Of a DNA stretch of 57,310 nucleotides, positions 1-57,310 are shown piece after piece. Each line of letters opens with the position of its first letter. Positions within the stretch are counted from its first letter, which is position 1. The DNA is taken from positions 1 to 57,310 of the forward strand of contig JAUYKA010000018.1 of NCBI GenBank assembly GCA_030698495.1. Reading direction: 5' to 3'. The notes under the pieces were generated by a model. That model saw nothing but the letters and a program-made list of their open reading frames with translations, ran no database searches and had not been told where the DNA came from. A program made the translations under genes and the position numbers. Source of the stretch: a bacterium (GTDB lineage Bacteria; Patescibacteriota; Andersenbacteria; UBA10190).

Positions 1-55
1 TGACGGTTACTTTGAGCCCTTGTAAGGAAAAGATTTCGGCGATATTGTTAGCCAT
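1..55 (-). CDS. Possible 5' end of a CDS running off the window (MANNIAEIFSLQGLKVTV...)
   Basis: Open frame from ATG at 55..53 to window edge; no clear SD; only 18 codons visible. Confidence 0.3.
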   Translation of the reverse strand, partial: MANNIAEIFSLQGLKVTV

Positions 56-105
56 AAAGGCGGTTTGTGTTAAGGATGTTGGTTTGTCCCTACACTAACC
101 GCCTT
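56..105. promoter_or_regulatory. Hairpin between divergent genes (AAAGGCGGTTTGTGT ... ACACTAACCGCCTTT)
   Basis: 15-bp stem with one mismatch; T-rich on + side (ccttttgttagtttt). Confidence 0.45.
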
Positions 106-184
106 TTGTTAGTTTTGCACCACCATAAAGTGAGAAGAGCCCTTTTCTGTTGCCCAAGCGCACTACCTCCAGTAATATGAAGCC

Positions 185-1984
185 ATGCCAGAAAAACCGG
201 CCATTACCTCCAATATTTACCGCACCCACACCAACGGCGAACTCACCACCGACAACATCGGCGACCAAGTAAAACTGTCCGGCTGGGTGCATGCCCGCCG
301 CGACCACGGCGGCCTTATTTTTATCGACTTGCGCGATCGTTGGGGAATCACCCAACTAACCTTCGACCCTTCCAAAAACAAAGATGCCTGGCAAACAGCC
401 GAAAATCTTCGCAGCGAATATGTCATCAGCGTAACCGGTCAAGTTACAGCGCGCCCTGCTGAAATGATTAACAATAAATTGACTACCGGCGCCATAGAAG
501 TTGCCATATCTGACATAAAAATACTAAGCCAAGCCGACGCCTTACCCTTCGAAATAGCCGACGATCAAGATGTCAACGAAGAACTGCGCCTGCAATACCG
601 TTTTCTTGATCTGCGCCGCCGGCGCCTGCAAGACATCATGCAAAAGCGCGATGCCTTCATCACGCACATCCGCCGCTACATGCATGAGCGCAATTTCACC
701 GAAGTAACCACCCCCATTTTAGCCAACTCCTCGCCCGAAGGCGCGCGCGATTATCTGGTACCCAGCCGCCTGCATCCCGGCAAATTTTACGCCTTGCCGC
801 AAGCGCCCCAACAATTCAAACAACTCTTAATGGTTGCCGGCGTTGATCGTTATTTTCAAATCGCGCCCTGTTTCCGCGACGAAGATCCCCGCGCCGACCG
901 CCACCCCGGCGAATTTTATCAGCTCGATTTGGAAATGAGTTTTGTTGAACAGGAAGATATTTTCAATCTGGTGGAACCGCTCATGATAGAACTCACCGAT
1001 AAATTCAGTGACAAAAAAATCACTAAACAGACATTCCCGCGCCTGACTTGGCGTGAAGCCATGTCTAGATACGGCTCCGACAAACCGGATTTGCGCTATG
1101 ACCTGCCCCTTACCGATGTTACCGATACTGTCACAGACAGCGGCTTCAAAGTTTTCGCCGATGCCGTCGCCGGCGGGGGAGTGGTCGGCGCTCTACGGAT
1201 ACCCGGAGGCGCCGCTTTCACTCGTCAGCAAATAGACAAACTTACTGAACACGCCAAGCAATTCGGCGCCGCCGGCTTGGCATATATTTTAATTAAAGAT
1301 GAACCAACCTCGCCCATAATCAAACATTTGGGGGAGGGGATAACCAAACAAATTATTGACACCGTCAAAGCCCAACCGGGCGACGCTATCTTTTTCGGCG
1401 CGGACAAATGGCTTAACGCCAGTAAAGTCCTGGGCGCGATCCGCATTATGTGCGCCGACATACTTAAACTAAAAAAATCCGACCAAGCCGCCTGGTGTTG
1501 GATTACCGATTTTCCCATGTACGACTGGAACGAAGACGAAGACAAAATTGATTTCTCGCACAACCCCTTTTCCATGCCGCAGGGCGGAATCGAAGCTTTA
1601 AACACCAAAGAACCGACCGCCATTTTAGCCTATCAGTACGACCTTGTTTTAAACGGATTTGAAATAAGCTCCGGCGCCATTCGTAACCACGAACCGGCCA
1701 CCATGTACAAGGCCTTCGCCATTGCCGGCTACACCCAAGAAGAAGTCGACGCCAAATTCGGAGGGATGATTCGCGCTTTCAAGTTCGGCGCCCCTCCTCA
1801 CGGCGGTATCGCGCCCGGCATCGATCGTCTTATGATGGCTCTGTGGGAGTTACCCAGTATTCGCGATATTTATGCTTTCCCTAAAAACGGCAAAGCGCAA
1901 GACGTGATGATGAACGCTCCTTCTACCGTCAGCCAAAAACAATTGGATGAGCTATCGATTTCCGTAAAAGAAGTGGCGGAATAA
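185..1984 (+). CDS. aspS: Aspartyl-tRNA synthetase
   Basis: VKLSGWVHARRDHGGLIFIDLRDRWGITQ N-terminal OB fold; FRDEDPRADRHPGEFYQLDLEMSF; GIAPGIDRLMM class II motif 3. Confidence 0.97.
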   Translation: MPEKPAITSNIYRTHTNGELTTDNIGDQVKLSGWVHARRDHGGLIFIDLRDRWGITQLTFDPSKNKDAWQTAENLRSEYVISVTGQVTARPAEMINNKLTTGAIEVAISDIKILSQADALPFEIADDQDVNEELRLQYRFLDLRRRRLQDIMQKRDAFITHIRRYMHERNFTEVTTPILANSSPEGARDYLVPSRLHPGKFYALPQAPQQFKQLLMVAGVDRYFQIAPCFRDEDPRADRHPGEFYQLDLEMSFVEQEDIFNLVEPLMIELTDKFSDKKITKQTFPRLTWREAMSRYGSDKPDLRYDLPLTDVTDTVTDSGFKVFADAVAGGGVVGALRIPGGAAFTRQQIDKLTEHAKQFGAAGLAYILIKDEPTSPIIKHLGEGITKQIIDTVKAQPGDAIFFGADKWLNASKVLGAIRIMCADILKLKKSDQAAWCWITDFPMYDWNEDEDKIDFSHNPFSMPQGGIEALNTKEPTAILAYQYDLVLNGFEISSGAIRNHEPATMYKAFAIAGYTQEEVDAKFGGMIRAFKFGAPPHGGIAPGIDRLMMALWELPSIRDIYAFPKNGKAQDVMMNAPSTVSQKQLDELSISVKEVAE

Positions 1985-2008
1985 TCTCCAAGTCATTACA
2001 CTACAACC

Positions 2009-3235
2009 ATGCCTGAACCAGACATTACGCCGCGCGTCGTTCACCGGCCCAACCTTCACTATCGCCAATGGCTCGGCCTTATTCTCATGCTACTGGCCGG
2101 TGTTTATATCGGCCGCTATCTTTTACCCGGTGTGCCGCCGGCTTCTTTGCCCACGGTAACGATCGACCAAAACGGCGAGCGGCAAATAGCTTTTCCTACT
2201 TTTTGGGAGGCATGGGATCGCCTTCATGAGAAATTCATCGGCGATTTATCCGATGATACACTAATGTATGGCGCTGTCTCTGGCATGATCTCGGCCGCGG
2301 GCGACCCCTACACCGTTTTTGCCGACCCTGATGCCACCAAGCAGTTTAACGAAACCCTCGGCGGCAGTTTTTCCGGAATCGGTGTAGAAATGGGCATGCG
2401 CAACGGCGCTGTGACTGTTATCGCTCCGCTCGACGGCTCACCCGCCCAGACCGCCGGCATCCGTGAAGGCGATATTATCGTTGCTGTTGACGACACACCC
2501 TTAACGCAAGACACCACCTTGGATGAAGTAGTGCAAAAAATACGCGGTGCTCGCAGTACAAAAGTAAAACTCACCGTGCTGCACAAAGGCGACCAGGAAA
2601 CAGCGGTCATTACCATAACGCGCGACACTATCCACATCGACAGCGTTAAACTTGATATAACCGACAACATCGCGCGCATAACCGTAACCAGTTTCAACGA
2701 AGACACCGCCTCGCAATTCTTAACCGCGGCGCGGCAAATTACCCGCCAGTCAGTCTCCGGCATTATTCTTGATTTGCGCAATAATCCCGGCGGCTTCCTG
2801 CAATCGGCCGTTGATATTGCCTCCCGCTTTATCCCCGAGGGCCAGCTGATTGTTTCGGAGCGTGGCACCGATACCACGGAATATAAAGCCGAAGGCAACG
2901 ATATCTTAAACGGCATCCCGCTGGTTGTGTTGGTTAATGAAGGCTCCGCTTCCTCCAGTGAAATCTTATCAGGCGCTTTGCGCGATAACCTCCAGGCCTC
3001 AATAATCGGCACCACCACCTTCGGGAAGGGTTCCGTTCAGGAACTTATCAAACTAAAAGATGGCTCCAGCCTGCGCGTCACCGTGGCCAAATGGTTTACT
3101 CCCAGCGATCACAATATCAACGAATCCGGCATTGAACCGGACATTCAGGTTGAACAAAATTACGACACGACCGAAGACGAACCCTTGCTGCGCGCCACCG
3201 AAGAAATAACTAAACTGATTAATAACGCGCAATAA
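2009..3235 (+). CDS. S41 family C-terminal processing peptidase with PDZ domain
   Basis: N-terminal TM; PDZ; LDLRNNPGG; NEGSASSSEILSGAL; GTTTFGKGSVQ. Confidence 0.93.
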   Translation: MPEPDITPRVVHRPNLHYRQWLGLILMLLAGVYIGRYLLPGVPPASLPTVTIDQNGERQIAFPTFWEAWDRLHEKFIGDLSDDTLMYGAVSGMISAAGDPYTVFADPDATKQFNETLGGSFSGIGVEMGMRNGAVTVIAPLDGSPAQTAGIREGDIIVAVDDTPLTQDTTLDEVVQKIRGARSTKVKLTVLHKGDQETAVITITRDTIHIDSVKLDITDNIARITVTSFNEDTASQFLTAARQITRQSVSGIILDLRNNPGGFLQSAVDIASRFIPEGQLIVSERGTDTTEYKAEGNDILNGIPLVVLVNEGSASSSEILSGALRDNLQASIIGTTTFGKGSVQELIKLKDGSSLRVTVAKWFTPSDHNINESGIEPDIQVEQNYDTTEDEPLLRATEEITKLINNAQ

Positions 3236-3239
3236 CCAA

Positions 3240-3548
3240 ATGACCTCGCCAACTGACCAGCCCCGCGACAATCAAATCGGGGAACTGTGCCTATTGGTTT
3301 CCGGCCGTGTTCAGGGCGTATTTTACCGCGCCACCGTGCGTCGATGGGCGCGCGAACTAAAACTAAACGGCTATGCCAAAAATCTACCCGACGGCCGCGT
3401 AGAAATCGTAGCGCAGGGGAGTAAAGGCCACCTAGCCACTATACTGCGTCAGTGCTACAATCAAGTTAGGGCGGCTCGTGTGGAGCACATCGATGTCACC
3501 TGGAGGGACAAGCCGAGCGAACTTTATAAAGATTTTATAATTCTTTAG
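3240..3548 (+). CDS. acyP: Acylphosphatase
   Basis: VSGRVQGVFYRATVRRWARELKLNGYAKNLPDGRVEIVAQG. Confidence 0.92.
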   Translation: MTSPTDQPRDNQIGELCLLVSGRVQGVFYRATVRRWARELKLNGYAKNLPDGRVEIVAQGSKGHLATILRQCYNQVRAARVEHIDVTWRDKPSELYKDFIIL

Positions 3549-3567
3549 ATAAGGAGTTAAATTTCTT

Positions 3568-4059
3568 ATGTCAAAGAAGGTACAAGTTATTTTGTTGGAG
3601 AATATTGCTTCCTTAGGCCGCGCCGGCGATATAGTCGTCGTATCCGAAGGACACGCTCGCAATTTTTTATTCCCGCAAAGCAAAGCCGCTTTGGCGGATA
3701 GTAAAACTCAAAAACAACAAACCCAAAGGCTTGCCAAAAAACAAGCGGAATCTTCGGCTGAAACTAAAGCCTGGCAAGAACAAGCCGAACTGTTATCCCG
3801 CGCCGAGCTTTCTTTGGTGGCGGCCATAAAAGACGGCGATGACATATTCGGCACTATTACCCCGGCGGTTATCGCCAAGGAGTTAACCAAACAGGCCGGG
3901 ATAAGCGTGAAAGCCTCGCAAATCACGACCGAAGAACCGATTAAAAAAATAGGCGGTTACAATATTTCAGTTAACCTTTCACCGGACGTTGAGGCCAACC
4001 TGCGTCTAAATGTGACGGCAAAACCAGGAACCGGTCCGAGTAAAGACGAAGAAGACTAA
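3568..4059 (+). CDS. rplI: Large ribosomal subunit protein bL9
   Basis: VQVILLENIASLGRAGDIVVVSEGHARNFLFPQ; SD AAGGAG upstream. Confidence 0.95.
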   Translation: MSKKVQVILLENIASLGRAGDIVVVSEGHARNFLFPQSKAALADSKTQKQQTQRLAKKQAESSAETKAWQEQAELLSRAELSLVAAIKDGDDIFGTITPAVIAKELTKQAGISVKASQITTEEPIKKIGGYNISVNLSPDVEANLRLNVTAKPGTGPSKDEED

Positions 4060-4074
4060 GTAGCTGCCAAACAT

Positions 4075-5832
4075 ATGTCCCCCCAAAAACATCGCCGTCC
4101 CGTTCACCGGCGCCGGCGCGTTAAATACATTTTTGTTACCGGCGGAGTTCTCTCCGGCTTAGGCAAAGGCATAACCGCCGCTTCCATCGGTAATCTCTTA
4201 AAAAGCCGCGGGTTTTCCGTTAATATCCAAAAGTTTGACCAATATATTAATGTCGATGCCGGCACGCTCAACCCGGCCGAACACGGCGAAGTTTTTGTTA
4301 CCGACGACGGCGCCGAATGCGATTTAGATCTGGGTCATTATGAGAGGTTCTTAAACGAAAACCTGAAAAGCACCGCCTCCGTTATGACAGGGGAGATCTA
4401 TCAAGCGGTAATCAGCCGCGAAAGACGCGGCGACTACCTGGGCAAAACCGTGCAGGTTATTCCCCAAGTTACCGACGAAGTAAAAAAACGCGCGCGCCGG
4501 GCCGCGTATTCCAACGGCTATGATTTTCATATCGTCGAAATCGGCGGCACGGTAGGGGATAACGAAGGGTTTCATTTTCTGGAAGCCGCCCGCCAAATGA
4601 GTCTCGATGAAGGCGCGGATAACGTCTTATACGTTCATGTCGTTTTTCTGCCGTATTTGAAAGCTTCCGATGAGGTCAAAACCAAGCCGGCACAAAACAG
4701 TGTCAGAGAACTGCGCAGTATCGGCATTCAGCCGGACGTTCTAATCGCCCGAACCGATTATCCCGTGCGCGACAACATTGTTGATAAACTTTCTCTCTAC
4801 ACCAACGTTGCGCCCGAGGCCATTATGCCGCTTGTCACCGTGCCCAGCGTTTACGAAGTCCCTCTACTAATGGAAGCGAAACAACTCGACCATGTTATTT
4901 TAAACAAACTGGGACTTAAAGCCCGAAAGAAAGACAACAGTCGCTGGCGCAAATTCGTGCAAAACATTAAAAAAGACAAAGCCAACGTTACCATTGCCAT
5001 GGTTGGCAAATACACCACCATGCTGGATACTTATGCCAGCTTAGTTGAAGCGCTCAAAGCCGCCGCCTGGCACAATAATCGCGACCTAACCCTGCGTTGG
5101 GTGGATGCCGAAGAACTGGAAAAAAGCGACCCGGCTAATTCTCTGGATAATATTGCCGGCATTGTCGTCCCTGGCGGTTTCGGTATCCGCGGCACTGAAG
5201 GTAAAATAAAAGCTATCCAATACGCTCGGGAAAATAAAATTCCGTATCTGGGTATTTGCCTGGGCATGCAGTTGGCTACCATAGAATTTGCCCGGAATGT
5301 GCTTGGAGTATCCCAGGCAACCAGTGAAGAATTTATTGATGAAGGAGATGTTTCGGACAAACTGCGCCAAGCTTGCGTCATTCATATAATGGACGATCAA
5401 AAATTTGTGAAAGAAAAAGGCGGCACCATGCGCCTGGGCGGCTGGGATTGTTGGCTGAGGGAAGGCACTAAAACATATACCGCATATAGCTCTATATTCA
5501 AGAAAGATTCACCATATTCCAACCTCCTCAGCCAATCCGCCGTAGCCTCCGCCAAAGGCGGAGCGAAGGAGGATCAATCCAATAAAAAGATAATCCGTGA
5601 ACGCCACCGCCATCGCTATGAATTCAACAATGACTTTCGTCAGCAACTAACCAACGCCGGCTTGCGTGTTGCCGGAACTACTCCCGACAACAAACTGGTC
5701 GAAATAATTGAAGTCGCCGATCACCCCTGGTTTGTCGGTGTTCAATTTCATCCTGAATTTACTTCCCGTCCCAACCTCGGCCATCCACTGTTCAACGCAT
5801 TTTTAGCCGCTGCCATCAAGCAATCAACTTAA
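4075..5832 (+). CDS. pyrG: CTP synthase, with a low-complexity insertion before ERHRHRYE
   Basis: KYIFVTGGVLSGLGKGITAASIGNLLKSRG; GICLGMQLATIEFARNV; ERHRHRYEFNN; HPEFTSRP. Confidence 0.96.
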   Translation: MSPQKHRRPVHRRRRVKYIFVTGGVLSGLGKGITAASIGNLLKSRGFSVNIQKFDQYINVDAGTLNPAEHGEVFVTDDGAECDLDLGHYERFLNENLKSTASVMTGEIYQAVISRERRGDYLGKTVQVIPQVTDEVKKRARRAAYSNGYDFHIVEIGGTVGDNEGFHFLEAARQMSLDEGADNVLYVHVVFLPYLKASDEVKTKPAQNSVRELRSIGIQPDVLIARTDYPVRDNIVDKLSLYTNVAPEAIMPLVTVPSVYEVPLLMEAKQLDHVILNKLGLKARKKDNSRWRKFVQNIKKDKANVTIAMVGKYTTMLDTYASLVEALKAAAWHNNRDLTLRWVDAEELEKSDPANSLDNIAGIVVPGGFGIRGTEGKIKAIQYARENKIPYLGICLGMQLATIEFARNVLGVSQATSEEFIDEGDVSDKLRQACVIHIMDDQKFVKEKGGTMRLGGWDCWLREGTKTYTAYSSIFKKDSPYSNLLSQSAVASAKGGAKEDQSNKKIIRERHRHRYEFNNDFRQQLTNAGLRVAGTTPDNKLVEIIEVADHPWFVGVQFHPEFTSRPNLGHPLFNAFLAAAIKQST

Positions 5833-5908
5833 CTCTTGCCAATTAAGCATTTATAGATTAAACCAAAAACAGGGTTAATCAGTTCTTTGGCCAATTCAGG
5901 AGATCAAC

Positions 5909-6184
5909 ATGGTCAGTGCAAACACCTCTTGCCCCGAATCGCTGTGTATGCAAATATTCATCGGCTTAAGACCATACCCCGGCCTGTTCGACCGATTTCG
6001 GATCAGGTTTGGCGAAATTCAGAGATTTTTCGCCAATCCGCCCAATCCTGCAACCGGCCACCAGCTGCGATGTTCCCTAATGCGGCTCATCGGAGAATTC
6101 GATCATTGGCACTTCCATGTCCTGTCCGAACAAACCACAGCGCTCATCAATATGATCAACAATCACCTGAACGCCAAAAAATAA
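5909..6184 (+). CDS. Hypothetical protein (91 aa)
   Basis: ORF with good SD (caggagatcaacATG) and terminator immediately after stop. Confidence 0.6.
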   Translation: MVSANTSCPESLCMQIFIGLRPYPGLFDRFRIRFGEIQRFFANPPNPATGHQLRCSLMRLIGEFDHWHFHVLSEQTTALINMINNHLNAKK

Positions 6185-6214
6185 AAAACCGTGACCTTTC
6201 AAGGTGCACGGTTT
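6184..6214. terminator. Hairpin terminator between convergent genes
   Basis: aaaaccgtgacctttcaaggtgcacggtttt. Confidence 0.8.
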
Positions 6215-6230
6215 TCTATCTTCACCAGCC

Positions 6231-6506
6231 TTACTTTTCCACGCTGACAAAGACCGCTTTTTTCAGGACGCCGCTAAAGCGTTTTATTTTCTTGGCTGCG
6301 AACTTGACCACGCCGGTTGAGGCGGCATACAACGTGTCATCACCGGCGCGACGCACGCCGTCACCCGCCCGGTAATGAGATCCGCGCTGGCGTATAATTA
6401 TCTCGCCCGCTCGCGCCTTCTGTCCGCCAAATATCTTCACTCCCAATCTTTGGGCGGCGGAATCTCGTCCTAATTGTGTTGACCCTCCGGCTTTCTTATG
6501 CGCCAT
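6231..6506 (-). CDS. rpmA: Large ribosomal subunit protein bL27
   Basis: [42 protein letters not shown]. Confidence 0.96.
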
Positions 6507-6572
6507 AACTTTTATTAATAACTATTAATAAAAAACTTACCAAATCTCAAAACCTTCCAGACTTTCCCATTA

Positions 6573-7835
6573 TTACACCTTCCGCAATTTGATAATTTCT
6601 CTTCCTACCAACGCATCCGGACGGGCATAAATCATCGTCCCGCGGCTGTTTGCTTGAAACAAACCCGCCAAAGCATCAGGCAGAAGATGTTCTTGACTAT
6701 AACCAAGCTTGCCCGCGAAGTCAAGCAAGGTAGGGGAGAGCACGGTAAACGAATATCCCCGGCGGCTCGACCGCCAGGCGGGCAAACAAAAAACCAGATA
6801 GCCGCCATTTTTTAAAATAGGCAAAATATTTTTTAAAGCGTCTTGGTATAAACCGATAATTGACTCGCTTACTTCGTTCAATTCTCGCTTTGATAGGGGA
6901 GAACTAATCGGATTTCCTAAATAACCCTCCGTTACTACCGCATCAAAAAGTTTCTGCCGAACACTTCTAAACGGCTGCCGCATATCCTGGACAAATAATT
7001 CCGGGAGGAGTAAGTCGTTTACCTCGGGAAAATTAGTCGACAGCCACAACAAATTATTACGGCTGGCTTCTATCATTGTCTCGCTAATGTCACTGCCGAA
7101 CATACGCGCACCCATTAACCAGCCTTCCTGCAAAATAGTGCCCATCCCGCAAAAAGGATCCAGCACAGACTGCTCCGGATTGATCTCCGGCAAAGCCAAG
7201 TTGATTAAAATCTGCGCCAACTTTGGGGGCAGCATTCCTACTCGTGCATCCCGCGCCGGCCGCGACGTGTCGCGCTTGGCGTAAGCGGCAATGTCCTGCA
7301 CAAAAATTGTCTCGGCGAGGACATATTCGTTTGCGGCTGTTTTAATAACCGACAGCTCTTTGTTGGGCGGCTGATGTAATTTATTAAATATAACTTGTGC
7401 CGCATTTAGACGGGTATCTTTACCGCCGGGCAGCACAAATCTCATTTTTACCCCTTTTGAACGCAATATCTTTTTTATATCAACGGCAATCTTCTTTATG
7501 TTTTCAAACACATCGCCGTATTGACTTATCCCGACTACAAACTTGGGAGCACTTGTGCCAGTGGATATTATTTCAGCCAAATCCTGAACAGGCCACACTT
7601 TATTCGTCTTTTTAATTACCCGCGCCACCCTGTCCGTACCGCCCAACCTGTTTAATAATTCTGTGCCTGGCTCTTGATTCAACTCGACTTCCATCCGCTG
7701 CCCGGTCAAGCCGATAACCTTGGGCTCAAGCTCCCCGGCAGTCAACACCCCCCAAACCTCCGCCGCTGACAGTTGCGGATTACTACCCAAAAAGAAAATA
7801 TATGTTTCCATAATAACAATGTAACAATTTAACAA
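6573..7835 (-). CDS. THUMP/TRM11-like RNA methyltransferase
   Basis: RDARVGMLPPKLAQILINLA; DPFCGMGTILQEGWLMGA; VTEGYLGNP catalytic region. Confidence 0.85.
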   Translation of the reverse strand: MLNCYIVIMETYIFFLGSNPQLSAAEVWGVLTAGELEPKVIGLTGQRMEVELNQEPGTELLNRLGGTDRVARVIKKTNKVWPVQDLAEIISTGTSAPKFVVGISQYGDVFENIKKIAVDIKKILRSKGVKMRFVLPGGKDTRLNAAQVIFNKLHQPPNKELSVIKTAANEYVLAETIFVQDIAAYAKRDTSRPARDARVGMLPPKLAQILINLALPEINPEQSVLDPFCGMGTILQEGWLMGARMFGSDISETMIEASRNNLLWLSTNFPEVNDLLLPELFVQDMRQPFRSVRQKLFDAVVTEGYLGNPISSPLSKRELNEVSESIIGLYQDALKNILPILKNGGYLVFCLPAWRSSRRGYSFTVLSPTLLDFAGKLGYSQEHLLPDALAGLFQANSRGTMIYARPDALVGREIIKLRKV

Positions 7836-7897
7836 TATAACAATTAATTAAGCAAAAACATCTTGCTCGTATCCTGCTATAGCCACAAACTGAAAAC

Positions 7898-8581
7898 ATG
7901 CCTAAAAACAAAATTCATCTCGCCATCATTCCCGACGGCAACCGCCGCTGGGCTAAGAAAAAATTACTTAAGCCCTGGGAAGGCCATCAACAAGCCCTTG
8001 ATAACAGCCGTGCTCTCATAGAATGGTGCCGGCAAGAGCCGCGTATTGCCACTCTGACATTATGGGGCTTTTCCACGGAAAATTGGGACCGCAGTCCGGA
8101 AGAAATAAGCCAACTAATGAGGATATTTGAGCAATATTTAAAAGATGAACGAAAACAAATCACTGCCAACAAAACCCGCTTTATTCACAGCGGCCGCTTG
8201 GATAGGTTGCCTCCTTCTTTAGCTCATCTTATCAGTGACATTGCAACGGAAACCAAAGATAACAACGATTTTACCTTTAACTTGGCATTAGACTATGGCG
8301 GCCGGGACGAAATTATCCGTACTATCCGAAAAATTCCCGCGGCGCAACATAAAGATATAGACGAAACAACAATACGCGCCTATTTTGACCATCCCGAATT
8401 GCCCGATATCGATCTTGTTATACGCACTTCCGGTGAGTATCGCACCAGCGGTTTTTTCATCTGGCAAACCGCTTATACTGAATGGATATTCGAGACCAAA
8501 CTATATCCCGAAATTACCCCGCATGATCTCGAGGGTTATATAAAGGAATACGATAATCGCCACCGCCGCTTCGGCCGGTAA
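7898..8581 (+). CDS. uppS: Isoprenyl transferase (undecaprenyl diphosphate synthase family)
   Basis: IIPDGNRRWAKKK; WGFSTENWDRSPEEI; NLALDYGGRDEI; RTSGEYRTSGFFIWQTAYTEWIF. Confidence 0.93.
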   Translation: MPKNKIHLAIIPDGNRRWAKKKLLKPWEGHQQALDNSRALIEWCRQEPRIATLTLWGFSTENWDRSPEEISQLMRIFEQYLKDERKQITANKTRFIHSGRLDRLPPSLAHLISDIATETKDNNDFTFNLALDYGGRDEIIRTIRKIPAAQHKDIDETTIRAYFDHPELPDIDLVIRTSGEYRTSGFFIWQTAYTEWIFETKLYPEITPHDLEGYIKEYDNRHRRFGR

Positions 8582-8649
8582 TTACAAGCAAGTACAGTTA
8601 CTGTATTCACTGTATTTACTGTCCTCGCTGTATTTACTAGTATAAACGT

Positions 8650-9114
8650 GTGGACATGACTTCCCTCTGGGTATTGGTAAAAACCAAACGCGAATTGCTT
8701 TCCGGCATTCTTCTCGGCTTGGTGCTGTTTGGCGCCGGTTGGCAAACGGGGCGCGTCTCTTCCCCGTACTACGCCGCTAACCCGATAATTTTTTCAGATA
8801 CTTCATCGGCAAATTCACCAGCAGGCGACCAGGAACAATTAGTTGATCTGCAAGAGCAGGGGATAGCGCTGCGTTCTCCTGCCGCTACTGCTGTAAATGC
8901 AAATACGGCAACGCCGGCAGTAGCCGCCGCATCAACAACGGCACCGACCATGCTCTTTGTTGGCAGTGTAAATTCAACTCTTTACCATCACAAAGACTGC
9001 AGTACTGCCAAAAGAATAAAAACCGAGAACCAAATCTGGTTTTCTACCCCCGAAGAAGCCGAGGCTGCCGGCTATTCTCCCTCCCAGTGCACCAAAGAAA
9101 AACTGGGAATATAA
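8650..9114 (+). CDS. Membrane-anchored protein with Ada-type metal-binding-like C-terminus
   Basis: N-terminal TM; FVGSVNSTLYHHKDCSTAKRIKTENQIWFSTPEEAEAAGYSPSQC. Confidence 0.65.
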   Translation: MDMTSLWVLVKTKRELLSGILLGLVLFGAGWQTGRVSSPYYAANPIIFSDTSSANSPAGDQEQLVDLQEQGIALRSPAATAVNANTATPAVAAASTTAPTMLFVGSVNSTLYHHKDCSTAKRIKTENQIWFSTPEEAEAAGYSPSQCTKEKLGI

Positions 9115-9150
9115 CAACACATAATCATATATAGTCAATAATAGTGGGGG

Positions 9151-10133
9151 GAGCTTGATGAAAAACTAACCTAAAGCACAAAAAGTGCTGTTTTTGGTAT
9201 GATAGATGTGCTAAACAAACTAACACCAAAACCAACACTTTTATGTACTCTCAACATATTCCTACCTACGCTAGGTTTCAATGGATAAACAGTCGCAGAG
9301 TAATTTGTCTTTTAGAACAAGCGCTACCCTATGCCGGCACAGGGCGGCGGGGTCATAGCAAATCTTTGTTGTTCCGCTGGCTGATGTACAAACAAGTGAT
9401 GGGTTGCAGTTACCGCGATCTAGAGAGTATGAGCGGTGTGGATTTCACTACCTTTATCAAGTTTCGTGAGAAAATTAAACAGCAATGTTGGCTGGATAAT
9501 GTTTTTACTATCGTTGCCAAATCAGTGGTTAAAACAAGAAAATCACTCACGCTCATTACCGATTCTTCCTTTGTTGAACAGTATGCCAGACATAAAGAAA
9601 CAGGTGCTGAATATTCTGGCCACAAAGAGAAAACCGGCTTTAAACTGCATCAAATCATTGATTTCCGTACTCGTTTGCCGATGGCACAAGTTACTACAGG
9701 TGGCGCGAGAGCGGATGTGATACTAGCCCAACAGTTGGTGCAGAAATTACCTAAACGTTGGCCAGTGAAATCCTTTCTGGCCGACAAGGGTTACGATAGT
9801 AATGCCTTTGCGCAACAACTGCATCACAAATGGTTCGGCATCAAAGTTGGTATACCGGTCCGACGAACTGGTCAGGCTGCGAGAAAATCTAAGCGACAGG
9901 AGACGCCACTGAACAGACAGGCCAAAGAAGCTAATCGATGCCTTGATCTAAAGCTCTACAACAAACGCACCGAAGTTGAACGCTACTTTAGCCGTAAGAA
10001 ATATGTCTTCAATCTGGGCTGTGAACGTACATGTGGCATCGATAACTTTGATACTAATTGCTTAATGACATCTGTAATGGAACAGCTGGAGTACCTGGCA
10101 CGGCCGGGGTTAGGCTAGTTTTTCATCAAGCTC
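9151..10133 (+). mobile_element. IS5-like insertion sequence with 24-bp imperfect TIRs
   Basis: Left TIR GAGCTTGATGAAAAACTAACCTAA (9151), right TIR reverse-complement GAGCTTGATGAAAAACTAGCCTAA (ends 10133); TGGGGG on both sides (9145-9150, 10134-10139). Confidence 0.9.
9243..10118 (+). CDS. IS5-like DDE transposase
   Basis: TDSSFVEQYARHKETG...; FLADKGYDSNAF; KRTEVERYFSRKKYVFNLG (D-D-E triad). Confidence 0.92.
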   Translation: MYSQHIPTYARFQWINSRRVICLLEQALPYAGTGRRGHSKSLLFRWLMYKQVMGCSYRDLESMSGVDFTTFIKFREKIKQQCWLDNVFTIVAKSVVKTRKSLTLITDSSFVEQYARHKETGAEYSGHKEKTGFKLHQIIDFRTRLPMAQVTTGGARADVILAQQLVQKLPKRWPVKSFLADKGYDSNAFAQQLHHKWFGIKVGIPVRRTGQAARKSKRQETPLNRQAKEANRCLDLKLYNKRTEVERYFSRKKYVFNLGCERTCGIDNFDTNCLMTSVMEQLEYLARPGLG

Positions 10134-10915
10134 TGGGGGAGAGAAGTACTCTTTTATCCGACCCAAGCATTACTATTAGAAAAATAGATCTATCGAGATA
10201 TACATATCCCCACAAAACAGGGGAGAGAACTGTGCCTAAACCAGATAGAAGAATAAAAAAATGAGATACAAATAATTGCGTAGGGAAAAGCAAATTGAGA
10301 AGTTGACATGAATATGAAAAATGTTCGTGTCCTGTGGATAACATAAGGGGGAACATGCTAAGTTCGCAAAAGGTACATTGTGCGACGCATATATATTCCT
10401 ATGCGTTATTACTCGCTGCGCTCCTTGATGCCCTCGCTCTTGTCCCGTCCCTGCCTGTCTTATGTCTACCCCCTACTACCGCTCCCCTAAATTTCCCGGA
10501 TTTTTACACTCGCTTCTTTTATAGTGTATATCAGTAAAAAAGTTTACCTTCTCTATCAGAAAAATTTTACGATCATGATTATAATTATGACGCATTTAAA
10601 TCGCTTGTAAGAGATCTTCAGTATTCAGATACCCTTAACTTCATTCAATTAGCACCAGCGTAATTATAGAGCACGCTTATATGCATACCCACCGCTTCTC
10701 TTCCTGGGCATTCATACAAAACAAACTTTAATAATAAGTATTAGCTCTCGCGTTTTTATTTTTTACACTACCTCTTAGCACGTTTGCACGCATTGTTTTT
10801 TGTCTTTTTTGCGTATTTAACTAAAATGTATCCAGATAAAACATCAGGCCAGACCCAAGAAGCGTCGCACAATATAAAGTAGTAAGCAGACAAGAATTAT
10901 ACTAAGCTACAATAT

Positions 10916-11332
10916 ATGGCCAATACTCCCGAAGCGCCTCGTCAGAAATTTCTATTCAACACCGGCGACGGCGACGATAATGAACCAACTCCTATCCCCT
11001 CCTCGGAACCAACTTTAAAGGCTAAGGAACAATTATTATTGGATTTTTTAAATTTATTGCGCCATCAAGCGAAACGGTCGGAATGGGAAAACCTGCCCGA
11101 TCAAAAAAACAGAAACGCCGACTTGGCCAGGGCAGATCTCCAAGATAATAATAGCCGACCGACCAAAAAAAATATCAACGTCAACCACCATCCTTCTTCC
11201 AGTCTTTATGCTTCCCTGCTTAGAGAAGATCCCGCCACTATGTCCGAAGAAAGATATCGTGAACTTCAAGAAGAATTTAACTTCTTTCAGGATTTATTTA
11301 ACCACCAAAGAAAAAAGCCCCGGCCGCGCTAG
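10916..11332 (+). CDS. Hypothetical hydrophilic protein
   Basis: 138-aa ORF, charged, no recognised domain. Confidence 0.55.
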   Translation: MANTPEAPRQKFLFNTGDGDDNEPTPIPSSEPTLKAKEQLLLDFLNLLRHQAKRSEWENLPDQKNRNADLARADLQDNNSRPTKKNINVNHHPSSSLYASLLREDPATMSEERYRELQEEFNFFQDLFNHQRKKPRPR

Positions 11333-11363
11333 CTCTCCCCTGCTCTGTCCCTTATATCAACAC

Positions 11364-11582
11364 TCAAACTAAATTAGCCGCTCGCCCCAACGCCCACAAC
11401 GCGCCCAAAATTACTACCGCCAGTAAAATCAGCAGAATAAACCACTTCAGGGTTTTAAAAATGAAGCGGGACATTAGCGCCGTTACTACCGTCGCGATAA
11501 TTCCAATCGCATACCATTTATATGGTCCCTCAATATCGGTGACAAAGCTAATCGCTTGTTTCAGTAATTCTTGTTGATCCAT
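11364..11582 (-). CDS. Hypothetical small two-TM membrane protein
   Basis: 72-aa ORF with hydrophobic segments WYAIGIIATVVTALM and WFILLILLAVVILGALWAL. Confidence 0.6.
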   Translation of the reverse strand: MDQQELLKQAISFVTDIEGPYKWYAIGIIATVVTALMSRFIFKTLKWFILLILLAVVILGALWALGRAANLV

Positions 11583-11719
11583 AAGCTTAACTTATTCATG
11601 CCTGAATATTTCATGCCACAACAAACGCAGAATATAAAAGATCGCGTAAAAAGGACCCCAAAGCGGTACGAGAGACGTAACCACTCTATCAAATACCTTA
11701 TCCGGATCAAAGCGTGCCA

Positions 11720-12922
11720 TTACAAATACTTACGCGCATTAACCGGCTGACCGTTTTCTCTCACCTCAAAATGCAAATGAGGTCCTGTGGAAAGTCCGGC
11801 GCCGTTCATTCCCGGTGCCCCGCCGGTATAGCCGATGACAGTACCCCTGGTTACCGTCTGACCTTCGCTAACCGCAAATCCGGATACGTGACCATATACC
11901 GTAGAAACATTACCTCCATGCAGTAACATAATATAGCTATACCCCGGTCCCTTGGCGTCATAAACCTTGGCCACATACCCGTCTGCGGGCGCTTTAATAG
12001 CCGTACCTACATATGCCGGAATATCCATGCCGCTATGGGGGCCGATTAAATAAGCGAATGGATAGTCCGTGCAGTGAAACTCGCAGGCAATGCCGAATTC
12101 CGGACTCACCGGCCAATCCATTATGCCCACGCTGGGTAAATTACCGTAGCCTTGCTTTTCCAGCTCTTCCCGTAGTTGCGCGTCAATCCGGCTCATTTCC
12201 GCTTGCGCCTGTTCATGGGTAGCCTGCGCTTCTTTTAGTAAAGACTGATATTGCTGTTCCTGCTGATTGGTTAAATCAAGAATCCTGGCCTTGGATTGCT
12301 TCTCGTCGCCAAGTTCCTTTTGCTCGCCCTCCTGTCTGGCACGCAGGGCATCCAGCGTTTGTTTAAAGTCATTCAAATCGCGCCGTTTGGCATCCAACTC
12401 ATCGCGCAACTGTTGAATAGCTACCAGCGTCTCCTGTCCCCTATTCTGCAACTCTTCAAAAGTTTGCGCCTCGTTTACCGCTTGGGAAAAAGTTTGATAT
12501 TTCAAAAATACCGTCACGGAAGATTGCTGATCCAGATCATGCATTTGCCTGATGTATCCCGCCAGGCGGTCTTTTTGAATTTTTATCTCCGCTTCCTTCT
12601 CGTCAATTTCCTGATTAACCTCGTCAATTTCCAGCGAAGTCTTTTCTATTTCCAGTAACGTTCGCGATAAACCCAGCTCCAGTTCGTTTATATTATCATC
12701 AAGAATCCCGATCTGATCCTGCAATGTGCGCGCTTCCTGTTTTTTTACCTGTACCTGTTCCTTGAATTGACTGATTTTATCTTCTGCCGCTTTTAACTCG
12801 TTCTTTTTAGCCTCCAGCTGCTGGCGCAGCTCGTCCACGCTATCCGCTGCCGCCAAGCGGGGAACAAGCGTAACTGCCGTTACTGCCGCTAAACAAAATA
12901 ACACGAAAAATACCCGCCTCAT
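11720..12922 (-). CDS. Coiled-coil M23 family metallopeptidase (EnvC-like)
   Basis: Signal peptide, long coiled coil, HSGMDIPAYVGTAIKAPADGYV...GPHLHFEVRENGQPVNARKYL. Confidence 0.92.
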   Translation of the reverse strand: MRRVFFVLFCLAAVTAVTLVPRLAAADSVDELRQQLEAKKNELKAAEDKISQFKEQVQVKKQEARTLQDQIGILDDNINELELGLSRTLLEIEKTSLEIDEVNQEIDEKEAEIKIQKDRLAGYIRQMHDLDQQSSVTVFLKYQTFSQAVNEAQTFEELQNRGQETLVAIQQLRDELDAKRRDLNDFKQTLDALRARQEGEQKELGDEKQSKARILDLTNQQEQQYQSLLKEAQATHEQAQAEMSRIDAQLREELEKQGYGNLPSVGIMDWPVSPEFGIACEFHCTDYPFAYLIGPHSGMDIPAYVGTAIKAPADGYVAKVYDAKGPGYSYIMLLHGGNVSTVYGHVSGFAVSEGQTVTRGTVIGYTGGAPGMNGAGLSTGPHLHFEVRENGQPVNARKYL

Positions 12923-13049
12923 GATATGAATTTATCGGTCAGGGTAAAAAAGCGAAAAAAACCATGCCCAAGGCGATTATGGCCGTAAGCACAATATAAG
13001 TGATGCGCTGCCAACGCTTTAAATGACTCATAGCTTTAAGTATAAATAA

Positions 13050-14399
13050 TTATACTCCTCTTGTTATCTTTTTAAACGCCCCATCCAGTCTTTCCAGCGT
13101 CCGAGCTTTCCCTAAAACTGCAGCCGTCTCAAACGGACCCGGCGAATTTTCCCGTCCTGTCAACGCTACCCGCAACGGCCACAACGTGTTGCCGCGCTTT
13201 AACCCCTTCTCTTCAACCCAACTCATTAGCGTGTCTTTTAAAGTTTGTTCCGTCCAGACATTATCACCTAATTCATCCAAAAAATCCTTTAACTGTCCGA
13301 TTATCTCTTTCGTTTCCTTCTCGTTACTGTCCCGCCACACCAGAAGACTTGGTGAATAATCACCCGGCCAGTCCGGACTAAAAAAAGACACTCCCGACGC
13401 CAGCTCTTCTAAGGTAGCCGCCCTGGCTTGCTCTACCGCTAAGGCGTCCCGCCAATACCGTTCGTCATCTATAATGTAACCCGCTTTTTTCAACCACGGA
13501 CGGGCTTTTTCCAGCAATTCCTCCCGCGTCAATTGCCGCAAATAATGTTTATTAAATGCCCCCAATTTTGTTTCATCAAAAATAGCCCCGCCTTTTTGTA
13601 CGCCCGCCAGTTCAAACTTTTCTCGAAGCTGGTCGTGGCTGAAAAACTCCTCGTCACTCTTGGGATTCCAACCCAGCAATGCCAAATAATTAAGCATAGC
13701 TTCCGGTAAAAACCCCCGATCACGATACGCCAGTAAGTTTACTTCACCGGTTCGTTTAGAAAGCTTACGTCTGCTTTTATCCAGCAATAAAGGTAAATGA
13801 GCATATTGCGGCATCGGCAAACCCAATGCCCGCTGCAGCAAAATATGCCGGGCGGTATTAGTCAAGTGATCTTCTCCTCGGATAACATGACTGATTGCTT
13901 GCGCCGCGTCATCTACAACCACCGCCAAATGAAAAACGGGATCGTCCAGAGAACGGGCAATCACAAAATCACCCCCCCATGTTTCTGGATTTACTGTAAC
14001 CTCTCCCCTTATTAAATCATTAAAAACGACATCTTCCGGCGGCACTCTCAGCCTGATCGCTTCACCATCTTCAACCGGATAAGCGCTGTCTTGTGCCAAT
14101 AATTTTTCCAAAGCACCCCGATACATTGCGCCGCGCTCCGATTGTCGGTATGGACCGAAATCGCCGCCGATATCCGGTCCTTCGTCCCAAGTCAAACCCA
14201 ACCAGCGCAGGCCGTCCAAAATTATCTGCTCATATTCTTTTTTGCTCCTTTCCCTATCGGTATCCTCAATTCTGACAATAAACTTGCCGCCCGTCTTACG
14301 GGCAAAAAGCTCGTTAAACAATGCTGTTCTGGCTGTGCCTATATGCATTAAGCCGGTTGGACTGGGAGCGATTCTCGTGCGAATCATTTTATCATCCAT
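13050..14399 (-). CDS. gltX: Glutamyl-tRNA synthetase
   Basis: RIAPSPTGLMHIGTARTALFNELFARKTGGKFIVRIEDTD; KLSKRTGEVNLLAYRDRGFLPEAMLNYLALLGW. Confidence 0.97.
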   Translation of the reverse strand: MDDKMIRTRIAPSPTGLMHIGTARTALFNELFARKTGGKFIVRIEDTDRERSKKEYEQIILDGLRWLGLTWDEGPDIGGDFGPYRQSERGAMYRGALEKLLAQDSAYPVEDGEAIRLRVPPEDVVFNDLIRGEVTVNPETWGGDFVIARSLDDPVFHLAVVVDDAAQAISHVIRGEDHLTNTARHILLQRALGLPMPQYAHLPLLLDKSRRKLSKRTGEVNLLAYRDRGFLPEAMLNYLALLGWNPKSDEEFFSHDQLREKFELAGVQKGGAIFDETKLGAFNKHYLRQLTREELLEKARPWLKKAGYIIDDERYWRDALAVEQARAATLEELASGVSFFSPDWPGDYSPSLLVWRDSNEKETKEIIGQLKDFLDELGDNVWTEQTLKDTLMSWVEEKGLKRGNTLWPLRVALTGRENSPGPFETAAVLGKARTLERLDGAFKKITRGV

Positions 14400-15012
14400 A
14401 CAAAAGTTTTTTTAAAGCCTGCTTCTTGGTTGCGTCAATCTGCGCTTCCAGTAATTTTATTCGCAGCATCCAGTCGCGCAATTTTATATTTTGTCCAAGT
14501 TGTAAAAACTCATCAAAACTGAATCGTACCGGAGATATTCTTTCCCCTGCTTCTAATTTGGGCTGCGTTACTTGTCTTACATCTCTGCCGACAAAAGCAT
14601 GTGTCAGCATATCCATCTTGGCGGAAGGACGATAAGAATGCCAATGAATTAAACTGCCCGCTTCGTAACCAGTTTCTTCTTTAAACTCTCGTGCCGCCGC
14701 TTGGTTTGGCTCCTCCCCCTCATCCACTCCCCCTCCCGCCGGCGTCAGTACTACCCCCCTATCCGGCTGCTCATCCTCAACTAATAAAACCCTTCCGTCC
14801 GGCTCCACGCCGATTACGTAAGCATAATCCTTGCGGGACATGCGCTCGAAAATATCTCTGCTACCGTCATAACACTCTTGCTCCCACTGCCAAACCGAGA
14901 CGGTTTTGCCGTGAAAAACCCGGTGCGCGTCAGACGGTATCGGTTTTACGCCAAAATCATTAATAGGCTGCAATTTAGTCATATTGCCATCATAGTGCCA
15001 ATACCCCCTCAA
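14392..15012 (-). CDS. NUDIX hydrolase
   Basis: GGGVDEGEEPNQAAAREFKEETGYEAG Nudix box. Confidence 0.88.
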   Translation of the reverse strand: MRGYWHYDGNMTKLQPINDFGVKPIPSDAHRVFHGKTVSVWQWEQECYDGSRDIFERMSRKDYAYVIGVEPDGRVLLVEDEQPDRGVVLTPAGGGVDEGEEPNQAAAREFKEETGYEAGSLIHWHSYRPSAKMDMLTHAFVGRDVRQVTQPKLEAGERISPVRFSFDEFLQLGQNIKLRDWMLRIKLLEAQIDATKKQALKKLLYG

Positions 15013-15043
15013 CGCAAAAACCCGCTGAATGCGGGTTTTTGCG
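15013..15043. terminator. Bidirectional hairpin
   Basis: cgcaaaaacccgc-tgaat-gcgggtttttgcg, 13-bp perfect stem. Confidence 0.8.
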
Positions 15044-15059
15044 ATTACTCTTGCCGATT

Positions 15060-15674
15060 CTAGATAAACACGTAAGTGTACTGACTCAAATTCTGTAACT
15101 GCGCACTATTCAGATTTCCAGCCTCGTTTACCGCTTGAGCAGTCAAATCATAAGGTATTGTCATCGTTTGCCCCAGCGCCAGCGGCTGTGAACTCAAATT
15201 TTTGCGAATATAATCTTCTATATATATTCGGTGCTCGTTAGTAACATCATAACCGGCGGAATTTTCACTTAACCAGCGAGTCGTTGCCCGACGAGCCAGG
15301 TTTGTTACTCCATCTCCCGCTTGAGCTACTTCCGCGTAACCTTGGTCGTTTCGAGTGGCCTCTGGTAATTGCTGACTTTCCTGCGCCAACTGTTGAGGCG
15401 ATACCGATTCCATTGCTACCACCGCCGGCTCTTCGCCTGTCGTCTCTTCGCCGGTCGTCGCCTCGCTCTGTTCGTTCGTTTGCTCGCTGGCCACCTCCTC
15501 GTCAGTCGCCTGCTGGTCACTGGTATCACTTTGTTTATTTCCGGAGAAAGCGTAAACTGCCGCGGCCACAATCAGAATAATAATCAGCGCTGAAACCGTC
15601 CGCGGTGATTCTTTAATTCTCTCCACTAGACCCTTTGGCTCTACTTCATAATCTTCAGCCATAGCCCGACTCAC
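15060..15674 (-). CDS. Single-TM protein with extracytoplasmic domain (LysM-like spacing possible)
   Basis: SALIIILIVAAAVYAFSG TM then acidic linker and VAQAGDGVTNLARRATTRWL... Confidence 0.6.
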   Translation of the reverse strand: MSRAMAEDYEVEPKGLVERIKESPRTVSALIIILIVAAAVYAFSGNKQSDTSDQQATDEEVASEQTNEQSEATTGEETTGEEPAVVAMESVSPQQLAQESQQLPEATRNDQGYAEVAQAGDGVTNLARRATTRWLSENSAGYDVTNEHRIYIEDYIRKNLSSQPLALGQTMTIPYDLTAQAVNEAGNLNSAQLQNLSQYTYVFI

Positions 15675-15808
15675 CTCCTTCTTGTGATAAAATCCGGTAG
15701 CATAAAAAATCGACCATCATTTCACCCTATGTGGACAAAGCATTACCGTCAATCAAGGCCAGTTGTGCAAAAATCGATTATACCGCTTAACAAAGCAAAT
15801 ACAACAAT

Positions 15809-16612
15809 TTAAATCGCCTCGCTACTTTTCTGTTTTTGTTTATTGATTAACAAAGGAAACAAAACAGTCGCGCGCCAAATCCTTGGTAATCTTGCCGGCT
15901 CAAGCACTAACCGCCACAGCCACTCCGCGTTGAGGCGGCGAAATATATACGGCGCGCGCGGCTTTTCTTCCCCGATAATCGCGAACGCTCCGCCAACGCC
16001 TACGGCCACCCTAACTCCGCTTAAGGCGTTCCTGTTATTCTCCAACCATACGGTTTGCTTAGGCGCGCCGTAAGCTACCAATAACACTGCCGGCCTATTA
16101 TCTCTAATCGTCTGTAGAACATGTTCTGGACCATTTATATCATAACGGTGTGGCTTGGCGGTAACAATTTTCAAAGAGGGAAATTTGCGTCGCAATACCG
16201 TCGCTGTCTTATCGATCTGATGGCCTGTTCCCCCCACTAATCCCAAACCCATATTTTTTTTAGCGCAAAGCTTGGCTAACTTTATTACCAACTCAACCCC
16301 CGTCACTCTTTCCGCACTGACAAACGGAAACGCTAATAGACTGGGCCACAGCGACCAAAATTGCGAACGAATATACCACCGCGCCCAAATTAGACCCGCC
16401 CCGTCGGGAACACGCAAATCCGCTCCGGCAACCGCCGCGGCAAACTTCCGGTCCCGCTCGGCCAGCATAACCATTTCCGGATTTAATGTCACCACATGGT
16501 GTAACTTGTCCTTTTCCAGCCAACTTTCAGCCAAAGCTAAAAAATCAGGCAGGCGCATAAAATCGCATTTAGTCTGACCCAGGAATAAACTTTCAATTCT
16601 CTCCATATTCAA
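15809..16612 (-). CDS. WecG/TagA/CpsF family glycosyltransferase
   Basis: VVTLNPEMVMLAERDRKFAAAVAGADLRVPDGAGLIWA; GLVGGTG; AYGAPKQTVWLENN; VGGAFAIIGEEKPRAP. Confidence 0.92.
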   Translation of the reverse strand: MNMERIESLFLGQTKCDFMRLPDFLALAESWLEKDKLHHVVTLNPEMVMLAERDRKFAAAVAGADLRVPDGAGLIWARWYIRSQFWSLWPSLLAFPFVSAERVTGVELVIKLAKLCAKKNMGLGLVGGTGHQIDKTATVLRRKFPSLKIVTAKPHRYDINGPEHVLQTIRDNRPAVLLVAYGAPKQTVWLENNRNALSGVRVAVGVGGAFAIIGEEKPRAPYIFRRLNAEWLWRLVLEPARLPRIWRATVLFPLLINKQKQKSSEAI

Positions 16613-16615
16613 GGG

Positions 16616-17191
16616 CTAATCGGATAATAATATTGTTCCCAACACCTCATATACGGACCCGCCTGGTGTTAAGCAACTGCGGTAAATTTTAGCCTCCTTA
16701 ACCGCAAAGTTAACCATTGCCGGTTCGTCGGCTAAACCTATGCCTCCCGCCATGCCAAAAAGATCCGCCACATGAATATGCGGTACATACTGGCGTTGTC
16801 TGATTTTACCCAGATCCGGAAAACGCATTGTTCCCAACCGGTCGAAAATCTGATCCCGAATACCTGTTAACACCGTTGCCGGATCAACATACGCCCATAA
16901 CTGCGATCGCTGTAACCCCCGCCCCACATGGTTAACTCTAATAGTCGGTACAAAACCTTGCCGCATGTTTCTTGTTAACCGCGACAAATATTGTTTTGGG
17001 TTCTCCACTTCTCCCAACCAAGCCAGCGTCACGTGCCATTTATTGTCAGGCGTAACTTGTTTAATATACTGCGGATACTCACCCAACGACCGTCTGATAA
17101 TCCTTACAGCTGTTTCCGGTACATCTACAGCCACAAAAACTCTCTCATTGGCTACTACAGGGGTTTTAATCCCCATTATAAGATCCTTCAT
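16616..17191 (-). CDS. thpR: RNA 2',3'-cyclic phosphodiesterase / 2H family protein
   Basis: VFVAVDVPETAVRIIRRSL; WHVTLAWLGEVE; YVPHIHVADLFG. Confidence 0.8.
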   Translation of the reverse strand: MKDLIMGIKTPVVANERVFVAVDVPETAVRIIRRSLGEYPQYIKQVTPDNKWHVTLAWLGEVENPKQYLSRLTRNMRQGFVPTIRVNHVGRGLQRSQLWAYVDPATVLTGIRDQIFDRLGTMRFPDLGKIRQRQYVPHIHVADLFGMAGGIGLADEPAMVNFAVKEAKIYRSCLTPGGSVYEVLGTILLSD

Positions 17192-17311
17192 AATATGTTT
17201 CTACTGTAGGCAATGTCTTCTCAATCAGCAAGGCCTCCCTAATTTGTAGTCCTCTGCTGTCCCGTAAGCTTATGCTACAATAACCCTATTATATTCTTAG
17301 GGGGATTTTTC

Positions 17312-17815
17312 ATGTATGGAAAACTAGCTAAACAAGCGGCCGAATATCTGGTTAAAAGCGGTAATATTTTGCCTTTTCCCGGTGTTTTGCTTCCTGACCT
17401 GCGCCGCCAGCGCGCTTGTTACGTATCGATTATAGAAAATCCCGGTCGACGCTTGCGCTCAATGTCCGGCTCCGTTCTACCCCAAACTCCAAACCTGGCC
17501 GCCGAAATCATTCACAATACATCCAATGCCCTCTCTGCTTGCCGCATTACTCGTCCCGATTTGCCTAACCTGCGTTACAGCGTAGCCTTACTTGGGACGC
17601 TGCAGCGCATTAGTGACCCATCCCATTTAAACCCGTCTTTGTATGGCCTCTATGTTACTTCCGACCGCGGTAAGTCCGCCCTCTTACTCCCTAACCGTGC
17701 CGGCATAGAAACCGCGGACGACCAAATTGCCACCGCTCTTCGCGAAGCAGGCATACTAACTCGTTACGAATCATATAGTCTTTACCGTTTCGACGTTTCT
17801 TATGACGATGCATAG
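17312..17815 (+). CDS. Hypothetical protein
   Basis: 167-aa ORF, no motif recognised. Confidence 0.5.
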   Translation: MYGKLAKQAAEYLVKSGNILPFPGVLLPDLRRQRACYVSIIENPGRRLRSMSGSVLPQTPNLAAEIIHNTSNALSACRITRPDLPNLRYSVALLGTLQRISDPSHLNPSLYGLYVTSDRGKSALLLPNRAGIETADDQIATALREAGILTRYESYSLYRFDVSYDDA

Positions 17816-17845
17816 ATTCTTCTAGAGTCTCGCCAGGACTCTACC

Positions 17846-19768
17846 TTGCCGATACACTGTGGAGATATGAACAAAATCACCCACCAGCCTATTTATGCCG
17901 ACGTAGCTCCATCTATACCCCTCTCTCCGTTGGGTAGACAAAGCTATACATACAAATTTTCCGGCAATCTTCCAACCGCCAATATATTACACCGCATTGT
18001 GAACATCCCCTTCGGTCCGCGTGTAATACCCGCCGTTGTACTCAAAACACACACCAGGGCATCAGTTAAGCCCCCCAAAACAGCCGTTTTACCTCATTTC
18101 CCCGTTTTTCTTACCCGCCGGCAAATACAATTCGCGCAAATCATCAGCTTAATTTCCCACGGTGGCTTGGGGTACACCTTGCGCCTCTTTTTTCCGGCCA
18201 ACATTAACAATCCCGCCCCGACAGATCAAGCTCTCTCAACCTATCGACCCTCTCGGCGCTTAACCAAACAGACGGCCGCCCCTCTTAAACCCGGCGGTGT
18301 CCATTCGTTATTGGAATCCAACCGCCTTTCTCGCTGGCGGGAATTTATACGCTTAGCTCAAATTACTTTGGGCCAAAACCAATCTGTCCTTATATTGGTA
18401 CCGGAAATATGGCTGGCCGAAGAATTAACAAAATATTTTCGCCGCTCTCTCCCGGATCAAACCGCTATTCTGCATAGCGGCCTTGGCGCCAGCGCCGGTG
18501 ACAATATCTGGCACTTGCTTTCTCGCAGTGAACGCGGACAAGTTATTATCGGCACGCAAAAAGCTCTTTTTCTACCCTGGCGACGCCTGGGCTTAATTAT
18601 TGTTGAAGAAGAATCATGGCCGGCGCACAAACTGTGGGATGCTTATCCTAAACTGGACAATCGATGGGCCGCCGCGCAGCTGGCTCAAATTCATAAAGCG
18701 CCGCTGATATACAGCGGTAGTTTTCCCTCTTTGGCTCTTTATTATTCCATTAAAAACAAAACAGTATCGGTACTGCGCGACAATCCTCAAAAAATAGCCG
18801 TCAATATTATTTATCCTTCCCCGTCGGACTATCAGAAAAAACTGCTTCTACCTAATCAATTCATTACCCAACTTAAAACCTGGCGCCGCCGCGGCAGTGT
18901 TTTTGTTTTATATAATCGCCGCGGATTTTGGGCGCACCTGTCCTGCACGTCTTGCCACCACGTCTTAAGATGCCCTACGTGCGAAGCTGTTCTGGCCGTA
19001 CCCGGCACTAAAAAAACCAACCAGCTTTTATGTCGGCAATGCGGCTGGCAAGGCGACGTGCCTCTCACCTGCCCCGAATGCGGTCAAAAAAAACTTCGCC
19101 GGGCAATTGCCGGCGCTAACCAAATCGCCGCTATTCTCAACCAAACAATTCCTAACGCCACTGTCAAAGTTTTGGACGCCGGTTCTGTTCGTAAAAAAGA
19201 CCATTTCTTTTCCCTGCTCGTACCGGGCAACATCTATCTTGGTACCACCGCGGCCTTTAAGCATATCGCGGCACGCACCGTTGACCGCGTTGCTTTTCTT
19301 TTGCCGGAAATGTCTCTTAATTATCCCGACTACCGTAGTCACGAACGTGCCGTCCTGCTAATTTCCCGCCTCCAATCTATTACTAAAGCTTCGCGTCCTG
19401 TAACACTCATCACTCGTCACCCTCGCCTGATTCAGGACGCCATTTCCTCCGGCATGCATACCTGGTACAACAAACAGCTTGCCGAAAGACGACGCCTCCA
19501 CTATCCTCCCTATAGCGATATGGTCCGCTTAACCGTTACCGCGCCCACGGACAAACAAGCGCAAAAAAAGGCTGTCGCCGTCCGCCACCGCCTAACCGCT
19601 GATAATCCCGAAATTATTACGCGCGGTCCGTTCGCCGGTTTTCATCCCGTCCGCCGGCGCCGCCGCGCCGCCCACCTAATCCTGCTGGGGGACGTTAAAA
19701 AAATGGCCGAAGCCTACCGCCATTTACCCGTCGATGCGGCCGATCTTTTTCCGCAGGATATTCTTTAG
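17846..19768 (+). CDS. priA: Primosomal protein N' (PriA)-like, degenerate helicase motifs
   Basis: VLVPE-like LILVPEIWLAEEL; ILHSGL; GTQKALFLPWRRLGLIIVEEE; NRRGFWAHLSCTSCHHVLRCPTCEAVLAV; CRQCGWQGDVPLTCPECG; MSLNYPDYRSHERA; LHYPPYSDMVRL. Start may be 17867. Confidence 0.88.
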   Translation: MPIHCGDMNKITHQPIYADVAPSIPLSPLGRQSYTYKFSGNLPTANILHRIVNIPFGPRVIPAVVLKTHTRASVKPPKTAVLPHFPVFLTRRQIQFAQIISLISHGGLGYTLRLFFPANINNPAPTDQALSTYRPSRRLTKQTAAPLKPGGVHSLLESNRLSRWREFIRLAQITLGQNQSVLILVPEIWLAEELTKYFRRSLPDQTAILHSGLGASAGDNIWHLLSRSERGQVIIGTQKALFLPWRRLGLIIVEEESWPAHKLWDAYPKLDNRWAAAQLAQIHKAPLIYSGSFPSLALYYSIKNKTVSVLRDNPQKIAVNIIYPSPSDYQKKLLLPNQFITQLKTWRRRGSVFVLYNRRGFWAHLSCTSCHHVLRCPTCEAVLAVPGTKKTNQLLCRQCGWQGDVPLTCPECGQKKLRRAIAGANQIAAILNQTIPNATVKVLDAGSVRKKDHFFSLLVPGNIYLGTTAAFKHIAARTVDRVAFLLPEMSLNYPDYRSHERAVLLISRLQSITKASRPVTLITRHPRLIQDAISSGMHTWYNKQLAERRRLHYPPYSDMVRLTVTAPTDKQAQKKAVAVRHRLTADNPEIITRGPFAGFHPVRRRRRAAHLILLGDVKKMAEAYRHLPVDAADLFPQDIL

Positions 19769-19899
19769 AAAACTAATAGTCAACCCCTAGTTGTGATAAA
19801 ACACAAACATTAAAGCTAATATCGCTATTAACACAACCTGCACAAAAAACCTTTGTTTCCCCGTATAAAACGGCGGCGGACTGGCTGGCTCCATAACCG

Positions 19900-20379
19900 C
19901 TAAAAAACTTTTGCCCTGTCCGCCGTGCTTGCTCTGACAGTCAGCGGCAAAGTAGTGATACCGCCGCCCGGCTTGAATAATTGCAGCACATATTCACCCG
20001 ATTCTTCCACTTGCCAACAGCAGAATCTGTTTTCACCGCCGCTAAGTGTTATTTGGTTGGGGCTAAGATTGGTAATCTGCCCCGCACTATTTAATAATCG
20101 TGCCGGCATAACCGCTTTTTGTCCTGAATCAGCCTCGGCCATTATCCGCAAACCAATTTGATCGGTTGTGTAAAAGTCCTTTGTCTCCTTTATTGCTTGT
20201 GCACCGGATTTGCCGTCTGGAAATTGACCCAGAATAACTTCGTTTATGCGTACCGGCCGTGAAACGGACATTGATGATTTTTCTGCGCGCTCGCTCCAGT
20301 AAAAAGCTGTCACCACTCCCAGCCCTATTACCGCCACTGCTACCACAGCGCCGGCCGCCAGCCTTACTCCCGTTCTCAT
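19900..20379 (-). CDS. Hypothetical TM-anchored extracytoplasmic protein
   Basis: N-terminal TM; beta-sandwich-like tail. Confidence 0.55.
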   Translation of the reverse strand: MRTGVRLAAGAVVAVAVIGLGVVTAFYWSERAEKSSMSVSRPVRINEVILGQFPDGKSGAQAIKETKDFYTTDQIGLRIMAEADSGQKAVMPARLLNSAGQITNLSPNQITLSGGENRFCCWQVEESGEYVLQLFKPGGGITTLPLTVRASTADRAKVF

Positions 20380-20386
20380 AAATTCT

Positions 20387-21373
20387 CTAGTGCTTACGTT
20401 TAATCACCTTTATAACGGCATCAACCATGGCCGCCGCGTTCAGACGATATTTACGCCACAACTCTTCCGGCTGACCCGATTCGCCAAAACTGTCGCGCAT
20501 ACCCACCATCTCTACCGGCACTGGATAACTTCTGGCCAAAGTCTCCGCCACGGCGCCGCCCAATCCGCCCGCCACTTGGTGTTCCTCGGCCGTAACCACC
20601 GCCCGGCATTCACGCGCCGCCCGTTCCACTGTCTCCTCGTCCATTGGCTTAATACTGGCCATGTTAATAACCCGCACCGATATCCCCTTCTCCACCAACC
20701 GATCCGCCGCCACCAACGCCTCATAAACCAATGGGCCGCAAGCAATTATTACTGCGTCTTTCCCGTCATGCAAAACGCGCGCCTTTCCGACAGTAAAAGG
20801 TGTTTGCGCAGTTGTAAACACCGGCGACTTCTCCCGCGAAAATCGCAAATACACGGGTCCTTTTATCGCCGCCGCCGCATGTGTTGCTTTTCTGGCCTCT
20901 TCCGCGTCGCACGGCGCCAGCACTGTTAAACGGGGCAAAACCCGCGTTAACGCTAAGTCTTCCAGTGCCTGATGTGTCGCTCCGTCCGGCCCCACGGACA
21001 AACCGGCATGGTGTCCGGCCAGCTTCACGTTAGCGTTGTTATAACAAACAGAAATCCTGATCTGATCCCACGTCCGCCCCGGCGAAAAAACGGCGTAAGT
21101 GGAAACAAAAGGAATTTTTCCCTGCAAAGCTAGCCCCACCGCCACTGTCACCATGTTCTGCTCCGCCACGCCCATTTGAATAAACCGGTCCGGATACAAA
21201 TCACGAAACTTTGCCGCTCTGGTCGACTCGGTTAAATCGGCTGATAAAGCCACTACATTGACATTCTTCTCCGCAACTTCCACCAAGCCGATACCGTAAC
21301 CGTCCCGCGTCGGCGCCATCTCAATGTCTTTACCGAAAATATTCCTCTTCAGATGTGATTCTTTAGTGAGCAC
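20387..21373 (-). CDS. Transketolase C-terminal subunit
   Basis: VVALSADLTESTRAAKF; FIQMGVAEQNMVTVAVGLAL; AGHHAGLSVGPDGATHQALEDLALTR. Confidence 0.93.
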   Translation of the reverse strand: MLTKESHLKRNIFGKDIEMAPTRDGYGIGLVEVAEKNVNVVALSADLTESTRAAKFRDLYPDRFIQMGVAEQNMVTVAVGLALQGKIPFVSTYAVFSPGRTWDQIRISVCYNNANVKLAGHHAGLSVGPDGATHQALEDLALTRVLPRLTVLAPCDAEEARKATHAAAAIKGPVYLRFSREKSPVFTTAQTPFTVGKARVLHDGKDAVIIACGPLVYEALVAADRLVEKGISVRVINMASIKPMDEETVERAARECRAVVTAEEHQVAGGLGGAVAETLARSYPVPVEMVGMRDSFGESGQPEELWRKYRLNAAAMVDAVIKVIKRKH

Positions 21374-21410
21374 AACTAGATAATTTATTAATTGAAATAT
21401 TTATTAAAAA

Positions 21411-22265
21411 TTAATAGTGAAGCTGCCGCAGCGCTGCCTCTAACTGTTTGTTTTTCGGCGGTGCTTTTTCCGTATCCAGTCCTCCCGGCGCTACCCCGTG
21501 CCAACGGTAATCTCCTTCCATAAAATCCACTCCTTTGCCGGGAATGGTATGAGCGATTAAACAAACCGGTTTTTCTCCGATAGCCCGCGCTTCCTGACAG
21601 GCGTCGATTATCTGCTCAATATTATGACCGTCTATTTCAATCACGTGCCAACCGAACGCTTCGTAGCGCTCGCGCAACGGTTCCTTGCCCATTACTTTCT
21701 CCGTCGGCCCGTCTATTTGAATATTATTACGGTCAACAATCGCCGTCAGGTGCTGCAGCTTATAATAACCGGCAAAATTAACCGCTTCCCAAGTTGACCC
21801 CTCGTCATGCTCGCCGTCGGATACCACACAATACGTCTGATAGTTTTTTCCATCCATGGCTGCCGCGTAAGCGCATCCGGCCGCGATCGATAACCCCTGC
21901 CCTAGACTAGCTGCTGTCGACTCCACTCCCGGTACCGTCAAGCGGTCGATGTGTCCCTGTAGGCGCGAGCCCAGCTTGCGCAAAGTCTTCAACTCTTCCA
22001 CGGGGAAAAACCCCGCCCGCGCCAGTGCGGCATACCAAATTGGTGCCGTGTGCCCGCAGGATACAAATAACCTATCCCTGTCCGGATCATTCTTGCGGCG
22101 TGGATCAATGTTTAAAACATTAAAATACATGGCGGCGGCAATATCGGCCAAACCCAACGGACCGGCCGTATGTCCAGACCCCGCCTCCGCCAGCATGGTC
22201 ACTACATCCCGGCGCAACGTGTTGGCCATCCGGCTTAAGCTGTCTAGTGTGGTAAGTTTCTTCAT
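21411..22265 (-). CDS. Transketolase N-terminal subunit
   Basis: AGSGHTAGPLGLADI; GLSIAAGCAYAAAMDGKNYQTYCVVSDGEHDEGSTWEA; HTIPGKGVDFME. Confidence 0.93.
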   Translation of the reverse strand: MKKLTTLDSLSRMANTLRRDVVTMLAEAGSGHTAGPLGLADIAAAMYFNVLNIDPRRKNDPDRDRLFVSCGHTAPIWYAALARAGFFPVEELKTLRKLGSRLQGHIDRLTVPGVESTAASLGQGLSIAAGCAYAAAMDGKNYQTYCVVSDGEHDEGSTWEAVNFAGYYKLQHLTAIVDRNNIQIDGPTEKVMGKEPLRERYEAFGWHVIEIDGHNIEQIIDACQEARAIGEKPVCLIAHTIPGKGVDFMEGDYRWHGVAPGGLDTEKAPPKNKQLEAALRQLHY

Positions 22266-22301
22266 TATCCCTCCATTATATCACGTCTGTTTCCTGCTTC
22301 C

Positions 22302-22739
22302 CTAAATATCTGTCCATTTTATCTCTTTCCAGTCTGGTTCTATTTCTCTTTCATTACTTTCCCACCACAACTGGCAACCGAATTTTATATTGGGGCAATA
22401 TTTATGTGCCTTTAACCTTAACTCCCTTTCCCCCATAAGCTCCTTGCCTAGTTCAGGAAAGTTTTCTTTTGCCCATTCCAGTAAATCCATCGCTATTAGC
22501 AAGTCGTGTTTTCTCATCCGGTGATCTTCTGCTTCGCTGGCCCGGCCGGAAAAACTCATTATCGTGGTTGTAATATCCGCGCTAGACAAGCTTGGCTTTA
22601 TAATACCCGCTTCTTGCAAAACACCTTTATAATCTGGTAACTTTCCTGTCCTTATATCCGCAAAATCCAATCGCCTTTCCTCGTCAACGGGCGGTTCTTC
22701 TTTTGCCTTTTCTAATATCGGTGCTGTTTCTATGGACAT
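22302..22739 (-). CDS. Hypothetical protein
   Basis: 145-aa ORF in collinear cluster with tkt and rpe. Confidence 0.6.
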   Translation of the reverse strand: MSIETAPILEKAKEEPPVDEERRLDFADIRTGKLPDYKGVLQEAGIIKPSLSSADITTTIMSFSGRASEAEDHRMRKHDLLIAMDLLEWAKENFPELGKELMGERELRLKAHKYCPNIKFGCQLWWESNEREIEPDWKEIKWTDI

Positions 22740-22744
22740 ACAGT

Positions 22745-23410
22745 CTATAACGCCGCCTCGGCCAGCAACTGCAACTGCTTCAAATTCTCTTGCGGTTCTC
22801 CACTGCCGAAGATAGCCGTGTTTGTGTACAACAGGCTCGCACCGCTTTTAACGTAATATCCGATAGTTTCCTTATCGACATGGCCATCAACCGCGATTCT
22901 TGCCTCCTTATTTTTAGCTCTAAACTCCGCTATTTTATTGAAAATCCTCGGATCTATTTCTTGATTGGCAAAACCGGGCATATAACCCAAAAAAGTCACA
23001 AAATCAATCATGCTCAAATGTTCTTCCAGCCAAATCATGGGACTATCCGGATTAAGCGCCAACGACAATTCCGACTGCGTGGCCGAACGTAATTTTTCAT
23101 AAACCATCTTTGTATCACCGGTCCCTTCAAAGGCTTCGATATGAAAAATACAGCGCGCCGGGTTTAGATCAATAACGTCATCCACATAATTAGCCGGTGT
23201 GTGCACCATTAAATGCAGATCGGTTTTTTGACTTTCCACTAATTGTTTTAAGCGCCGAATATCTCTAAAAGAACCGTCTCCGGCAAACACACCGTCCGTA
23301 ATATCAACTTGAATATGATTGGTGCCGTGGCGCACCTTCTCCCAGTCTTCTTCCAGCTTCTCGTAAGTTTTACGCAAAATCGCCGGCACCACTTCCACAC
23401 TTTGTTGCAT
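22745..23410 (-). CDS. rpe: Ribulose-phosphate 3-epimerase-like
   Basis: VVPAILRKTYEKLEEDWEKV; HIQVDITDGVFAGDGSF; DLHLMVHTPANYVDDV; ALNPDSP; VDGHVDKETIGYYVKSGASLLYTNTAIF. Confidence 0.85.
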   Translation of the reverse strand: MQQSVEVVPAILRKTYEKLEEDWEKVRHGTNHIQVDITDGVFAGDGSFRDIRRLKQLVESQKTDLHLMVHTPANYVDDVIDLNPARCIFHIEAFEGTGDTKMVYEKLRSATQSELSLALNPDSPMIWLEEHLSMIDFVTFLGYMPGFANQEIDPRIFNKIAEFRAKNKEARIAVDGHVDKETIGYYVKSGASLLYTNTAIFGSGEPQENLKQLQLLAEAAL

Positions 23411-23450
23411 AAGATAATAATTTTATTTATAAAATACCATTCTAAATAAC

Positions 23451-23906
23451 CTAAAGAACATCGCGACATTCATATGCGCTAATTTCATTCAAACGCCTTT
23501 GGTGACGCTCGTTATTAACAAACGCGGTGTCTAAAAATACCCGCACTACTTCTTTTGCCTGCTCTAAAGAAATAAAATCAGCGCCCAGAGCCAGTACGTT
23601 CATGTTATCATCGCTTCTGCCGATCTTAACAATTTCCACATCATGCACCAGGCCGGTGCGTACACTCCTTACCTTATTAGCCGCTACCGCCATACCGATA
23701 CCGGAGCCGCAAACTCCAACACCGAAACTACCCGGCTCGGCTTCCACCGCCTCGCCCAGCTTTATCCCATACTGCGAGTAGTCGTCATCCTCAACCAAAC
23801 TTTCCGCTCCCAAATCCACTACTTCCCTACCCTCTTCCTCAAGCCAAGACTTAAGTTCCTCCTTTAATGTAAACCCCCGATGATCCGCCGCTAAAAATAC
23901 TTTCAT
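23451..23906 (-). CDS. rpiB: Ribose-5-phosphate isomerase B
   Basis: MKVFLAADHRGFTLKEELK; GVGVCGSGIGMAVAANKVRSVRTGLV; NVLALGADFIS. Confidence 0.93.
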   Translation of the reverse strand: MKVFLAADHRGFTLKEELKSWLEEEGREVVDLGAESLVEDDDYSQYGIKLGEAVEAEPGSFGVGVCGSGIGMAVAANKVRSVRTGLVHDVEIVKIGRSDDNMNVLALGADFISLEQAKEVVRVFLDTAFVNNERHQRRLNEISAYECRDVL

Positions 23907-23950
23907 ACTCTTAACACTATCAAAACGCTACCAAAAAAACCACAGTGCCT

Positions 23951-23984
23951 AAACGGCTCACCCGTACGGATGAGCCGTTTTTTT
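23951..23984. terminator. Hairpin plus T-tract
   Basis: aaacggctcacccgtacggatgagccgttttttt. Confidence 0.85.
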
Positions 23985-24064
23985 GACAATCGCCTTGCCA
24001 CCGCTGATAGTAGAGGAAAACTATTATCAGGCGCATTAACGCCAAAAACCACCAATTAAAGCCT

Positions 24065-24661
24065 ATGCCTCCATTTTCTCCTCTCATTATTATCGTTGCC
24101 GTAACGGCCGCCGTTGCCTTGGCTGTTGTTGCCGGCATTTCCTTAAATAACACAACTACATTAAACCTCACTTCTTCTCGTGTCTCATCAACACCGGCCG
24201 CGCCTTTACCGTCAAATCAACCCGGTACAATCGCGGCCTCCCAACCACCGATTTCATCTGGCAATCATTCAACCACCCCCACCATAACAGCTACCCCCTC
24301 GCTCACCCCGAACCCCCCAGACACATCATCCAACGAAGCAATCAGTATTGTATTCTTCGATACACCCTCAACCGTCGCCTCCGGCCAAACGTTCACCGTT
24401 AACTGGCGGGTTACCGGCCCGTCTGGCATCTTGGGAGACAACGCCACTATAAAAACATCTTATCATGTCAGCTCTTCCTCCGGCGGCTCCAGCTCCAACG
24501 TCAACACCGACAACTCCAACTCTTTCGGCTCGTTCACTATCCCTAAAACTTTTTCCAGTAATTACACCTTCACCGGCCCCGGCGCTGTCGAAGTAACCAT
24601 CTCCGCCGCCATAGACGATAAAACCGTCAGCACCAGTAAAACCATCACACTGACCGACTAA
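24065..24661 (+). CDS. Hypothetical secreted Ser/Thr/Pro-rich protein
   Basis: Signal-anchor followed by STP-rich stalk and Ig-like beta region. Confidence 0.55.
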   Translation: MPPFSPLIIIVAVTAAVALAVVAGISLNNTTTLNLTSSRVSSTPAAPLPSNQPGTIAASQPPISSGNHSTTPTITATPSLTPNPPDTSSNEAISIVFFDTPSTVASGQTFTVNWRVTGPSGILGDNATIKTSYHVSSSSGGSSSNVNTDNSNSFGSFTIPKTFSSNYTFTGPGAVEVTISAAIDDKTVSTSKTITLTD

Positions 24662-24703
24662 AACTTATCTCAAAAATAATTCTCCCCCTTGATTTTAACC
24701 ATC

Positions 24704-25060
24704 TCAACCGGCTTTTTTCTTCTGCCACCAACTTGCTAAATATAAAACCCCAACCAATGCCGCCGGACCGGCAATAAAAGCATACCAACTCCAGGGCCGA
24801 TCAAAACCTACCATCCGCACATAAAAAACGGCTGCGGCCAGAAATACCGCCGCACCCACCAAATCGTGCTTCCAGGCCACTACCATAACCGCCAACAAAA
24901 CAAACGAAGGCAGAAGATGCATAAACAGCGCCAGTAATACTTGCCAGCCGCTATATTCCCCGAACACATCTAAAGCAAAAATCGATAGAAACAAAACGAA
25001 AGCCACACTTAAGATCCGCGGCAACCAATAAGCTATTTTTTTTATATTAACTCCCATCAC
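24704..25060 (-). CDS. Hypothetical multi-TM membrane protein
   Basis: 118 aa, several hydrophobic helices. Confidence 0.6.
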   Translation of the reverse strand: MMGVNIKKIAYWLPRILSVAFVLFLSIFALDVFGEYSGWQVLLALFMHLLPSFVLLAVMVVAWKHDLVGAAVFLAAAVFYVRMVGFDRPWSWYAFIAGPAALVGVLYLASWWQKKKAG

Positions 25061-25185
25061 TATCTCTTTAATTCACTAATTATATATTAACCTGCCAACA
25101 AATTATAGTTCACTCGCTACACCGCGTTTGACTATCCAATAACTAAGCGGTATAATAATAAAACGGTTTTCGAACAAGCCGGATA

Positions 25186-26280
25186 ATGTACCATCACAAT
25201 TCACGAACAAAAGAGGTAGTCATGAACACTGCATTAAGACTGACACACCTGCTTCACGTTGTTGATCAACTGCCTGAAAATCAACCTATTAGAGCAATCA
25301 TCACCCAAGTCGACCCGGACGCCATGGGTGCCGCCGCCGGGTTCCGCCATCTTCTTAGTGTCACCAGCCAACACCCCGTACGCGCTGAATATTGTGGATC
25401 TATTGGTCATCCCCAAAACAAATTCCTGTTTACCAAATACGATCTCCGTCGATTCATGCAGCCGGTTCTCACGGGGCAAACGGTGCCGCCCTCAAAAGAC
25501 CCTATGGCGCTCATAGACTCGTGCTCGACCAGGGATAGCAGACTGATACAATATTACCCGGGTATCAAACCAATTATTGTCATTGACCATCATCGTGGGT
25601 CGGACATTGCCCCGGAAACGCCGAACCATTTCATCTGGATCGAAAACGTTGGTGCCGCCTGTACGCTTGTCGTTGAGCTATTACAAGAAGCCAAATGCGA
25701 TTTATCGCCGGAAGAACACCAATGGCTCGCCGTTTTATTGGCGTTAGGCATCTATACGGATACCAAAGGACTCGTGTCCGCCTGTTCTCGGGATCGTGCC
25801 GCCTACGCTTGGGCTATGAACTTCACTGACAACCGGGAGTTGATGGCACTTATTAACTACCCCATTTCCGAGTCGTATTACAGCCGTCTCGGACGAGCCA
25901 TCAGCACCAAGGTTACAAGAGGCCCCCACCTTCTCACCGGCATCGGTTATGTTGATCCGGGCAATGGTGACGACGTCTCCAGTGTTGCCGATCTACTTAT
26001 GCGCATGGAAGGCATTACCCTAATAATCGTCTGGGCTATTATTGGCAACACTGTACGCATTAGCGCTCGCAGCGCTGACGCCAGTTTTCCGCTCGACACT
26101 TTCATGAAAGAGAAATTCGGCCCCGGCTCCGGCTCAAAAATCACCCCGGACGGACACGGTGAAGGCGGCGCCCGCCTGGAACTGCCGTTGCCCGGCATCT
26201 GGTTTTCTCCATCGGTCAAAGACGATTATAACATAGTCGTCGCCAGGCGCCTTGAAGAAATCATCTTCAGTGCAGAATGA
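25186..26280 (+). CDS. DHH/DHHA1-type phosphoesterase (NrnA-like)
   Basis: ITQVDPDAMGAAAGF; IDSCSTRDSRL; IVIDHHRGSD; GIYTDTKGL; GHGEGGARLELPL. Start probably 25222. Confidence 0.85.
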   Translation: MYHHNSRTKEVVMNTALRLTHLLHVVDQLPENQPIRAIITQVDPDAMGAAAGFRHLLSVTSQHPVRAEYCGSIGHPQNKFLFTKYDLRRFMQPVLTGQTVPPSKDPMALIDSCSTRDSRLIQYYPGIKPIIVIDHHRGSDIAPETPNHFIWIENVGAACTLVVELLQEAKCDLSPEEHQWLAVLLALGIYTDTKGLVSACSRDRAAYAWAMNFTDNRELMALINYPISESYYSRLGRAISTKVTRGPHLLTGIGYVDPGNGDDVSSVADLLMRMEGITLIIVWAIIGNTVRISARSADASFPLDTFMKEKFGPGSGSKITPDGHGEGGARLELPLPGIWFSPSVKDDYNIVVARRLEEIIFSAE

Positions 26281-26297
26281 CCCTAGCACTTTACTCC

Positions 26298-26330
26298 AAG
26301 ACCGCCCGTCTCACCCCGCGCGGTCTTTTT
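26298..26330 (+). terminator. Rho-independent terminator
   Basis: aagaccgc...gcggtcttttt. Confidence 0.75.
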
Positions 26331-26374
26331 CTTTCACAAAAAAAGAAAGCCGAATAACAATTCCAGCTTTCTGT

Positions 26375-27064
26375 TTACTCGCACCTTTCCAGATTGTCAG
26401 ATATGGCGCGTAGTTTTTTCAATGCCGGCAGGCAATCCTCTACCCGATACTTCAGTGGGCTCATGCCGCAAGGCAACGTCAAGAAGTCTCCGGTCTGAAA
26501 ATCCTTAACATCCTCAAGTCTTTCAACGCCCCACACTATCCTTTTATTACCCCGGTATTGCGGATACCCGGTCACGTCGAATTGCGAAGCGTCAAAGCTA
26601 ATTACCCTAACAACATCAGACCGAAACAAAACATCCCAGTCCATGTTGCCGCAACAATGAACGCCGGCGGTTACTGGAAACGATTCGAATATGGGTGCCC
26701 ACAACTCTTCAAATTTCAAGCCGCTTTGTCCCAACGACGGCTCATCCAAAAACAGAATCACCTCGTCCGCCTTAAGCTTGCCCATAATAACCGACACATG
26801 CTCGACTATTCTCGCCACCGCTTCGTCCGGACTATACCCGACCGAAACCAGCGTTGTCGGCCCCACGCATTGTATTTTAACGCAGGAAAAACGGTGCCGG
26901 GAAAACTCATCCAGACAACTCAACCTGCCCGGATGTTTAATATACTCAAGCATCAAGTCTCCAAGCTTGGGCAGCTCCGGCAGAAACGGAATCTCGTGCT
27001 CCAAGCTATAGTGAATAGCCTCTTCTACGTTGTCGTACGGTAATGAGCCGATTTGTGTAATCAT
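26375..27064 (-). CDS. Short UROD/MetE-like protein (cobalamin-independent methionine synthase C-terminal-type domain)
   Basis: QIGSLPYDNVEEAIHYSLEHEIPFLPELPK; VGPTTL; LDEPSLG; GVHCCGNMDW (HxC-type zinc ligand); LPCGMSP. Confidence 0.72.
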   Translation of the reverse strand: MITQIGSLPYDNVEEAIHYSLEHEIPFLPELPKLGDLMLEYIKHPGRLSCLDEFSRHRFSCVKIQCVGPTTLVSVGYSPDEAVARIVEHVSVIMGKLKADEVILFLDEPSLGQSGLKFEELWAPIFESFPVTAGVHCCGNMDWDVLFRSDVVRVISFDASQFDVTGYPQYRGNKRIVWGVERLEDVKDFQTGDFLTLPCGMSPLKYRVEDCLPALKKLRAISDNLERCE

Positions 27065-27185
27065 ATCAACTTCCCTATTCGATTGTTAATGTAGACTGTA
27101 GTTACGCGCAAAGAACAGCTCCAATGTAGAGAACATAATAAGTCCCTTAACAACCTCGCGTCAACAGCAACCGCAAAAACCTTAA

Positions 27186-27554
27186 TTACAGCCGCCCAAT
27201 CTTCTGTTCGTGACGCTGAACTGATTCCTTCACTATTTCCATGTCGACTGTCAGCTGACCGGTTTGTTCAAAAATAACATCCACTTTTTCTGTCATATGA
27301 TCCATCCTTTCTGTCATGTTGTCCATCCTTTCTGTCATACCATCCATCCTCCCCGTCATATCATCCATCCTCCCCGTCATATGATCCATCCTTTCTGTGA
27401 GGTGAGAGATGTTTTCTTTTATGGTAGATATGTCATCAGAAATAATCTCGAGCTTGTAATCTGTGTTTTTAGTAAGCCCTTCAATCTTATCGTCAGTATG
27501 TTTAGCATGTTTTGCTAAAATTTCTTCTAGTCCTTTTCTATCAATTTTATCCAT
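27186..27554 (-). CDS. Coiled-coil protein with MTxRMDx heptads
   Basis: MTERMDHMTGRMDDMTGRMDGMTERMDNMTERMDHMTEKVD. Confidence 0.7.
   Translation of the reverse strand: MDKIDRKGLEEILAKHAKHTDDKIEGLTKNTDYKLEIISDDISTIKENISHLTERMDHMTGRMDDMTGRMDGMTERMDNMTERMDHMTEKVDVIFEQTGQLTVDMEIVKESVQRHEQKIGRL
27292..27396. repeat. Five tandem 21-bp repeats (GTCATATGATCCATCCTTTCT)
   Basis: Read directly; in frame with heptads on minus strand. Confidence 0.92.
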
Positions 27555-27644
27555 GGCCCAATGATACTGTATTTACAAGAACGTCGCAATTTAATAAGCC
27601 ACCCTTGATATATGGATGGCTTATTTAGTAGTTGATTATTACAA

Positions 27645-28481
27645 CTAACTTGTCTTTGCAATGATTTCCTCCGCTAATCCTGGGTACGGGGTCAGCAGGA
27701 CTTCCATTCCAATGTGATTCTCATACGACAGTGGCCGACCATCAGGGAAGAAAGCGACACTATCCTGAATTTCTGGAGACACCATTTCCCTCATGAAAAG
27801 ATGCCCAGCAGCGAAGTCCCAGACACAGGCGCTACGCTCGGGGATGTGGATGTTCAAGTAGGCATCAATTTCGCCTTGCACGAGCTCATAAACGCTGTAG
27901 ACGGCGGAGAGATTGGCATGGCTGCCTCTGGCGGCCGTAATCAGCGCCAGCTGTTTTTGAGCGCGCGTCTCATCAAGGTAGTACCACTCAACCCCAATTA
28001 CAGATTGATTGAGAGGCACGGTACCGCTGGCGGCTTGCCGTTGGCCGTTGACGAAGCACCCGCCTCCTCGGGAGGCGGTAATCATCACATCAATCACCGG
28101 GAGAAAGACTGCTCCGGCAACCGGCTGATTATCTTTTATCAGGCAAGCAGTCGTGCCCCACTTAAAAGACTTATGGCGAGTGAAATTGGTTGTACCATCA
28201 ATAGGATCAACGACAATTTTGTCACCGGCACGAGCTAGCTTCTCAAGCTCTCGGCGAGTTTTACCTTCCTCGCCAATAAGGGTAACTCCGGGAAATTTCG
28301 GACCCAGAGCATCAAAGATGAGCCGCTGCACGGCCGGGTCAACTTCGGTCAGGATATCTCTCGGATCTCCTCCTTTAGTAGTGATGTCAGCAGCGCTGAC
28401 GCCCGGACGCATTTGCAGTGCTAGCTGCCCGCCACGTTTGACGGCATCTCTGATGATTTCTAGCTCGCGTTCATAAGACAT
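27645..28481 (-). CDS. Inositol monophosphatase family protein
   Basis: LIGEEGK; VVDPIDGTTNFTRH; SACVWDFAAGHLFMREM. Confidence 0.88.
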   Translation of the reverse strand: MSYERELEIIRDAVKRGGQLALQMRPGVSAADITTKGGDPRDILTEVDPAVQRLIFDALGPKFPGVTLIGEEGKTRRELEKLARAGDKIVVDPIDGTTNFTRHKSFKWGTTACLIKDNQPVAGAVFLPVIDVMITASRGGGCFVNGQRQAASGTVPLNQSVIGVEWYYLDETRAQKQLALITAARGSHANLSAVYSVYELVQGEIDAYLNIHIPERSACVWDFAAGHLFMREMVSPEIQDSVAFFPDGRPLSYENHIGMEVLLTPYPGLAEEIIAKTS

Positions 28482-28642
28482 AGAAGTCTCCTTATACTGA
28501 AATTGTAACAGGTGCAGTCAACTTTCCTACACTTGGCTACACTAAATAATGAAAGGTAAACTGTCAACGACATCCACTTGTTCCGAATGGCGCGTGAACT
28601 TAGAACCGTTATTTTGAACGGCTGGCACTCCTACAAAATGGA

Positions 28643-28963
28643 TTAAATATTATGCTCTAATAATTTCTCTGCCGGGGAGATACCGCCAATGGCCTCGTGC
28701 GGGAAATAATTCCAGGCGTCGGTTACCAACTCGAGAATATTACTCAATTCCGAAGCGTCTCCGCCCCGATCAAACATCGCCACGACTTTCATCATGTCGT
28801 CCTGATCTTCTTCGTAAAAAATAACGTCTTTGACGTGACCAAGAGAAAAAGGGCTTTGGGTTTCAACAAGCATGTCCACAATTTCTTGCTCGATTTCTTT
28901 TTGGCGTTCAATAATTTGCCTGCCCCGAGCCGAGTTTAAGGGTTGTTTCGATTCGATTTTCAT
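28643..28963 (-). CDS. Hypothetical protein
   Basis: 106-aa ORF; C-terminal NYFPHEAIGGISPAEKL. Confidence 0.55.
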   Translation of the reverse strand: MKIESKQPLNSARGRQIIERQKEIEQEIVDMLVETQSPFSLGHVKDVIFYEEDQDDMMKVVAMFDRGGDASELSNILELVTDAWNYFPHEAIGGISPAEKLLEHNI

Positions 28964-29011
28964 AAAGTTACTTTAGTCAAAACACCAGCAGAATACAAAG
29001 ACAAATTAATG

Positions 29012-29082
29012 TTCCGGGACAGGGATTCGAACCCCGATTTTCAGGTTCAGAGCCTGACGTCCTGCCTTTAGACGATCCCGGA
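29012..29082 (-). tRNA. tRNA-Gln (anticodon CTG), no encoded CCA
   Basis: TCCGGGA/TCCCGGA acceptor, TCAGG-CTCTGAA-CCTGA anticodon arm, GGGGTTCGAATCCC T arm. Confidence 0.92.
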
Positions 29083-29226
29083 ATATGATTATCTAACCAC
29101 AAAATGACAATACAGAATATTCTTTTATTCTGCAAAAGAAGTTGTTTTTGTAATTTTCCTGTTGATATTCTTATATTTCAAGCAGTACAGTATAAAAGTC
29201 ACCGCCCCGCAATATACGGGAATGAC

Positions 29227-29299
29227 GCGCTTGTAGCTCAGTGGATAGAGCGTTGGCCTCCGAAGCCAAAGGCCGCAGGTTCGAATCCTGCCAAGCGCA
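29227..29299 (+). tRNA. tRNA-Arg (anticodon CCG), no encoded CCA
   Basis: GCGCTTG/CAAGCGC acceptor; TTGGC-CTCCGAA-GCCAA; GCAGGTTCGAATCCTGC. Confidence 0.93.
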
Positions 29300-29309
29300 C
29301 TCTTTGAAC

Positions 29310-29329
29310 GGTCGCCTTGGGCGACCTTT
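29310..29329 (+). terminator. Terminator after tRNA-Arg
   Basis: ggtcgcc-ttg-ggcgacc followed by ttt. Confidence 0.65.
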
Positions 29330-29444
29330 CTCATATTCGTTTCCTTGTTTCAAAGAACTTTGAGCGAATCCCGCAGCAGCGGGATGAGTCGAAAAGCTGC
29401 TTCTCCAAAAACATCAGGCTCTTCTCTGTGATATAATCAAATCC

Positions 29445-30398
29445 ATGGAGGACGCTCCTTCTTTTATTGAAGTCAGCAAAATATACGCCGAATATTCTGC
29501 GGGCAATCGCAGCCTAAAACGGCTGCTTGGCCGTGCGCCGCAAACTCACTCTGTCCTGCGCGACTTAAGCTTTAAATTATCCATCGGTGATCAAGTTACG
29601 CTGTTTGGCCTGCCCGGCTCCGGTAAAACCACTCTGCTGCGCCTTTTGGCCGGCATTATCCAGCCTTCCTCCGGCAAGCTCACCGTTAACGGCCAGCCGC
29701 CATTGTCATACAAAGATTTAGCCGCCGGTTATGTGTCAATCGAAGAATCCGAACCGGCCGGCGAAACCGTCCACGATATTCTCTACACTTTCGGCCGCAC
29801 TCACGACATCACCAGTCTGCCAGCGCGCTTGGGAGAAGTGGCGGAACAACTCGGTTTATCACCGGCCCTCAATCGTCCCGCTCGCACCCTGGCTACTACT
29901 GAACGTCTTCGGCTGAACCTGGCGCGCGCCGCTCTTTCCGATACCCCCCTATTACTCTTGGATGACACTGCCGACCAATTAGGAACAGACTTTATCCGTG
30001 AAATATTAACCGGCGTATTTGACGGCCGTACCGCCATTGTCGCCACCCGCTTCGCTTCAACCGCCGAACGACTCGACCAGCCTATCTTTATTTTACACCA
30101 AGCTACCCTAGCTCAATCCGGCACACGTGATGAAATGGCCGCTACCGTCGGCTGTCAGCGGGTCTTGGAAGTTTGGATAGAAGGCCTGCGCTATGATCTA
30201 CTGCGCCAGCTAAAAAAGCATGCCGGCGTAACTTCCGTCCGCCTCCTACCCACCACCCAATTTTCCGGACAAAAACTGCGTGTTGTCTTACGCTCCTCCC
30301 GCTACCTGCCATCTTTCTACGACCTAATCAGTCAAGCGCCGCTGGTGCGCGTCGAAGAACTCCCGCCGTCGCTAAACGAAATAATCAGTCGTTTGTAA
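29445..30398 (+). CDS. ABC transporter ATP-binding protein, degenerate signature motif
   Basis: GLPGSGKTTLLRLLAG Walker A; LATTERLRLNLARAALSDTPLLLLDDTADQLG; IVATRF. Confidence 0.85.
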   Translation: MEDAPSFIEVSKIYAEYSAGNRSLKRLLGRAPQTHSVLRDLSFKLSIGDQVTLFGLPGSGKTTLLRLLAGIIQPSSGKLTVNGQPPLSYKDLAAGYVSIEESEPAGETVHDILYTFGRTHDITSLPARLGEVAEQLGLSPALNRPARTLATTERLRLNLARAALSDTPLLLLDDTADQLGTDFIREILTGVFDGRTAIVATRFASTAERLDQPIFILHQATLAQSGTRDEMAATVGCQRVLEVWIEGLRYDLLRQLKKHAGVTSVRLLPTTQFSGQKLRVVLRSSRYLPSFYDLISQAPLVRVEELPPSLNEIISRL

Positions 30399-30443
30399 CG
30401 GCTATATTTACTTAATTTACTGTATTTACTGTCCTCGCTGTTT

Positions 30444-31370
30444 CTAGTCTCTCAGGTATCTCCGAATAGCAATCATACTACTGATAATCGCCAGGCCAAC
30501 CGCCGCTCCTACTTGCAAGCCGATCACTCGCGCCCAATGAGTAACAGCGTAATCATAGATATTAAACGGACTGGACTGCGCGTCAAAGAAAAAACGTTGT
30601 AAGTGCGGCGCGATGGTATTCAACACTGGATACAAAATAGCCGTGGAAATAATTACCGCGAACAGACTCACAATCACCGATTCAATAATAAACGGGCCCT
30701 GAATAAACCAACGCGATGCCCCCACCAGGCGCATAATGTCGATCTCCTCGCGGAAACTGTAAATAGCCAGCCGCACCGTGTTAAACATAATCAACACCGC
30801 CAGCAAAGCGAATACGATAGTAATAACTGTCCCGACATTTTTCACCGAGGCAATCAACGCGATTAATCGGTCGATAACCGTACTGGAACCCTCGTAGTTA
30901 ACACTATCGATAAAAGGCGTGTATTTATCCGACTCCAATTGTTTCGCAATGTTTTCGTAAAATCTGGGCTCCGTCGCCAGAATAAAAATACTGGCCGGTA
31001 ACGGATTGTTCTCCAGCTCTCCCAAAGACTCCTCGATTAACGGATCGTCCGTGTGCCGACTCTTAAAACTTTCCAGTGCCTGATCACTGGTAATAACCGT
31101 TACTTTTTCCACGTCCTGTCGCGTTTCCAGCTCATTGGCCACCGCTTGAATATACTGTTCCTGAACATCCTCCTTAAACGTCACCGATAAATCCACTTTT
31201 TCCTGAATGCTATGTAAAACCTGTCCGCCGAAAATATTAGCAAAATACAAAAAAGATATCATCAGCAAAGTTATCACCATAATCGCCGCCGTCGCTACCG
31301 ACAGCCAAATATTGCGCCAGAAGTTCTGGAGTGCCGCTTTAAATATTCTTGCCAACGAAATCCCTACCAT
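30444..31370 (-). CDS. ftsX: Cell division protein FtsX
   Basis: 4-TM topology; VDLSVTFKEDVQEQYIQAVANEL; FREEIDIMRLVGASRWFIQGPFIIE. Confidence 0.92.
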   Translation of the reverse strand: MVGISLARIFKAALQNFWRNIWLSVATAAIMVITLLMISFLYFANIFGGQVLHSIQEKVDLSVTFKEDVQEQYIQAVANELETRQDVEKVTVITSDQALESFKSRHTDDPLIEESLGELENNPLPASIFILATEPRFYENIAKQLESDKYTPFIDSVNYEGSSTVIDRLIALIASVKNVGTVITIVFALLAVLIMFNTVRLAIYSFREEIDIMRLVGASRWFIQGPFIIESVIVSLFAVIISTAILYPVLNTIAPHLQRFFFDAQSSPFNIYDYAVTHWARVIGLQVGAAVGLAIISSMIAIRRYLRD

Positions 31371-31403
31371 AAAGTTTGGAAATTGGAAATTGAAGATTGA
31401 AAA

Positions 31404-32084
31404 TTACAACTTATATGTTCCCCCCTGCTGATCAGACACAACCTTGCCGCCGTTCAGCGTCACCACTCTTTTCTTGAGGGCATTCACAATATCGTCATTA
31501 TGTGTAGCGAGCAGCACTGTAGTTCCCAGCTTATTAATCTTAATTAAAAGCTGCACAATATCCCAAGAGTGCAATGCGTCCAAATTACCCGTCGGCTCAT
31601 CCGCCAACAAAATCTGCGGTTTATACGCCAGCGCCCGGGCAATCGCCACCCTTTGCTTTTCGCCACCCGATAGTTTAGTGGGATACTCGTCCGCCTTGTT
31701 GACTAAATTCACTAATTTTAAAATGTGCGGCACGGTATTTTTAATCTCCTTTGGTATCGCCCCGCCTACCTCCATGGCGAACGCCACGTTTTCGAACACG
31801 GTGCGCTTAGGTAACAATTTAAAATCCTGAAATACCACCCCGATTTGCCGGCGTAAATGCGGTACCTGCCATTTCTTTATCCGCGTGATATCCCAGCCGT
31901 CAATCACCACGTTGCCGGCCGTCGGTCTCTCCTCCGCCGACAATATCTTAAGCAGAGTAGACTTGCCCGCCCCGCTTTGCCCTACCACCGAGACAAAATC
32001 TCCCGTCGGTATATTAAGCGTCACATCATCCAAAGCGGCGCTGTTCGGGGTGTATGACTTGGAAACTTTCGTGAAGGTAATCAT
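31404..32084 (-). CDS. ftsE: Cell division ATP-binding protein FtsE
   Basis: GQSGAGKSTLLKIL; RRQIGVVFQDFKLLPKRTVFENVAFAMEV; LSGGEKQRVAIARAL; DEPTGNLD. Confidence 0.95.
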   Translation of the reverse strand: MITFTKVSKSYTPNSAALDDVTLNIPTGDFVSVVGQSGAGKSTLLKILSAEERPTAGNVVIDGWDITRIKKWQVPHLRRQIGVVFQDFKLLPKRTVFENVAFAMEVGGAIPKEIKNTVPHILKLVNLVNKADEYPTKLSGGEKQRVAIARALAYKPQILLADEPTGNLDALHSWDIVQLLIKINKLGTTVLLATHNDDIVNALKKRVVTLNGGKVVSDQQGGTYKL

Positions 32085-32092
32085 CGTACCAT

Positions 32093-33194
32093 TTATTGTG
32101 CACTAAAAGGCGTATCAATAAAAGCGGACAAATTTCCATCCAGAACCGCCTCCACATTTTTGTCTTCAATCTTACTCCGGTGGTCTTTTACCAGCTTGTA
32201 CGGATGCAAGACATACGACCGTATTTGATTGCCCCAAGCCGCTTCTTTCACCTTTCCCTTTAATTGGCTGATTTCCTCGGCACGCTGTTCTTCCATTAAC
32301 ACCTGCAATTTAGCTTTCAATACGCTCATCGCCTGCATCTTATTTTGCGCTTGCGAGCGTTCATTCTGGCACTCCACTACCAGACCGGTCGGCAAATGCC
32401 GCACCCGTACCGCTGAACTGGTTTTATTCACATGTTGTCCCCCGGCGCCGCTGGCGCGAAAGGTATCGATCCCCAAATCCTTTGGATCAATTTCGGGCAA
32501 TTCCTTCTCCGGCAATTTCGGCAGTACTTCCACCCGCGCGAACGAAGTCTGCCGCAAGTTGTCGGCGTTAAACGGAGATAATCTCACTAGTCGATGCACG
32601 CCGTTTTCTTCCTTCAAGATTCCGTAAGCGTATCTTCCTTTTATTTCAAACGTCGTGTGCTTAATACCCGCCTCCTCCCCCGCCGACCGGTTCAACATTT
32701 TTGTCGGCCAGCCTTGTATATCCGCAAAGCGCAGATACATTCGCTCCAACATTTCCGCCCAATCCTGCGCGTCCGTGCCGCCCGCCCCGGACTGAATAGT
32801 CATAATTACCTCCGCCTTATCATGCGGCCCGTCAAAGCGAAGCTCGCGCTCTTTCTTTATAATTTCTTCCTCAATCGCGGCCACTTCCTCCTGCAGCAGC
32901 TGAACCATCTCGTCCCCGTCTTGTTTTTCAAGCAGCTCCTGTGACTGCCACTGCGGATCGGCCAACTCACCCAAACGCTGCTCAATATTTTTAAACCAGG
33001 CAACTTCGGCGGATAAATCGGCATATTCCTTGCGCTTATCCTGTAATTCGGGCGTCCAAGTCGATACCTTGGCAAACTGATCTTCTAGATTCTTGATTCT
33101 TAATTCTAGATTCCCGTAGTCAAAGACGGTCGGCCACTGTTTGCAGCCGCTTCTTAAGTCCCGCTATTTTCTTGGTTAAAGCCTCATCATTCAT
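32093..33194 (-). CDS. prfB: Peptide chain release factor 2, expressed via +1 programmed frameshift at CTTTGAC (33125..33119)
   Basis: ORF1 [27 protein letters not shown]; +1 shift continues [27 protein letters not shown]...[37 protein letters not shown]. Confidence 0.93.
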
Positions 33195-33356
33195 AACTGC
33201 AGTGTATATATACTTCGAAAAAATAAAAACGGCAATTGTCGATTATCAATAATTACCATCAACACAGTTTCTGATTAGCTAATGTTAAGACATAACATTG
33301 CATTGTAAAATTAGCCGAGTCTTTGTTGCCGCCAAATATTCCGCACAATCAATTTG

Positions 33357-33392
33357 CTCACATTACCACATATCGATATGTGGTAATGTGAG
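33357..33392. repeat. 36-bp perfect palindrome
   Basis: CTCACATTACCACATATCGATATGTGGTAATGTGAG. Confidence 0.97.
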
Positions 33393-33432
33393 GCCGGTCT
33401 TGATTCTTAATTCTGTATTCTTAATTCTACAA

Positions 33433-33506
33433 TGGAGCCGAAGACGGGAATCGAACCCATATCTCTGCTTTACGAAAGCATTGCTCTGCCATTGAGCTAC
33501 ATCGGC
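33433..33506 (-). tRNA. tRNA-Thr (anticodon CGT), CCA encoded
   Basis: GCCGATGTAGCTCAATGGCAGAGCAATGCTTTCGTAAAGCAGAGATATGGGTTCGATTCCCGTCTTCGGCTCCA. Confidence 0.9.
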
Positions 33507-33523
33507 GTTTCTCTACATCTAAC

Positions 33524-33811
33524 CTAAGCCAAAACACCTTCTTTTGCCAATAGCTTCCGCTTCATTCCCTTTCCCCGGTTATACCCGCCAATCTTCCCGT
33601 CCGACCCTACCACCCGATGACACGGTACTGCCGGATCGTAATTTTTATGCAAAATATTACCCACCGCCCGCCATGCCCGCGGCCGCCCGGCCGCAGCTGC
33701 TACCTCCCTATAAGTCATCACATGTCCTACAGGAATACCTGACACTACGGACAACACTGAATATGTAAATTCTCCCTTACTACTTACTACTTGCTGCTTA
33801 CTACTCGTCAT
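33524..33811 (-). CDS. MGMT family DNA alkyltransferase-like protein
   Basis: VGHVMTYREVAAAAGRPRAWRAVGNILHKN; PCHRVVGSDGKIGGYNRG. Confidence 0.9.
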   Translation of the reverse strand: MTSSKQQVVSSKGEFTYSVLSVVSGIPVGHVMTYREVAAAAGRPRAWRAVGNILHKNYDPAVPCHRVVGSDGKIGGYNRGKGMKRKLLAKEGVLA

Positions 33812-35097
33812 TGTTGCGGCACTTCCGCCAAAGTTACCGTCACTGTTTTCTCCTGTCCTTGATGCAGAACTTTCAAAGTCAGCGTATCACCCACATTTTT
33901 ACTGCTGACCATCGAAGACAAACTGGTATTTTCATCCAGCTTCTGTCCGCCCACTTCCAGGATGATGTCGTTTTCCTGCAGACCCGCTTTATCCGCCGGT
34001 GAACCCGGTACCACTGCTAACTGACTGGAATCACTGCCGCGTGCAATTAGTACGCCGTAATCAACTGACAGCTTATTTTGATCTTTCAAGGCCGGTGTTA
34101 TCTGAACGTATCGAATCCCCAAAAAAGGCCTGATAATACGCCCCGTCTTAGCCACTGTTTCGGCAATGCCTTTTACCAGATTGGAAGGCAGAGCGAATCC
34201 TATATTCTGCCCGCTTTGCGCAATCGCTACGTTAACGCCCACTACTTTACCGGACAGATTCAATAGTGGTCCTCCGGAATTACCGGGATTAATCGCCGCG
34301 TCTGTTTGAATAACATTACTTAAGTGTTCCGCCTGTCCCTGGCCGTCTCCGGCCGTAATTGACCGGGACACTCCGGATAACACTCCTACCGACACCGTAT
34401 TGCGGAACTCTCCCAAAGCGTTGCCGATAGCAATCAAAGTTTGTCCCACCTGTAATTGATCGGAATCATCAAATTGCAAAAAAGGCATATTATTCGCGTC
34501 AATCTTCAATACCGCTATGTCATTGGAAGGGTCGCGAGCTATCACCGTAGCATCGTATGTTTTGCCGTCATTGGTCAATACCGAATATTGCGCGTCGGTC
34601 TGATCCACTACGTGCTTGTTGGTAATAATCATACCGTCAGCTGATACCAAAAAACCCGACCCGCCGCCGACTTCCTGCTTTTGTGTTCCGTTCTGACGCA
34701 GTTGCGGCACGTTAAAATTGAAGAAAGGGTTGCCGAAGAAATTATTAAACGGCTGGCTGGGGTAATACTGCTCTAACACCGGCACGTCCTTCGTAATAAC
34801 CACCGAAACCACTGCCGGCGACGTTTCTTTCACCACATTCACCACCGAATCGGGCTGTCCGGATGATGCGGCACTCCCCGTGCTTTCCGCAGCCGGCACC
34901 GCCGTACTATTCCCCAAGGCGTTAATTGTTGTCTTAAAATTTAATCCCCCCGGTAAAGTTGTGGCCAGTACCAGCATTGCCCCTAAAAGCCCCGCTACAA
35001 AGCCGACTACGATTGTACCGCCGAATTTACCCAAAAATTTTTCCATATTTTTTGCTTCATAAAAAATACTAAAAACCCGCCATCTAATATATGCCAC
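33808..35097 (-). CDS. HtrA/DegP-like serine protease with PDZ domain
   Basis: GSGFLVSADGMIITNKHVV; NDIAVLKID; AINPGNSGGPLLNLSG; C-terminal PDZ. Start probably 35046. Confidence 0.94.
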   Translation of the reverse strand: MAYIRWRVFSIFYEAKNMEKFLGKFGGTIVVGFVAGLLGAMLVLATTLPGGLNFKTTINALGNSTAVPAAESTGSAASSGQPDSVVNVVKETSPAVVSVVITKDVPVLEQYYPSQPFNNFFGNPFFNFNVPQLRQNGTQKQEVGGGSGFLVSADGMIITNKHVVDQTDAQYSVLTNDGKTYDATVIARDPSNDIAVLKIDANNMPFLQFDDSDQLQVGQTLIAIGNALGEFRNTVSVGVLSGVSRSITAGDGQGQAEHLSNVIQTDAAINPGNSGGPLLNLSGKVVGVNVAIAQSGQNIGFALPSNLVKGIAETVAKTGRIIRPFLGIRYVQITPALKDQNKLSVDYGVLIARGSDSSQLAVVPGSPADKAGLQENDIILEVGGQKLDENTSLSSMVSSKNVGDTLTLKVLHQGQEKTVTVTLAEVPQQ

Positions 35098-35135
35098 TTA
35101 TCGGGGTTTTAGCCAAGCCTTCGTTCGAAGCCCGA

Positions 35136-35170
35136 TCACCCATGTCCACACCGGGTGTGGACATGGGTGA
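35136..35170. promoter_or_regulatory. Perfect inverted repeat upstream of htrA-like gene
   Basis: TCACCCATGTCCACA-ccggg-TGTGGACATGGGTGA. Confidence 0.7.
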
Positions 35171-35234
35171 CATTTTTAAAAATAAATACACCTTACATAT
35201 ACCAAAATAATTATGATTTTCAAGATAAAAATGA

Positions 35235-35271
35235 GCCCGCCTATTTTGCCGTAGCAAAAATATTGGCGGGC
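35235..35271. repeat. GC-rich-ended hairpin element (GCCCGCC...GGCGGGC)
   Basis: gcccgcctattttgccgtagcaaaaatattggcgggc; similar to 42594-42629 and 45603-45640. Confidence 0.8.
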
Positions 35272-35304
35272 CCAAAAGAACCCAATTCGGTCAGTCCCTC
35301 AAGA

Positions 35305-35496
35305 CTAAGGGGTGATCCCGGGGCCAAAGATTCTTGGCAGAACCCTGGCCACAATCATGCCTCCCAAAACGGAAATTGCCGCCAGGGCAACCCATTTGTG
35401 AACGCACGTGATCACCTCCAGATTCATCCCCAACTGTCCTTGCACCACGGCGACGGCGGCAAGAACGAGAATGATCAGAAGAGCATACTTAGTCAT
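35305..35496 (-). CDS. Hypothetical small two-TM protein
   Basis: SD GGAGG before ATG at 35496; MTKYALLIILVLAAVAVVQGQLG... Confidence 0.6.
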   Translation of the reverse strand: MTKYALLIILVLAAVAVVQGQLGMNLEVITCVHKWVALAAISVLGGMIVARVLPRIFGPGITP

Positions 35497-35536
35497 GTAT
35501 GCCTCCTTCGATCTGGGGACTGACACCATGCCCGCT

Positions 35537-35785
35537 TCAATCCCCCGGGCACGCTAGGGGTTCGACGTCTTCTTGGAGCTGACGATCGTACTCGGCCAAC
35601 AACTGACCAAGCGTCATCTCCTCCATCTCTTCCCAGGAAACGCCAACTGCTTCCAGCATACACATTGCTGTCAGCACCTCGGCTGCTTCCTCTGGGAACT
35701 CGTCGCGGTCGTGCAGTGAATCGAGCAAGTCCTCCTGCTCCTGCAAGGCCGCCAGAATGTCGCCTTCCCTGACTACTCGAACCAT
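35537..35785 (-). CDS. Hypothetical acidic protein
   Basis: SD GGAGGG upstream; 82 aa. Confidence 0.6.
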   Translation of the reverse strand: MVRVVREGDILAALQEQEDLLDSLHDRDEFPEEAAEVLTAMCMLEAVGVSWEEMEEMTLGQLLAEYDRQLQEDVEPLACPGD

Positions 35786-35854
35786 CTAAATCCCTCCATG
35801 AAAAGAACTTGTTACACCACCCTTCTATACAGCGGGATGAAGGCAGTATAACGT

Positions 35855-35907
35855 TACCCATCTCTCGCGACCAGATAGATGACTACCTGCATCGCGAGGG
35901 ATGGGTA
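35855..35907. promoter_or_regulatory. Long leader hairpin
   Basis: tacccatctctcgcg ... cgcgagggatgggta, 15-bp stem with one G-U. Confidence 0.55.
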
Positions 35908-36166
35908 GCCCTGCGTATTGACTGTCTACTGATATCCGGCCCCATCACCGAACTTATAATCCTAGCATAAACTTATAAAAATGTCAATAGTAACAAAAAA
36001 ATAAAAGTCACCACCCCCGCATATTGCGGGGTGGTATTACGGGCAACGAGTAACAACACAACAATATAGCCATCACTTCGCGATATCTGGCGCAGCCGGA
36101 TAATTTAACAATTCGATATTAACAAACCCTGGTCACTGCTCGCTAAATACATGATACTGATAATCA

Positions 36167-37150
36167 ATGCCAATTATAAAAACCGTGAACTTAACCAAGG
36201 AATACAAAGTCCACGAAAAGGACCCAGGCTTTATTGCTTCCGTGAAAAGCTTGTTTTCCCGCAAGTATAAAATTGTCGAAGCCGTCAAAGCCATCAACAT
36301 TAGCATCGACGAAGGGGAACTGGTCGGTTTCATCGGCCCCAACGGTGCCGGCAAAACCACCACGCTTAAAATGCTATCAGGGCTGCTCTACCCCACGAAC
36401 GGTACTGCCCAAGTCATGGGCTTCACCCCCTGGCAGCGCCGCAAAGATTTTTTGAAACAATTTTCTTTGGTGATGGGTCAAAAAGCGCAACTTTGGTGGG
36501 ACTTACCCTTATATGATTCACTACTGCTCCAGCGTGACATCTACGAGATGACTAAACCCGATTTTCAAAACAGCCTGGAAGAACTGGTGGAAATGCTTGA
36601 GTTACAAAAATTTTTAAAAACACAAGTCAGAAAGCTTTCCCTTGGCCAGCGTATGCGCGGCGAATTGGCCGCCGCCTTCATTTACCGCCCGCGTGTTCTC
36701 TTTCTGGATGAGCCGACCATCGGTTTGGATATTGTCGTCCAGAAAAAAGTCCGCGAGTTTATCAAAGGCTATCAACAACGCTACGGCGCCACCATTATTC
36801 TAACCAGCCATTATTTGGATGACGTCAGTGAATTATGTGATCGCTTGATTATCATTGACCATGGCCAAAAAGCATTTGATGGTTCCACTACTGAACTAAT
36901 CAGTACGCACATCGACCACAAACGCATTGTGTTGTCTTTTAATAAACCGGTCCAAAAAACCGATTTATCCACCTACGGCAAAGTTATCCACTATCAGCCG
37001 TACAAAGCAACTATTCAAGTTGAGCGCAATCAAACTACCGGGCAGGCTGCCGCCATGTTAACCACATTACCCGTCAGCGATGTCTCTATTGAAGAACCGT
37101 CATTGGAAGACGTTGCCCGCGAACTCTTCACCGGCCATGATTATTCGTAA
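36167..37150 (+). CDS. ABC-2 type transporter ATP-binding protein
   Basis: GPNGAGKTTTLKMLSGL; LSLGQRMRGELAAAFIYRPRVLFLDEPTIGLD; LTSHYLDDVSELC. Confidence 0.93.
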   Translation: MPIIKTVNLTKEYKVHEKDPGFIASVKSLFSRKYKIVEAVKAINISIDEGELVGFIGPNGAGKTTTLKMLSGLLYPTNGTAQVMGFTPWQRRKDFLKQFSLVMGQKAQLWWDLPLYDSLLLQRDIYEMTKPDFQNSLEELVEMLELQKFLKTQVRKLSLGQRMRGELAAAFIYRPRVLFLDEPTIGLDIVVQKKVREFIKGYQQRYGATIILTSHYLDDVSELCDRLIIIDHGQKAFDGSTTELISTHIDHKRIVLSFNKPVQKTDLSTYGKVIHYQPYKATIQVERNQTTGQAAAMLTTLPVSDVSIEEPSLEDVARELFTGHDYS

Positions 37151-37934
37151 GCTTTGGCGGGTACTGGCCCTAGACTTCAGTCGTACGTTGCAATATCGTA
37201 CCGACGCTCTGCTTTGGATGCTAGCCGAAGCCGCCATTCCGCTTGTCGCCATGTTTATTTGGCTGGCCGTATCTGCAGGGTCGAATAAAGGACCGACCGG
37301 TCAGGAAATATTGTCATATTACGTGGTGGTTATTTTTGTTAAATTGCTAACCGATGCCTGGAACGGCGCCTTTATGGCGCAGGATATTTTACAAGGCGAA
37401 ATCGTCCAGGATTTGGTTAGACCTATTCCGGTAGTGTTTAAATACATTGCCAACAACCTGACTGAAAAAGTGATAAAACTTATACTGCCCATAGCCGCTA
37501 TTATCTTTATTGCTTTATTAAAACCGGATTTTTTTTCCAACGCGCTTTTACTGCCACATCGTTGGTTGTTGTTTGTGATTAGCCTGGCCTTAGCCATGAC
37601 TCTACAGTTCCTGATAGATATGGTTATCGGCACGCTGGCGTTCTGGTTGGAAGATGTTAATCAGTTACGACAATATAAAGAAATGCTAAGCTCTGCCGCC
37701 TCCGGATTGTTAATCCCCTTGGCTTTTCTCCCCTCGGTGTTTGTTACCGGGCTTAACTGGCTCCCCTTTCGCTATGTCATCTCCGCACCGGCGGAAATTT
37801 TGACTGGAAACTATGTTAGCTTAACCGCACCTAGTCTTATCACCATTCAAGCCGCTTGGGTATTTGCCTTAGTTCTTATTATTCGCTGGCAGTGGCGCGC
37901 CGGCTTACGCCGCTATGCTATCCCCGGTCAGTAA
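37137..37934 (+). CDS. ABC-2 type permease
   Basis: Start MIIRKLWRVLALDFSRTLQYRTDALLW overlapping end of ATPase; 6 hydrophobic segments. Confidence 0.85.
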   Translation: MIIRKLWRVLALDFSRTLQYRTDALLWMLAEAAIPLVAMFIWLAVSAGSNKGPTGQEILSYYVVVIFVKLLTDAWNGAFMAQDILQGEIVQDLVRPIPVVFKYIANNLTEKVIKLILPIAAIIFIALLKPDFFSNALLLPHRWLLFVISLALAMTLQFLIDMVIGTLAFWLEDVNQLRQYKEMLSSAASGLLIPLAFLPSVFVTGLNWLPFRYVISAPAEILTGNYVSLTAPSLITIQAAWVFALVLIIRWQWRAGLRRYAIPGQ

Positions 37935-38724
37935 TCTCAAACATTGGACACGAGTCTGGCTCTCCGGCACCAGAGCCAGTCTTGTTCGCGAAATGGAATT
38001 TCGTGGTAACTTTATTGCCGGCCTTATTCGTCAATTGATATGGGTATCTATCTTTGTGCTAATGGTAGAAGTTATGTTCAGCAACACCAACCAATTGGCC
38101 GGCTGGGATCACGCGGAAGTACTGCTGTTACTGGCTCTGTCCCGCATTATCGAAGGATTAATGAACGCGCTTTTTATCAACAACCTCATGCACCTGCCGG
38201 AAATAGTGCAGCAGGGAAAATTTGATTTTCATCTCGTCAAACCTCTGCCTGTTCAATTCTATACTTCTTTACGCAGCGCTAATATTAATCAAACGGCCAA
38301 CATTGTCGCCGGAGTTTTCCTGCTATTTTATGCCTCTACCGCGGCGCATATTTCGCTATTCACTGTCAGCTGGTTATGGCTTGGATTCTTGGCAATTGCC
38401 GGCATGATCATTTACTACAGTCTGCTGATAATAGCCGCCTCGCTTGTTTTCGTTCTTGAGCGACTGGAGTTTTTATGGGGATTCAACATGATAATCTCCG
38501 AACCACTGACCGTCCCCTTTGATATTTTTCCTAGCGGTGCTCGCGTATCTCTTACCTATCTTCTGCCCCTGGCTTTTATTGTCTACGTTCCGGCTCAAGC
38601 CGTCACCGGACGCTTAACCGGCCAAACAATTATCCTGGCCTTTTTTATCGCCGCTATCACCTTAACCCTTGCCAACCTGGCGTGGCGCGCCGGCCTGCGC
38701 CGTTACTCCAGCGCCAGCTCGTAA
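37915..38724 (+). CDS. ABC-2 type permease
   Basis: Multi-TM, overlaps preceding permease; similar layout. Confidence 0.85.
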   Translation: MLSPVSNLKHWTRVWLSGTRASLVREMEFRGNFIAGLIRQLIWVSIFVLMVEVMFSNTNQLAGWDHAEVLLLLALSRIIEGLMNALFINNLMHLPEIVQQGKFDFHLVKPLPVQFYTSLRSANINQTANIVAGVFLLFYASTAAHISLFTVSWLWLGFLAIAGMIIYYSLLIIAASLVFVLERLEFLWGFNMIISEPLTVPFDIFPSGARVSLTYLLPLAFIVYVPAQAVTGRLTGQTIILAFFIAAITLTLANLAWRAGLRRYSSASS

Positions 38725-38732
38725 ATACACCG

Positions 38733-38757
38733 CGTTCTAAACCTTAGGTTTAGAACG
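38733..38757. repeat. 25-bp palindrome
   Basis: CGTTCTAAACCT-t-AGGTTTAGAACG. Confidence 0.9.
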
Positions 38758-38785
38758 ACCTTAATACGGCTTGTAGCGGCAAAAT

Positions 38786-38814
38786 AAACGGCTCAAGCGA
38801 CGCTTGAGCCGTTT
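38786..38814. terminator. Bidirectional terminator between convergent genes
   Basis: aaacggctcaagcg-a-cgcttgagccgttt. Confidence 0.8.
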
Positions 38815-38822
38815 AACCTCTT

Positions 38823-39299
38823 TTAATTCAACGCCCAAATGGCGTAATTTAGATAACTGGCAAAACTAACCCAAAGCAAATAAGGCAACAACAAATACGC
38901 CGCCGGTTTGGAAATCCTATAAAACAACACAATCGTCCATACAATCGCCAACCACATCGCCGCGATTTCCAGCAGTGCCAATCCGGGATTTTGCATGCCA
39001 AAGAAAATAATCGACCAGACAGAATTCAACACCAACTGAACCGCAAACACCCCTACTGCTTTTTTCACATCGCTTCTCTGCCAGCCTCTCTGCCACACCA
39101 ACCAAACTGCGATACCCATCAGCAAATACAACGTCGTCCATACCGGACCAAAAATCCAATTAGGCGGCGCCAGCACCGGCCTGATCAAAGTGGCATACCA
39201 ATTAGGTATCGCCGAGGTGGTAAAAAAAGCCCCCAAAATCCCCGCGCCTTCGCAAATAATTACCGCAACAACCAACCCAATCCATTTATTCACTAACAT
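38823..39299 (-). CDS. TspO/MBR family protein
   Basis: WYATLIRPVLAPPNWIFGPVWTTLYLLMGIAVWLVW; QLVLNSVWSIIFF; PYLLWVSFASYLNYAIWALN. Confidence 0.92.
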   Translation of the reverse strand: MLVNKWIGLVVAVIICEGAGILGAFFTTSAIPNWYATLIRPVLAPPNWIFGPVWTTLYLLMGIAVWLVWQRGWQRSDVKKAVGVFAVQLVLNSVWSIIFFGMQNPGLALLEIAAMWLAIVWTIVLFYRISKPAAYLLLPYLLWVSFASYLNYAIWALN

Positions 39300-39376
39300 A
39301 CAAACATTTTAACACGATATAGACAATACGGATACAACGGAGCGGGTAACGGGAATCGCCCACTAATATAGCGGGC

Positions 39377-39395
39377 GCCCGCCGTACTGGCGGGC
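39377..39395. repeat. GC-rich hairpin
   Basis: GCCCGCC-gtact-GGCGGGC. Confidence 0.85.
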
Positions 39396-39410
39396 GAACC
39401 CAATACTGTG

Positions 39411-39481
39411 AGCGGGATACCAGAATCGAACTGGCGCATCCAGCTTGGGAAGCTGGCGTACTGCCACTGTACTAATCCCGC
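39411..39481 (-). tRNA. tRNA-Gly (anticodon CCC), no encoded CCA
   Basis: GCGGGAT/ATCCCGC acceptor; CCAGC-TTCCCAA-GCTGG; GCCAGTTCGATTCTGGT. Confidence 0.92.
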
Positions 39482-39535
39482 ATAGAGCTACTGTCCTTAC
39501 CTTGCCTTGTCCGCCGAAGCTTTAGCGAAGGCGGA

Positions 39536-39569
39536 GGAAGGTCGTGTTCTACCACTGAACCATACCCGC
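39536..39569 (-). pseudogene. 5' half of a tRNA-Gly truncated in the anticodon loop
   Basis: GCGGGTATGGTTCAGTGGTAGAACACGACCTTCC then GC-rich palindromic element; no 3' half follows. Confidence 0.75.
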
Positions 39570-39620
39570 CTACGCTTTCAGCTACGGCGGGCAATGCCCG
39601 CTTGCTGAACCAACTGTCCG

Positions 39621-39654
39621 GCTGTATTTACTTAATTTACTGTACTCGCTGTAT
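39621..39654. repeat. AGTAAAT-family dispersed repeat
   Basis: gctgtatttacttaatttactgtactcgctgtat. Confidence 0.85.
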
Positions 39655-40206
39655 AACTCGTCCTTCCTGCCTATCCCACTTTAAATGAAACGGCAGTACC
39701 ACGACAAGTCTTTCTTTCGCTAGCTGCTGATATAAATCATCCGGCGTTTCCGCCGAGCGCTGTTGGCGCAAACTCTCTTGCTCCAAATATGGCAACAGGA
39801 CATAGTTGTCATAATCGTCCAGTATTAATCCGGTTGTATCCTTAATCTGATTTTCTTGACTCACATTTAATATTTCCGTGCGGTATCTTTCCGCGTCAGC
39901 TAAGGTGACATTCTGGCGCAGTTGCGCGTAATGCGTCAGATGCTGGCGTGCCAGCGTGTTTAATGCGTCAGCCGCCGTTGGTATCTCTTGTCCGGTTTTT
40001 TCCGCAAACGTCTGCTGAATTTTTTCTTCCTTCAGCCACCGCGTTGAACTGACGCAGCCCCTGGTTGTACACACTACCGGCCAAGGAAAATATTCCGCCA
40101 ACACGTTTCCGGCCGGATCGCTCCCAGCCAAAACCCATGCCCAGCCGCCAAGCAGCAGTAATAAAAAGACTAATATTACCAACCCTGTTATCAATAGCCA
40201 GCGCAT
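39637..40206 (-). CDS. TM-anchored protein with SurA-N-like helical domain
   Basis: N-terminal TM; AADALNTLARQHLTHYAQLRQNV... Confidence 0.6.
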   Translation of the reverse strand: MRWLLITGLVILVFLLLLLGGWAWVLAGSDPAGNVLAEYFPWPVVCTTRGCVSSTRWLKEEKIQQTFAEKTGQEIPTAADALNTLARQHLTHYAQLRQNVTLADAERYRTEILNVSQENQIKDTTGLILDDYDNYVLLPYLEQESLRQQRSAETPDDLYQQLAKERLVVVLPFHLKWDRQEGRVIQRVQ

Positions 40207-40209
40207 ATC

Positions 40210-40605
40210 TTATGTATCCTCGTCGTTAAAATCAAACGCATCGCCTACAAAAAATATGCGCCACCATCTTTCCGGCACCGGTCTGATTGGCACTTCAGCG
40301 TTAGCTTGACCATTCTCACTGCTCTTTTGCTCTTCATTGGGAATAAGCACCACTTTTTCCCCCGGCGCGCGGTAATTCAATTTCTCCCGTGCCAGTCTGT
40401 CCTGATAAGCGTCGGTATTAAAATATTGATTCAAATTTTCCAGCTCCGCCGCACTCTTTTGCATATCCTGCACCTGTTTTTCCAGCTTATTCACCTCTCG
40501 TTGCACACTAAGCCGACGATTCATTTCCTGTGCCAGGGAAATTAAAAGCCCTAAAACCACCACCACAACTACCGCCACCACAATTTTCGGCTGAAGGATA
40601 TTCAT
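40210..40605 (-). CDS. FtsB/DivIC-like septum formation initiator
   Basis: N-terminal TM + coiled coil VNKLEKQVQDMQKSAAELENLNQYF; DRLAREKLNYRAPGEKVVLI. Confidence 0.82.
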   Translation of the reverse strand: MNILQPKIVVAVVVVVVLGLLISLAQEMNRRLSVQREVNKLEKQVQDMQKSAAELENLNQYFNTDAYQDRLAREKLNYRAPGEKVVLIPNEEQKSSENGQANAEVPIRPVPERWWRIFFVGDAFDFNDEDT

Positions 40606-40617
40606 GGATCCATTATA

Positions 40618-40701
40618 AAGTAAATTAAGTAAATACAGTAAATTAAGTAAATACAGTAGCTGTATTTACTGTACTCGCTGAGTTCACTGTATTTACTGTT
40701 T
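40618..40701. repeat. AGTAAAT-family repeat array with head-to-head arms
   Basis: aagtaaattaagtaaatacagtaaattaagtaaatacagtagctgtatttactgtactcgctgagttcactgtatttactg. Confidence 0.92.
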
Positions 40702-41754
40702 AACCGTCACCGTTAATGTTTGCTCACCCCTTACTACCGTCAAGTTAAGCGGCAAACTTGTCAGTTGCGCCACAACGCTTTTCTGCCAATCCAACTGCTG
40801 ATCCCCTATTTTTGTTATTACATCGCCTTTCTTCATCCCGGCTGTTGCTGCCAGGCTATCCAACGTTACGGCATTAACGTGCGCTGTAAAAATCACCGCC
40901 TTGTCCTGACCCGGCCGACTAAAGGCGTAACTTATATCTAGTCCCAAATCAGTCAGTGGATTTAATTCCCGCTGGTTACCCACCACCCTGGCAAAACTTT
41001 CCCGTAAAACACTCACCGGTATTGCTGCACTTCCGGGCGTATCCATCATTACTGCCGCCAGTTTTCCCTCATCGTCCAATATCGGACTGCCGGTCCAGGC
41101 TTCTTTTGGCAACTCACTGCCCGCCAACACTTTTTGCAGTCCCGCTGGGCTGCCCCCGTCTGGCAAAACATAATCGCGTGCCTGAAATTGCCACGCTTTC
41201 GCGGCAAAAGTATTACTATTTCGTGTCAAAGACAACAAGTTTTGTCCGACCGACGGATCGTCTTGACTCATATCCAATGGCACTACCACGTAGTCGGTTA
41301 AGCGGTAATAAGTTAATCCGAATAACTCGTCTTGCCCGGCCAGCGCCAAAGGCAAAGCGCGTCCGGTATTGTCATAGGCTTGTACCTGACTTATCGGCGG
41401 TAACGTCGTTGCCACCAAACCATCACTTGTTACCGCCACCGCGGTACCGGCAATATTCACACCATCGCTCGCGGTGGTACCCAATAGAAAAACCGAACGC
41501 TGGGTCTTGTCCACCATATCCGCTGCCGCCCTATTTGGTGAAATAGTCACTTCTTGCACAGTCGTAAACAACTTATCGTTATCAGAAGACGCCAGGGGCG
41601 GCATTTGCGGCTCAACAATTTTTTGCCCCACCAACCCGCCAATAATACCTACGGCAAAAATCGATACCACCGCAGCCGTCATCCATGTCAGTGAAACTCT
41701 CACTACTTGTGGCTGTTTCTCCTCATTGTTTTGCCGGTCCATACTCATATCCAT
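40693..41754 (-). CDS. HtrA-like protein with PDZ, catalytic triad apparently lost
   Basis: N-terminal TM; GTAVAVTSDGLVATTLPP; WTGSPILDDEGKLAAVMM; C-terminal PDZ GMKKGDVITKIGDQQLDW. Confidence 0.8.
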   Translation of the reverse strand: MDMSMDRQNNEEKQPQVVRVSLTWMTAAVVSIFAVGIIGGLVGQKIVEPQMPPLASSDNDKLFTTVQEVTISPNRAAADMVDKTQRSVFLLGTTASDGVNIAGTAVAVTSDGLVATTLPPISQVQAYDNTGRALPLALAGQDELFGLTYYRLTDYVVVPLDMSQDDPSVGQNLLSLTRNSNTFAAKAWQFQARDYVLPDGGSPAGLQKVLAGSELPKEAWTGSPILDDEGKLAAVMMDTPGSAAIPVSVLRESFARVVGNQRELNPLTDLGLDISYAFSRPGQDKAVIFTAHVNAVTLDSLAATAGMKKGDVITKIGDQQLDWQKSVVAQLTSLPLNLTVVRGEQTLTVTVKQ

Positions 41755-42518
41755 CTGGCCGTCAATAATAAAAGCAAAAGTGCTGCTGTTCCCAGAATAA
41801 CATACTCGGTAATCTCGTGCCGACCGGATTTTCCTTCATAGCCGATTCTGATTAGATGGAACAAAACGTAATAAAACACTACGATCACTCCCGCTTGCAC
41901 CAAAAAATGAATCGGTAGAAACTGCAGTACCCAGGCCAGTTGCGTCAGCACCATCGCCACACCCAGAGACAATAGGACGCCTTTCAACAAGCCGGGGAGT
42001 ACTCGCCGCAAGGCTTGCAGCAGCAACAGAAACGACGCCAGGAAAATAAAAACTAACGTTAACAGCAGCGGTAGAAACAGATGATAACGCAGACCCAGCA
42101 CCACCGCCGTGTTCAAGAAAAACACCAACACCGTGATAATCCAGTTCCAGGTGGGAAAAGCCTGTTTAGCGCCATGGCGCAGCAGTAGAAAAAACACCAC
42201 CGCCGCCAAGACATAATACATATGAATCAGTGGCGTCAATGGTATGAATAACGAAAACCCGGCCAATCCCATCGCTGTCAGCACCGGCAAAACCGTCTGG
42301 GTTAAATTAAACCTACCCCTTTCCTCCCAGCGCACCAGAAAAATACCGTAAGAAATAAGCAGTAATAGCACTACGGCCACCCCCATTATCCATTGCTGAA
42401 ACGACATCATTAATTCCAGCCCCACAAAAAACAGCAGGGATAGCAGTAGATAGTGAGATGTCGCAAACTTCGCCAGCCGTTGTATAAAACCCAGAAAACT
42501 AGTAAATATTTTCTTCAT
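41745..42518 (-). CDS. Hypothetical polytopic membrane protein
   Basis: 257 aa, ~8 hydrophobic segments. Confidence 0.7.
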   Translation of the reverse strand: MKKIFTSFLGFIQRLAKFATSHYLLLSLLFFVGLELMMSFQQWIMGVAVVLLLLISYGIFLVRWEERGRFNLTQTVLPVLTAMGLAGFSLFIPLTPLIHMYYVLAAVVFFLLLRHGAKQAFPTWNWIITVLVFFLNTAVVLGLRYHLFLPLLLTLVFIFLASFLLLLQALRRVLPGLLKGVLLSLGVAMVLTQLAWVLQFLPIHFLVQAGVIVVFYYVLFHLIRIGYEGKSGRHEITEYVILGTAALLLLLLTARWI

Positions 42519-42571
42519 AATCTACCAGCAAGATAAGCCATAACAGTAAATACAGCAAGGTCAGTAAATAC

Positions 42572-42630
42572 AGTAAATTCAGCCCAGCCTTCGCCCGCCA
42601 ATATTTTGCTTCGCAAAAAATAGGCGGGCT
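42572..42630 (+). repeat. Left copy of 59-bp perfect inverted repeat
   Basis: Exact reverse complement of 45602-45660. Confidence 0.95.
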
Positions 42631-42727
42631 TCGGCCTTCAACTCCGAGGCTCAGGCTCGAAGAGCGGGCAAAGCGAAGCTAGTAAATTCGGTGATTACAG
42701 AAGCTTTATTTACTGTATTTACTTAAT

Positions 42728-43657
42728 TTACTGTTTTCTAACTAAATAGTCTCCCGCCGACAACGCCGCCGAGCAGCCTTGCCCGGCTGCCACAATAATT
42801 TGTGCGTCTCTGATATTAGTAGCGTCTCCCGCCGCAAAAAACCCGGGAACACTGGTTACGCCGTACCTGTCCGCTTCAATAGCGCCAAAACGGTTTAATT
42901 TTATTAAATCTTTAACCGGCTCTGTATTTGGTATAGCGCCTATAGCCACAAATACCCCCTCAACTTCCAATGATTTCTTCTCGTTTGTTTTTACGTCCTT
43001 GTAATCCAGCTTCTTAACCATAACCTCTCCCCCGAGTTCTTCCACCTGGGCGTTAAAAATAGCCGATATTTTAGGATCGTTAATAAAACTATCAACCAAA
43101 ACCGGATCGGCTGTCAGCTCTTCCAAATTCTGCAATAGATATATCTTTCCGGCTATCTTTTGCAGCATAATAACTGCCTCCGCCGCCGTATTGCCTCCGC
43201 CTACAACCGCCACCGTTTTCCCCTGAAAAAGAGGCGCATCGCAGGTCGCGCAGTAAGTAATGCCTCTGTTTCTGAAACTGTCTTCCCCGGGCACACCCAG
43301 CTGGCGCGGACGGCGTCCCGCCGTATAAATAACTGTTTTCCCTTGATACTCTTTTCCATCTGCTCCCGTGCACACAAAAACATCATCGCGTTTTTCTATC
43401 CGCGCCACCTTCTTTACCTCAACCGCCACCATATCCTCATGCAGTTTCAAATGATCAACCAGTTTCTGTGCCAGCGTGTTGCCATCCGTCACGCCATCTC
43501 CTGGCCAATTTTCAATCTCCCCGGAATTTCTCACCTCTCCGCCCGGCAGCTCGCCGAACAGAAGAACGCTCAACTTCTTGCGCGCCGCGTAGATCGCCGC
43601 CGTCACCCCGGCCGGACCGTATCCGACAATAATAATGTCATAATTTTTTTTAACCAC
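42728..43657 (-). CDS. trxB: Thioredoxin reductase / FAD-dependent NAD(P)-disulfide oxidoreductase
   Basis: GYGPAGVTAAIYAARK; YCATCDAPLFQGKTVAVVGGGNTAAEAV; GFFAAGDATNIRDAQIIVAAGQG. Confidence 0.94.
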   Translation of the reverse strand: MVKKNYDIIIVGYGPAGVTAAIYAARKKLSVLLFGELPGGEVRNSGEIENWPGDGVTDGNTLAQKLVDHLKLHEDMVAVEVKKVARIEKRDDVFVCTGADGKEYQGKTVIYTAGRRPRQLGVPGEDSFRNRGITYCATCDAPLFQGKTVAVVGGGNTAAEAVIMLQKIAGKIYLLQNLEELTADPVLVDSFINDPKISAIFNAQVEELGGEVMVKKLDYKDVKTNEKKSLEVEGVFVAIGAIPNTEPVKDLIKLNRFGAIEADRYGVTSVPGFFAAGDATNIRDAQIIVAAGQGCSAALSAGDYLVRKQ

Positions 43658-43678
43658 AACCTTGTTATAAGAAAAATA

Positions 43679-43936
43679 TTACGCCCCGGCGATACCTAAA
43701 GCCTTGGCTAAACGCGCCTGATCAAAACCGATAATCAATTCTTCCTGATCACCATCTTTTATTGCAATCACCGGCACACCCATCTGTCCGGATTTCTCAA
43801 TCATCTCGCGCGCCTTTTCCTGATTAAGACCAACATCTATATCCTCAAACGCTACATTATTAGCCTGAAAAAATTCTTTAGCCGCCTTACAGTAGCCGCA
43901 AGTCTGTGTGCTGTAAATAGTAACTTGTTTTGCCAT
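43679..43936 (-). CDS. Glutaredoxin-like (NrdH/YruB type) protein
   Basis: MAKQVTIYSTQTCGYCKAAKEFF; MGVPVIAI; GFDQARL. Confidence 0.9.
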   Translation of the reverse strand: MAKQVTIYSTQTCGYCKAAKEFFQANNVAFEDIDVGLNQEKAREMIEKSGQMGVPVIAIKDGDQEELIIGFDQARLAKALGIAGA

Positions 43937-44217
43937 AGCAATTTTATTACAAATAATAAAACAACCAATAAGTTGTATCAATACACTATACAACACACCT
44001 CCTGTTATCGCCAGCCTATTTAACGGGCACGGTCAATTAGAGATAAACGATAAATTTTAAATTCTTAATTTTTAATCAATTAACTAATGTTTTAATAACC
44101 TAAACAAATTAGAACATTCAATAATTAAAGAATTGATTAAAAATTAAAAATTGGAAATTAAAAATTATCTTTTGTCTATTCCTTGCATCAAGCAGGTTAA
44201 AGAGCTATTTTTTATCC

Positions 44218-45552
44218 ATGTCCATGACTAAGCAAAAAACCAAAACCGTAGCTGTTGTCGGCCTGGGCTATGTCGGCCTGCCGGTGGCCATACTGGCCGC
44301 GGCCAAAGGCTGGCGTGTCATCGGTCTCGATAAAGATGCTAACAAAGTAGCCGCCATCAACGCTGGCCGCTCTCCTCTGAATGATGCCCAACTCAACAAA
44401 CAACTGAAAAAAGTAACCATCGAAGCCACTACTGATCCTGTCGCTATCAAACAAGCCAGTCATATAATAGTTGCCGTACCCACTCCGGTCAGCGATGGCA
44501 ACCTGCCCGATCTTACCCCCCTAAAATCAGCCGTTGAGTCTCTATGCCCTCATTTGCAGCCCGGCCAGTCTTTAATTATCGAATCAACCATTAACCCCGG
44601 CGTGACGGACGAAATCATAGTTCCCATACTTAGGAAACAACCCGGCCTAGTTTTGGATGTTGACGGTTACAGTCGCACGGCGGTCTGTTTAGCGCATTGC
44701 CCGGAACGTATTAATCCGGGCGACTCCCAATGGACTGTGCGCAATATCCCGCGCGTTATCGGCGGGTACTCGAACCCCGGCGTGACTAAAGCAAAATCTT
44801 TCTATGATAGCATCGTCGAGGCCCCTATCAAACGCATGAATTCCATCCAAGAAGCTGAAGCCGTCAAAATATTGGAGAATACTTTTCGTGACATTAATAT
44901 CGCTTTCATTAATGAAATGGCCAAATCTTTTGCCAAACTTAACATTGATATCTTAAACGTCATTGCCGGCGCGGCTACCAAGCCGTTTGCTTTTCTCCCT
45001 CACTATCCCGGCAACGGCGTCGGCGGCCACTGCATTAGTGTCGACCCCTACTACATGATTGAACGCGGCCGTAAAGCCGGTTTCGACCATGAATTTCTAA
45101 AGCTGGCACGGCGCATCAATGACAGCATGCCTGCGTACACCGTTGAATTATTATTAACCGGTTGGGAAAAACTGTCCGTTAAATCTTCGGCGCAAAAAGT
45201 AGCCTTACTGGGCCTGGCCTATAAAAAGAACATCGACGATTTGCGGGAAAGCCCAGCGCTGGAAATTAAGCGCCTACTGGAAAACAAAAAAATTTCCATA
45301 AATATCTACGATCCCTATGCCGCCAAACAATCAACTGTGAACAGTCTTGACCAAGCGCTGGTCGGAGCCAGTGCCGTTATGCTGGCCTGCGACCACGACG
45401 AATTTACTAAAAAATTAACGCCCGATTATCTCAAATCTTCCGGTATCCAACTGGTTATCGACGGAAAAAACGCGCTTGATGGCGATGGTATCGCCGCTGC
45501 CGGCATCTATTACTACGGCATCGGTCGTAAACGTTTACCAGCTATACAGTAA
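44218..45552 (+). CDS. Nucleotide sugar (UDP-HexNAc) dehydrogenase, WecC-like
   Basis: VVGLGYVGLPVAILAAAKGWRVIGLD; PERINPG; PGNGVGGHCISVDPYYM; GLAYKKNIDDLRESPALEI. Confidence 0.94.
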   Translation: MSMTKQKTKTVAVVGLGYVGLPVAILAAAKGWRVIGLDKDANKVAAINAGRSPLNDAQLNKQLKKVTIEATTDPVAIKQASHIIVAVPTPVSDGNLPDLTPLKSAVESLCPHLQPGQSLIIESTINPGVTDEIIVPILRKQPGLVLDVDGYSRTAVCLAHCPERINPGDSQWTVRNIPRVIGGYSNPGVTKAKSFYDSIVEAPIKRMNSIQEAEAVKILENTFRDINIAFINEMAKSFAKLNIDILNVIAGAATKPFAFLPHYPGNGVGGHCISVDPYYMIERGRKAGFDHEFLKLARRINDSMPAYTVELLLTGWEKLSVKSSAQKVALLGLAYKKNIDDLRESPALEIKRLLENKKISINIYDPYAAKQSTVNSLDQALVGASAVMLACDHDEFTKKLTPDYLKSSGIQLVIDGKNALDGDGIAAAGIYYYGIGRKRLPAIQ

Positions 45553-45601
45553 ATTCAGTAACTACAGCTGCTTTATTTACTAATCTCGCTTTGCCCGCCA
45601 T

Positions 45602-45660
45602 AGCCCGCCTATTTTTTGCGAAGCAAAATATTGGCGGGCGAAGGCTGGGCTGAATTTACT
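45602..45660 (-). repeat. Right copy of 59-bp perfect inverted repeat
   Basis: Exact reverse complement of 42572-42630. Confidence 0.95.
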
Positions 45661-45664
45661 ATAT

Positions 45665-46093
45665 TTACTTAATATTCTGGTCTTCCTCAATAATAGAGGC
45701 TGTATTCTCTGGTGATGTGGCTTCAGGTTCTTCTGTTGACGTTTCTTGTGCTTCCTGACTCATTAATTCCCGAGAGGCTGCTGCAATGTCTTGAACAGCG
45801 CTTTTAAACTCATTTACCGGTGATTGCGCCGTCGCCGGTGTACCAGTATTCTGTCGCCACTCACTTCTCTGCTTCTGATAATTACGATACCCCCCCCAAA
45901 TCAAACCGGCCAAAAACACCGGGAACCACACTAACGTCAAAAACTGCGATAATACCGATAATAAAAACAGCAGCAAACCGGCCACTACGCCGTAAGCCAG
46001 CGCCCAATACATCACCGGATAAATATTAGGCTTAAACTCTTGCCCGGTGCTTTGGTTATTCATCCCTCCCCCAACTGATTGTTCTGGTTCCAT
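45665..46093 (-). CDS. Hypothetical two-TM protein with acidic tail
   Basis: Hydrophobic pair YGVVAGLLLFLLSVLSQFLTLVWFPVFLAGLIWGG. Confidence 0.6.
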   Translation of the reverse strand: MEPEQSVGGGMNNQSTGQEFKPNIYPVMYWALAYGVVAGLLLFLLSVLSQFLTLVWFPVFLAGLIWGGYRNYQKQRSEWRQNTGTPATAQSPVNEFKSAVQDIAAASRELMSQEAQETSTEEPEATSPENTASIIEEDQNIK

Positions 46094-46114
46094 ACGCCAA
46101 TTATACTCCGCTCC

Positions 46115-47014
46115 CTACGGCGCCGGCAAATTAATTAAACTGGCAATATCATTAAAATGTTGCTGCTCGCTGGGGCTGTCTAATACCACGGCTATCCTAT
46201 CGGCCTGTTCTCCGGATCCGCGCACGACCAGACAATAAGCCGCTTCGTACAAATATCCTGTCTTACTGCCCAAAAAAGTATAATTTTGTTCAGAAATAAG
46301 TTTGTTAGTATTTTTTATCATGTGTTCCCTGCCGGATCCACCAAGCACAAAGGTATAGTTTTGCTGGCTGGTTGCCTGGGTGATTTCGGGATAATTTTTA
46401 AAAGCGTAAGCCGCCATCTTCGCCACCTCATAAGCCGTGGAAACATTATCCGGATCCAGCCCTGTTACGTCCGTAAATTTAGTTTGCTCCAAATCCAGCG
46501 CTATCGCCTTGCGATTCATTTCCCTGATAAACTCTTCTTCGTCCACGCCCAACTCTCTCACGAATGCCGCCATAGTATTATTAGCCGACCCCAGAAGAGA
46601 CACATTAAACAAATCTTTCATCGTCGCCGTTTCCCCGGGCTGCATCATCAAAGTTCCCCCCTGCAAATATTCTTCCGGTAGAATAGTGGTTGTTTTATCC
46701 CAATCAATGCCGTGATCAAGCGCCACCATCGCCGTCATTAATTTGGTGATACTGGCAATCGGCCGACGCTCAAAAGCGTTTTGTTCGAATAAAATCTTTT
46801 CTTGATTCATATCCCATAGTACCGCGTTGCGCCCGCTGATTTTAACCGGTTCATCTTTTTGTTCAATACCGCCCACGCCAAAAGCCACGGAAATTCCTTT
46901 CACTTGCGCCGGATTATTTATAATCAATTGCCTCACCGCCAAAACCGTGGCCGCACCCAAGGCCACGGCCAATATTGCCAAAACTATTGTACTGCGGTGA
47001 AATCTTATTGACAT
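46115..47014 (-). CDS. D-alanyl-D-alanine carboxypeptidase (PBP5/DacA-like)
   Basis: ASITKLMTAMVALDHG (SxxK); GSANNTM (SxN); GSKTGYLYEA (KTG). Confidence 0.93.
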   Translation of the reverse strand: MSIRFHRSTIVLAILAVALGAATVLAVRQLIINNPAQVKGISVAFGVGGIEQKDEPVKISGRNAVLWDMNQEKILFEQNAFERRPIASITKLMTAMVALDHGIDWDKTTTILPEEYLQGGTLMMQPGETATMKDLFNVSLLGSANNTMAAFVRELGVDEEEFIREMNRKAIALDLEQTKFTDVTGLDPDNVSTAYEVAKMAAYAFKNYPEITQATSQQNYTFVLGGSGREHMIKNTNKLISEQNYTFLGSKTGYLYEAAYCLVVRGSGEQADRIAVVLDSPSEQQHFNDIASLINLPAP

Positions 47015-47045
47015 TACTCTTTCCTATTCAGGTACACTATAAACA

Positions 47046-47651
47046 ATGTACACGCAAATCACCAAAAATGAAGGCATCGCCGCGACCATAATAGGCGAGG
47101 GACGCATAGCCGCCTTCCCAACCGGCACCTCGTACGGCTTGGCCGCCGACGCACTGCAAGGCTTTGCTCTGCAGCGGCTGCGCCAACTGAAAAACCGCCC
47201 GACCGCCAAGACATTTACCATTATGCTTACTGTCAGTCTCTGGGACAAATATCTGCTGCTTACCAATGACGAGCGCAAACTATTAAATCAATATAAAGAC
47301 CAACCGCTCACGCTGCTGGTGAAACCAAAACCGTCCCTGGAACACCTGGCTAAAAACGGTTTCGTGGGATTGCGCGTTATTGACCATCCGCTCATGAAAG
47401 CGCTTGCTGAAGCTGCCCGAGTACCATTGACCGCCACCAGCGCCAACCAAGCCGACCAAAAACCTTGCCACAGTGTTGACTGCATTGTTAAAACATTTCC
47501 CGGCCGCATCGACGAAACCACTTACGATCTTTCGCTCGGCTGTATTTTAGACGGTGGCACACTGTCGGAAAATCCGTCCACCACAATTGCCAAACTGGAA
47601 AAAGATAAAATAAAAATCGTCCGCCAAGGCGCACTAATATTTCCATTATAA
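47046..47651 (+). CDS. tsaC: Threonylcarbamoyl-AMP synthase (Sua5/YciO/YrdC family)
   Basis: FPTGTSYGLAADAL; LKNRPTAKTFTIML; LTATSANQADQKPC. Confidence 0.9.
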   Translation: MYTQITKNEGIAATIIGEGRIAAFPTGTSYGLAADALQGFALQRLRQLKNRPTAKTFTIMLTVSLWDKYLLLTNDERKLLNQYKDQPLTLLVKPKPSLEHLAKNGFVGLRVIDHPLMKALAEAARVPLTATSANQADQKPCHSVDCIVKTFPGRIDETTYDLSLGCILDGGTLSENPSTTIAKLEKDKIKIVRQGALIFPL

Positions 47652-47683
47652 AATGTTACGACATAACGTTATATCGTAACATT
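47652..47683. repeat. 32-bp near-perfect palindrome before T-tract
   Basis: AATGTTACGACATAAC|GTTATATCGTAACATT, one mismatch. Confidence 0.85.
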
Positions 47684-47759
47684 CCGAACCGATTTTTTTG
47701 TTATAGAAAAGACCATCCGCTCTCGGCTGCGAATGGTCTCATGTTTCCAACTAGGCGGA

Positions 47760-48026
47760 TTATCGCTCTTGAGCCATCCTTTTGACTCTCGCTGCGATTA
47801 AAGGGTAACGATCTTCAAATGTCTGATCACCTTCCGTATCAGGCCAGTTGAAAAAGAGCTCCCGATGGAAATTGGTCGGGTCACTAGTTTGCCACTGCTG
47901 CAACCAGTAATTCTGGTTGTCTTCGTCAAGTTCCCTCCAAATCTCGGCAAACTCTCCTGGCGACAGGTCGGCTCCGGGGCAGCTCTTGTAAACGTTGTAC
48001 GCAAGATTCAGCTCAAGATCGCACAT
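47760..48026 (-). CDS. Hypothetical small acidic protein
   Basis: SD AAGGAG upstream; 88 aa. Confidence 0.6.
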   Translation of the reverse strand: MCDLELNLAYNVYKSCPGADLSPGEFAEIWRELDEDNQNYWLQQWQTSDPTNFHRELFFNWPDTEGDQTFEDRYPLIAARVKRMAQER

Positions 48027-48106
48027 TGTTCCGCTCCTTGTTCTAAGAAAAGAACTTCAAGAAAAGGCCCTCACACTGTGAGCACATTATCCTAAAAATT
48101 ATTTTT

Positions 48107-48667
48107 TTACAAACCCAGCTTGCCGCTTATTCCCTGCATTGCTCGCAGCACATTACCAATGTGCTCTTCCAGGCTTAATTCCAGCTCTTCGGCCCCCGTT
48201 TTTATATCTTCCCTGTTTACTCCTGCCGCGAACGCCGACTGTTTCATTTTTTTTACCACCGCCGGGACATCAACATCCGCCAGCTTCTTAGACGGTCGCA
48301 CTAAAGCCACTGCCACAATCAATCCCGTTAACTCGTCCACAGCAAAAATAGTCTTCTCCAACAAAGACTCTCTCGTTGTGCCCGTATGCGGCGCATGTGC
48401 CATGATCGCTCGCTTTAGTTCTTCACTATAACCTTCGCCAGTCAATATCTCCTGCCCTCTATAGGGATGATCTTCCAGCGACGGATATTTCTCGTAATCG
48501 AAATCATGCAACAACCCCACTATCCCCCATTTTTCTTCATCTTCAGCAAACTTACGTGCATAATATTTCATCGCCGCCTCTACGGCCAGTGCGTGCTTTA
48601 TTAAATTTTTATTTTTCGTATAGCTCCCCAGTAGCGACCAGGCGTCGCTTCTTGTTTTATCAGGCAT
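48107..48667 (-). CDS. HD-domain (HDIG) hydrolase
   Basis: NLIKHALAVEAAMKYYA; GIVGLLHDFDYEKYP; AIMAHAPHTG; DELTGLI. Confidence 0.88.
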   Translation of the reverse strand: MPDKTRSDAWSLLGSYTKNKNLIKHALAVEAAMKYYARKFAEDEEKWGIVGLLHDFDYEKYPSLEDHPYRGQEILTGEGYSEELKRAIMAHAPHTGTTRESLLEKTIFAVDELTGLIVAVALVRPSKKLADVDVPAVVKKMKQSAFAAGVNREDIKTGAEELELSLEEHIGNVLRAMQGISGKLGL

Positions 48668-48673
48668 ATCTTA

Positions 48674-49771
48674 CTATTTCTTCTTACCGCCAACCGGATG
48701 TTGGACAATCGAGATTAACGCCAGTATCAGCGCCCCTAAGGACAATACCATCATAATCAACACAAACAAGCCGCCGATCAACGGCACAATCCTGACCGTC
48801 GCGAATATTACTGCTCCCATTAGCGCGTGCTGCCACGTGTTATGCCCGATCTCCTGCTTTAATAACTTCACCGCTACCCACTCGCCAACCAGAATAGCTA
48901 TATACCCAATAGCCGTAATTACCAATGCTATCGTTGCCAACACGGCGATTATTGCCAGCGGAATGCCGACCACAGTGACTAACAGCAGGACAGATAATGG
49001 TATAGCCACTAATAGCCATAAAATTCCCACCCCGAAAGATTTCAAGGTTTGTTTTTTGGCTGTTTCAAAAACCGTTCGCGTTAATCCGGGTAGCAAGAAA
49101 AGCAATACCAGCGCGAATACAAACCAGGTCACCACACTGCGTACCCAGTTTAAGATATACAGTCGCTGACTTATTTCTTTTGCTCCCGATACGTGTTGGG
49201 TAACAACATGCTTTACTTCTCCTCTAATTATAGCGCCATCGTCAATTTGCACCTTCGCTTTTTCTTCTCCGTATGTAATAAGATCACCGTTAATAACCGC
49301 GCTGGCAGTAACCAACAACGACGGAGCCGCTACTTTGACCGCGCCGTCTATTGTTCCCGAAATTTCTACTGTTGAACCGGCTAAATAAGCATCACCCGAT
49401 GCGTTTACCTCTTGAGATAAGGTAACGTTATTTCCGGCCGCAAAAATATCATCAGCTTCAGGCGATTCCACCCGCACCGTATTGCCGGCCGCATACACAT
49501 CATCACCCACCGAGCCGCTCACCGTCACCGAACTTCCGGCCGCATACACATCCTGGCCGACCGAACCGCTTATCTCCACCGCATTTCCGGCCGCGAAGAC
49601 GTCGTCTTTTACCGGCTGGTCAATGGTAACTCGTTGCCCGGCTATGTAAGCATCATCTTGTACCGCATTATCGGGAGACACATTTTCTCCCGCCGCAAAA
49701 TAAGCTGCTCCTGCCGCCGTTGGCAAAACCATAACCAGCGCCAGAACAATCGCCAAACTGTAATATTTCAT
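48674..49771 (-). CDS. Polymer-forming (bactofilin-like) beta-helix protein with C-terminal membrane domain
   Basis: Repeated V.ISGSVGQDVYAAGSSVTVSGSVGDDVYAAGNTV; 4-5 C-terminal TMs. Confidence 0.85.
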   Translation of the reverse strand: MKYYSLAIVLALVMVLPTAAGAAYFAAGENVSPDNAVQDDAYIAGQRVTIDQPVKDDVFAAGNAVEISGSVGQDVYAAGSSVTVSGSVGDDVYAAGNTVRVESPEADDIFAAGNNVTLSQEVNASGDAYLAGSTVEISGTIDGAVKVAAPSLLVTASAVINGDLITYGEEKAKVQIDDGAIIRGEVKHVVTQHVSGAKEISQRLYILNWVRSVVTWFVFALVLLFLLPGLTRTVFETAKKQTLKSFGVGILWLLVAIPLSVLLLVTVVGIPLAIIAVLATIALVITAIGYIAILVGEWVAVKLLKQEIGHNTWQHALMGAVIFATVRIVPLIGGLFVLIMMVLSLGALILALISIVQHPVGGKKK

Positions 49772-49899
49772 AGAAAATTATTTAAGGAAAAGACCTCTTA
49801 TCTCTAAATATAGCCTGTTTTACAAAAAATACGATACCACTTCGCAGTTAGTAATGCACGATTTACAGCAATGTAACGCAAACCAGGTTATTCCAAATA

Positions 49900-50106
49900 T
49901 TACTCCTTGTCTGAATATTTCTGCTCTATCTTCGTTACCTTATTCTCAATTTCCTTTAATCGTTTCTTAAGCGCCGCCGCCAATTCCAAACCCCGTTCAA
50001 ATCGCGGTAAATCTTTTTCCAAATCCAATTCGTGCGATTCAAAATCGGACACGATTTTTTCCAGCTCTTCATAAGCTTTCGCAAAAACAAACTTTTCTTC
50101 AGTCAT
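49900..50106 (-). CDS. xseB: Exodeoxyribonuclease VII small subunit
   Basis: FAKAYEELEKIVSDFESHELDLEKDLPRFERGLELAAALKKRLKEIENKV. Confidence 0.92.
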   Translation of the reverse strand: MTEEKFVFAKAYEELEKIVSDFESHELDLEKDLPRFERGLELAAALKKRLKEIENKVTKIEQKYSDKE

Positions 50107-50129
50107 ATAAAAACTATTGATGGTTTAAT

Positions 50130-51284
50130 CTAATTAACCGTCGACTCTATTTCCCCCCGCGCCAACTGACTGGTTATCACCGCTCCGGCTGGCAATTGCA
50201 ACGCGCTTTTTACTATATCACCCGCTTCGTTTTTTGTAATACTAAAACCTCTCCGTAGAATATTAGCCGGAGACAAAGAAGCCAGCAGACGCGTCGTCTG
50301 TAATAGGGCTTGCTGTTTATCTCCTACGGCAACCCCAAAGATTTCTTGGAGCCTCTCCACCCACGCTTCGGTCTGTTGCCTAAAACCGGCCGTCAGGTTC
50401 TTCAACACCGCCACTTGCCTGTCCACCGATTGACTTTTTTCCCGTAAGTCCATCAATACTTTTCCCCTCATATATTCCGTCATATTAATAATCGCGCTCG
50501 CTACCTCTTCTCGCGATCTCACTGCCAACTCCGCCGCATTACTGGGTGTCGATGCTCTAACATCGGCCGCCAACTCCGCCAGACAGACATCTCTTTCGTG
50601 TCCAATGCCAACCACTGTCGGCGTGCGCGAAGCCGCTACTGCTCGTACTACCGACTCGTCATTAAAAGCATGCAAATCTTCCAGGCTGCCTCCGCCGCGT
50701 ACCAATACCAGAACATCTAAATCTTTCAAATTGGTATTGGCGTATTCCAGCGCCGCAATAATCTGACGCGGCGCGTCCTCACCCTGTACCTGTGTGTGTA
50801 AAAAATAAATATCTAATCCGCCAAACCGTGCTGCCAGCACCTTCAGAAAATCGTTATATGCCGCCGCTTCCTGTGATGTTACCAGGGCAATTCTTTGCGG
50901 GTGCCGAGGCAGAAGGCGCTTTCTCTCCGGCGCAAATAATCCTTCCGTTGCCAATTTTTGCTTTAGTAGCTCAAATGCTCGTTTCAATGCCCCTTCCCCC
51001 GCCGGTTGAACATCGCTTAAAACAAAACTGAAAAACCCTTTATTGCGCAACGCCGGCCGTCCTTTTACCCGCACCAACATCCCGTCTTCGACTTGCGCCT
51101 TAAAATCCCATATTGGCATAAAACATCCTACCGAACTCTCCTCGTCTTTTAACGAAAAAATTACCCACTTATTATGGATAATCTTGAATTGCTCCACTTC
51201 CCCCTCCACTGTCAAACCCGCCAACGACTGCAAAGTGTTGTTCACGGCCTCCACTAATTGGCTTACCGATAAAACTTCAGACAT
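50130..51284 (-). CDS. xseA: Exodeoxyribonuclease VII large subunit
   Basis: SVSQLVEAVNNTL; VRVKGRPALRNKGFFSFVLSDVQPAGEG; RGGGSLEDLHAFNDESVVRAVAASRTPTVVGIGHERDVCLAELAADVRASTPSNAAELA. Confidence 0.95.
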   Translation of the reverse strand: MSEVLSVSQLVEAVNNTLQSLAGLTVEGEVEQFKIIHNKWVIFSLKDEESSVGCFMPIWDFKAQVEDGMLVRVKGRPALRNKGFFSFVLSDVQPAGEGALKRAFELLKQKLATEGLFAPERKRLLPRHPQRIALVTSQEAAAYNDFLKVLAARFGGLDIYFLHTQVQGEDAPRQIIAALEYANTNLKDLDVLVLVRGGGSLEDLHAFNDESVVRAVAASRTPTVVGIGHERDVCLAELAADVRASTPSNAAELAVRSREEVASAIINMTEYMRGKVLMDLREKSQSVDRQVAVLKNLTAGFRQQTEAWVERLQEIFGVAVGDKQQALLQTTRLLASLSPANILRRGFSITKNEAGDIVKSALQLPAGAVITSQLARGEIESTVN

Positions 51285-51297
51285 GAATACAATGACT

Positions 51298-52311
51298 TTA
51301 TCCGCGTATAACCAGAAAACCGGTGTAAGCCGCGTATAGCGCCAAAAACGACACCCCTTCCCACCGCTCCAGCACTTTTTTTCTGCCTGTAAACATAGCT
51401 ATAAACAGCAGTAACGCCGCCGCTATCATTACCGTCAGATCAAAGTTCAAACCGCTTGTTAATGGCAGCGGCCTAATTACCGCCGTAGTCGCCAAAATAA
51501 ACAACAAATTAAAAATATTTGAGCCGACAATATTACCCACCGCGATATCTACGTTTTTACGCCAGGCTGCCACCACTGACGTCGCCAGCTCCGGCAAAGA
51601 TGTGCCGATTGCCACAATACTCAAGCCGATTACCGCCTCACTCACTCCTAAAGCCGTGGCGAACTTGGTTGCACTATCGACCATCCAATAACCACCCAGC
51701 ACTAAACCGGCCAACCCTCCACTTATCATTAATGAAGCTTTCTGCCAACTGCGTTTTTTAATATCAGGATTGTCTGTTCCGCCCTTCACCCGACTAATGC
51801 CGTAGGTGTAATACAAGAAGATCGAAAACAGTAAAAGCAGAACCAAACCGTCTATCCGTGTTACCGCCGATTGGCCGGCGCCATCAATGGCGCCGTCATT
51901 CACCAAAAAAAGCACCGCCAGCGATGCCAACAACATTAACGGAATTTCGCTCCAAATCGTACTGCGTTTAACCGCCAACGGCGCGATAATCGCCGTCACA
52001 CCTAAAATAAGCAAAACATTTGCTATATTACTGCCGATAATATTCCCCAACGCCAGCTCCGTACTGCCGCGTATGGCCGACAACAAATTAACCACCAACT
52101 CCGGGCTAGACGTGCCAAACGCCACTACCGTTAAACCGATAACCAACTCACTCACCCCAAATTTTTTCGCCAACGACCCCGCGCCATCAACTAATAAATC
52201 GGCGCCCTTAATCAGCGCCACTAAACCCAATACGAAAAAAATCAAACTTCCTACCATCATATCTACCATTATAGCAGCAATTATCCTCCCGCCACATCCC
52301 CCGTATTTCAA
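51298..52311 (-). CDS. CaCA family Na+/Ca2+ exchanger-like (YrbG)
   Basis: Two repeats: VIGLTVVAFGTSSPELVVNLLSA...GNIIGSNIANVLLILG and VIGLSIVAIGTSLPELATSVVAA...GNIVGSNIFNLLFIL. Confidence 0.94.
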   Translation of the reverse strand: MKYGGCGGRIIAAIMVDMMVGSLIFFVLGLVALIKGADLLVDGAGSLAKKFGVSELVIGLTVVAFGTSSPELVVNLLSAIRGSTELALGNIIGSNIANVLLILGVTAIIAPLAVKRSTIWSEIPLMLLASLAVLFLVNDGAIDGAGQSAVTRIDGLVLLLLFSIFLYYTYGISRVKGGTDNPDIKKRSWQKASLMISGGLAGLVLGGYWMVDSATKFATALGVSEAVIGLSIVAIGTSLPELATSVVAAWRKNVDIAVGNIVGSNIFNLLFILATTAVIRPLPLTSGLNFDLTVMIAAALLLFIAMFTGRKKVLERWEGVSFLALYAAYTGFLVIRG

Positions 52312-52433
52312 ACACCAATGACCAATTAACGACGTCGCTGTCAGTGATCATTAAGTAATTGAAGAATTGATTAAAAATTACTGTGTCGGCCATAGCCTTG
52401 TGCGACGGCTGAAAAATTGATAATTGAAAATTC

Positions 52434-53012
52434 CTACCATAAATCAGATTTTACCGTTCTACCCAATCTCTCATGCTTCCCTAAAGCTAACAGAGATTTA
52501 AGACTATAGGGTGCCCACTCCGCCAACACAAACAACACTCCCGTGTACGCCAAATTTCCCAGCAAGTTATACCGGAAAAAAGGAATCGCGTAATAATAAG
52601 ACAAAATCAAACCGTCACCCGTCAGCGGATAATAACCGCTAAACCGCCACACCGCTAAATTGGTCGCCAGGTAAAAAATTATCGAGCTGGCCAAAGACGC
52701 CCCTATAATCGGCAAAGCCCGACGTCGCTCGCGTAACCATGTGCCCAGCCAAACCGTCAACGCGAAAGACCCGTACACCGCCGCCATTGTCGGCCACTCA
52801 TAAAAACCAAGCAATAAATCAGAAGCAAACATAGCAATAAGCGGTACCAGCAATGCCCACGGGCGCTTAAGCAAAGCACCGGATAACAAAGCCACAGCCG
52901 CTATCGGCGCCACGTTAGGCACGTGCGGCACCAACCTTAAAATCATTGAACCGCCGACTAGAATCAGTATTAACCATGTCTCAACGGATAATAGCTTCTT
53001 GTTTATTGTCAT
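52434..53012 (-). CDS. Small polytopic membrane protein, ECF substrate-binding-component-like (DUF6580-type)
   Basis: RLVPHVPNVAPIAAVALLSGALLKRPWALLVPLIAMFASDLLLGFYEWPTMAAVYGSFALTVWLGTWL. Confidence 0.75.
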   Translation of the reverse strand: MTINKKLLSVETWLILILVGGSMILRLVPHVPNVAPIAAVALLSGALLKRPWALLVPLIAMFASDLLLGFYEWPTMAAVYGSFALTVWLGTWLRERRRALPIIGASLASSIIFYLATNLAVWRFSGYYPLTGDGLILSYYYAIPFFRYNLLGNLAYTGVLFVLAEWAPYSLKSLLALGKHERLGRTVKSDLW

Positions 53013-54967
53013 AATAATTTTGTTAATAATCGAGTAATACTAACACCGATACCTATGTTAGCCAAGCTGAATAGACCCACCGCGAACTGCTTATCTTTGG
53101 CATTTAAAGGCACAAATCCCGCCGGAGTACTTTCATCAATAACTTGCTCCGCCCTTTCTTGTTTTTGCGTTGCCTTGACTGGTAACTCCTTATCTTGACC
53201 TGATATTACGGCCGATTGAACAGATTCGTCGTTACTGACAACTCCCATTACCATTCCCGTCGGTGACGGACTGATACTTGACTGACCAATACTGGTAATA
53301 TTAATAGACTGCCCCGGCACGTACGTTAGCGCCTCGCTTCCTATCACCGCCGTCGCTATCTTCATTATCGGCCATGGACTTTGCTCAAGCGCCGTTGCCG
53401 CGTAAGCCGTCATTAGTGCCGAGCTATCATTCTGGCCGCGCCAGCCGAACGCTCCCGATTCATTTTGATAGCCGAGTAAAGCCGTCCAAGGATCACCCGC
53501 GGCCACACGCCAGGCGGCCGGATCTTCGCCCAACGATATAATCGCCTGAATAGCCCACGAGGTTGTCGCGCTGTTTCCCCCAAAGCCGCCCGAGTCATCT
53601 TGATGATTTTTTAGCCAACCGCGCGCCTTGTCTCTTGCGTTATGTATATCTATCCCCCCGCCATCCTTTTGGTAAGCCCCTAAAGCCTGCACCGCCGCCG
53701 CAGTCAAATCAATGTTATTAGTCCAGTCTCCACTCGCGCCTTGCGTTGCGATAAGATGCTCTATCGTTCGGTTCAAATTGGAGGAACTAGCGTTTTCTCC
53801 CGCCGCCAGCCAAGCCAGTACGCCAAAAATATCATCGTTGATCAATCCTTCTTCTCCGACTTGTCCGTCATGATAATACCCGTTAAGACGCTCAATCAAA
53901 TCATCGCCGTTAAAATTTCGCGGGTTGGCTCCGGAGGCTCTTACTGCCAAAATCAACCTCTCCACATCCGTGGCGCTATTTAAAGGAGTTTGGCCTAACG
54001 CCGCCAGCAGTGAATTACCCCCCTTGGTTATTTGCGCGCTTGATTGTTCATTCGCGCCCAATGCTACTGCCGCCCAGGCGCTTGTTATATAACCATCAAT
54101 CAACCCGTCAATATTTTGCTGTTGTTCCAAGTAGCGCAAGGCTTTGTCGGCCGCGTCTTGTCTGCTGTCTTCCGTCATCGACAGCACCGCCGCCGTCGGT
54201 GTTACTGTTGGCGTTGCCGTGGGTGTCATCGTCGGTGTCGACGCAATCAACGGCGTCGGAGTTACTATTGCAGCCACCAGCTGCAAAGGAGCGCTTCTGA
54301 TCAAACCGTCCCCTTCGGCTTGAACCAACAACGAATTATCTACCGCCAAACTTACCGTCACTCTGCCGTCATCCGGTACCGTTAGAATTTTCTCTCCCGC
54401 TCGCAATGTCTCTCCGCTAGCCGGCTCCCAATGCCCGTGCCATACCCAATTATCGTCCGTTTCCCCAATTCTTTTTTCAACCACAACAACAGTTTGCTCA
54501 TCTCCCGCTTCTGCCTCTGATGCCGTTATTCTTAGCGGCGCGTCGCCAAAAGCCGCCAACGCCAACAATAAATCGTCCCCATCTTTAATCTGATAATCAG
54601 CCACACCAACGTCCGCCGCGTCGTAATTGACCCAAAAACTCCAATATTTGGAATAATCATCCGGCGCCTTCTCACCGTCAATATCGGTGATAAACAAACC
54701 AAATCCGAAATCGGATACATTAAAACCAAACTGCTTTTCGTCATTAGCCACCGCCAAGGCGCAAGCCGCCACTTTTTCTAATTGATGTTCGTTGCCGGTG
54801 TTATCAACAATCACGCAATCATTGACGGCGACATCATGGTTGTAAATAGTATTCTTCTCTCCCTCAACACGAAGATGAACCGTTATTGTATTATCCGCGT
54901 TACTGACGCCAACCAACCCGCCTAAAGCCAGCCCCAGTACAAGCAACCAATAAAAAATATTTTTCAT
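53009..54967 (-). CDS. Membrane-anchored protein: N-terminal DUF4430/transcobalamin-beta-like domain + alpha/alpha-toroid repeats + C-terminal TM
   Basis: FGLFITDIDGEKAPDDYSKYWSFWVNYDAADVGVADYQIKDGDDLLL; ADKALRYLEQQQNIDGLIDGYITSAWAAVAL; SGDWTNNIDLTAAAVQAL; DSGGFGGNSATTSWAIQAIISLGE. Confidence 0.82.
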   Translation of the reverse strand: MKNIFYWLLVLGLALGGLVGVSNADNTITVHLRVEGEKNTIYNHDVAVNDCVIVDNTGNEHQLEKVAACALAVANDEKQFGFNVSDFGFGLFITDIDGEKAPDDYSKYWSFWVNYDAADVGVADYQIKDGDDLLLALAAFGDAPLRITASEAEAGDEQTVVVVEKRIGETDDNWVWHGHWEPASGETLRAGEKILTVPDDGRVTVSLAVDNSLLVQAEGDGLIRSAPLQLVAAIVTPTPLIASTPTMTPTATPTVTPTAAVLSMTEDSRQDAADKALRYLEQQQNIDGLIDGYITSAWAAVALGANEQSSAQITKGGNSLLAALGQTPLNSATDVERLILAVRASGANPRNFNGDDLIERLNGYYHDGQVGEEGLINDDIFGVLAWLAAGENASSSNLNRTIEHLIATQGASGDWTNNIDLTAAAVQALGAYQKDGGGIDIHNARDKARGWLKNHQDDSGGFGGNSATTSWAIQAIISLGEDPAAWRVAAGDPWTALLGYQNESGAFGWRGQNDSSALMTAYAATALEQSPWPIMKIATAVIGSEALTYVPGQSINITSIGQSSISPSPTGMVMGVVSNDESVQSAVISGQDKELPVKATQKQERAEQVIDESTPAGFVPLNAKDKQFAVGLFSLANIGIGVSITRLLTKLL

Positions 54968-54968
54968 A

Positions 54969-55535
54969 TTACTTAAGCTCCTTCTCGGCTTCGTATTTCC
55001 ACGTTACTCTGTCGCCCGGCGCCGCCATCGTTGTGGAAGCACCCGTCGGAGTCAAGCGGTCATTAACATACAACTGCCAATAAAGATTTTTCGCCGCGTC
55101 ATTGTCCGTGCCGTTTATGCTTTCCACAAACACACCCAGCGTACCCCCGTAATCTTTCGTTCTTAACTGTAAACCTTGGCTTTTCGCCTTTTCCAGTATT
55201 TGCGCCACATTTTCATTTTGACCAGCCGCAACTTCATAGACATCCGTGCTGCTAGGACCCGTAATTTCTAGGCTTACCGTTTGAGTATTCGCACTAACAT
55301 CTTGCTGACTGTTTTGCTCGCCCCTTACCGGCGTTAACGCCTTGTTAGCACTGTTTTCTACCGCTATCTCTCCCGACTCATCAGTGATTGTCTTTACCGC
55401 ATCTTCTTTTATATTAGGCAACCGGAATAAAACCGCCGCCAGCACCAACGCTAACGGTAATAACAACCCCAACGCGATCAACTCCGGCTTAATATTTTTT
55501 CTCCCCACCGCTTTCTCTGTTTTATCATCCTGCAT
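54969..55535 (-). CDS. TM-anchored DUF4430 (transcobalamin C-terminal-like) domain protein
   Basis: N-terminal TM; DYGGTLGVFVESINGTDNDAAKNLYWQLYVNDRLTPTGASTTMAAPGDRVTWKYE. Confidence 0.85.
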   Translation of the reverse strand: MQDDKTEKAVGRKNIKPELIALGLLLPLALVLAAVLFRLPNIKEDAVKTITDESGEIAVENSANKALTPVRGEQNSQQDVSANTQTVSLEITGPSSTDVYEVAAGQNENVAQILEKAKSQGLQLRTKDYGGTLGVFVESINGTDNDAAKNLYWQLYVNDRLTPTGASTTMAAPGDRVTWKYEAEKELK

Positions 55536-55575
55536 ATTTTTTATCTTTAAGGGTAATTCCCTCCCCCGCCGCCAT

Positions 55576-55598
55576 AAAAAAACTCTGCCTAAGCAGAG
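55576..55598 (-). terminator. Intrinsic terminator between riboswitch and first gene
   Basis: Minus strand CTCTGCTTAGGCAGAG followed by T7. Confidence 0.85.
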
Positions 55599-55624
55599 AA
55601 AAAATTGGACTAACCAATAAATTA

Positions 55625-55800
55625 CCTTCCTCCTGCTCGGGATCTAACATCACAAAGACGAAGGGTCGGACTTTCTTAAATCTCTGATAAAGAAATTTAA
55701 GATTACCGTTGCGGCACAGTGCGGGATTTACACCCGCTTCACTTGTCTTGCTTGCCGCGAAGCACTCGCGGCTTTTTTGATAAATGACAACCTGTATCAA
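55625..55800 (-). promoter_or_regulatory. Cobalamin riboswitch
   Basis: Minus strand GATACAGGTTGTC...AAGTGAAGCGGGTGTAAATCCCGCACTGTGCCGCAACGGTAATC...AAGTCCGACCCTTCGTC, matching the B12-box consensus GGTGnnAATCCnGCnCnGTnCCGCnACnGTnA. Confidence 0.88.
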
Positions 55801-55801
55801 C

Positions 55802-55831
55802 ACTATACGGTCGGCCATCAAGTCCAGTCAA
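55802..55831 (-). promoter_or_regulatory. Sigma70-type promoter of the riboswitch operon
   Basis: TTGACT (55831..55826) - 18 bp - TATAGT (55807..55802). Confidence 0.7.
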
Positions 55832-56075
55832 CGACAAACCCCGACACTTTTCCCCAGAATCTATCTTTTTTTAAACTTTGTTTCTTCTTATGATATACAT
55901 ATAGCATACCTCCGACCGGGAACTCTCCGGAAACGCCAATCATCCCGAGGCCAGGAGGTAGCCGCCAGGTAATATTGAATGGTTTCTTTGTGCCCCTGAC
56001 CACTCAATATGCAGCCCACTCGTCGTGGAATCTGCACTGGCGGTTTTTTCTTTTCGCCAAAATAATAGGTATGTA

Positions 56076-56834
56076 TCACTTTATCTCGTAAGTTACCGTA
56101 ACTGTGGCCGTAACATCCTGACTGCCGGCCGGTACCTCCACGCCTCCGCCCACGGCATCGTTTTCTAAAGCGGCCCTGGCATAAATAGGCGGCTGATCAG
56201 GTACTTGAGTACTGGCGGAAAAAGTTTTTACCTGACCCAAATGTACCCCTAGAGCTTTAGCCAACTCGTCCGCTTTGCTCTTAGCATTTTTTATCGCTTC
56301 TTCTTGTGCCTGTAAACGCAAGTCTTCAGGATCATCGATAGTAAAACTTATACCGCCAACCTGATTAGCGCCCTCGCCAGTGGCTTTGGTTACTATGTCT
56401 CCTATTCTATCCAAATCTCTGATTTTCACCTGCACCGATTCACTGGCTTCATACCCGCGCAACTGCTGCCGACCATCGCTATAATCGTAAACCGGATTAA
56501 TAGACAAATTAGTCGCTTTTATATCTTCTTCCTTTACGCCGTCTTTCTTCACCGAGGCCACTACCGCGTTAAACTTTGTTTCCAATATTGATATTGCCGC
56601 CGAGGCTGTTGTTTGCGCACCCGTTTGCACTCCTAAATTGATTTGCGCTATGTCCGGTACCGTTGTTACTTCCCCCGTGCCCTCAACTGTGATTTCCCTA
56701 TTAGCCGCAGCTTCTTGCTGAATGCGCTGCGGCTGGGAACCTACATACTGACCCCCCAAATAAAACAAACCGCCGATAATAACCGCCGCAAAAATTACAT
56801 TTTTTCTATTATTCAAATTATTTTCTTCTAACAT
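56076..56834 (-). CDS. SIMPL domain (DUF541) protein
   Basis: ITVEGTGEVTTVPDIAQINLGVQT...ATNLSINPVYDY...GYEASESVQVKIRDLDRIGDIV. Confidence 0.9.
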   Translation of the reverse strand: MLEENNLNNRKNVIFAAVIIGGLFYLGGQYVGSQPQRIQQEAAANREITVEGTGEVTTVPDIAQINLGVQTGAQTTASAAISILETKFNAVVASVKKDGVKEEDIKATNLSINPVYDYSDGRQQLRGYEASESVQVKIRDLDRIGDIVTKATGEGANQVGGISFTIDDPEDLRLQAQEEAIKNAKSKADELAKALGVHLGQVKTFSASTQVPDQPPIYARAALENDAVGGGVEVPAGSQDVTATVTVTYEIK

Positions 56835-56895
56835 AGTAATAATAAATTATCTTACCTTAAGCATACTATTAAAAGATAAAATATAGGAATGTAAA

Positions 56896-56958
56896 AGCTC
56901 ACTCGACGTGCGTCTGAATTCGGGCTATCCAGACCCCCCATCACCCGCCGAGTGAGCT
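56896..56958. promoter_or_regulatory. Long hairpin (AGCTCACTCG ... CGAGTGAGCT)
   Basis: 10-bp perfect outer stem with inner GTCTG/CAGAC stem; T4 follows on minus strand. Confidence 0.6.
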
Positions 56959-57006
56959 AAGTCCAGTCTGCCTGCATGAAAGGACTTAGACTGGCCGCTT
57001 AAAATA

Positions 57007-57069
57007 TCAACAAGAACGTACAAATAGGCATCCATGCCTCTTGGGGAACACGTTCCCGCCGCAGGACAT
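57007..57069 (-). CDS. Possible 20-aa leader peptide MSCGGNVFPKRHGCLFVRSC with extended SD
   Basis: GGAGGTGATCC (57085..57075) 5 nt before ATG. Confidence 0.35.
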   Translation of the reverse strand: MSCGGNVFPKRHGCLFVRSC

Positions 57070-57310
57070 AAGTCGGATCACCTCCCTCCTACATAGGGGA
57101 AGGGAACGCGTCCGGGGAACATCCAGTGTTCATATCTTTATATAGCACGACGTTATGTAATGCAACCCGCAGTCTTGTCTAATACAAGACTGGCCTGAAC
57201 AACCCCTCGGTTTCTAACACAAAAGTGGCCTGAAGCCGAAACTAAAAAGCGTGTGCCGTAGCATAGGGATATATGACCATCACTATGAACAACACACGCG
57301 TTCTTACCAT

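Follow-up and report, generated by a model that had tools for sequence, protein, structure and literature searches.

A PriA homologue without helicase ATPase motifs in a patescibacterial genome

Background

PriA is the protein that restarts stalled DNA replication. In Escherichia coli, it owes its fork specificity to its 3'-DNA-binding domain (3'BD), to a loop of HD1 that is wedged at the junction and to a pore, framed by the cysteine-rich region (CRR), HD2 and the C-terminal domain (CTD), around the lagging-strand ssDNA; the CRR is both a pore-forming element and the docking site for PriB (PMC10175261). In vitro, DnaB loading is supported by the ATPase-dead E. coli variant K230A; in vivo, PriA-PriB restart does not require PriA ATPase (PMC10175261). 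E. coli dispenses with the motor for the PriA-PriB pathway, yet PriA proteins widely conserve it. In Deinococcus radiodurans, a "pseudohelicase" PriA neither hydrolyses ATP nor unwinds DNA, and it binds forks and DnaB (Lopper et al. 2015, PMC4504706). Actinobacterial PriA, in turn, has been called "smaller and very divergent" (PMC1193525). A first-pass annotation of the locus described here had presented a motor-dead PriA as surprising; with the D. radiodurans protein (PMC4504706) and the divergent actinobacterial PriA (PMC1193525) already described, that emphasis does not hold, and motor-less PriA is already a known kind of protein. Less ordinary are the recurrent loss of the motor within one phylum and the loss of the zinc domain in several species of the same family. 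A literature search, with most subscription journals outside its scope, found no paper on PriA in Saccharibacteria, CPR or Patescibacteria.

The window, by which we mean the whole stretch of 57,310 nucleotides that was analysed, carries a PriA homologue that can be set beside each of these proteins. Like the PriA of D. radiodurans, which belongs to another phylum, it is of PriA descent, has no working Walker A/B and keeps the DNA-binding body, and in both cases restart without a motor has been proposed (PMC4504706). Unlike the Deinococcus-Thermus proteins, in which the Walker A lysine is reportedly replaced by arginine and motifs I and II are poor, the window PriA has motifs I, III, V and VI gone or mostly gone. 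It is divergent, as is actinobacterial PriA (the NCBIfam PRK14873 group), yet it differs from that group in scoring 229.7 bits on TIGR00595 against at most 111.6 bits on the PRK14873 models, scores that also lie below those of several PRK05580 models. Since the canonical models outscore PRK14873, membership of the actinobacterial branch was ruled out, and the motor was probably lost separately. To our knowledge, actinobacterial PriA likewise lacks detectable helicase motifs. The ATP-independent recognition of forks and assembly of primosomes that we infer for the window PriA resemble what is stated for E. coli K230A/K230R in PMC10175261, where Zavitz and Marians 1992 is cited; those proteins, by contrast, carry laboratory-made point mutations in an otherwise intact enzyme, and PriB, DnaT and DnaC are not known as partners of the window PriA.

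The gene and its motor motifs

The gene lies in an uninterrupted open reading frame of 640 codons (17846-19768, + strand). Its start is probably the in-frame ATG at 17867-17869 (+) rather than the TTG, because a GGAG precedes it at 17861-17864 and the N termini of homologues fall nearby, and the protein would then have 633 residues. By sequence and predicted fold, the product is PriA. Its match to PriA models spans HD1, the CRR, HD2 and the CTD. Specifically, it matches TIGR00595 (E 5.7e-68, just under the cut-off of 230.35 bits for the window protein and above it, at 230.6 bits, in the genome search), PriA entries in the PDB match residues 166-604 at about 1e-34, and PF17764, the 3'BD family, matches residues 30-117 with an E-value of 2.2e-4 that is under the Pfam gathering score. 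These matches agree with the homology that had been noticed by eye. The putative 3'BD (about residues 16-117; 17891-18196, +) combines this weak match with strands and helices modelled at residues 16-115, and the CTD (residues 553-640; 19502-19765, +), delimited by the structure model and the alignment, begins at the invariant PP of YPPYS.

The motor motifs were read from an alignment of 89 PriA sequences from the same phylum, among which Walker A is present in 41 (motor intact) and absent in 48, and the first-pass readings hold at each position. Motif I (Walker A, GxTGSGKTE; 18314-18340, +) is lost and reads ESNRLSRWR (residues 157-165); motif II (DEEH; 18605-18616, +) reads EEES (254-257), with the aspartate changed to glutamate and the histidine lost; motif III (GSATPS; 18710-18727, +) is degenerate, SGSFPS (289-294) having no Ala-Thr; motif V (GTQMIxKG; 19241-19264, +) is mostly lost as GTTAAFKH (466-473); and the arginine fingers of motif VI (GRxGR; 19376-19390, +) are lost, the position reading SITKA (511-515). 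As read from this alignment, the residues for ATP binding and hydrolysis and the arginine fingers are missing. The claim that every catalytic motif is gone is slightly too strong, because the protein still has motif Ia (VPEI, 185-188), a pair of motif II glutamates and the GT with which motif V begins. These remnants are what a non-canonical ATP site still powering limited unwinding would have to work with, and we regard such hidden catalysis as very improbable: the Walker A Lys-Thr, the motif II histidine and the motif VI arginines are all missing, K230R by itself abolishes the ATPase of E. coli PriA (PMC4504706), and GxxxxGK[ST] occurs in none of the 48 motor-less PriAs, scanned as whole proteins. 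The window PriA contains no GK[ST] anywhere along its length, so realignment, which had been named as a refutation should it locate an intact Walker A, cannot recover one, and a misalignment hiding the motif was ruled out. An assembly frameshift was rejected as the cause of motif loss as well, since the frame is continuous and many independent genomes share the state.

Several other regions are retained. The CRR (residues 367-412; 18944-19081, +), whose retention had been noted, has all four CxxC pairs, at 367, 376, 396 and 409, which are predicted to form two zinc sites. The motifs NRRG (357-360), YPDYR (493-497) and YPPYS (553-557) are kept, as is the stretch after motif II (residues 259-273, PAHKLWDAYPKLDNR; 18620-18664, +), including K262 and P268, which we take to be the counterpart of PriA's aromatic-rich junction loop region.

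Predicted structure

Structure prediction, which had been suggested as a check, returned an intact PriA fold. The AlphaFold2 model reached a pLDDT of 88.5 and a pTM of 0.88 from an input alignment of 37 sequences, with motor-intact relatives among them to the model's benefit. The top nine Foldseek matches in the PDB are all PriA; by TM-score the closest is fork-bound E. coli PriA (8fak, 0.80), and by E-value it is 6dcr, a winged-helix deletion construct of PriA. The predicted domain order is that of PriA: the 3'BD, two helicase lobes, the CRR inserted in lobe 2, and the CTD. The winged-helix domain, which lies between the 3'BD and HD1 and went unmentioned in the earlier annotation, is absent, and the linker joining the two is 42 residues long compared with about 112-131 in relatives with the longer insert. 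A similarly short linker is found in most motor-intact relatives, and absence of the domain is therefore not disqualifying for a PriA; motor-intact relatives without a winged helix likewise led us to reject its loss as part of motor loss.

With the fork-binding parts kept and the motor lost, a passive role in fork recognition and assembly is the best explanation of the window PriA. Such a protein would recognise forks and scaffold primosome assembly without ATP hydrolysis. As it would not unwind DNA, it would need lagging-strand ssDNA that is already exposed or a helper enzyme: its substrates may be limited to forks or D-loops with a lagging arm that is already single-stranded, or another enzyme may expose the ssDNA for it, and RecG is present in the source genome.

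Genome context and restart partners

The source assembly is a draft of 1.16 Mb in 37 contigs that is rated 100% complete. Lack of uL30, small genome sizes and a great many families suggest that the phylum belongs to Patescibacteria/CPR. A TIGR00595 search of this genome found no second PriA, a canonical one having been named as grounds for refutation; other matches reached at most 55 bits, and those examined were of UvrB and RecG type, while a match of 1036 residues on contig C13 looks Mfd-like. We consider it likely that this is the cell's only PriA, that its helicase motor has been permanently lost and that the protein is kept as a passive factor serving recognition and assembly in replication restart, both the loss of ATPase activity and the restart role being deduced from the parts that are gone and kept.

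DnaB and DnaA are present, and the genome's SSB has a canonical tail, ending in DEEIRIEDIPF. No DnaB loader was recognised in the source genome, whether DciA, a DnaD/DnaB_2-type domain or a DnaC/DnaI type, and a search for proteins of IstB/DnaC type brought up DnaA, RecG and a ComM-like protein and nothing else, which counts against an assembly factor. This lack would suit a fold repurposed outside restart, for instance a recombination protein that binds ssDNA or forks in a structural capacity, perhaps tied to AMMECR1: a gene with an AMMECR1-domain match lies directly upstream of priA (17312-17815, +), and the two genes stay paired in each of the eight genomes of the family that yielded a PriA. 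The family also tolerates loss of the CRR, the PriB docking surface in E. coli (PMC10175261). Set against this, the window PriA keeps its fork-binding parts (3'BD, the loop after motif II, CRR and CTD) alongside the canonical SSB tail, and we judge repurposing to be rather improbable. Elsewhere in the window, an open reading frame at 9243-10118 (+) resembles, by eye, an IS5-type transposase.

Motor loss across the phylum

No PriA found in the window's family, or in the sister family within its order, has a motor, so the motif loss is common to every close relative surveyed, a point on which the first-pass annotation had wanted information. The 48 motor-less PriAs mostly retain their zinc cysteines, and those with a zinc domain have lost the motor residues in concert. 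Specifically, in family-weighted frequencies over the proteins with that domain, conservation is down to 0-26% for the glycine, lysine and threonine of Walker A, Ala-Thr of motif III, the glycine of motif V and the Gly/Arg positions of motif VI, against 89-100% for the zinc cysteines; P268 after motif II and the CTD's PP reach 100%, and Y36 in the 3'BD reaches 96%.

Across 384 genomes of the phylum, TIGR00595 matches at E <= 1e-17 in 185, of which, by hand count, 112 lie above 430 bits and the remaining 73 no higher than 353 bits, with a gap between. One PriA (L012; 1453-3588, -) scores above 520 bits and has no Walker A, lacks one glutamate of DEEH and lacks the motif VI arginines; it seems to have lost its motor recently and independently, and a filter on score would overlook it; the TIGR00595 score is therefore only a proxy for motor state. 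A broader PriA profile matches 202 of the 384 genomes at E <= 1e-20 and gives no match at that threshold in the other 182, all genomes with a completeness of at least 90%, which suggests complete loss of PriA, or decay past detection, in many lineages. PriA would thus be dispensable in about half of the sampled genomes, which counts against a restart factor.

A tree computed with the motif columns left out requires at least three changes between the intact and lost states, of which at least two are forced by well-supported branches. One family (f63) mixes intact and motor-less members, and L012 is placed beside the intact group. Branches are long, and the large motor-less block may therefore combine several losses. 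These long branches, the absence of a PriA match from about half of the sampled genomes and the loss of the zinc domain in species of the same family would all fit a decaying remnant, that is, a protein degrading stepwise in a small-genome lineage where PriA restart is not needed. Selection argues otherwise. In pairs from the same genus or family, dN/dS is 0.10-0.26 for motor-less and 0.06-0.13 for motor-intact PriA, many of these pairs being close to synonymous saturation and two further ones, of unbounded dS, being excluded. Related motor-less PriAs, in pairs from species other than the window's, evolve under purifying selection, and the motor-less genes are therefore maintained rather than drifting as pseudogenes. 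The relaxed selection that had been named as a reason to doubt the window gene is thus not seen in its relatives; the gene's own single comparison, with a nearest relative of 35% identity, gives 0.39 and is saturated. Together with the uninterrupted frame over 640 codons, the 48 divergent motor-less relatives that remain open with specific residues kept, and the AMMECR1-priA order conserved across the family, this makes a decaying remnant unlikely. The non-motor, DNA-recognition PriA proposed in the first-pass annotation remains the best reading, given that it is the genome's sole PriA, that every PriA found in its family and order is motor-less, that related pairs are under purifying selection and that its fold is predicted to be intact.

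Further trimming and separable sites

The scaffold has been reduced further within the window's own family, where PriA lacks the CRR in four species of one genus and in two further genomes (G002 and G003). The same-family proteins that lack the whole CRR along with the helicase motifs are L025 (1081-2691, +), L026, L027, L028, L118 (529-2295, -) and L119 (715-2139, -). They are PriA orthologues, as AMMECR1 adjoins them, and the tree places at least two losses of the CRR within the family. One of them, L025, with 536 residues, has a confident predicted fold (pLDDT 89.5). As a tentative broader reading, the phylum may have shed the PriA motor several times while conserving the fork-binding scaffold, and the window's family may have trimmed that scaffold further, with at least two losses of the CRR. 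If true, this would describe a restart factor pared down to a minimum of about 475-590 residues, independent of ATP, that has to work without the CRR pore or a known helicase loader. The intact, motor-less, CRR-less and apparently absent PriAs that occur side by side constitute a natural experiment on the parts needed for restart; as such, they point to specific proteins that may be minimal restart factors, and they warn against annotating such proteins as helicases.

In six PriAs of family f63 (L112, L113, L114, L115, L117 and L120), the motor is fully intact and two of the four CxxC pairs are replaced, for example by SPxS or DHxT, so that loss of the motor and loss of the zinc sites can occur independently.

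Follow-up and report, generated by a model that had tools for sequence, protein, structure and literature searches.

Patescibacteria are believed to live at the expense of other cells, and to our knowledge few of their nutrient routes have been defined. The minus strand of contig JAUYKA010000018.1 (assembly GCA_030698495.1, a member of the Andersenbacteria) raises the question of whether one such route is devoted to vitamin B12. At positions 52434-55831 of the window, that is, of the whole 57,310-nucleotide stretch that was analysed, a promoter, a cobalamin-class riboswitch and a terminator are followed by three tightly packed genes. We consider it quite probable that they form a riboswitch-repressed operon by which a B12-auxotrophic Patescibacterium scavenges corrinoids (B12), with a permease working without an ECF module. 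The features of the locus, in order of transcription, are:

55802..55831, minus strand: sigma-70-like promoter TTGACT-N18-TATAGT (consensus match alone)
55643..55763, minus strand: cobalamin (AdoCbl-class) riboswitch aptamer (RF01482, RF00174, covariation)
55631..55641, minus strand: CCCGAGCAGGA element, located 3' of the aptamer core and common to the riboswitches of many relatives (sequence comparison)
55576..55598, minus strand: intrinsic terminator CTCTGC-TTAG-GCAGAG plus T7, between aptamer and gene 1, as expression platform (sequence, folding)
54969..55535, minus strand: gene 1, 188 aa, N-terminal TM anchor and DUF4430 (transcobalamin beta-domain-like), putative surface B12 binder (PF14478, 50.4 bits)
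53009..54967, minus strand: gene 2, 652 aa, signal/anchor, DUF4430, linker, alpha6/alpha6 toroid and C-terminal TM helix, putative two-domain B12 binder (PF14478, 35.9 bits)
54560..54892, minus strand: gene 2, approximately residues 26-136, DUF4430 domain (PF14478, 35.9 bits)
53363..54172, minus strand: gene 2, residues 266-535, alpha6/alpha6 toroid domain carrying an invariant NDD motif at 377-379 (model and Foldseek)
52434..53012, minus strand: gene 3, 192 aa, DUF6580 membrane protein of S-component fold, putative stand-alone B12 permease (PF20221, 150.9 bits)

The operon and its leader

A preliminary description of this DNA had proposed a riboswitch-controlled operon of three overlapping or abutting genes, and its parts were confirmed: genes 1 and 2 are separated by 1 nt, and genes 2 and 3 overlap by 4 nt. 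The promoter matches 10 of 12 consensus positions (top of the region), a quality of match that is frequent by chance.

The riboswitch was not detected by a default Rfam gathering scan; its detection needed relaxed thresholds and single-genome covariance-model searches. The AdoCbl model RF01482 then matched positions 55655-55749 of the minus strand with 36.2 bits (E 4.9e-5, gathering cut-off of 50 not reached) and RF00174 matched with 26.2 bits (E 4.6e-5, cut-off of 31.5 not reached), the latter having the operon leader as its sole match across the whole 1.16-Mb genome. A covariance model built in this analysis with the window sequence included (R1) gave 78.5 bits on the window riboswitch, and the leader fold was better than 200 of 200 shuffles (z -4.0). 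The riboswitch core is common to 24 relatives, with 93% of cells paired and a covariation score of 0.73, versus 0.17 for shuffled and at most 0.19 for slid alignments. No pair of P4 or P6 was broken among these relatives, and double changes occurred in 12 to 16 sequences at three pairs. The riboswitch claim was thus upheld by sub-gathering matches and strong covariation. The chance that we face a fortuitous sub-threshold match, in a gene set that has nothing to do with B12, is negligible: the scores lie under the Rfam cut-offs, but the E-values of about 5e-5, the single match in the genome, placed exactly within the operon leader, the compensatory changes in a shared core and the repeated position before DUF4430 or DUF6580 genes all speak against it, and it was dropped because of this recurrence and covariation.

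Gene neighbourhoods and the DUF4430 and toroid proteins

The recurrent gene order in relatives, spread over the candidate phyla, is nrdR-nrdJ-cobA-DUF4430-DUF6580, which includes an AdoCbl-dependent ribonucleotide reductase and a corrinoid adenosyltransferase. DUF4430 lay immediately upstream of DUF6580 in 27 of 35 relatives' loci, and NrdJ and CobA were encoded on that strand, no more than 5 kb away, in 21 and 20 of them, respectively. The riboswitch was directly upstream of the DUF4430 gene in 16 of the 19 relatives having both. The collection scan was done with a tighter DUF6580 alignment, the full alignment being too diverse. Eighty loci were found with DUF6580 alone as query; a riboswitch of the same type was present in 46, and 25, which count against the B12 reading, showed neither a B12 gene nor a riboswitch in the fetched flank. 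Riboswitch matches at DUF6580 loci fell on the strand of DUF6580 in 50 of 51 cases, and the next gene was DUF4430 or DUF6580 in 37 of 50. Among 146 genomes, 36 contained both families (p 4e-26), and either family correlated with NrdJ in the same set; since these statistics ignore kinship, it is gene adjacency across many families that carries the argument.

Outside CPR, the neighbours of DUF6580 were TonB receptors, BtuG-like lipoproteins and MetH. In Bacteroidota and Chlorobiota it lies beside BtuB/BtuG-type genes and MetH, and the TonB receptor at locus L160 had TonB-B12 as its best NCBIfam match. The Bacteroides BtuG/BtuB systems carry out riboswitch-controlled surface capture of B12, which is handed to a transporter (PMC6143338). 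The window operon appears to follow a similar plan, with riboswitch-controlled putative surface proteins that would feed a B12 transporter. However, the Bacteroides capture proteins, a beta-propeller lipoprotein and an outer-membrane TonB receptor, are unrelated to the DUF4430 and toroid proteins.

The first two proteins of the operon had been described as transcobalamin-like, a view that agrees with the kinship found in fold and sequence. The DUF4430 family profile matched haptocorrin, intrinsic factor and transcobalamin in the PDB (TC1, IF and TC2, 5.7e-9 to 1.2e-4), and all its confident PDB relatives but one are B12 carriers. Hydrophobic N-terminal segments were located at residues 14-43 of the 188-aa protein and 1-24 of the 652-aa protein, the model of the latter also showing a C-terminal helix at 623-651. 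In the predicted structure the toroid (residues 266-535) has 12 helices with pLDDT mostly above 90, and the DUF4430 half has low-confidence values of about 40-70, too low to show a B12 cleft between the two domains. Toroid families of the Pfam type remained below cut-off on this protein; its toroid model matched transcobalamin (Foldseek E 3e-5) and also terpene cyclases (1e-6), resembling squalene-hopene cyclases at least as closely as transcobalamin. This resemblance would suit structural surface proteins or enzymes, either adhesins or terpene-cyclase-like proteins, with B12 concerning DUF6580 alone. We regard such roles as highly improbable, because DUF4430 is the commonest gene straight after the riboswitch (31 of 50), shares 36 genomes with DUF6580 and has the PDB relatives just named, and because the toroid is fused with it in both domain orders among relatives.

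The combination of a DUF4430-like beta domain with an alpha6/alpha6 toroid is that of vertebrate intrinsic factor, transcobalamin and haptocorrin. Their order, toroid then beta, was found in four relatives (L115, L123, L129 and L174), whereas in the 652-aa protein of the window it is reversed. Unlike the vertebrate carriers, these proteins are bacterial and membrane-anchored, are accompanied by an extra stand-alone beta-domain protein and show very low sequence identity to them. A plasmid collection searched with DUF4430 and DUF6580 queries gave no match for either, and a literature search, mostly outside subscription journals, found no publication tying DUF4430 to bacterial B12 uptake or naming DUF6580.

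B12 genes of the genome and the DUF6580 membrane protein

We searched the organism's own genome one family at a time. It encodes the class II, AdoCbl-dependent ribonucleotide reductase NrdJ (TIGR02504, 637-639 bits against a curated cut-off of 399.95) and a PduO adenosyltransferase (199 bits), both on contigs other than that of the operon. CobS, of B12 synthesis and salvage, is absent from this genome and was found in 0 of 146 genomes. No BtuC-type FecCD permease was found in the genome either; its lone FecCD/BtuC-like match is ZnuB (ABC-3, 216.9 bits), beside ZnuA, and the BtuC identity was dropped.

These results bear on whether the operon imports cobalt, another corrinoid-related metal or a precursor such as cobinamide, and not complete cobamides. 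Cobalt transporters elsewhere are also under cobalamin riboswitches (PMC2667541), the DUF4430-type structure 3u7z of the PDB is annotated as putative metal binding, and cobinamide is also taken by the S-component CbrT. Without CobS, however, the known route would lead from neither cobalt nor cobinamide to a complete cobamide, and the kinship with carrier proteins points to cobalamin binders. Cobalt uptake was rejected mainly because of the absence of CobS in 146 of 146 genomes, and import of metal or precursor is in our view very unlikely.

Concerning the third protein, the 16 top Foldseek matches of its AF2 model (pLDDT 90.6) in the PDB were all ECF S-components (TM 0.37-0.57), at weak E-values (best 0.025, TM about 0.55). 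The DUF6580 profile had a sole match among PDB sequences, the B12-specific ECF S-component CbrT (6FNP), with E 2.8e-4 over the first half of the protein, although DUF6580 is a separate Pfam family. EcfT (PF02361) was not found in the genome and occurs in 1 of 146 relatives, in a search that detected it in 10 of 14 control genomes. An AxxxA sequence in TM1 is the docking motif of S-components. It is present in 4 of 74 DUF6580 proteins, its alanines being absent in 70 of 74, and the window protein lacks it. The protein had been called ECF-S-like; the S-component fold stands and the ECF module does not, so that with no EcfT in the genome the term must mean an S-component fold without an ECF module, as in BtuM. 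In the same way, B12-dependent functions were found where they had been looked for (NrdJ, PduO), and the ECF module was not.

CbrT was reportedly predicted by Rodionov in 2009. In Lactobacillus delbrueckii it belongs to an nrdJ-cbrS-cbrT-pduO cluster and is powered by EcfAA'T (PMC5997447; PDB 6FNP). That cluster brings together a class II ribonucleotide reductase, an adenosyltransferase and a CbrT-type S-component in a B12 auxotroph, a logic shared by the window operon, and the preliminary remark that no characterised system with this exact layout was known is to be read with it in mind; leaving CbrS aside, the window operon differs in being riboswitch-led and in its transcobalamin-like proteins. 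The fold and the specific kinship to CbrT could mean that DUF6580 is a true S-component, served by an unrecognised or host-supplied ECF module in ATP-driven uptake. We find this unlikely given the distribution of EcfT, with its detection in control genomes, and the missing TM1 alanines.

The absence of an ECF module from the genome is the reason for assigning DUF6580 a putative stand-alone role, which has a counterpart in BtuM, a solitary S-component-like B12 transporter in which Cys80 is needed as cobalt ligand (BtuMTd), and whose gene usually adjoins btuR (PMC6072759). DUF6580 shares the fold and the lack of an ECF module, and in relatives it lies beside cobA much as btuM lies beside btuR. 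Unlike BtuM, the window protein has no cysteine, and no cysteine column exceeds 31 of 74 in the family alignment; a nearly invariant His30 (73 of 74 sequences), within an RxxPHxxN motif, is found instead.

A proposed route for B12

The cell-surface corrinoid scavenging suggested beforehand agrees with the riboswitch matches, the relation of DUF4430 to TC and IF, the match of DUF6580 to CbrT only and its S-component fold, and its genomic context is consistent with this as well (nrdJ/cobA/pduO linkage, NrdJ and PduO present, CobS absent). In the route that we infer, control would be of the OFF type: at low intracellular adenosylcobalamin the leader would be read through without termination and the three genes made. 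One or two membrane-anchored proteins with the domains of vertebrate B12 carriers, DUF4430 corresponding to the beta domain and the toroid to the alpha domain, would bind cobalamin at the cell surface and pass it to DUF6580, which may act as a stand-alone permease and take it into the cell, in the manner proposed for BtuM. The driving force of net uptake would be trapping, with PduO turning cobalamin into AdoCbl; this would serve NrdJ and, at high concentration, shut the riboswitch.

A wider reading, which taken as a whole we favour by a small measure, is that DUF6580 represents a new and widespread family of ECF-module-free cobalamin permeases that extends from Patescibacteria as far as Bacteroidota and Chlorobiota and whose capture partners can be exchanged: anchored transcobalamin-like proteins where there is no outer membrane and BtuB/BtuG where there is one. 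His30, and not a cysteine, may hold cobalt in these permeases, and the toroid-DUF4430 proteins of Patescibacteria would correspond, among prokaryotes, to the B12 carriers of vertebrates.

The operon thus puts a name to a specific, probable nutrient route of Patescibacteria, that of vitamin B12, tied to deoxynucleotide synthesis, and the gene set recurs in a quarter of the surveyed genomes. It offers a testable function for two families of unknown function, DUF6580 and DUF4430, suggests that B12 may cross the membrane via a small permease without an ATPase module, and would place relatives of the human B12 carriers on bacterial surfaces.

The operon and its riboswitch leader

The preliminary description had placed a promoter, a riboswitch, a terminator and three abutting or overlapping genes in this operon, and all were located in the window, contig C4 of a 1.16 Mb genome in 37 contigs:

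55831-55802, minus strand: promoter TTGACT-N18-TATAGT, consensus match
Between promoter and terminator, minus strand: leader with cobalamin-class aptamer, Rfam match
55598-55576, minus strand: terminator CTCTGC-TTAG-GCAGAG-T7, between aptamer and first gene
First of three genes after the terminator, minus strand: gene 1, DUF4430 protein, 188 aa
1-nt gap after gene 1, minus strand: gene 2, DUF4430 plus toroid protein, 652 aa
4-nt overlap with gene 2, minus strand: gene 3, DUF6580 protein, 192 aa

From its position, the terminator would act by transcription attenuation. At gathering level, an Rfam scan of the window listed tRNAs only and not the riboswitch. The Infernal search proposed for it matched the leader to two models, both below gathering: RF01482 AdoCbl under relaxed thresholds (36.2 bits, E 4.9e-5, gathering 50) and RF00174 (26.2 bits, E 4.6e-5, gathering 31.5), the latter being the single match in the whole genome. 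The riboswitch is genuine despite these sub-threshold scores. An alignment of 24 riboswitches, that of the window and those of relatives, shows an invariant core. All 24 sequences keep P4 and P6 paired, and four of the pairs in these helices show double changes, each in 5 to 16 sequences. The covariation score is 0.73 vs 0.17 for shuffled and at most 0.19 for slid alignments, although the relatives are biased to the RF00174 structure because they were selected with that model. Folding of the leader beats 200/200 shuffles (z -4.0). GC-rich, structured-looking segments also occur at 55900-56050 and 56880-57310, in non-coding DNA around a SIMPL gene, with no Rfam gathering match.

Putative capture proteins and the DUF6580 membrane protein

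The claimed kinship of DUF4430 to the human B12-carrier domain was confirmed: searched against the PDB, a profile of 44 DUF4430 proteins matched the C-terminal beta domain of haptocorrin (5.7e-9, the best match), of intrinsic factor (1.3e-7) and of transcobalamin-2 (8e-6 to 1e-4). The 652-aa protein contains a confidently predicted 12-helix toroid (residues 266-535) with an invariant NDD motif at residues 377-379. The toroid model matched squalene-hopene-type cyclases (1e-6) as well as transcobalamin (3e-5) in Foldseek, so that the toroid proposed as carrier-type is compatible with B12 carriers, not specific to them. Both domain types of intrinsic factor and transcobalamin occur in the operon; the window protein, however, is membrane-anchored and carries DUF4430 before the toroid, whereas loci L115, L123, L129 and L174 of other genomes show the vertebrate order. 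In L129, L139, L145 and L155 a small DUF4430-like ORF lies immediately 5' of DUF6580, and some Magasanikbacteria-type loci encode two to three DUF4430 proteins, two short ones flanking a long toroid protein. Such multiple DUF4430 proteins suggest a multi-protein capture complex.

The predicted DUF6580 fold (pLDDT 90.6) had ECF S-components throughout its first 16 Foldseek PDB matches, including ThiT, FolT, RibU and PanT. Even at E up to 10, a 74-sequence DUF6580 profile matched one PDB sequence, chain A of 6FNP (E 2.8e-4), the L. delbrueckii ECF-CbrT complex (PMC5997447). The chain in question, 182 aa long and named 'Membrane protein', is presumed to be CbrT, the S-component specific for B12. 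Nearly invariant in the family are R26-x2-P29-H30-x2-N33, D65, N118, W122 and Y128, candidate pocket residues judging from conservation, among which His30 is perhaps a cobalt ligand. The AxxxA docking motif of S-components in TM1 is absent from 70/74 DUF6580 proteins. EcfT being absent from this genome, the description as an ECF-S-like protein has to be read as an S-component fold that would operate with no ECF module.

Corrinoid dependence and conserved neighbourhoods

B12-dependent enzymes were to be looked for in the genome, and it encodes the class II RNR NrdJ (contig C23, 637 bits) and a B12-binding radical-SAM protein (C25), together with a PduO adenosyltransferase (C8, 199.5 bits). CobA was not found in it; CobS was found neither here nor in any of 146 genomes, so complete cobamide has to be supplied externally. 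The ECF module, also to be looked for, did not turn up: EcfT was not found in this genome and was found in 1/146 relatives, the search being positive in 10/14 control genomes. The sole FecCD-like permease was rejected as BtuC because it is ZnuB, adjoining ZnuA; hence BtuCDF is absent from the genome, and no B12 entry route other than this operon was detected in it.

Of 146 relatives from the same phylum, 39 carry DUF6580, 40 carry DUF4430 and 36 carry both (Fisher p 4e-26), and each family correlates with AdoCbl-dependent NrdJ (p 5e-4 and 6e-5, respectively), kinship being ignored in all these tests. Gene order is stronger evidence than co-occurrence. DUF4430 lies directly 5' of DUF6580 in 27/35 loci of relatives; on the same strand within 5 kb, NrdJ is found in 21/35 and the adenosyltransferase CobA/BtuR (PF02572, 172-208 bits) in 20/35. 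NrdR genes were also identified, the recurrent order being nrdR-nrdJ-cobA-DUF4430-DUF6580. The riboswitch immediately precedes a DUF4430 gene in 16/19 genomes having both. Eleven relatives without DUF4430/DUF6580 (L034, L040, L050, L041, L044, L042, L053, L043, L047, L048, L052) carry a cobalamin riboswitch (near 1501) before long unrecognised ORFs of about 280-505 aa, with nrdJ just 5' of it in 3/11; these possibly represent another B12-related function in CPR. On three relatives' contigs (G044:C46, G024:C12 and G077:C39, the last being L092), three to four nrdJ-like frames adjoin each other and possibly represent genes for class II RNR that were split or duplicated.

Proposed mechanism and distribution of DUF6580

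The L. delbrueckii nrdJ-cbrS-cbrT-pduO arrangement follows the same logic, but the window system lacks an ECF module, has transcobalamin-like capture proteins and is riboswitch-controlled. At low AdoCbl, leader read-through would yield the surface DUF4430 and DUF4430-toroid proteins, which would capture cobalamin and pass it to DUF6580. As the genome has no ECF module, translocation by DUF6580 is probably module-free, by analogy with BtuM, for which facilitated diffusion was proposed, with an adenosyltransferase as the metabolic trap (PMC6072759). DUF6580 was rejected as BtuM itself, since the Cys80 essential to BtuM has no counterpart in the window protein, whose sequence holds no cysteine. 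AdoCbl made by PduO would feed NrdJ and act back on the riboswitch, closing the loop. Within incomplete literature coverage, we found no mention of DUF6580, and DUF4430 was mentioned with cobalamin only for vertebrate carriers and a Lacticaseibacillus proteome. Since the known systems also differ, the proposed functional assignment of DUF6580 is regarded as new.

As an independent set, a DUF6580-only scan of genomes from 84,980 species gave 80 loci, mainly in Patescibacteria, also in Bacteroidota, Ignavibacteria and Chlorobiota. A riboswitch model built from the window and its relatives matched at 46/80 loci, with 50/51 matches on DUF6580's strand and DUF4430 or DUF6580 as next gene in 37/50. 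Second matches lie 3' of the DUF6580/PduO genes in L130:5801-7288, L134:7157-8714 and L143:7009-8213, followed by ORFs of 375-458 aa without Pfam match. A TonB-dependent receptor gene precedes or follows DUF6580 in L147, L158, L160, L162, L164, L183 and L187; that of L160 matches TonB-B12 best in NCBIfam, below the model's cut-off. BtuG-like lipoproteins also occur at loci of outer-membrane bacteria, that of L164 matching further YncE-type structures and 3DSM, which is counted among BtuG-related structures (PMC6143338). In the Chlorobiota locus L162, B12-dependent methionine synthase MetH (1765 bits) directly follows DUF6580, with CobA nearby; one strand of L162:2532-12144 holds riboswitch, surface lipoprotein, TonB receptor, DUF6580, MetH and CobA as a compact B12 locus, which suggests that outside CPR DUF6580 takes the place of BtuCDF. 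Because its partner differs in outer-membrane bacteria, DUF6580 is the conserved part of the system, and the putative capture part changes with the cell envelope.
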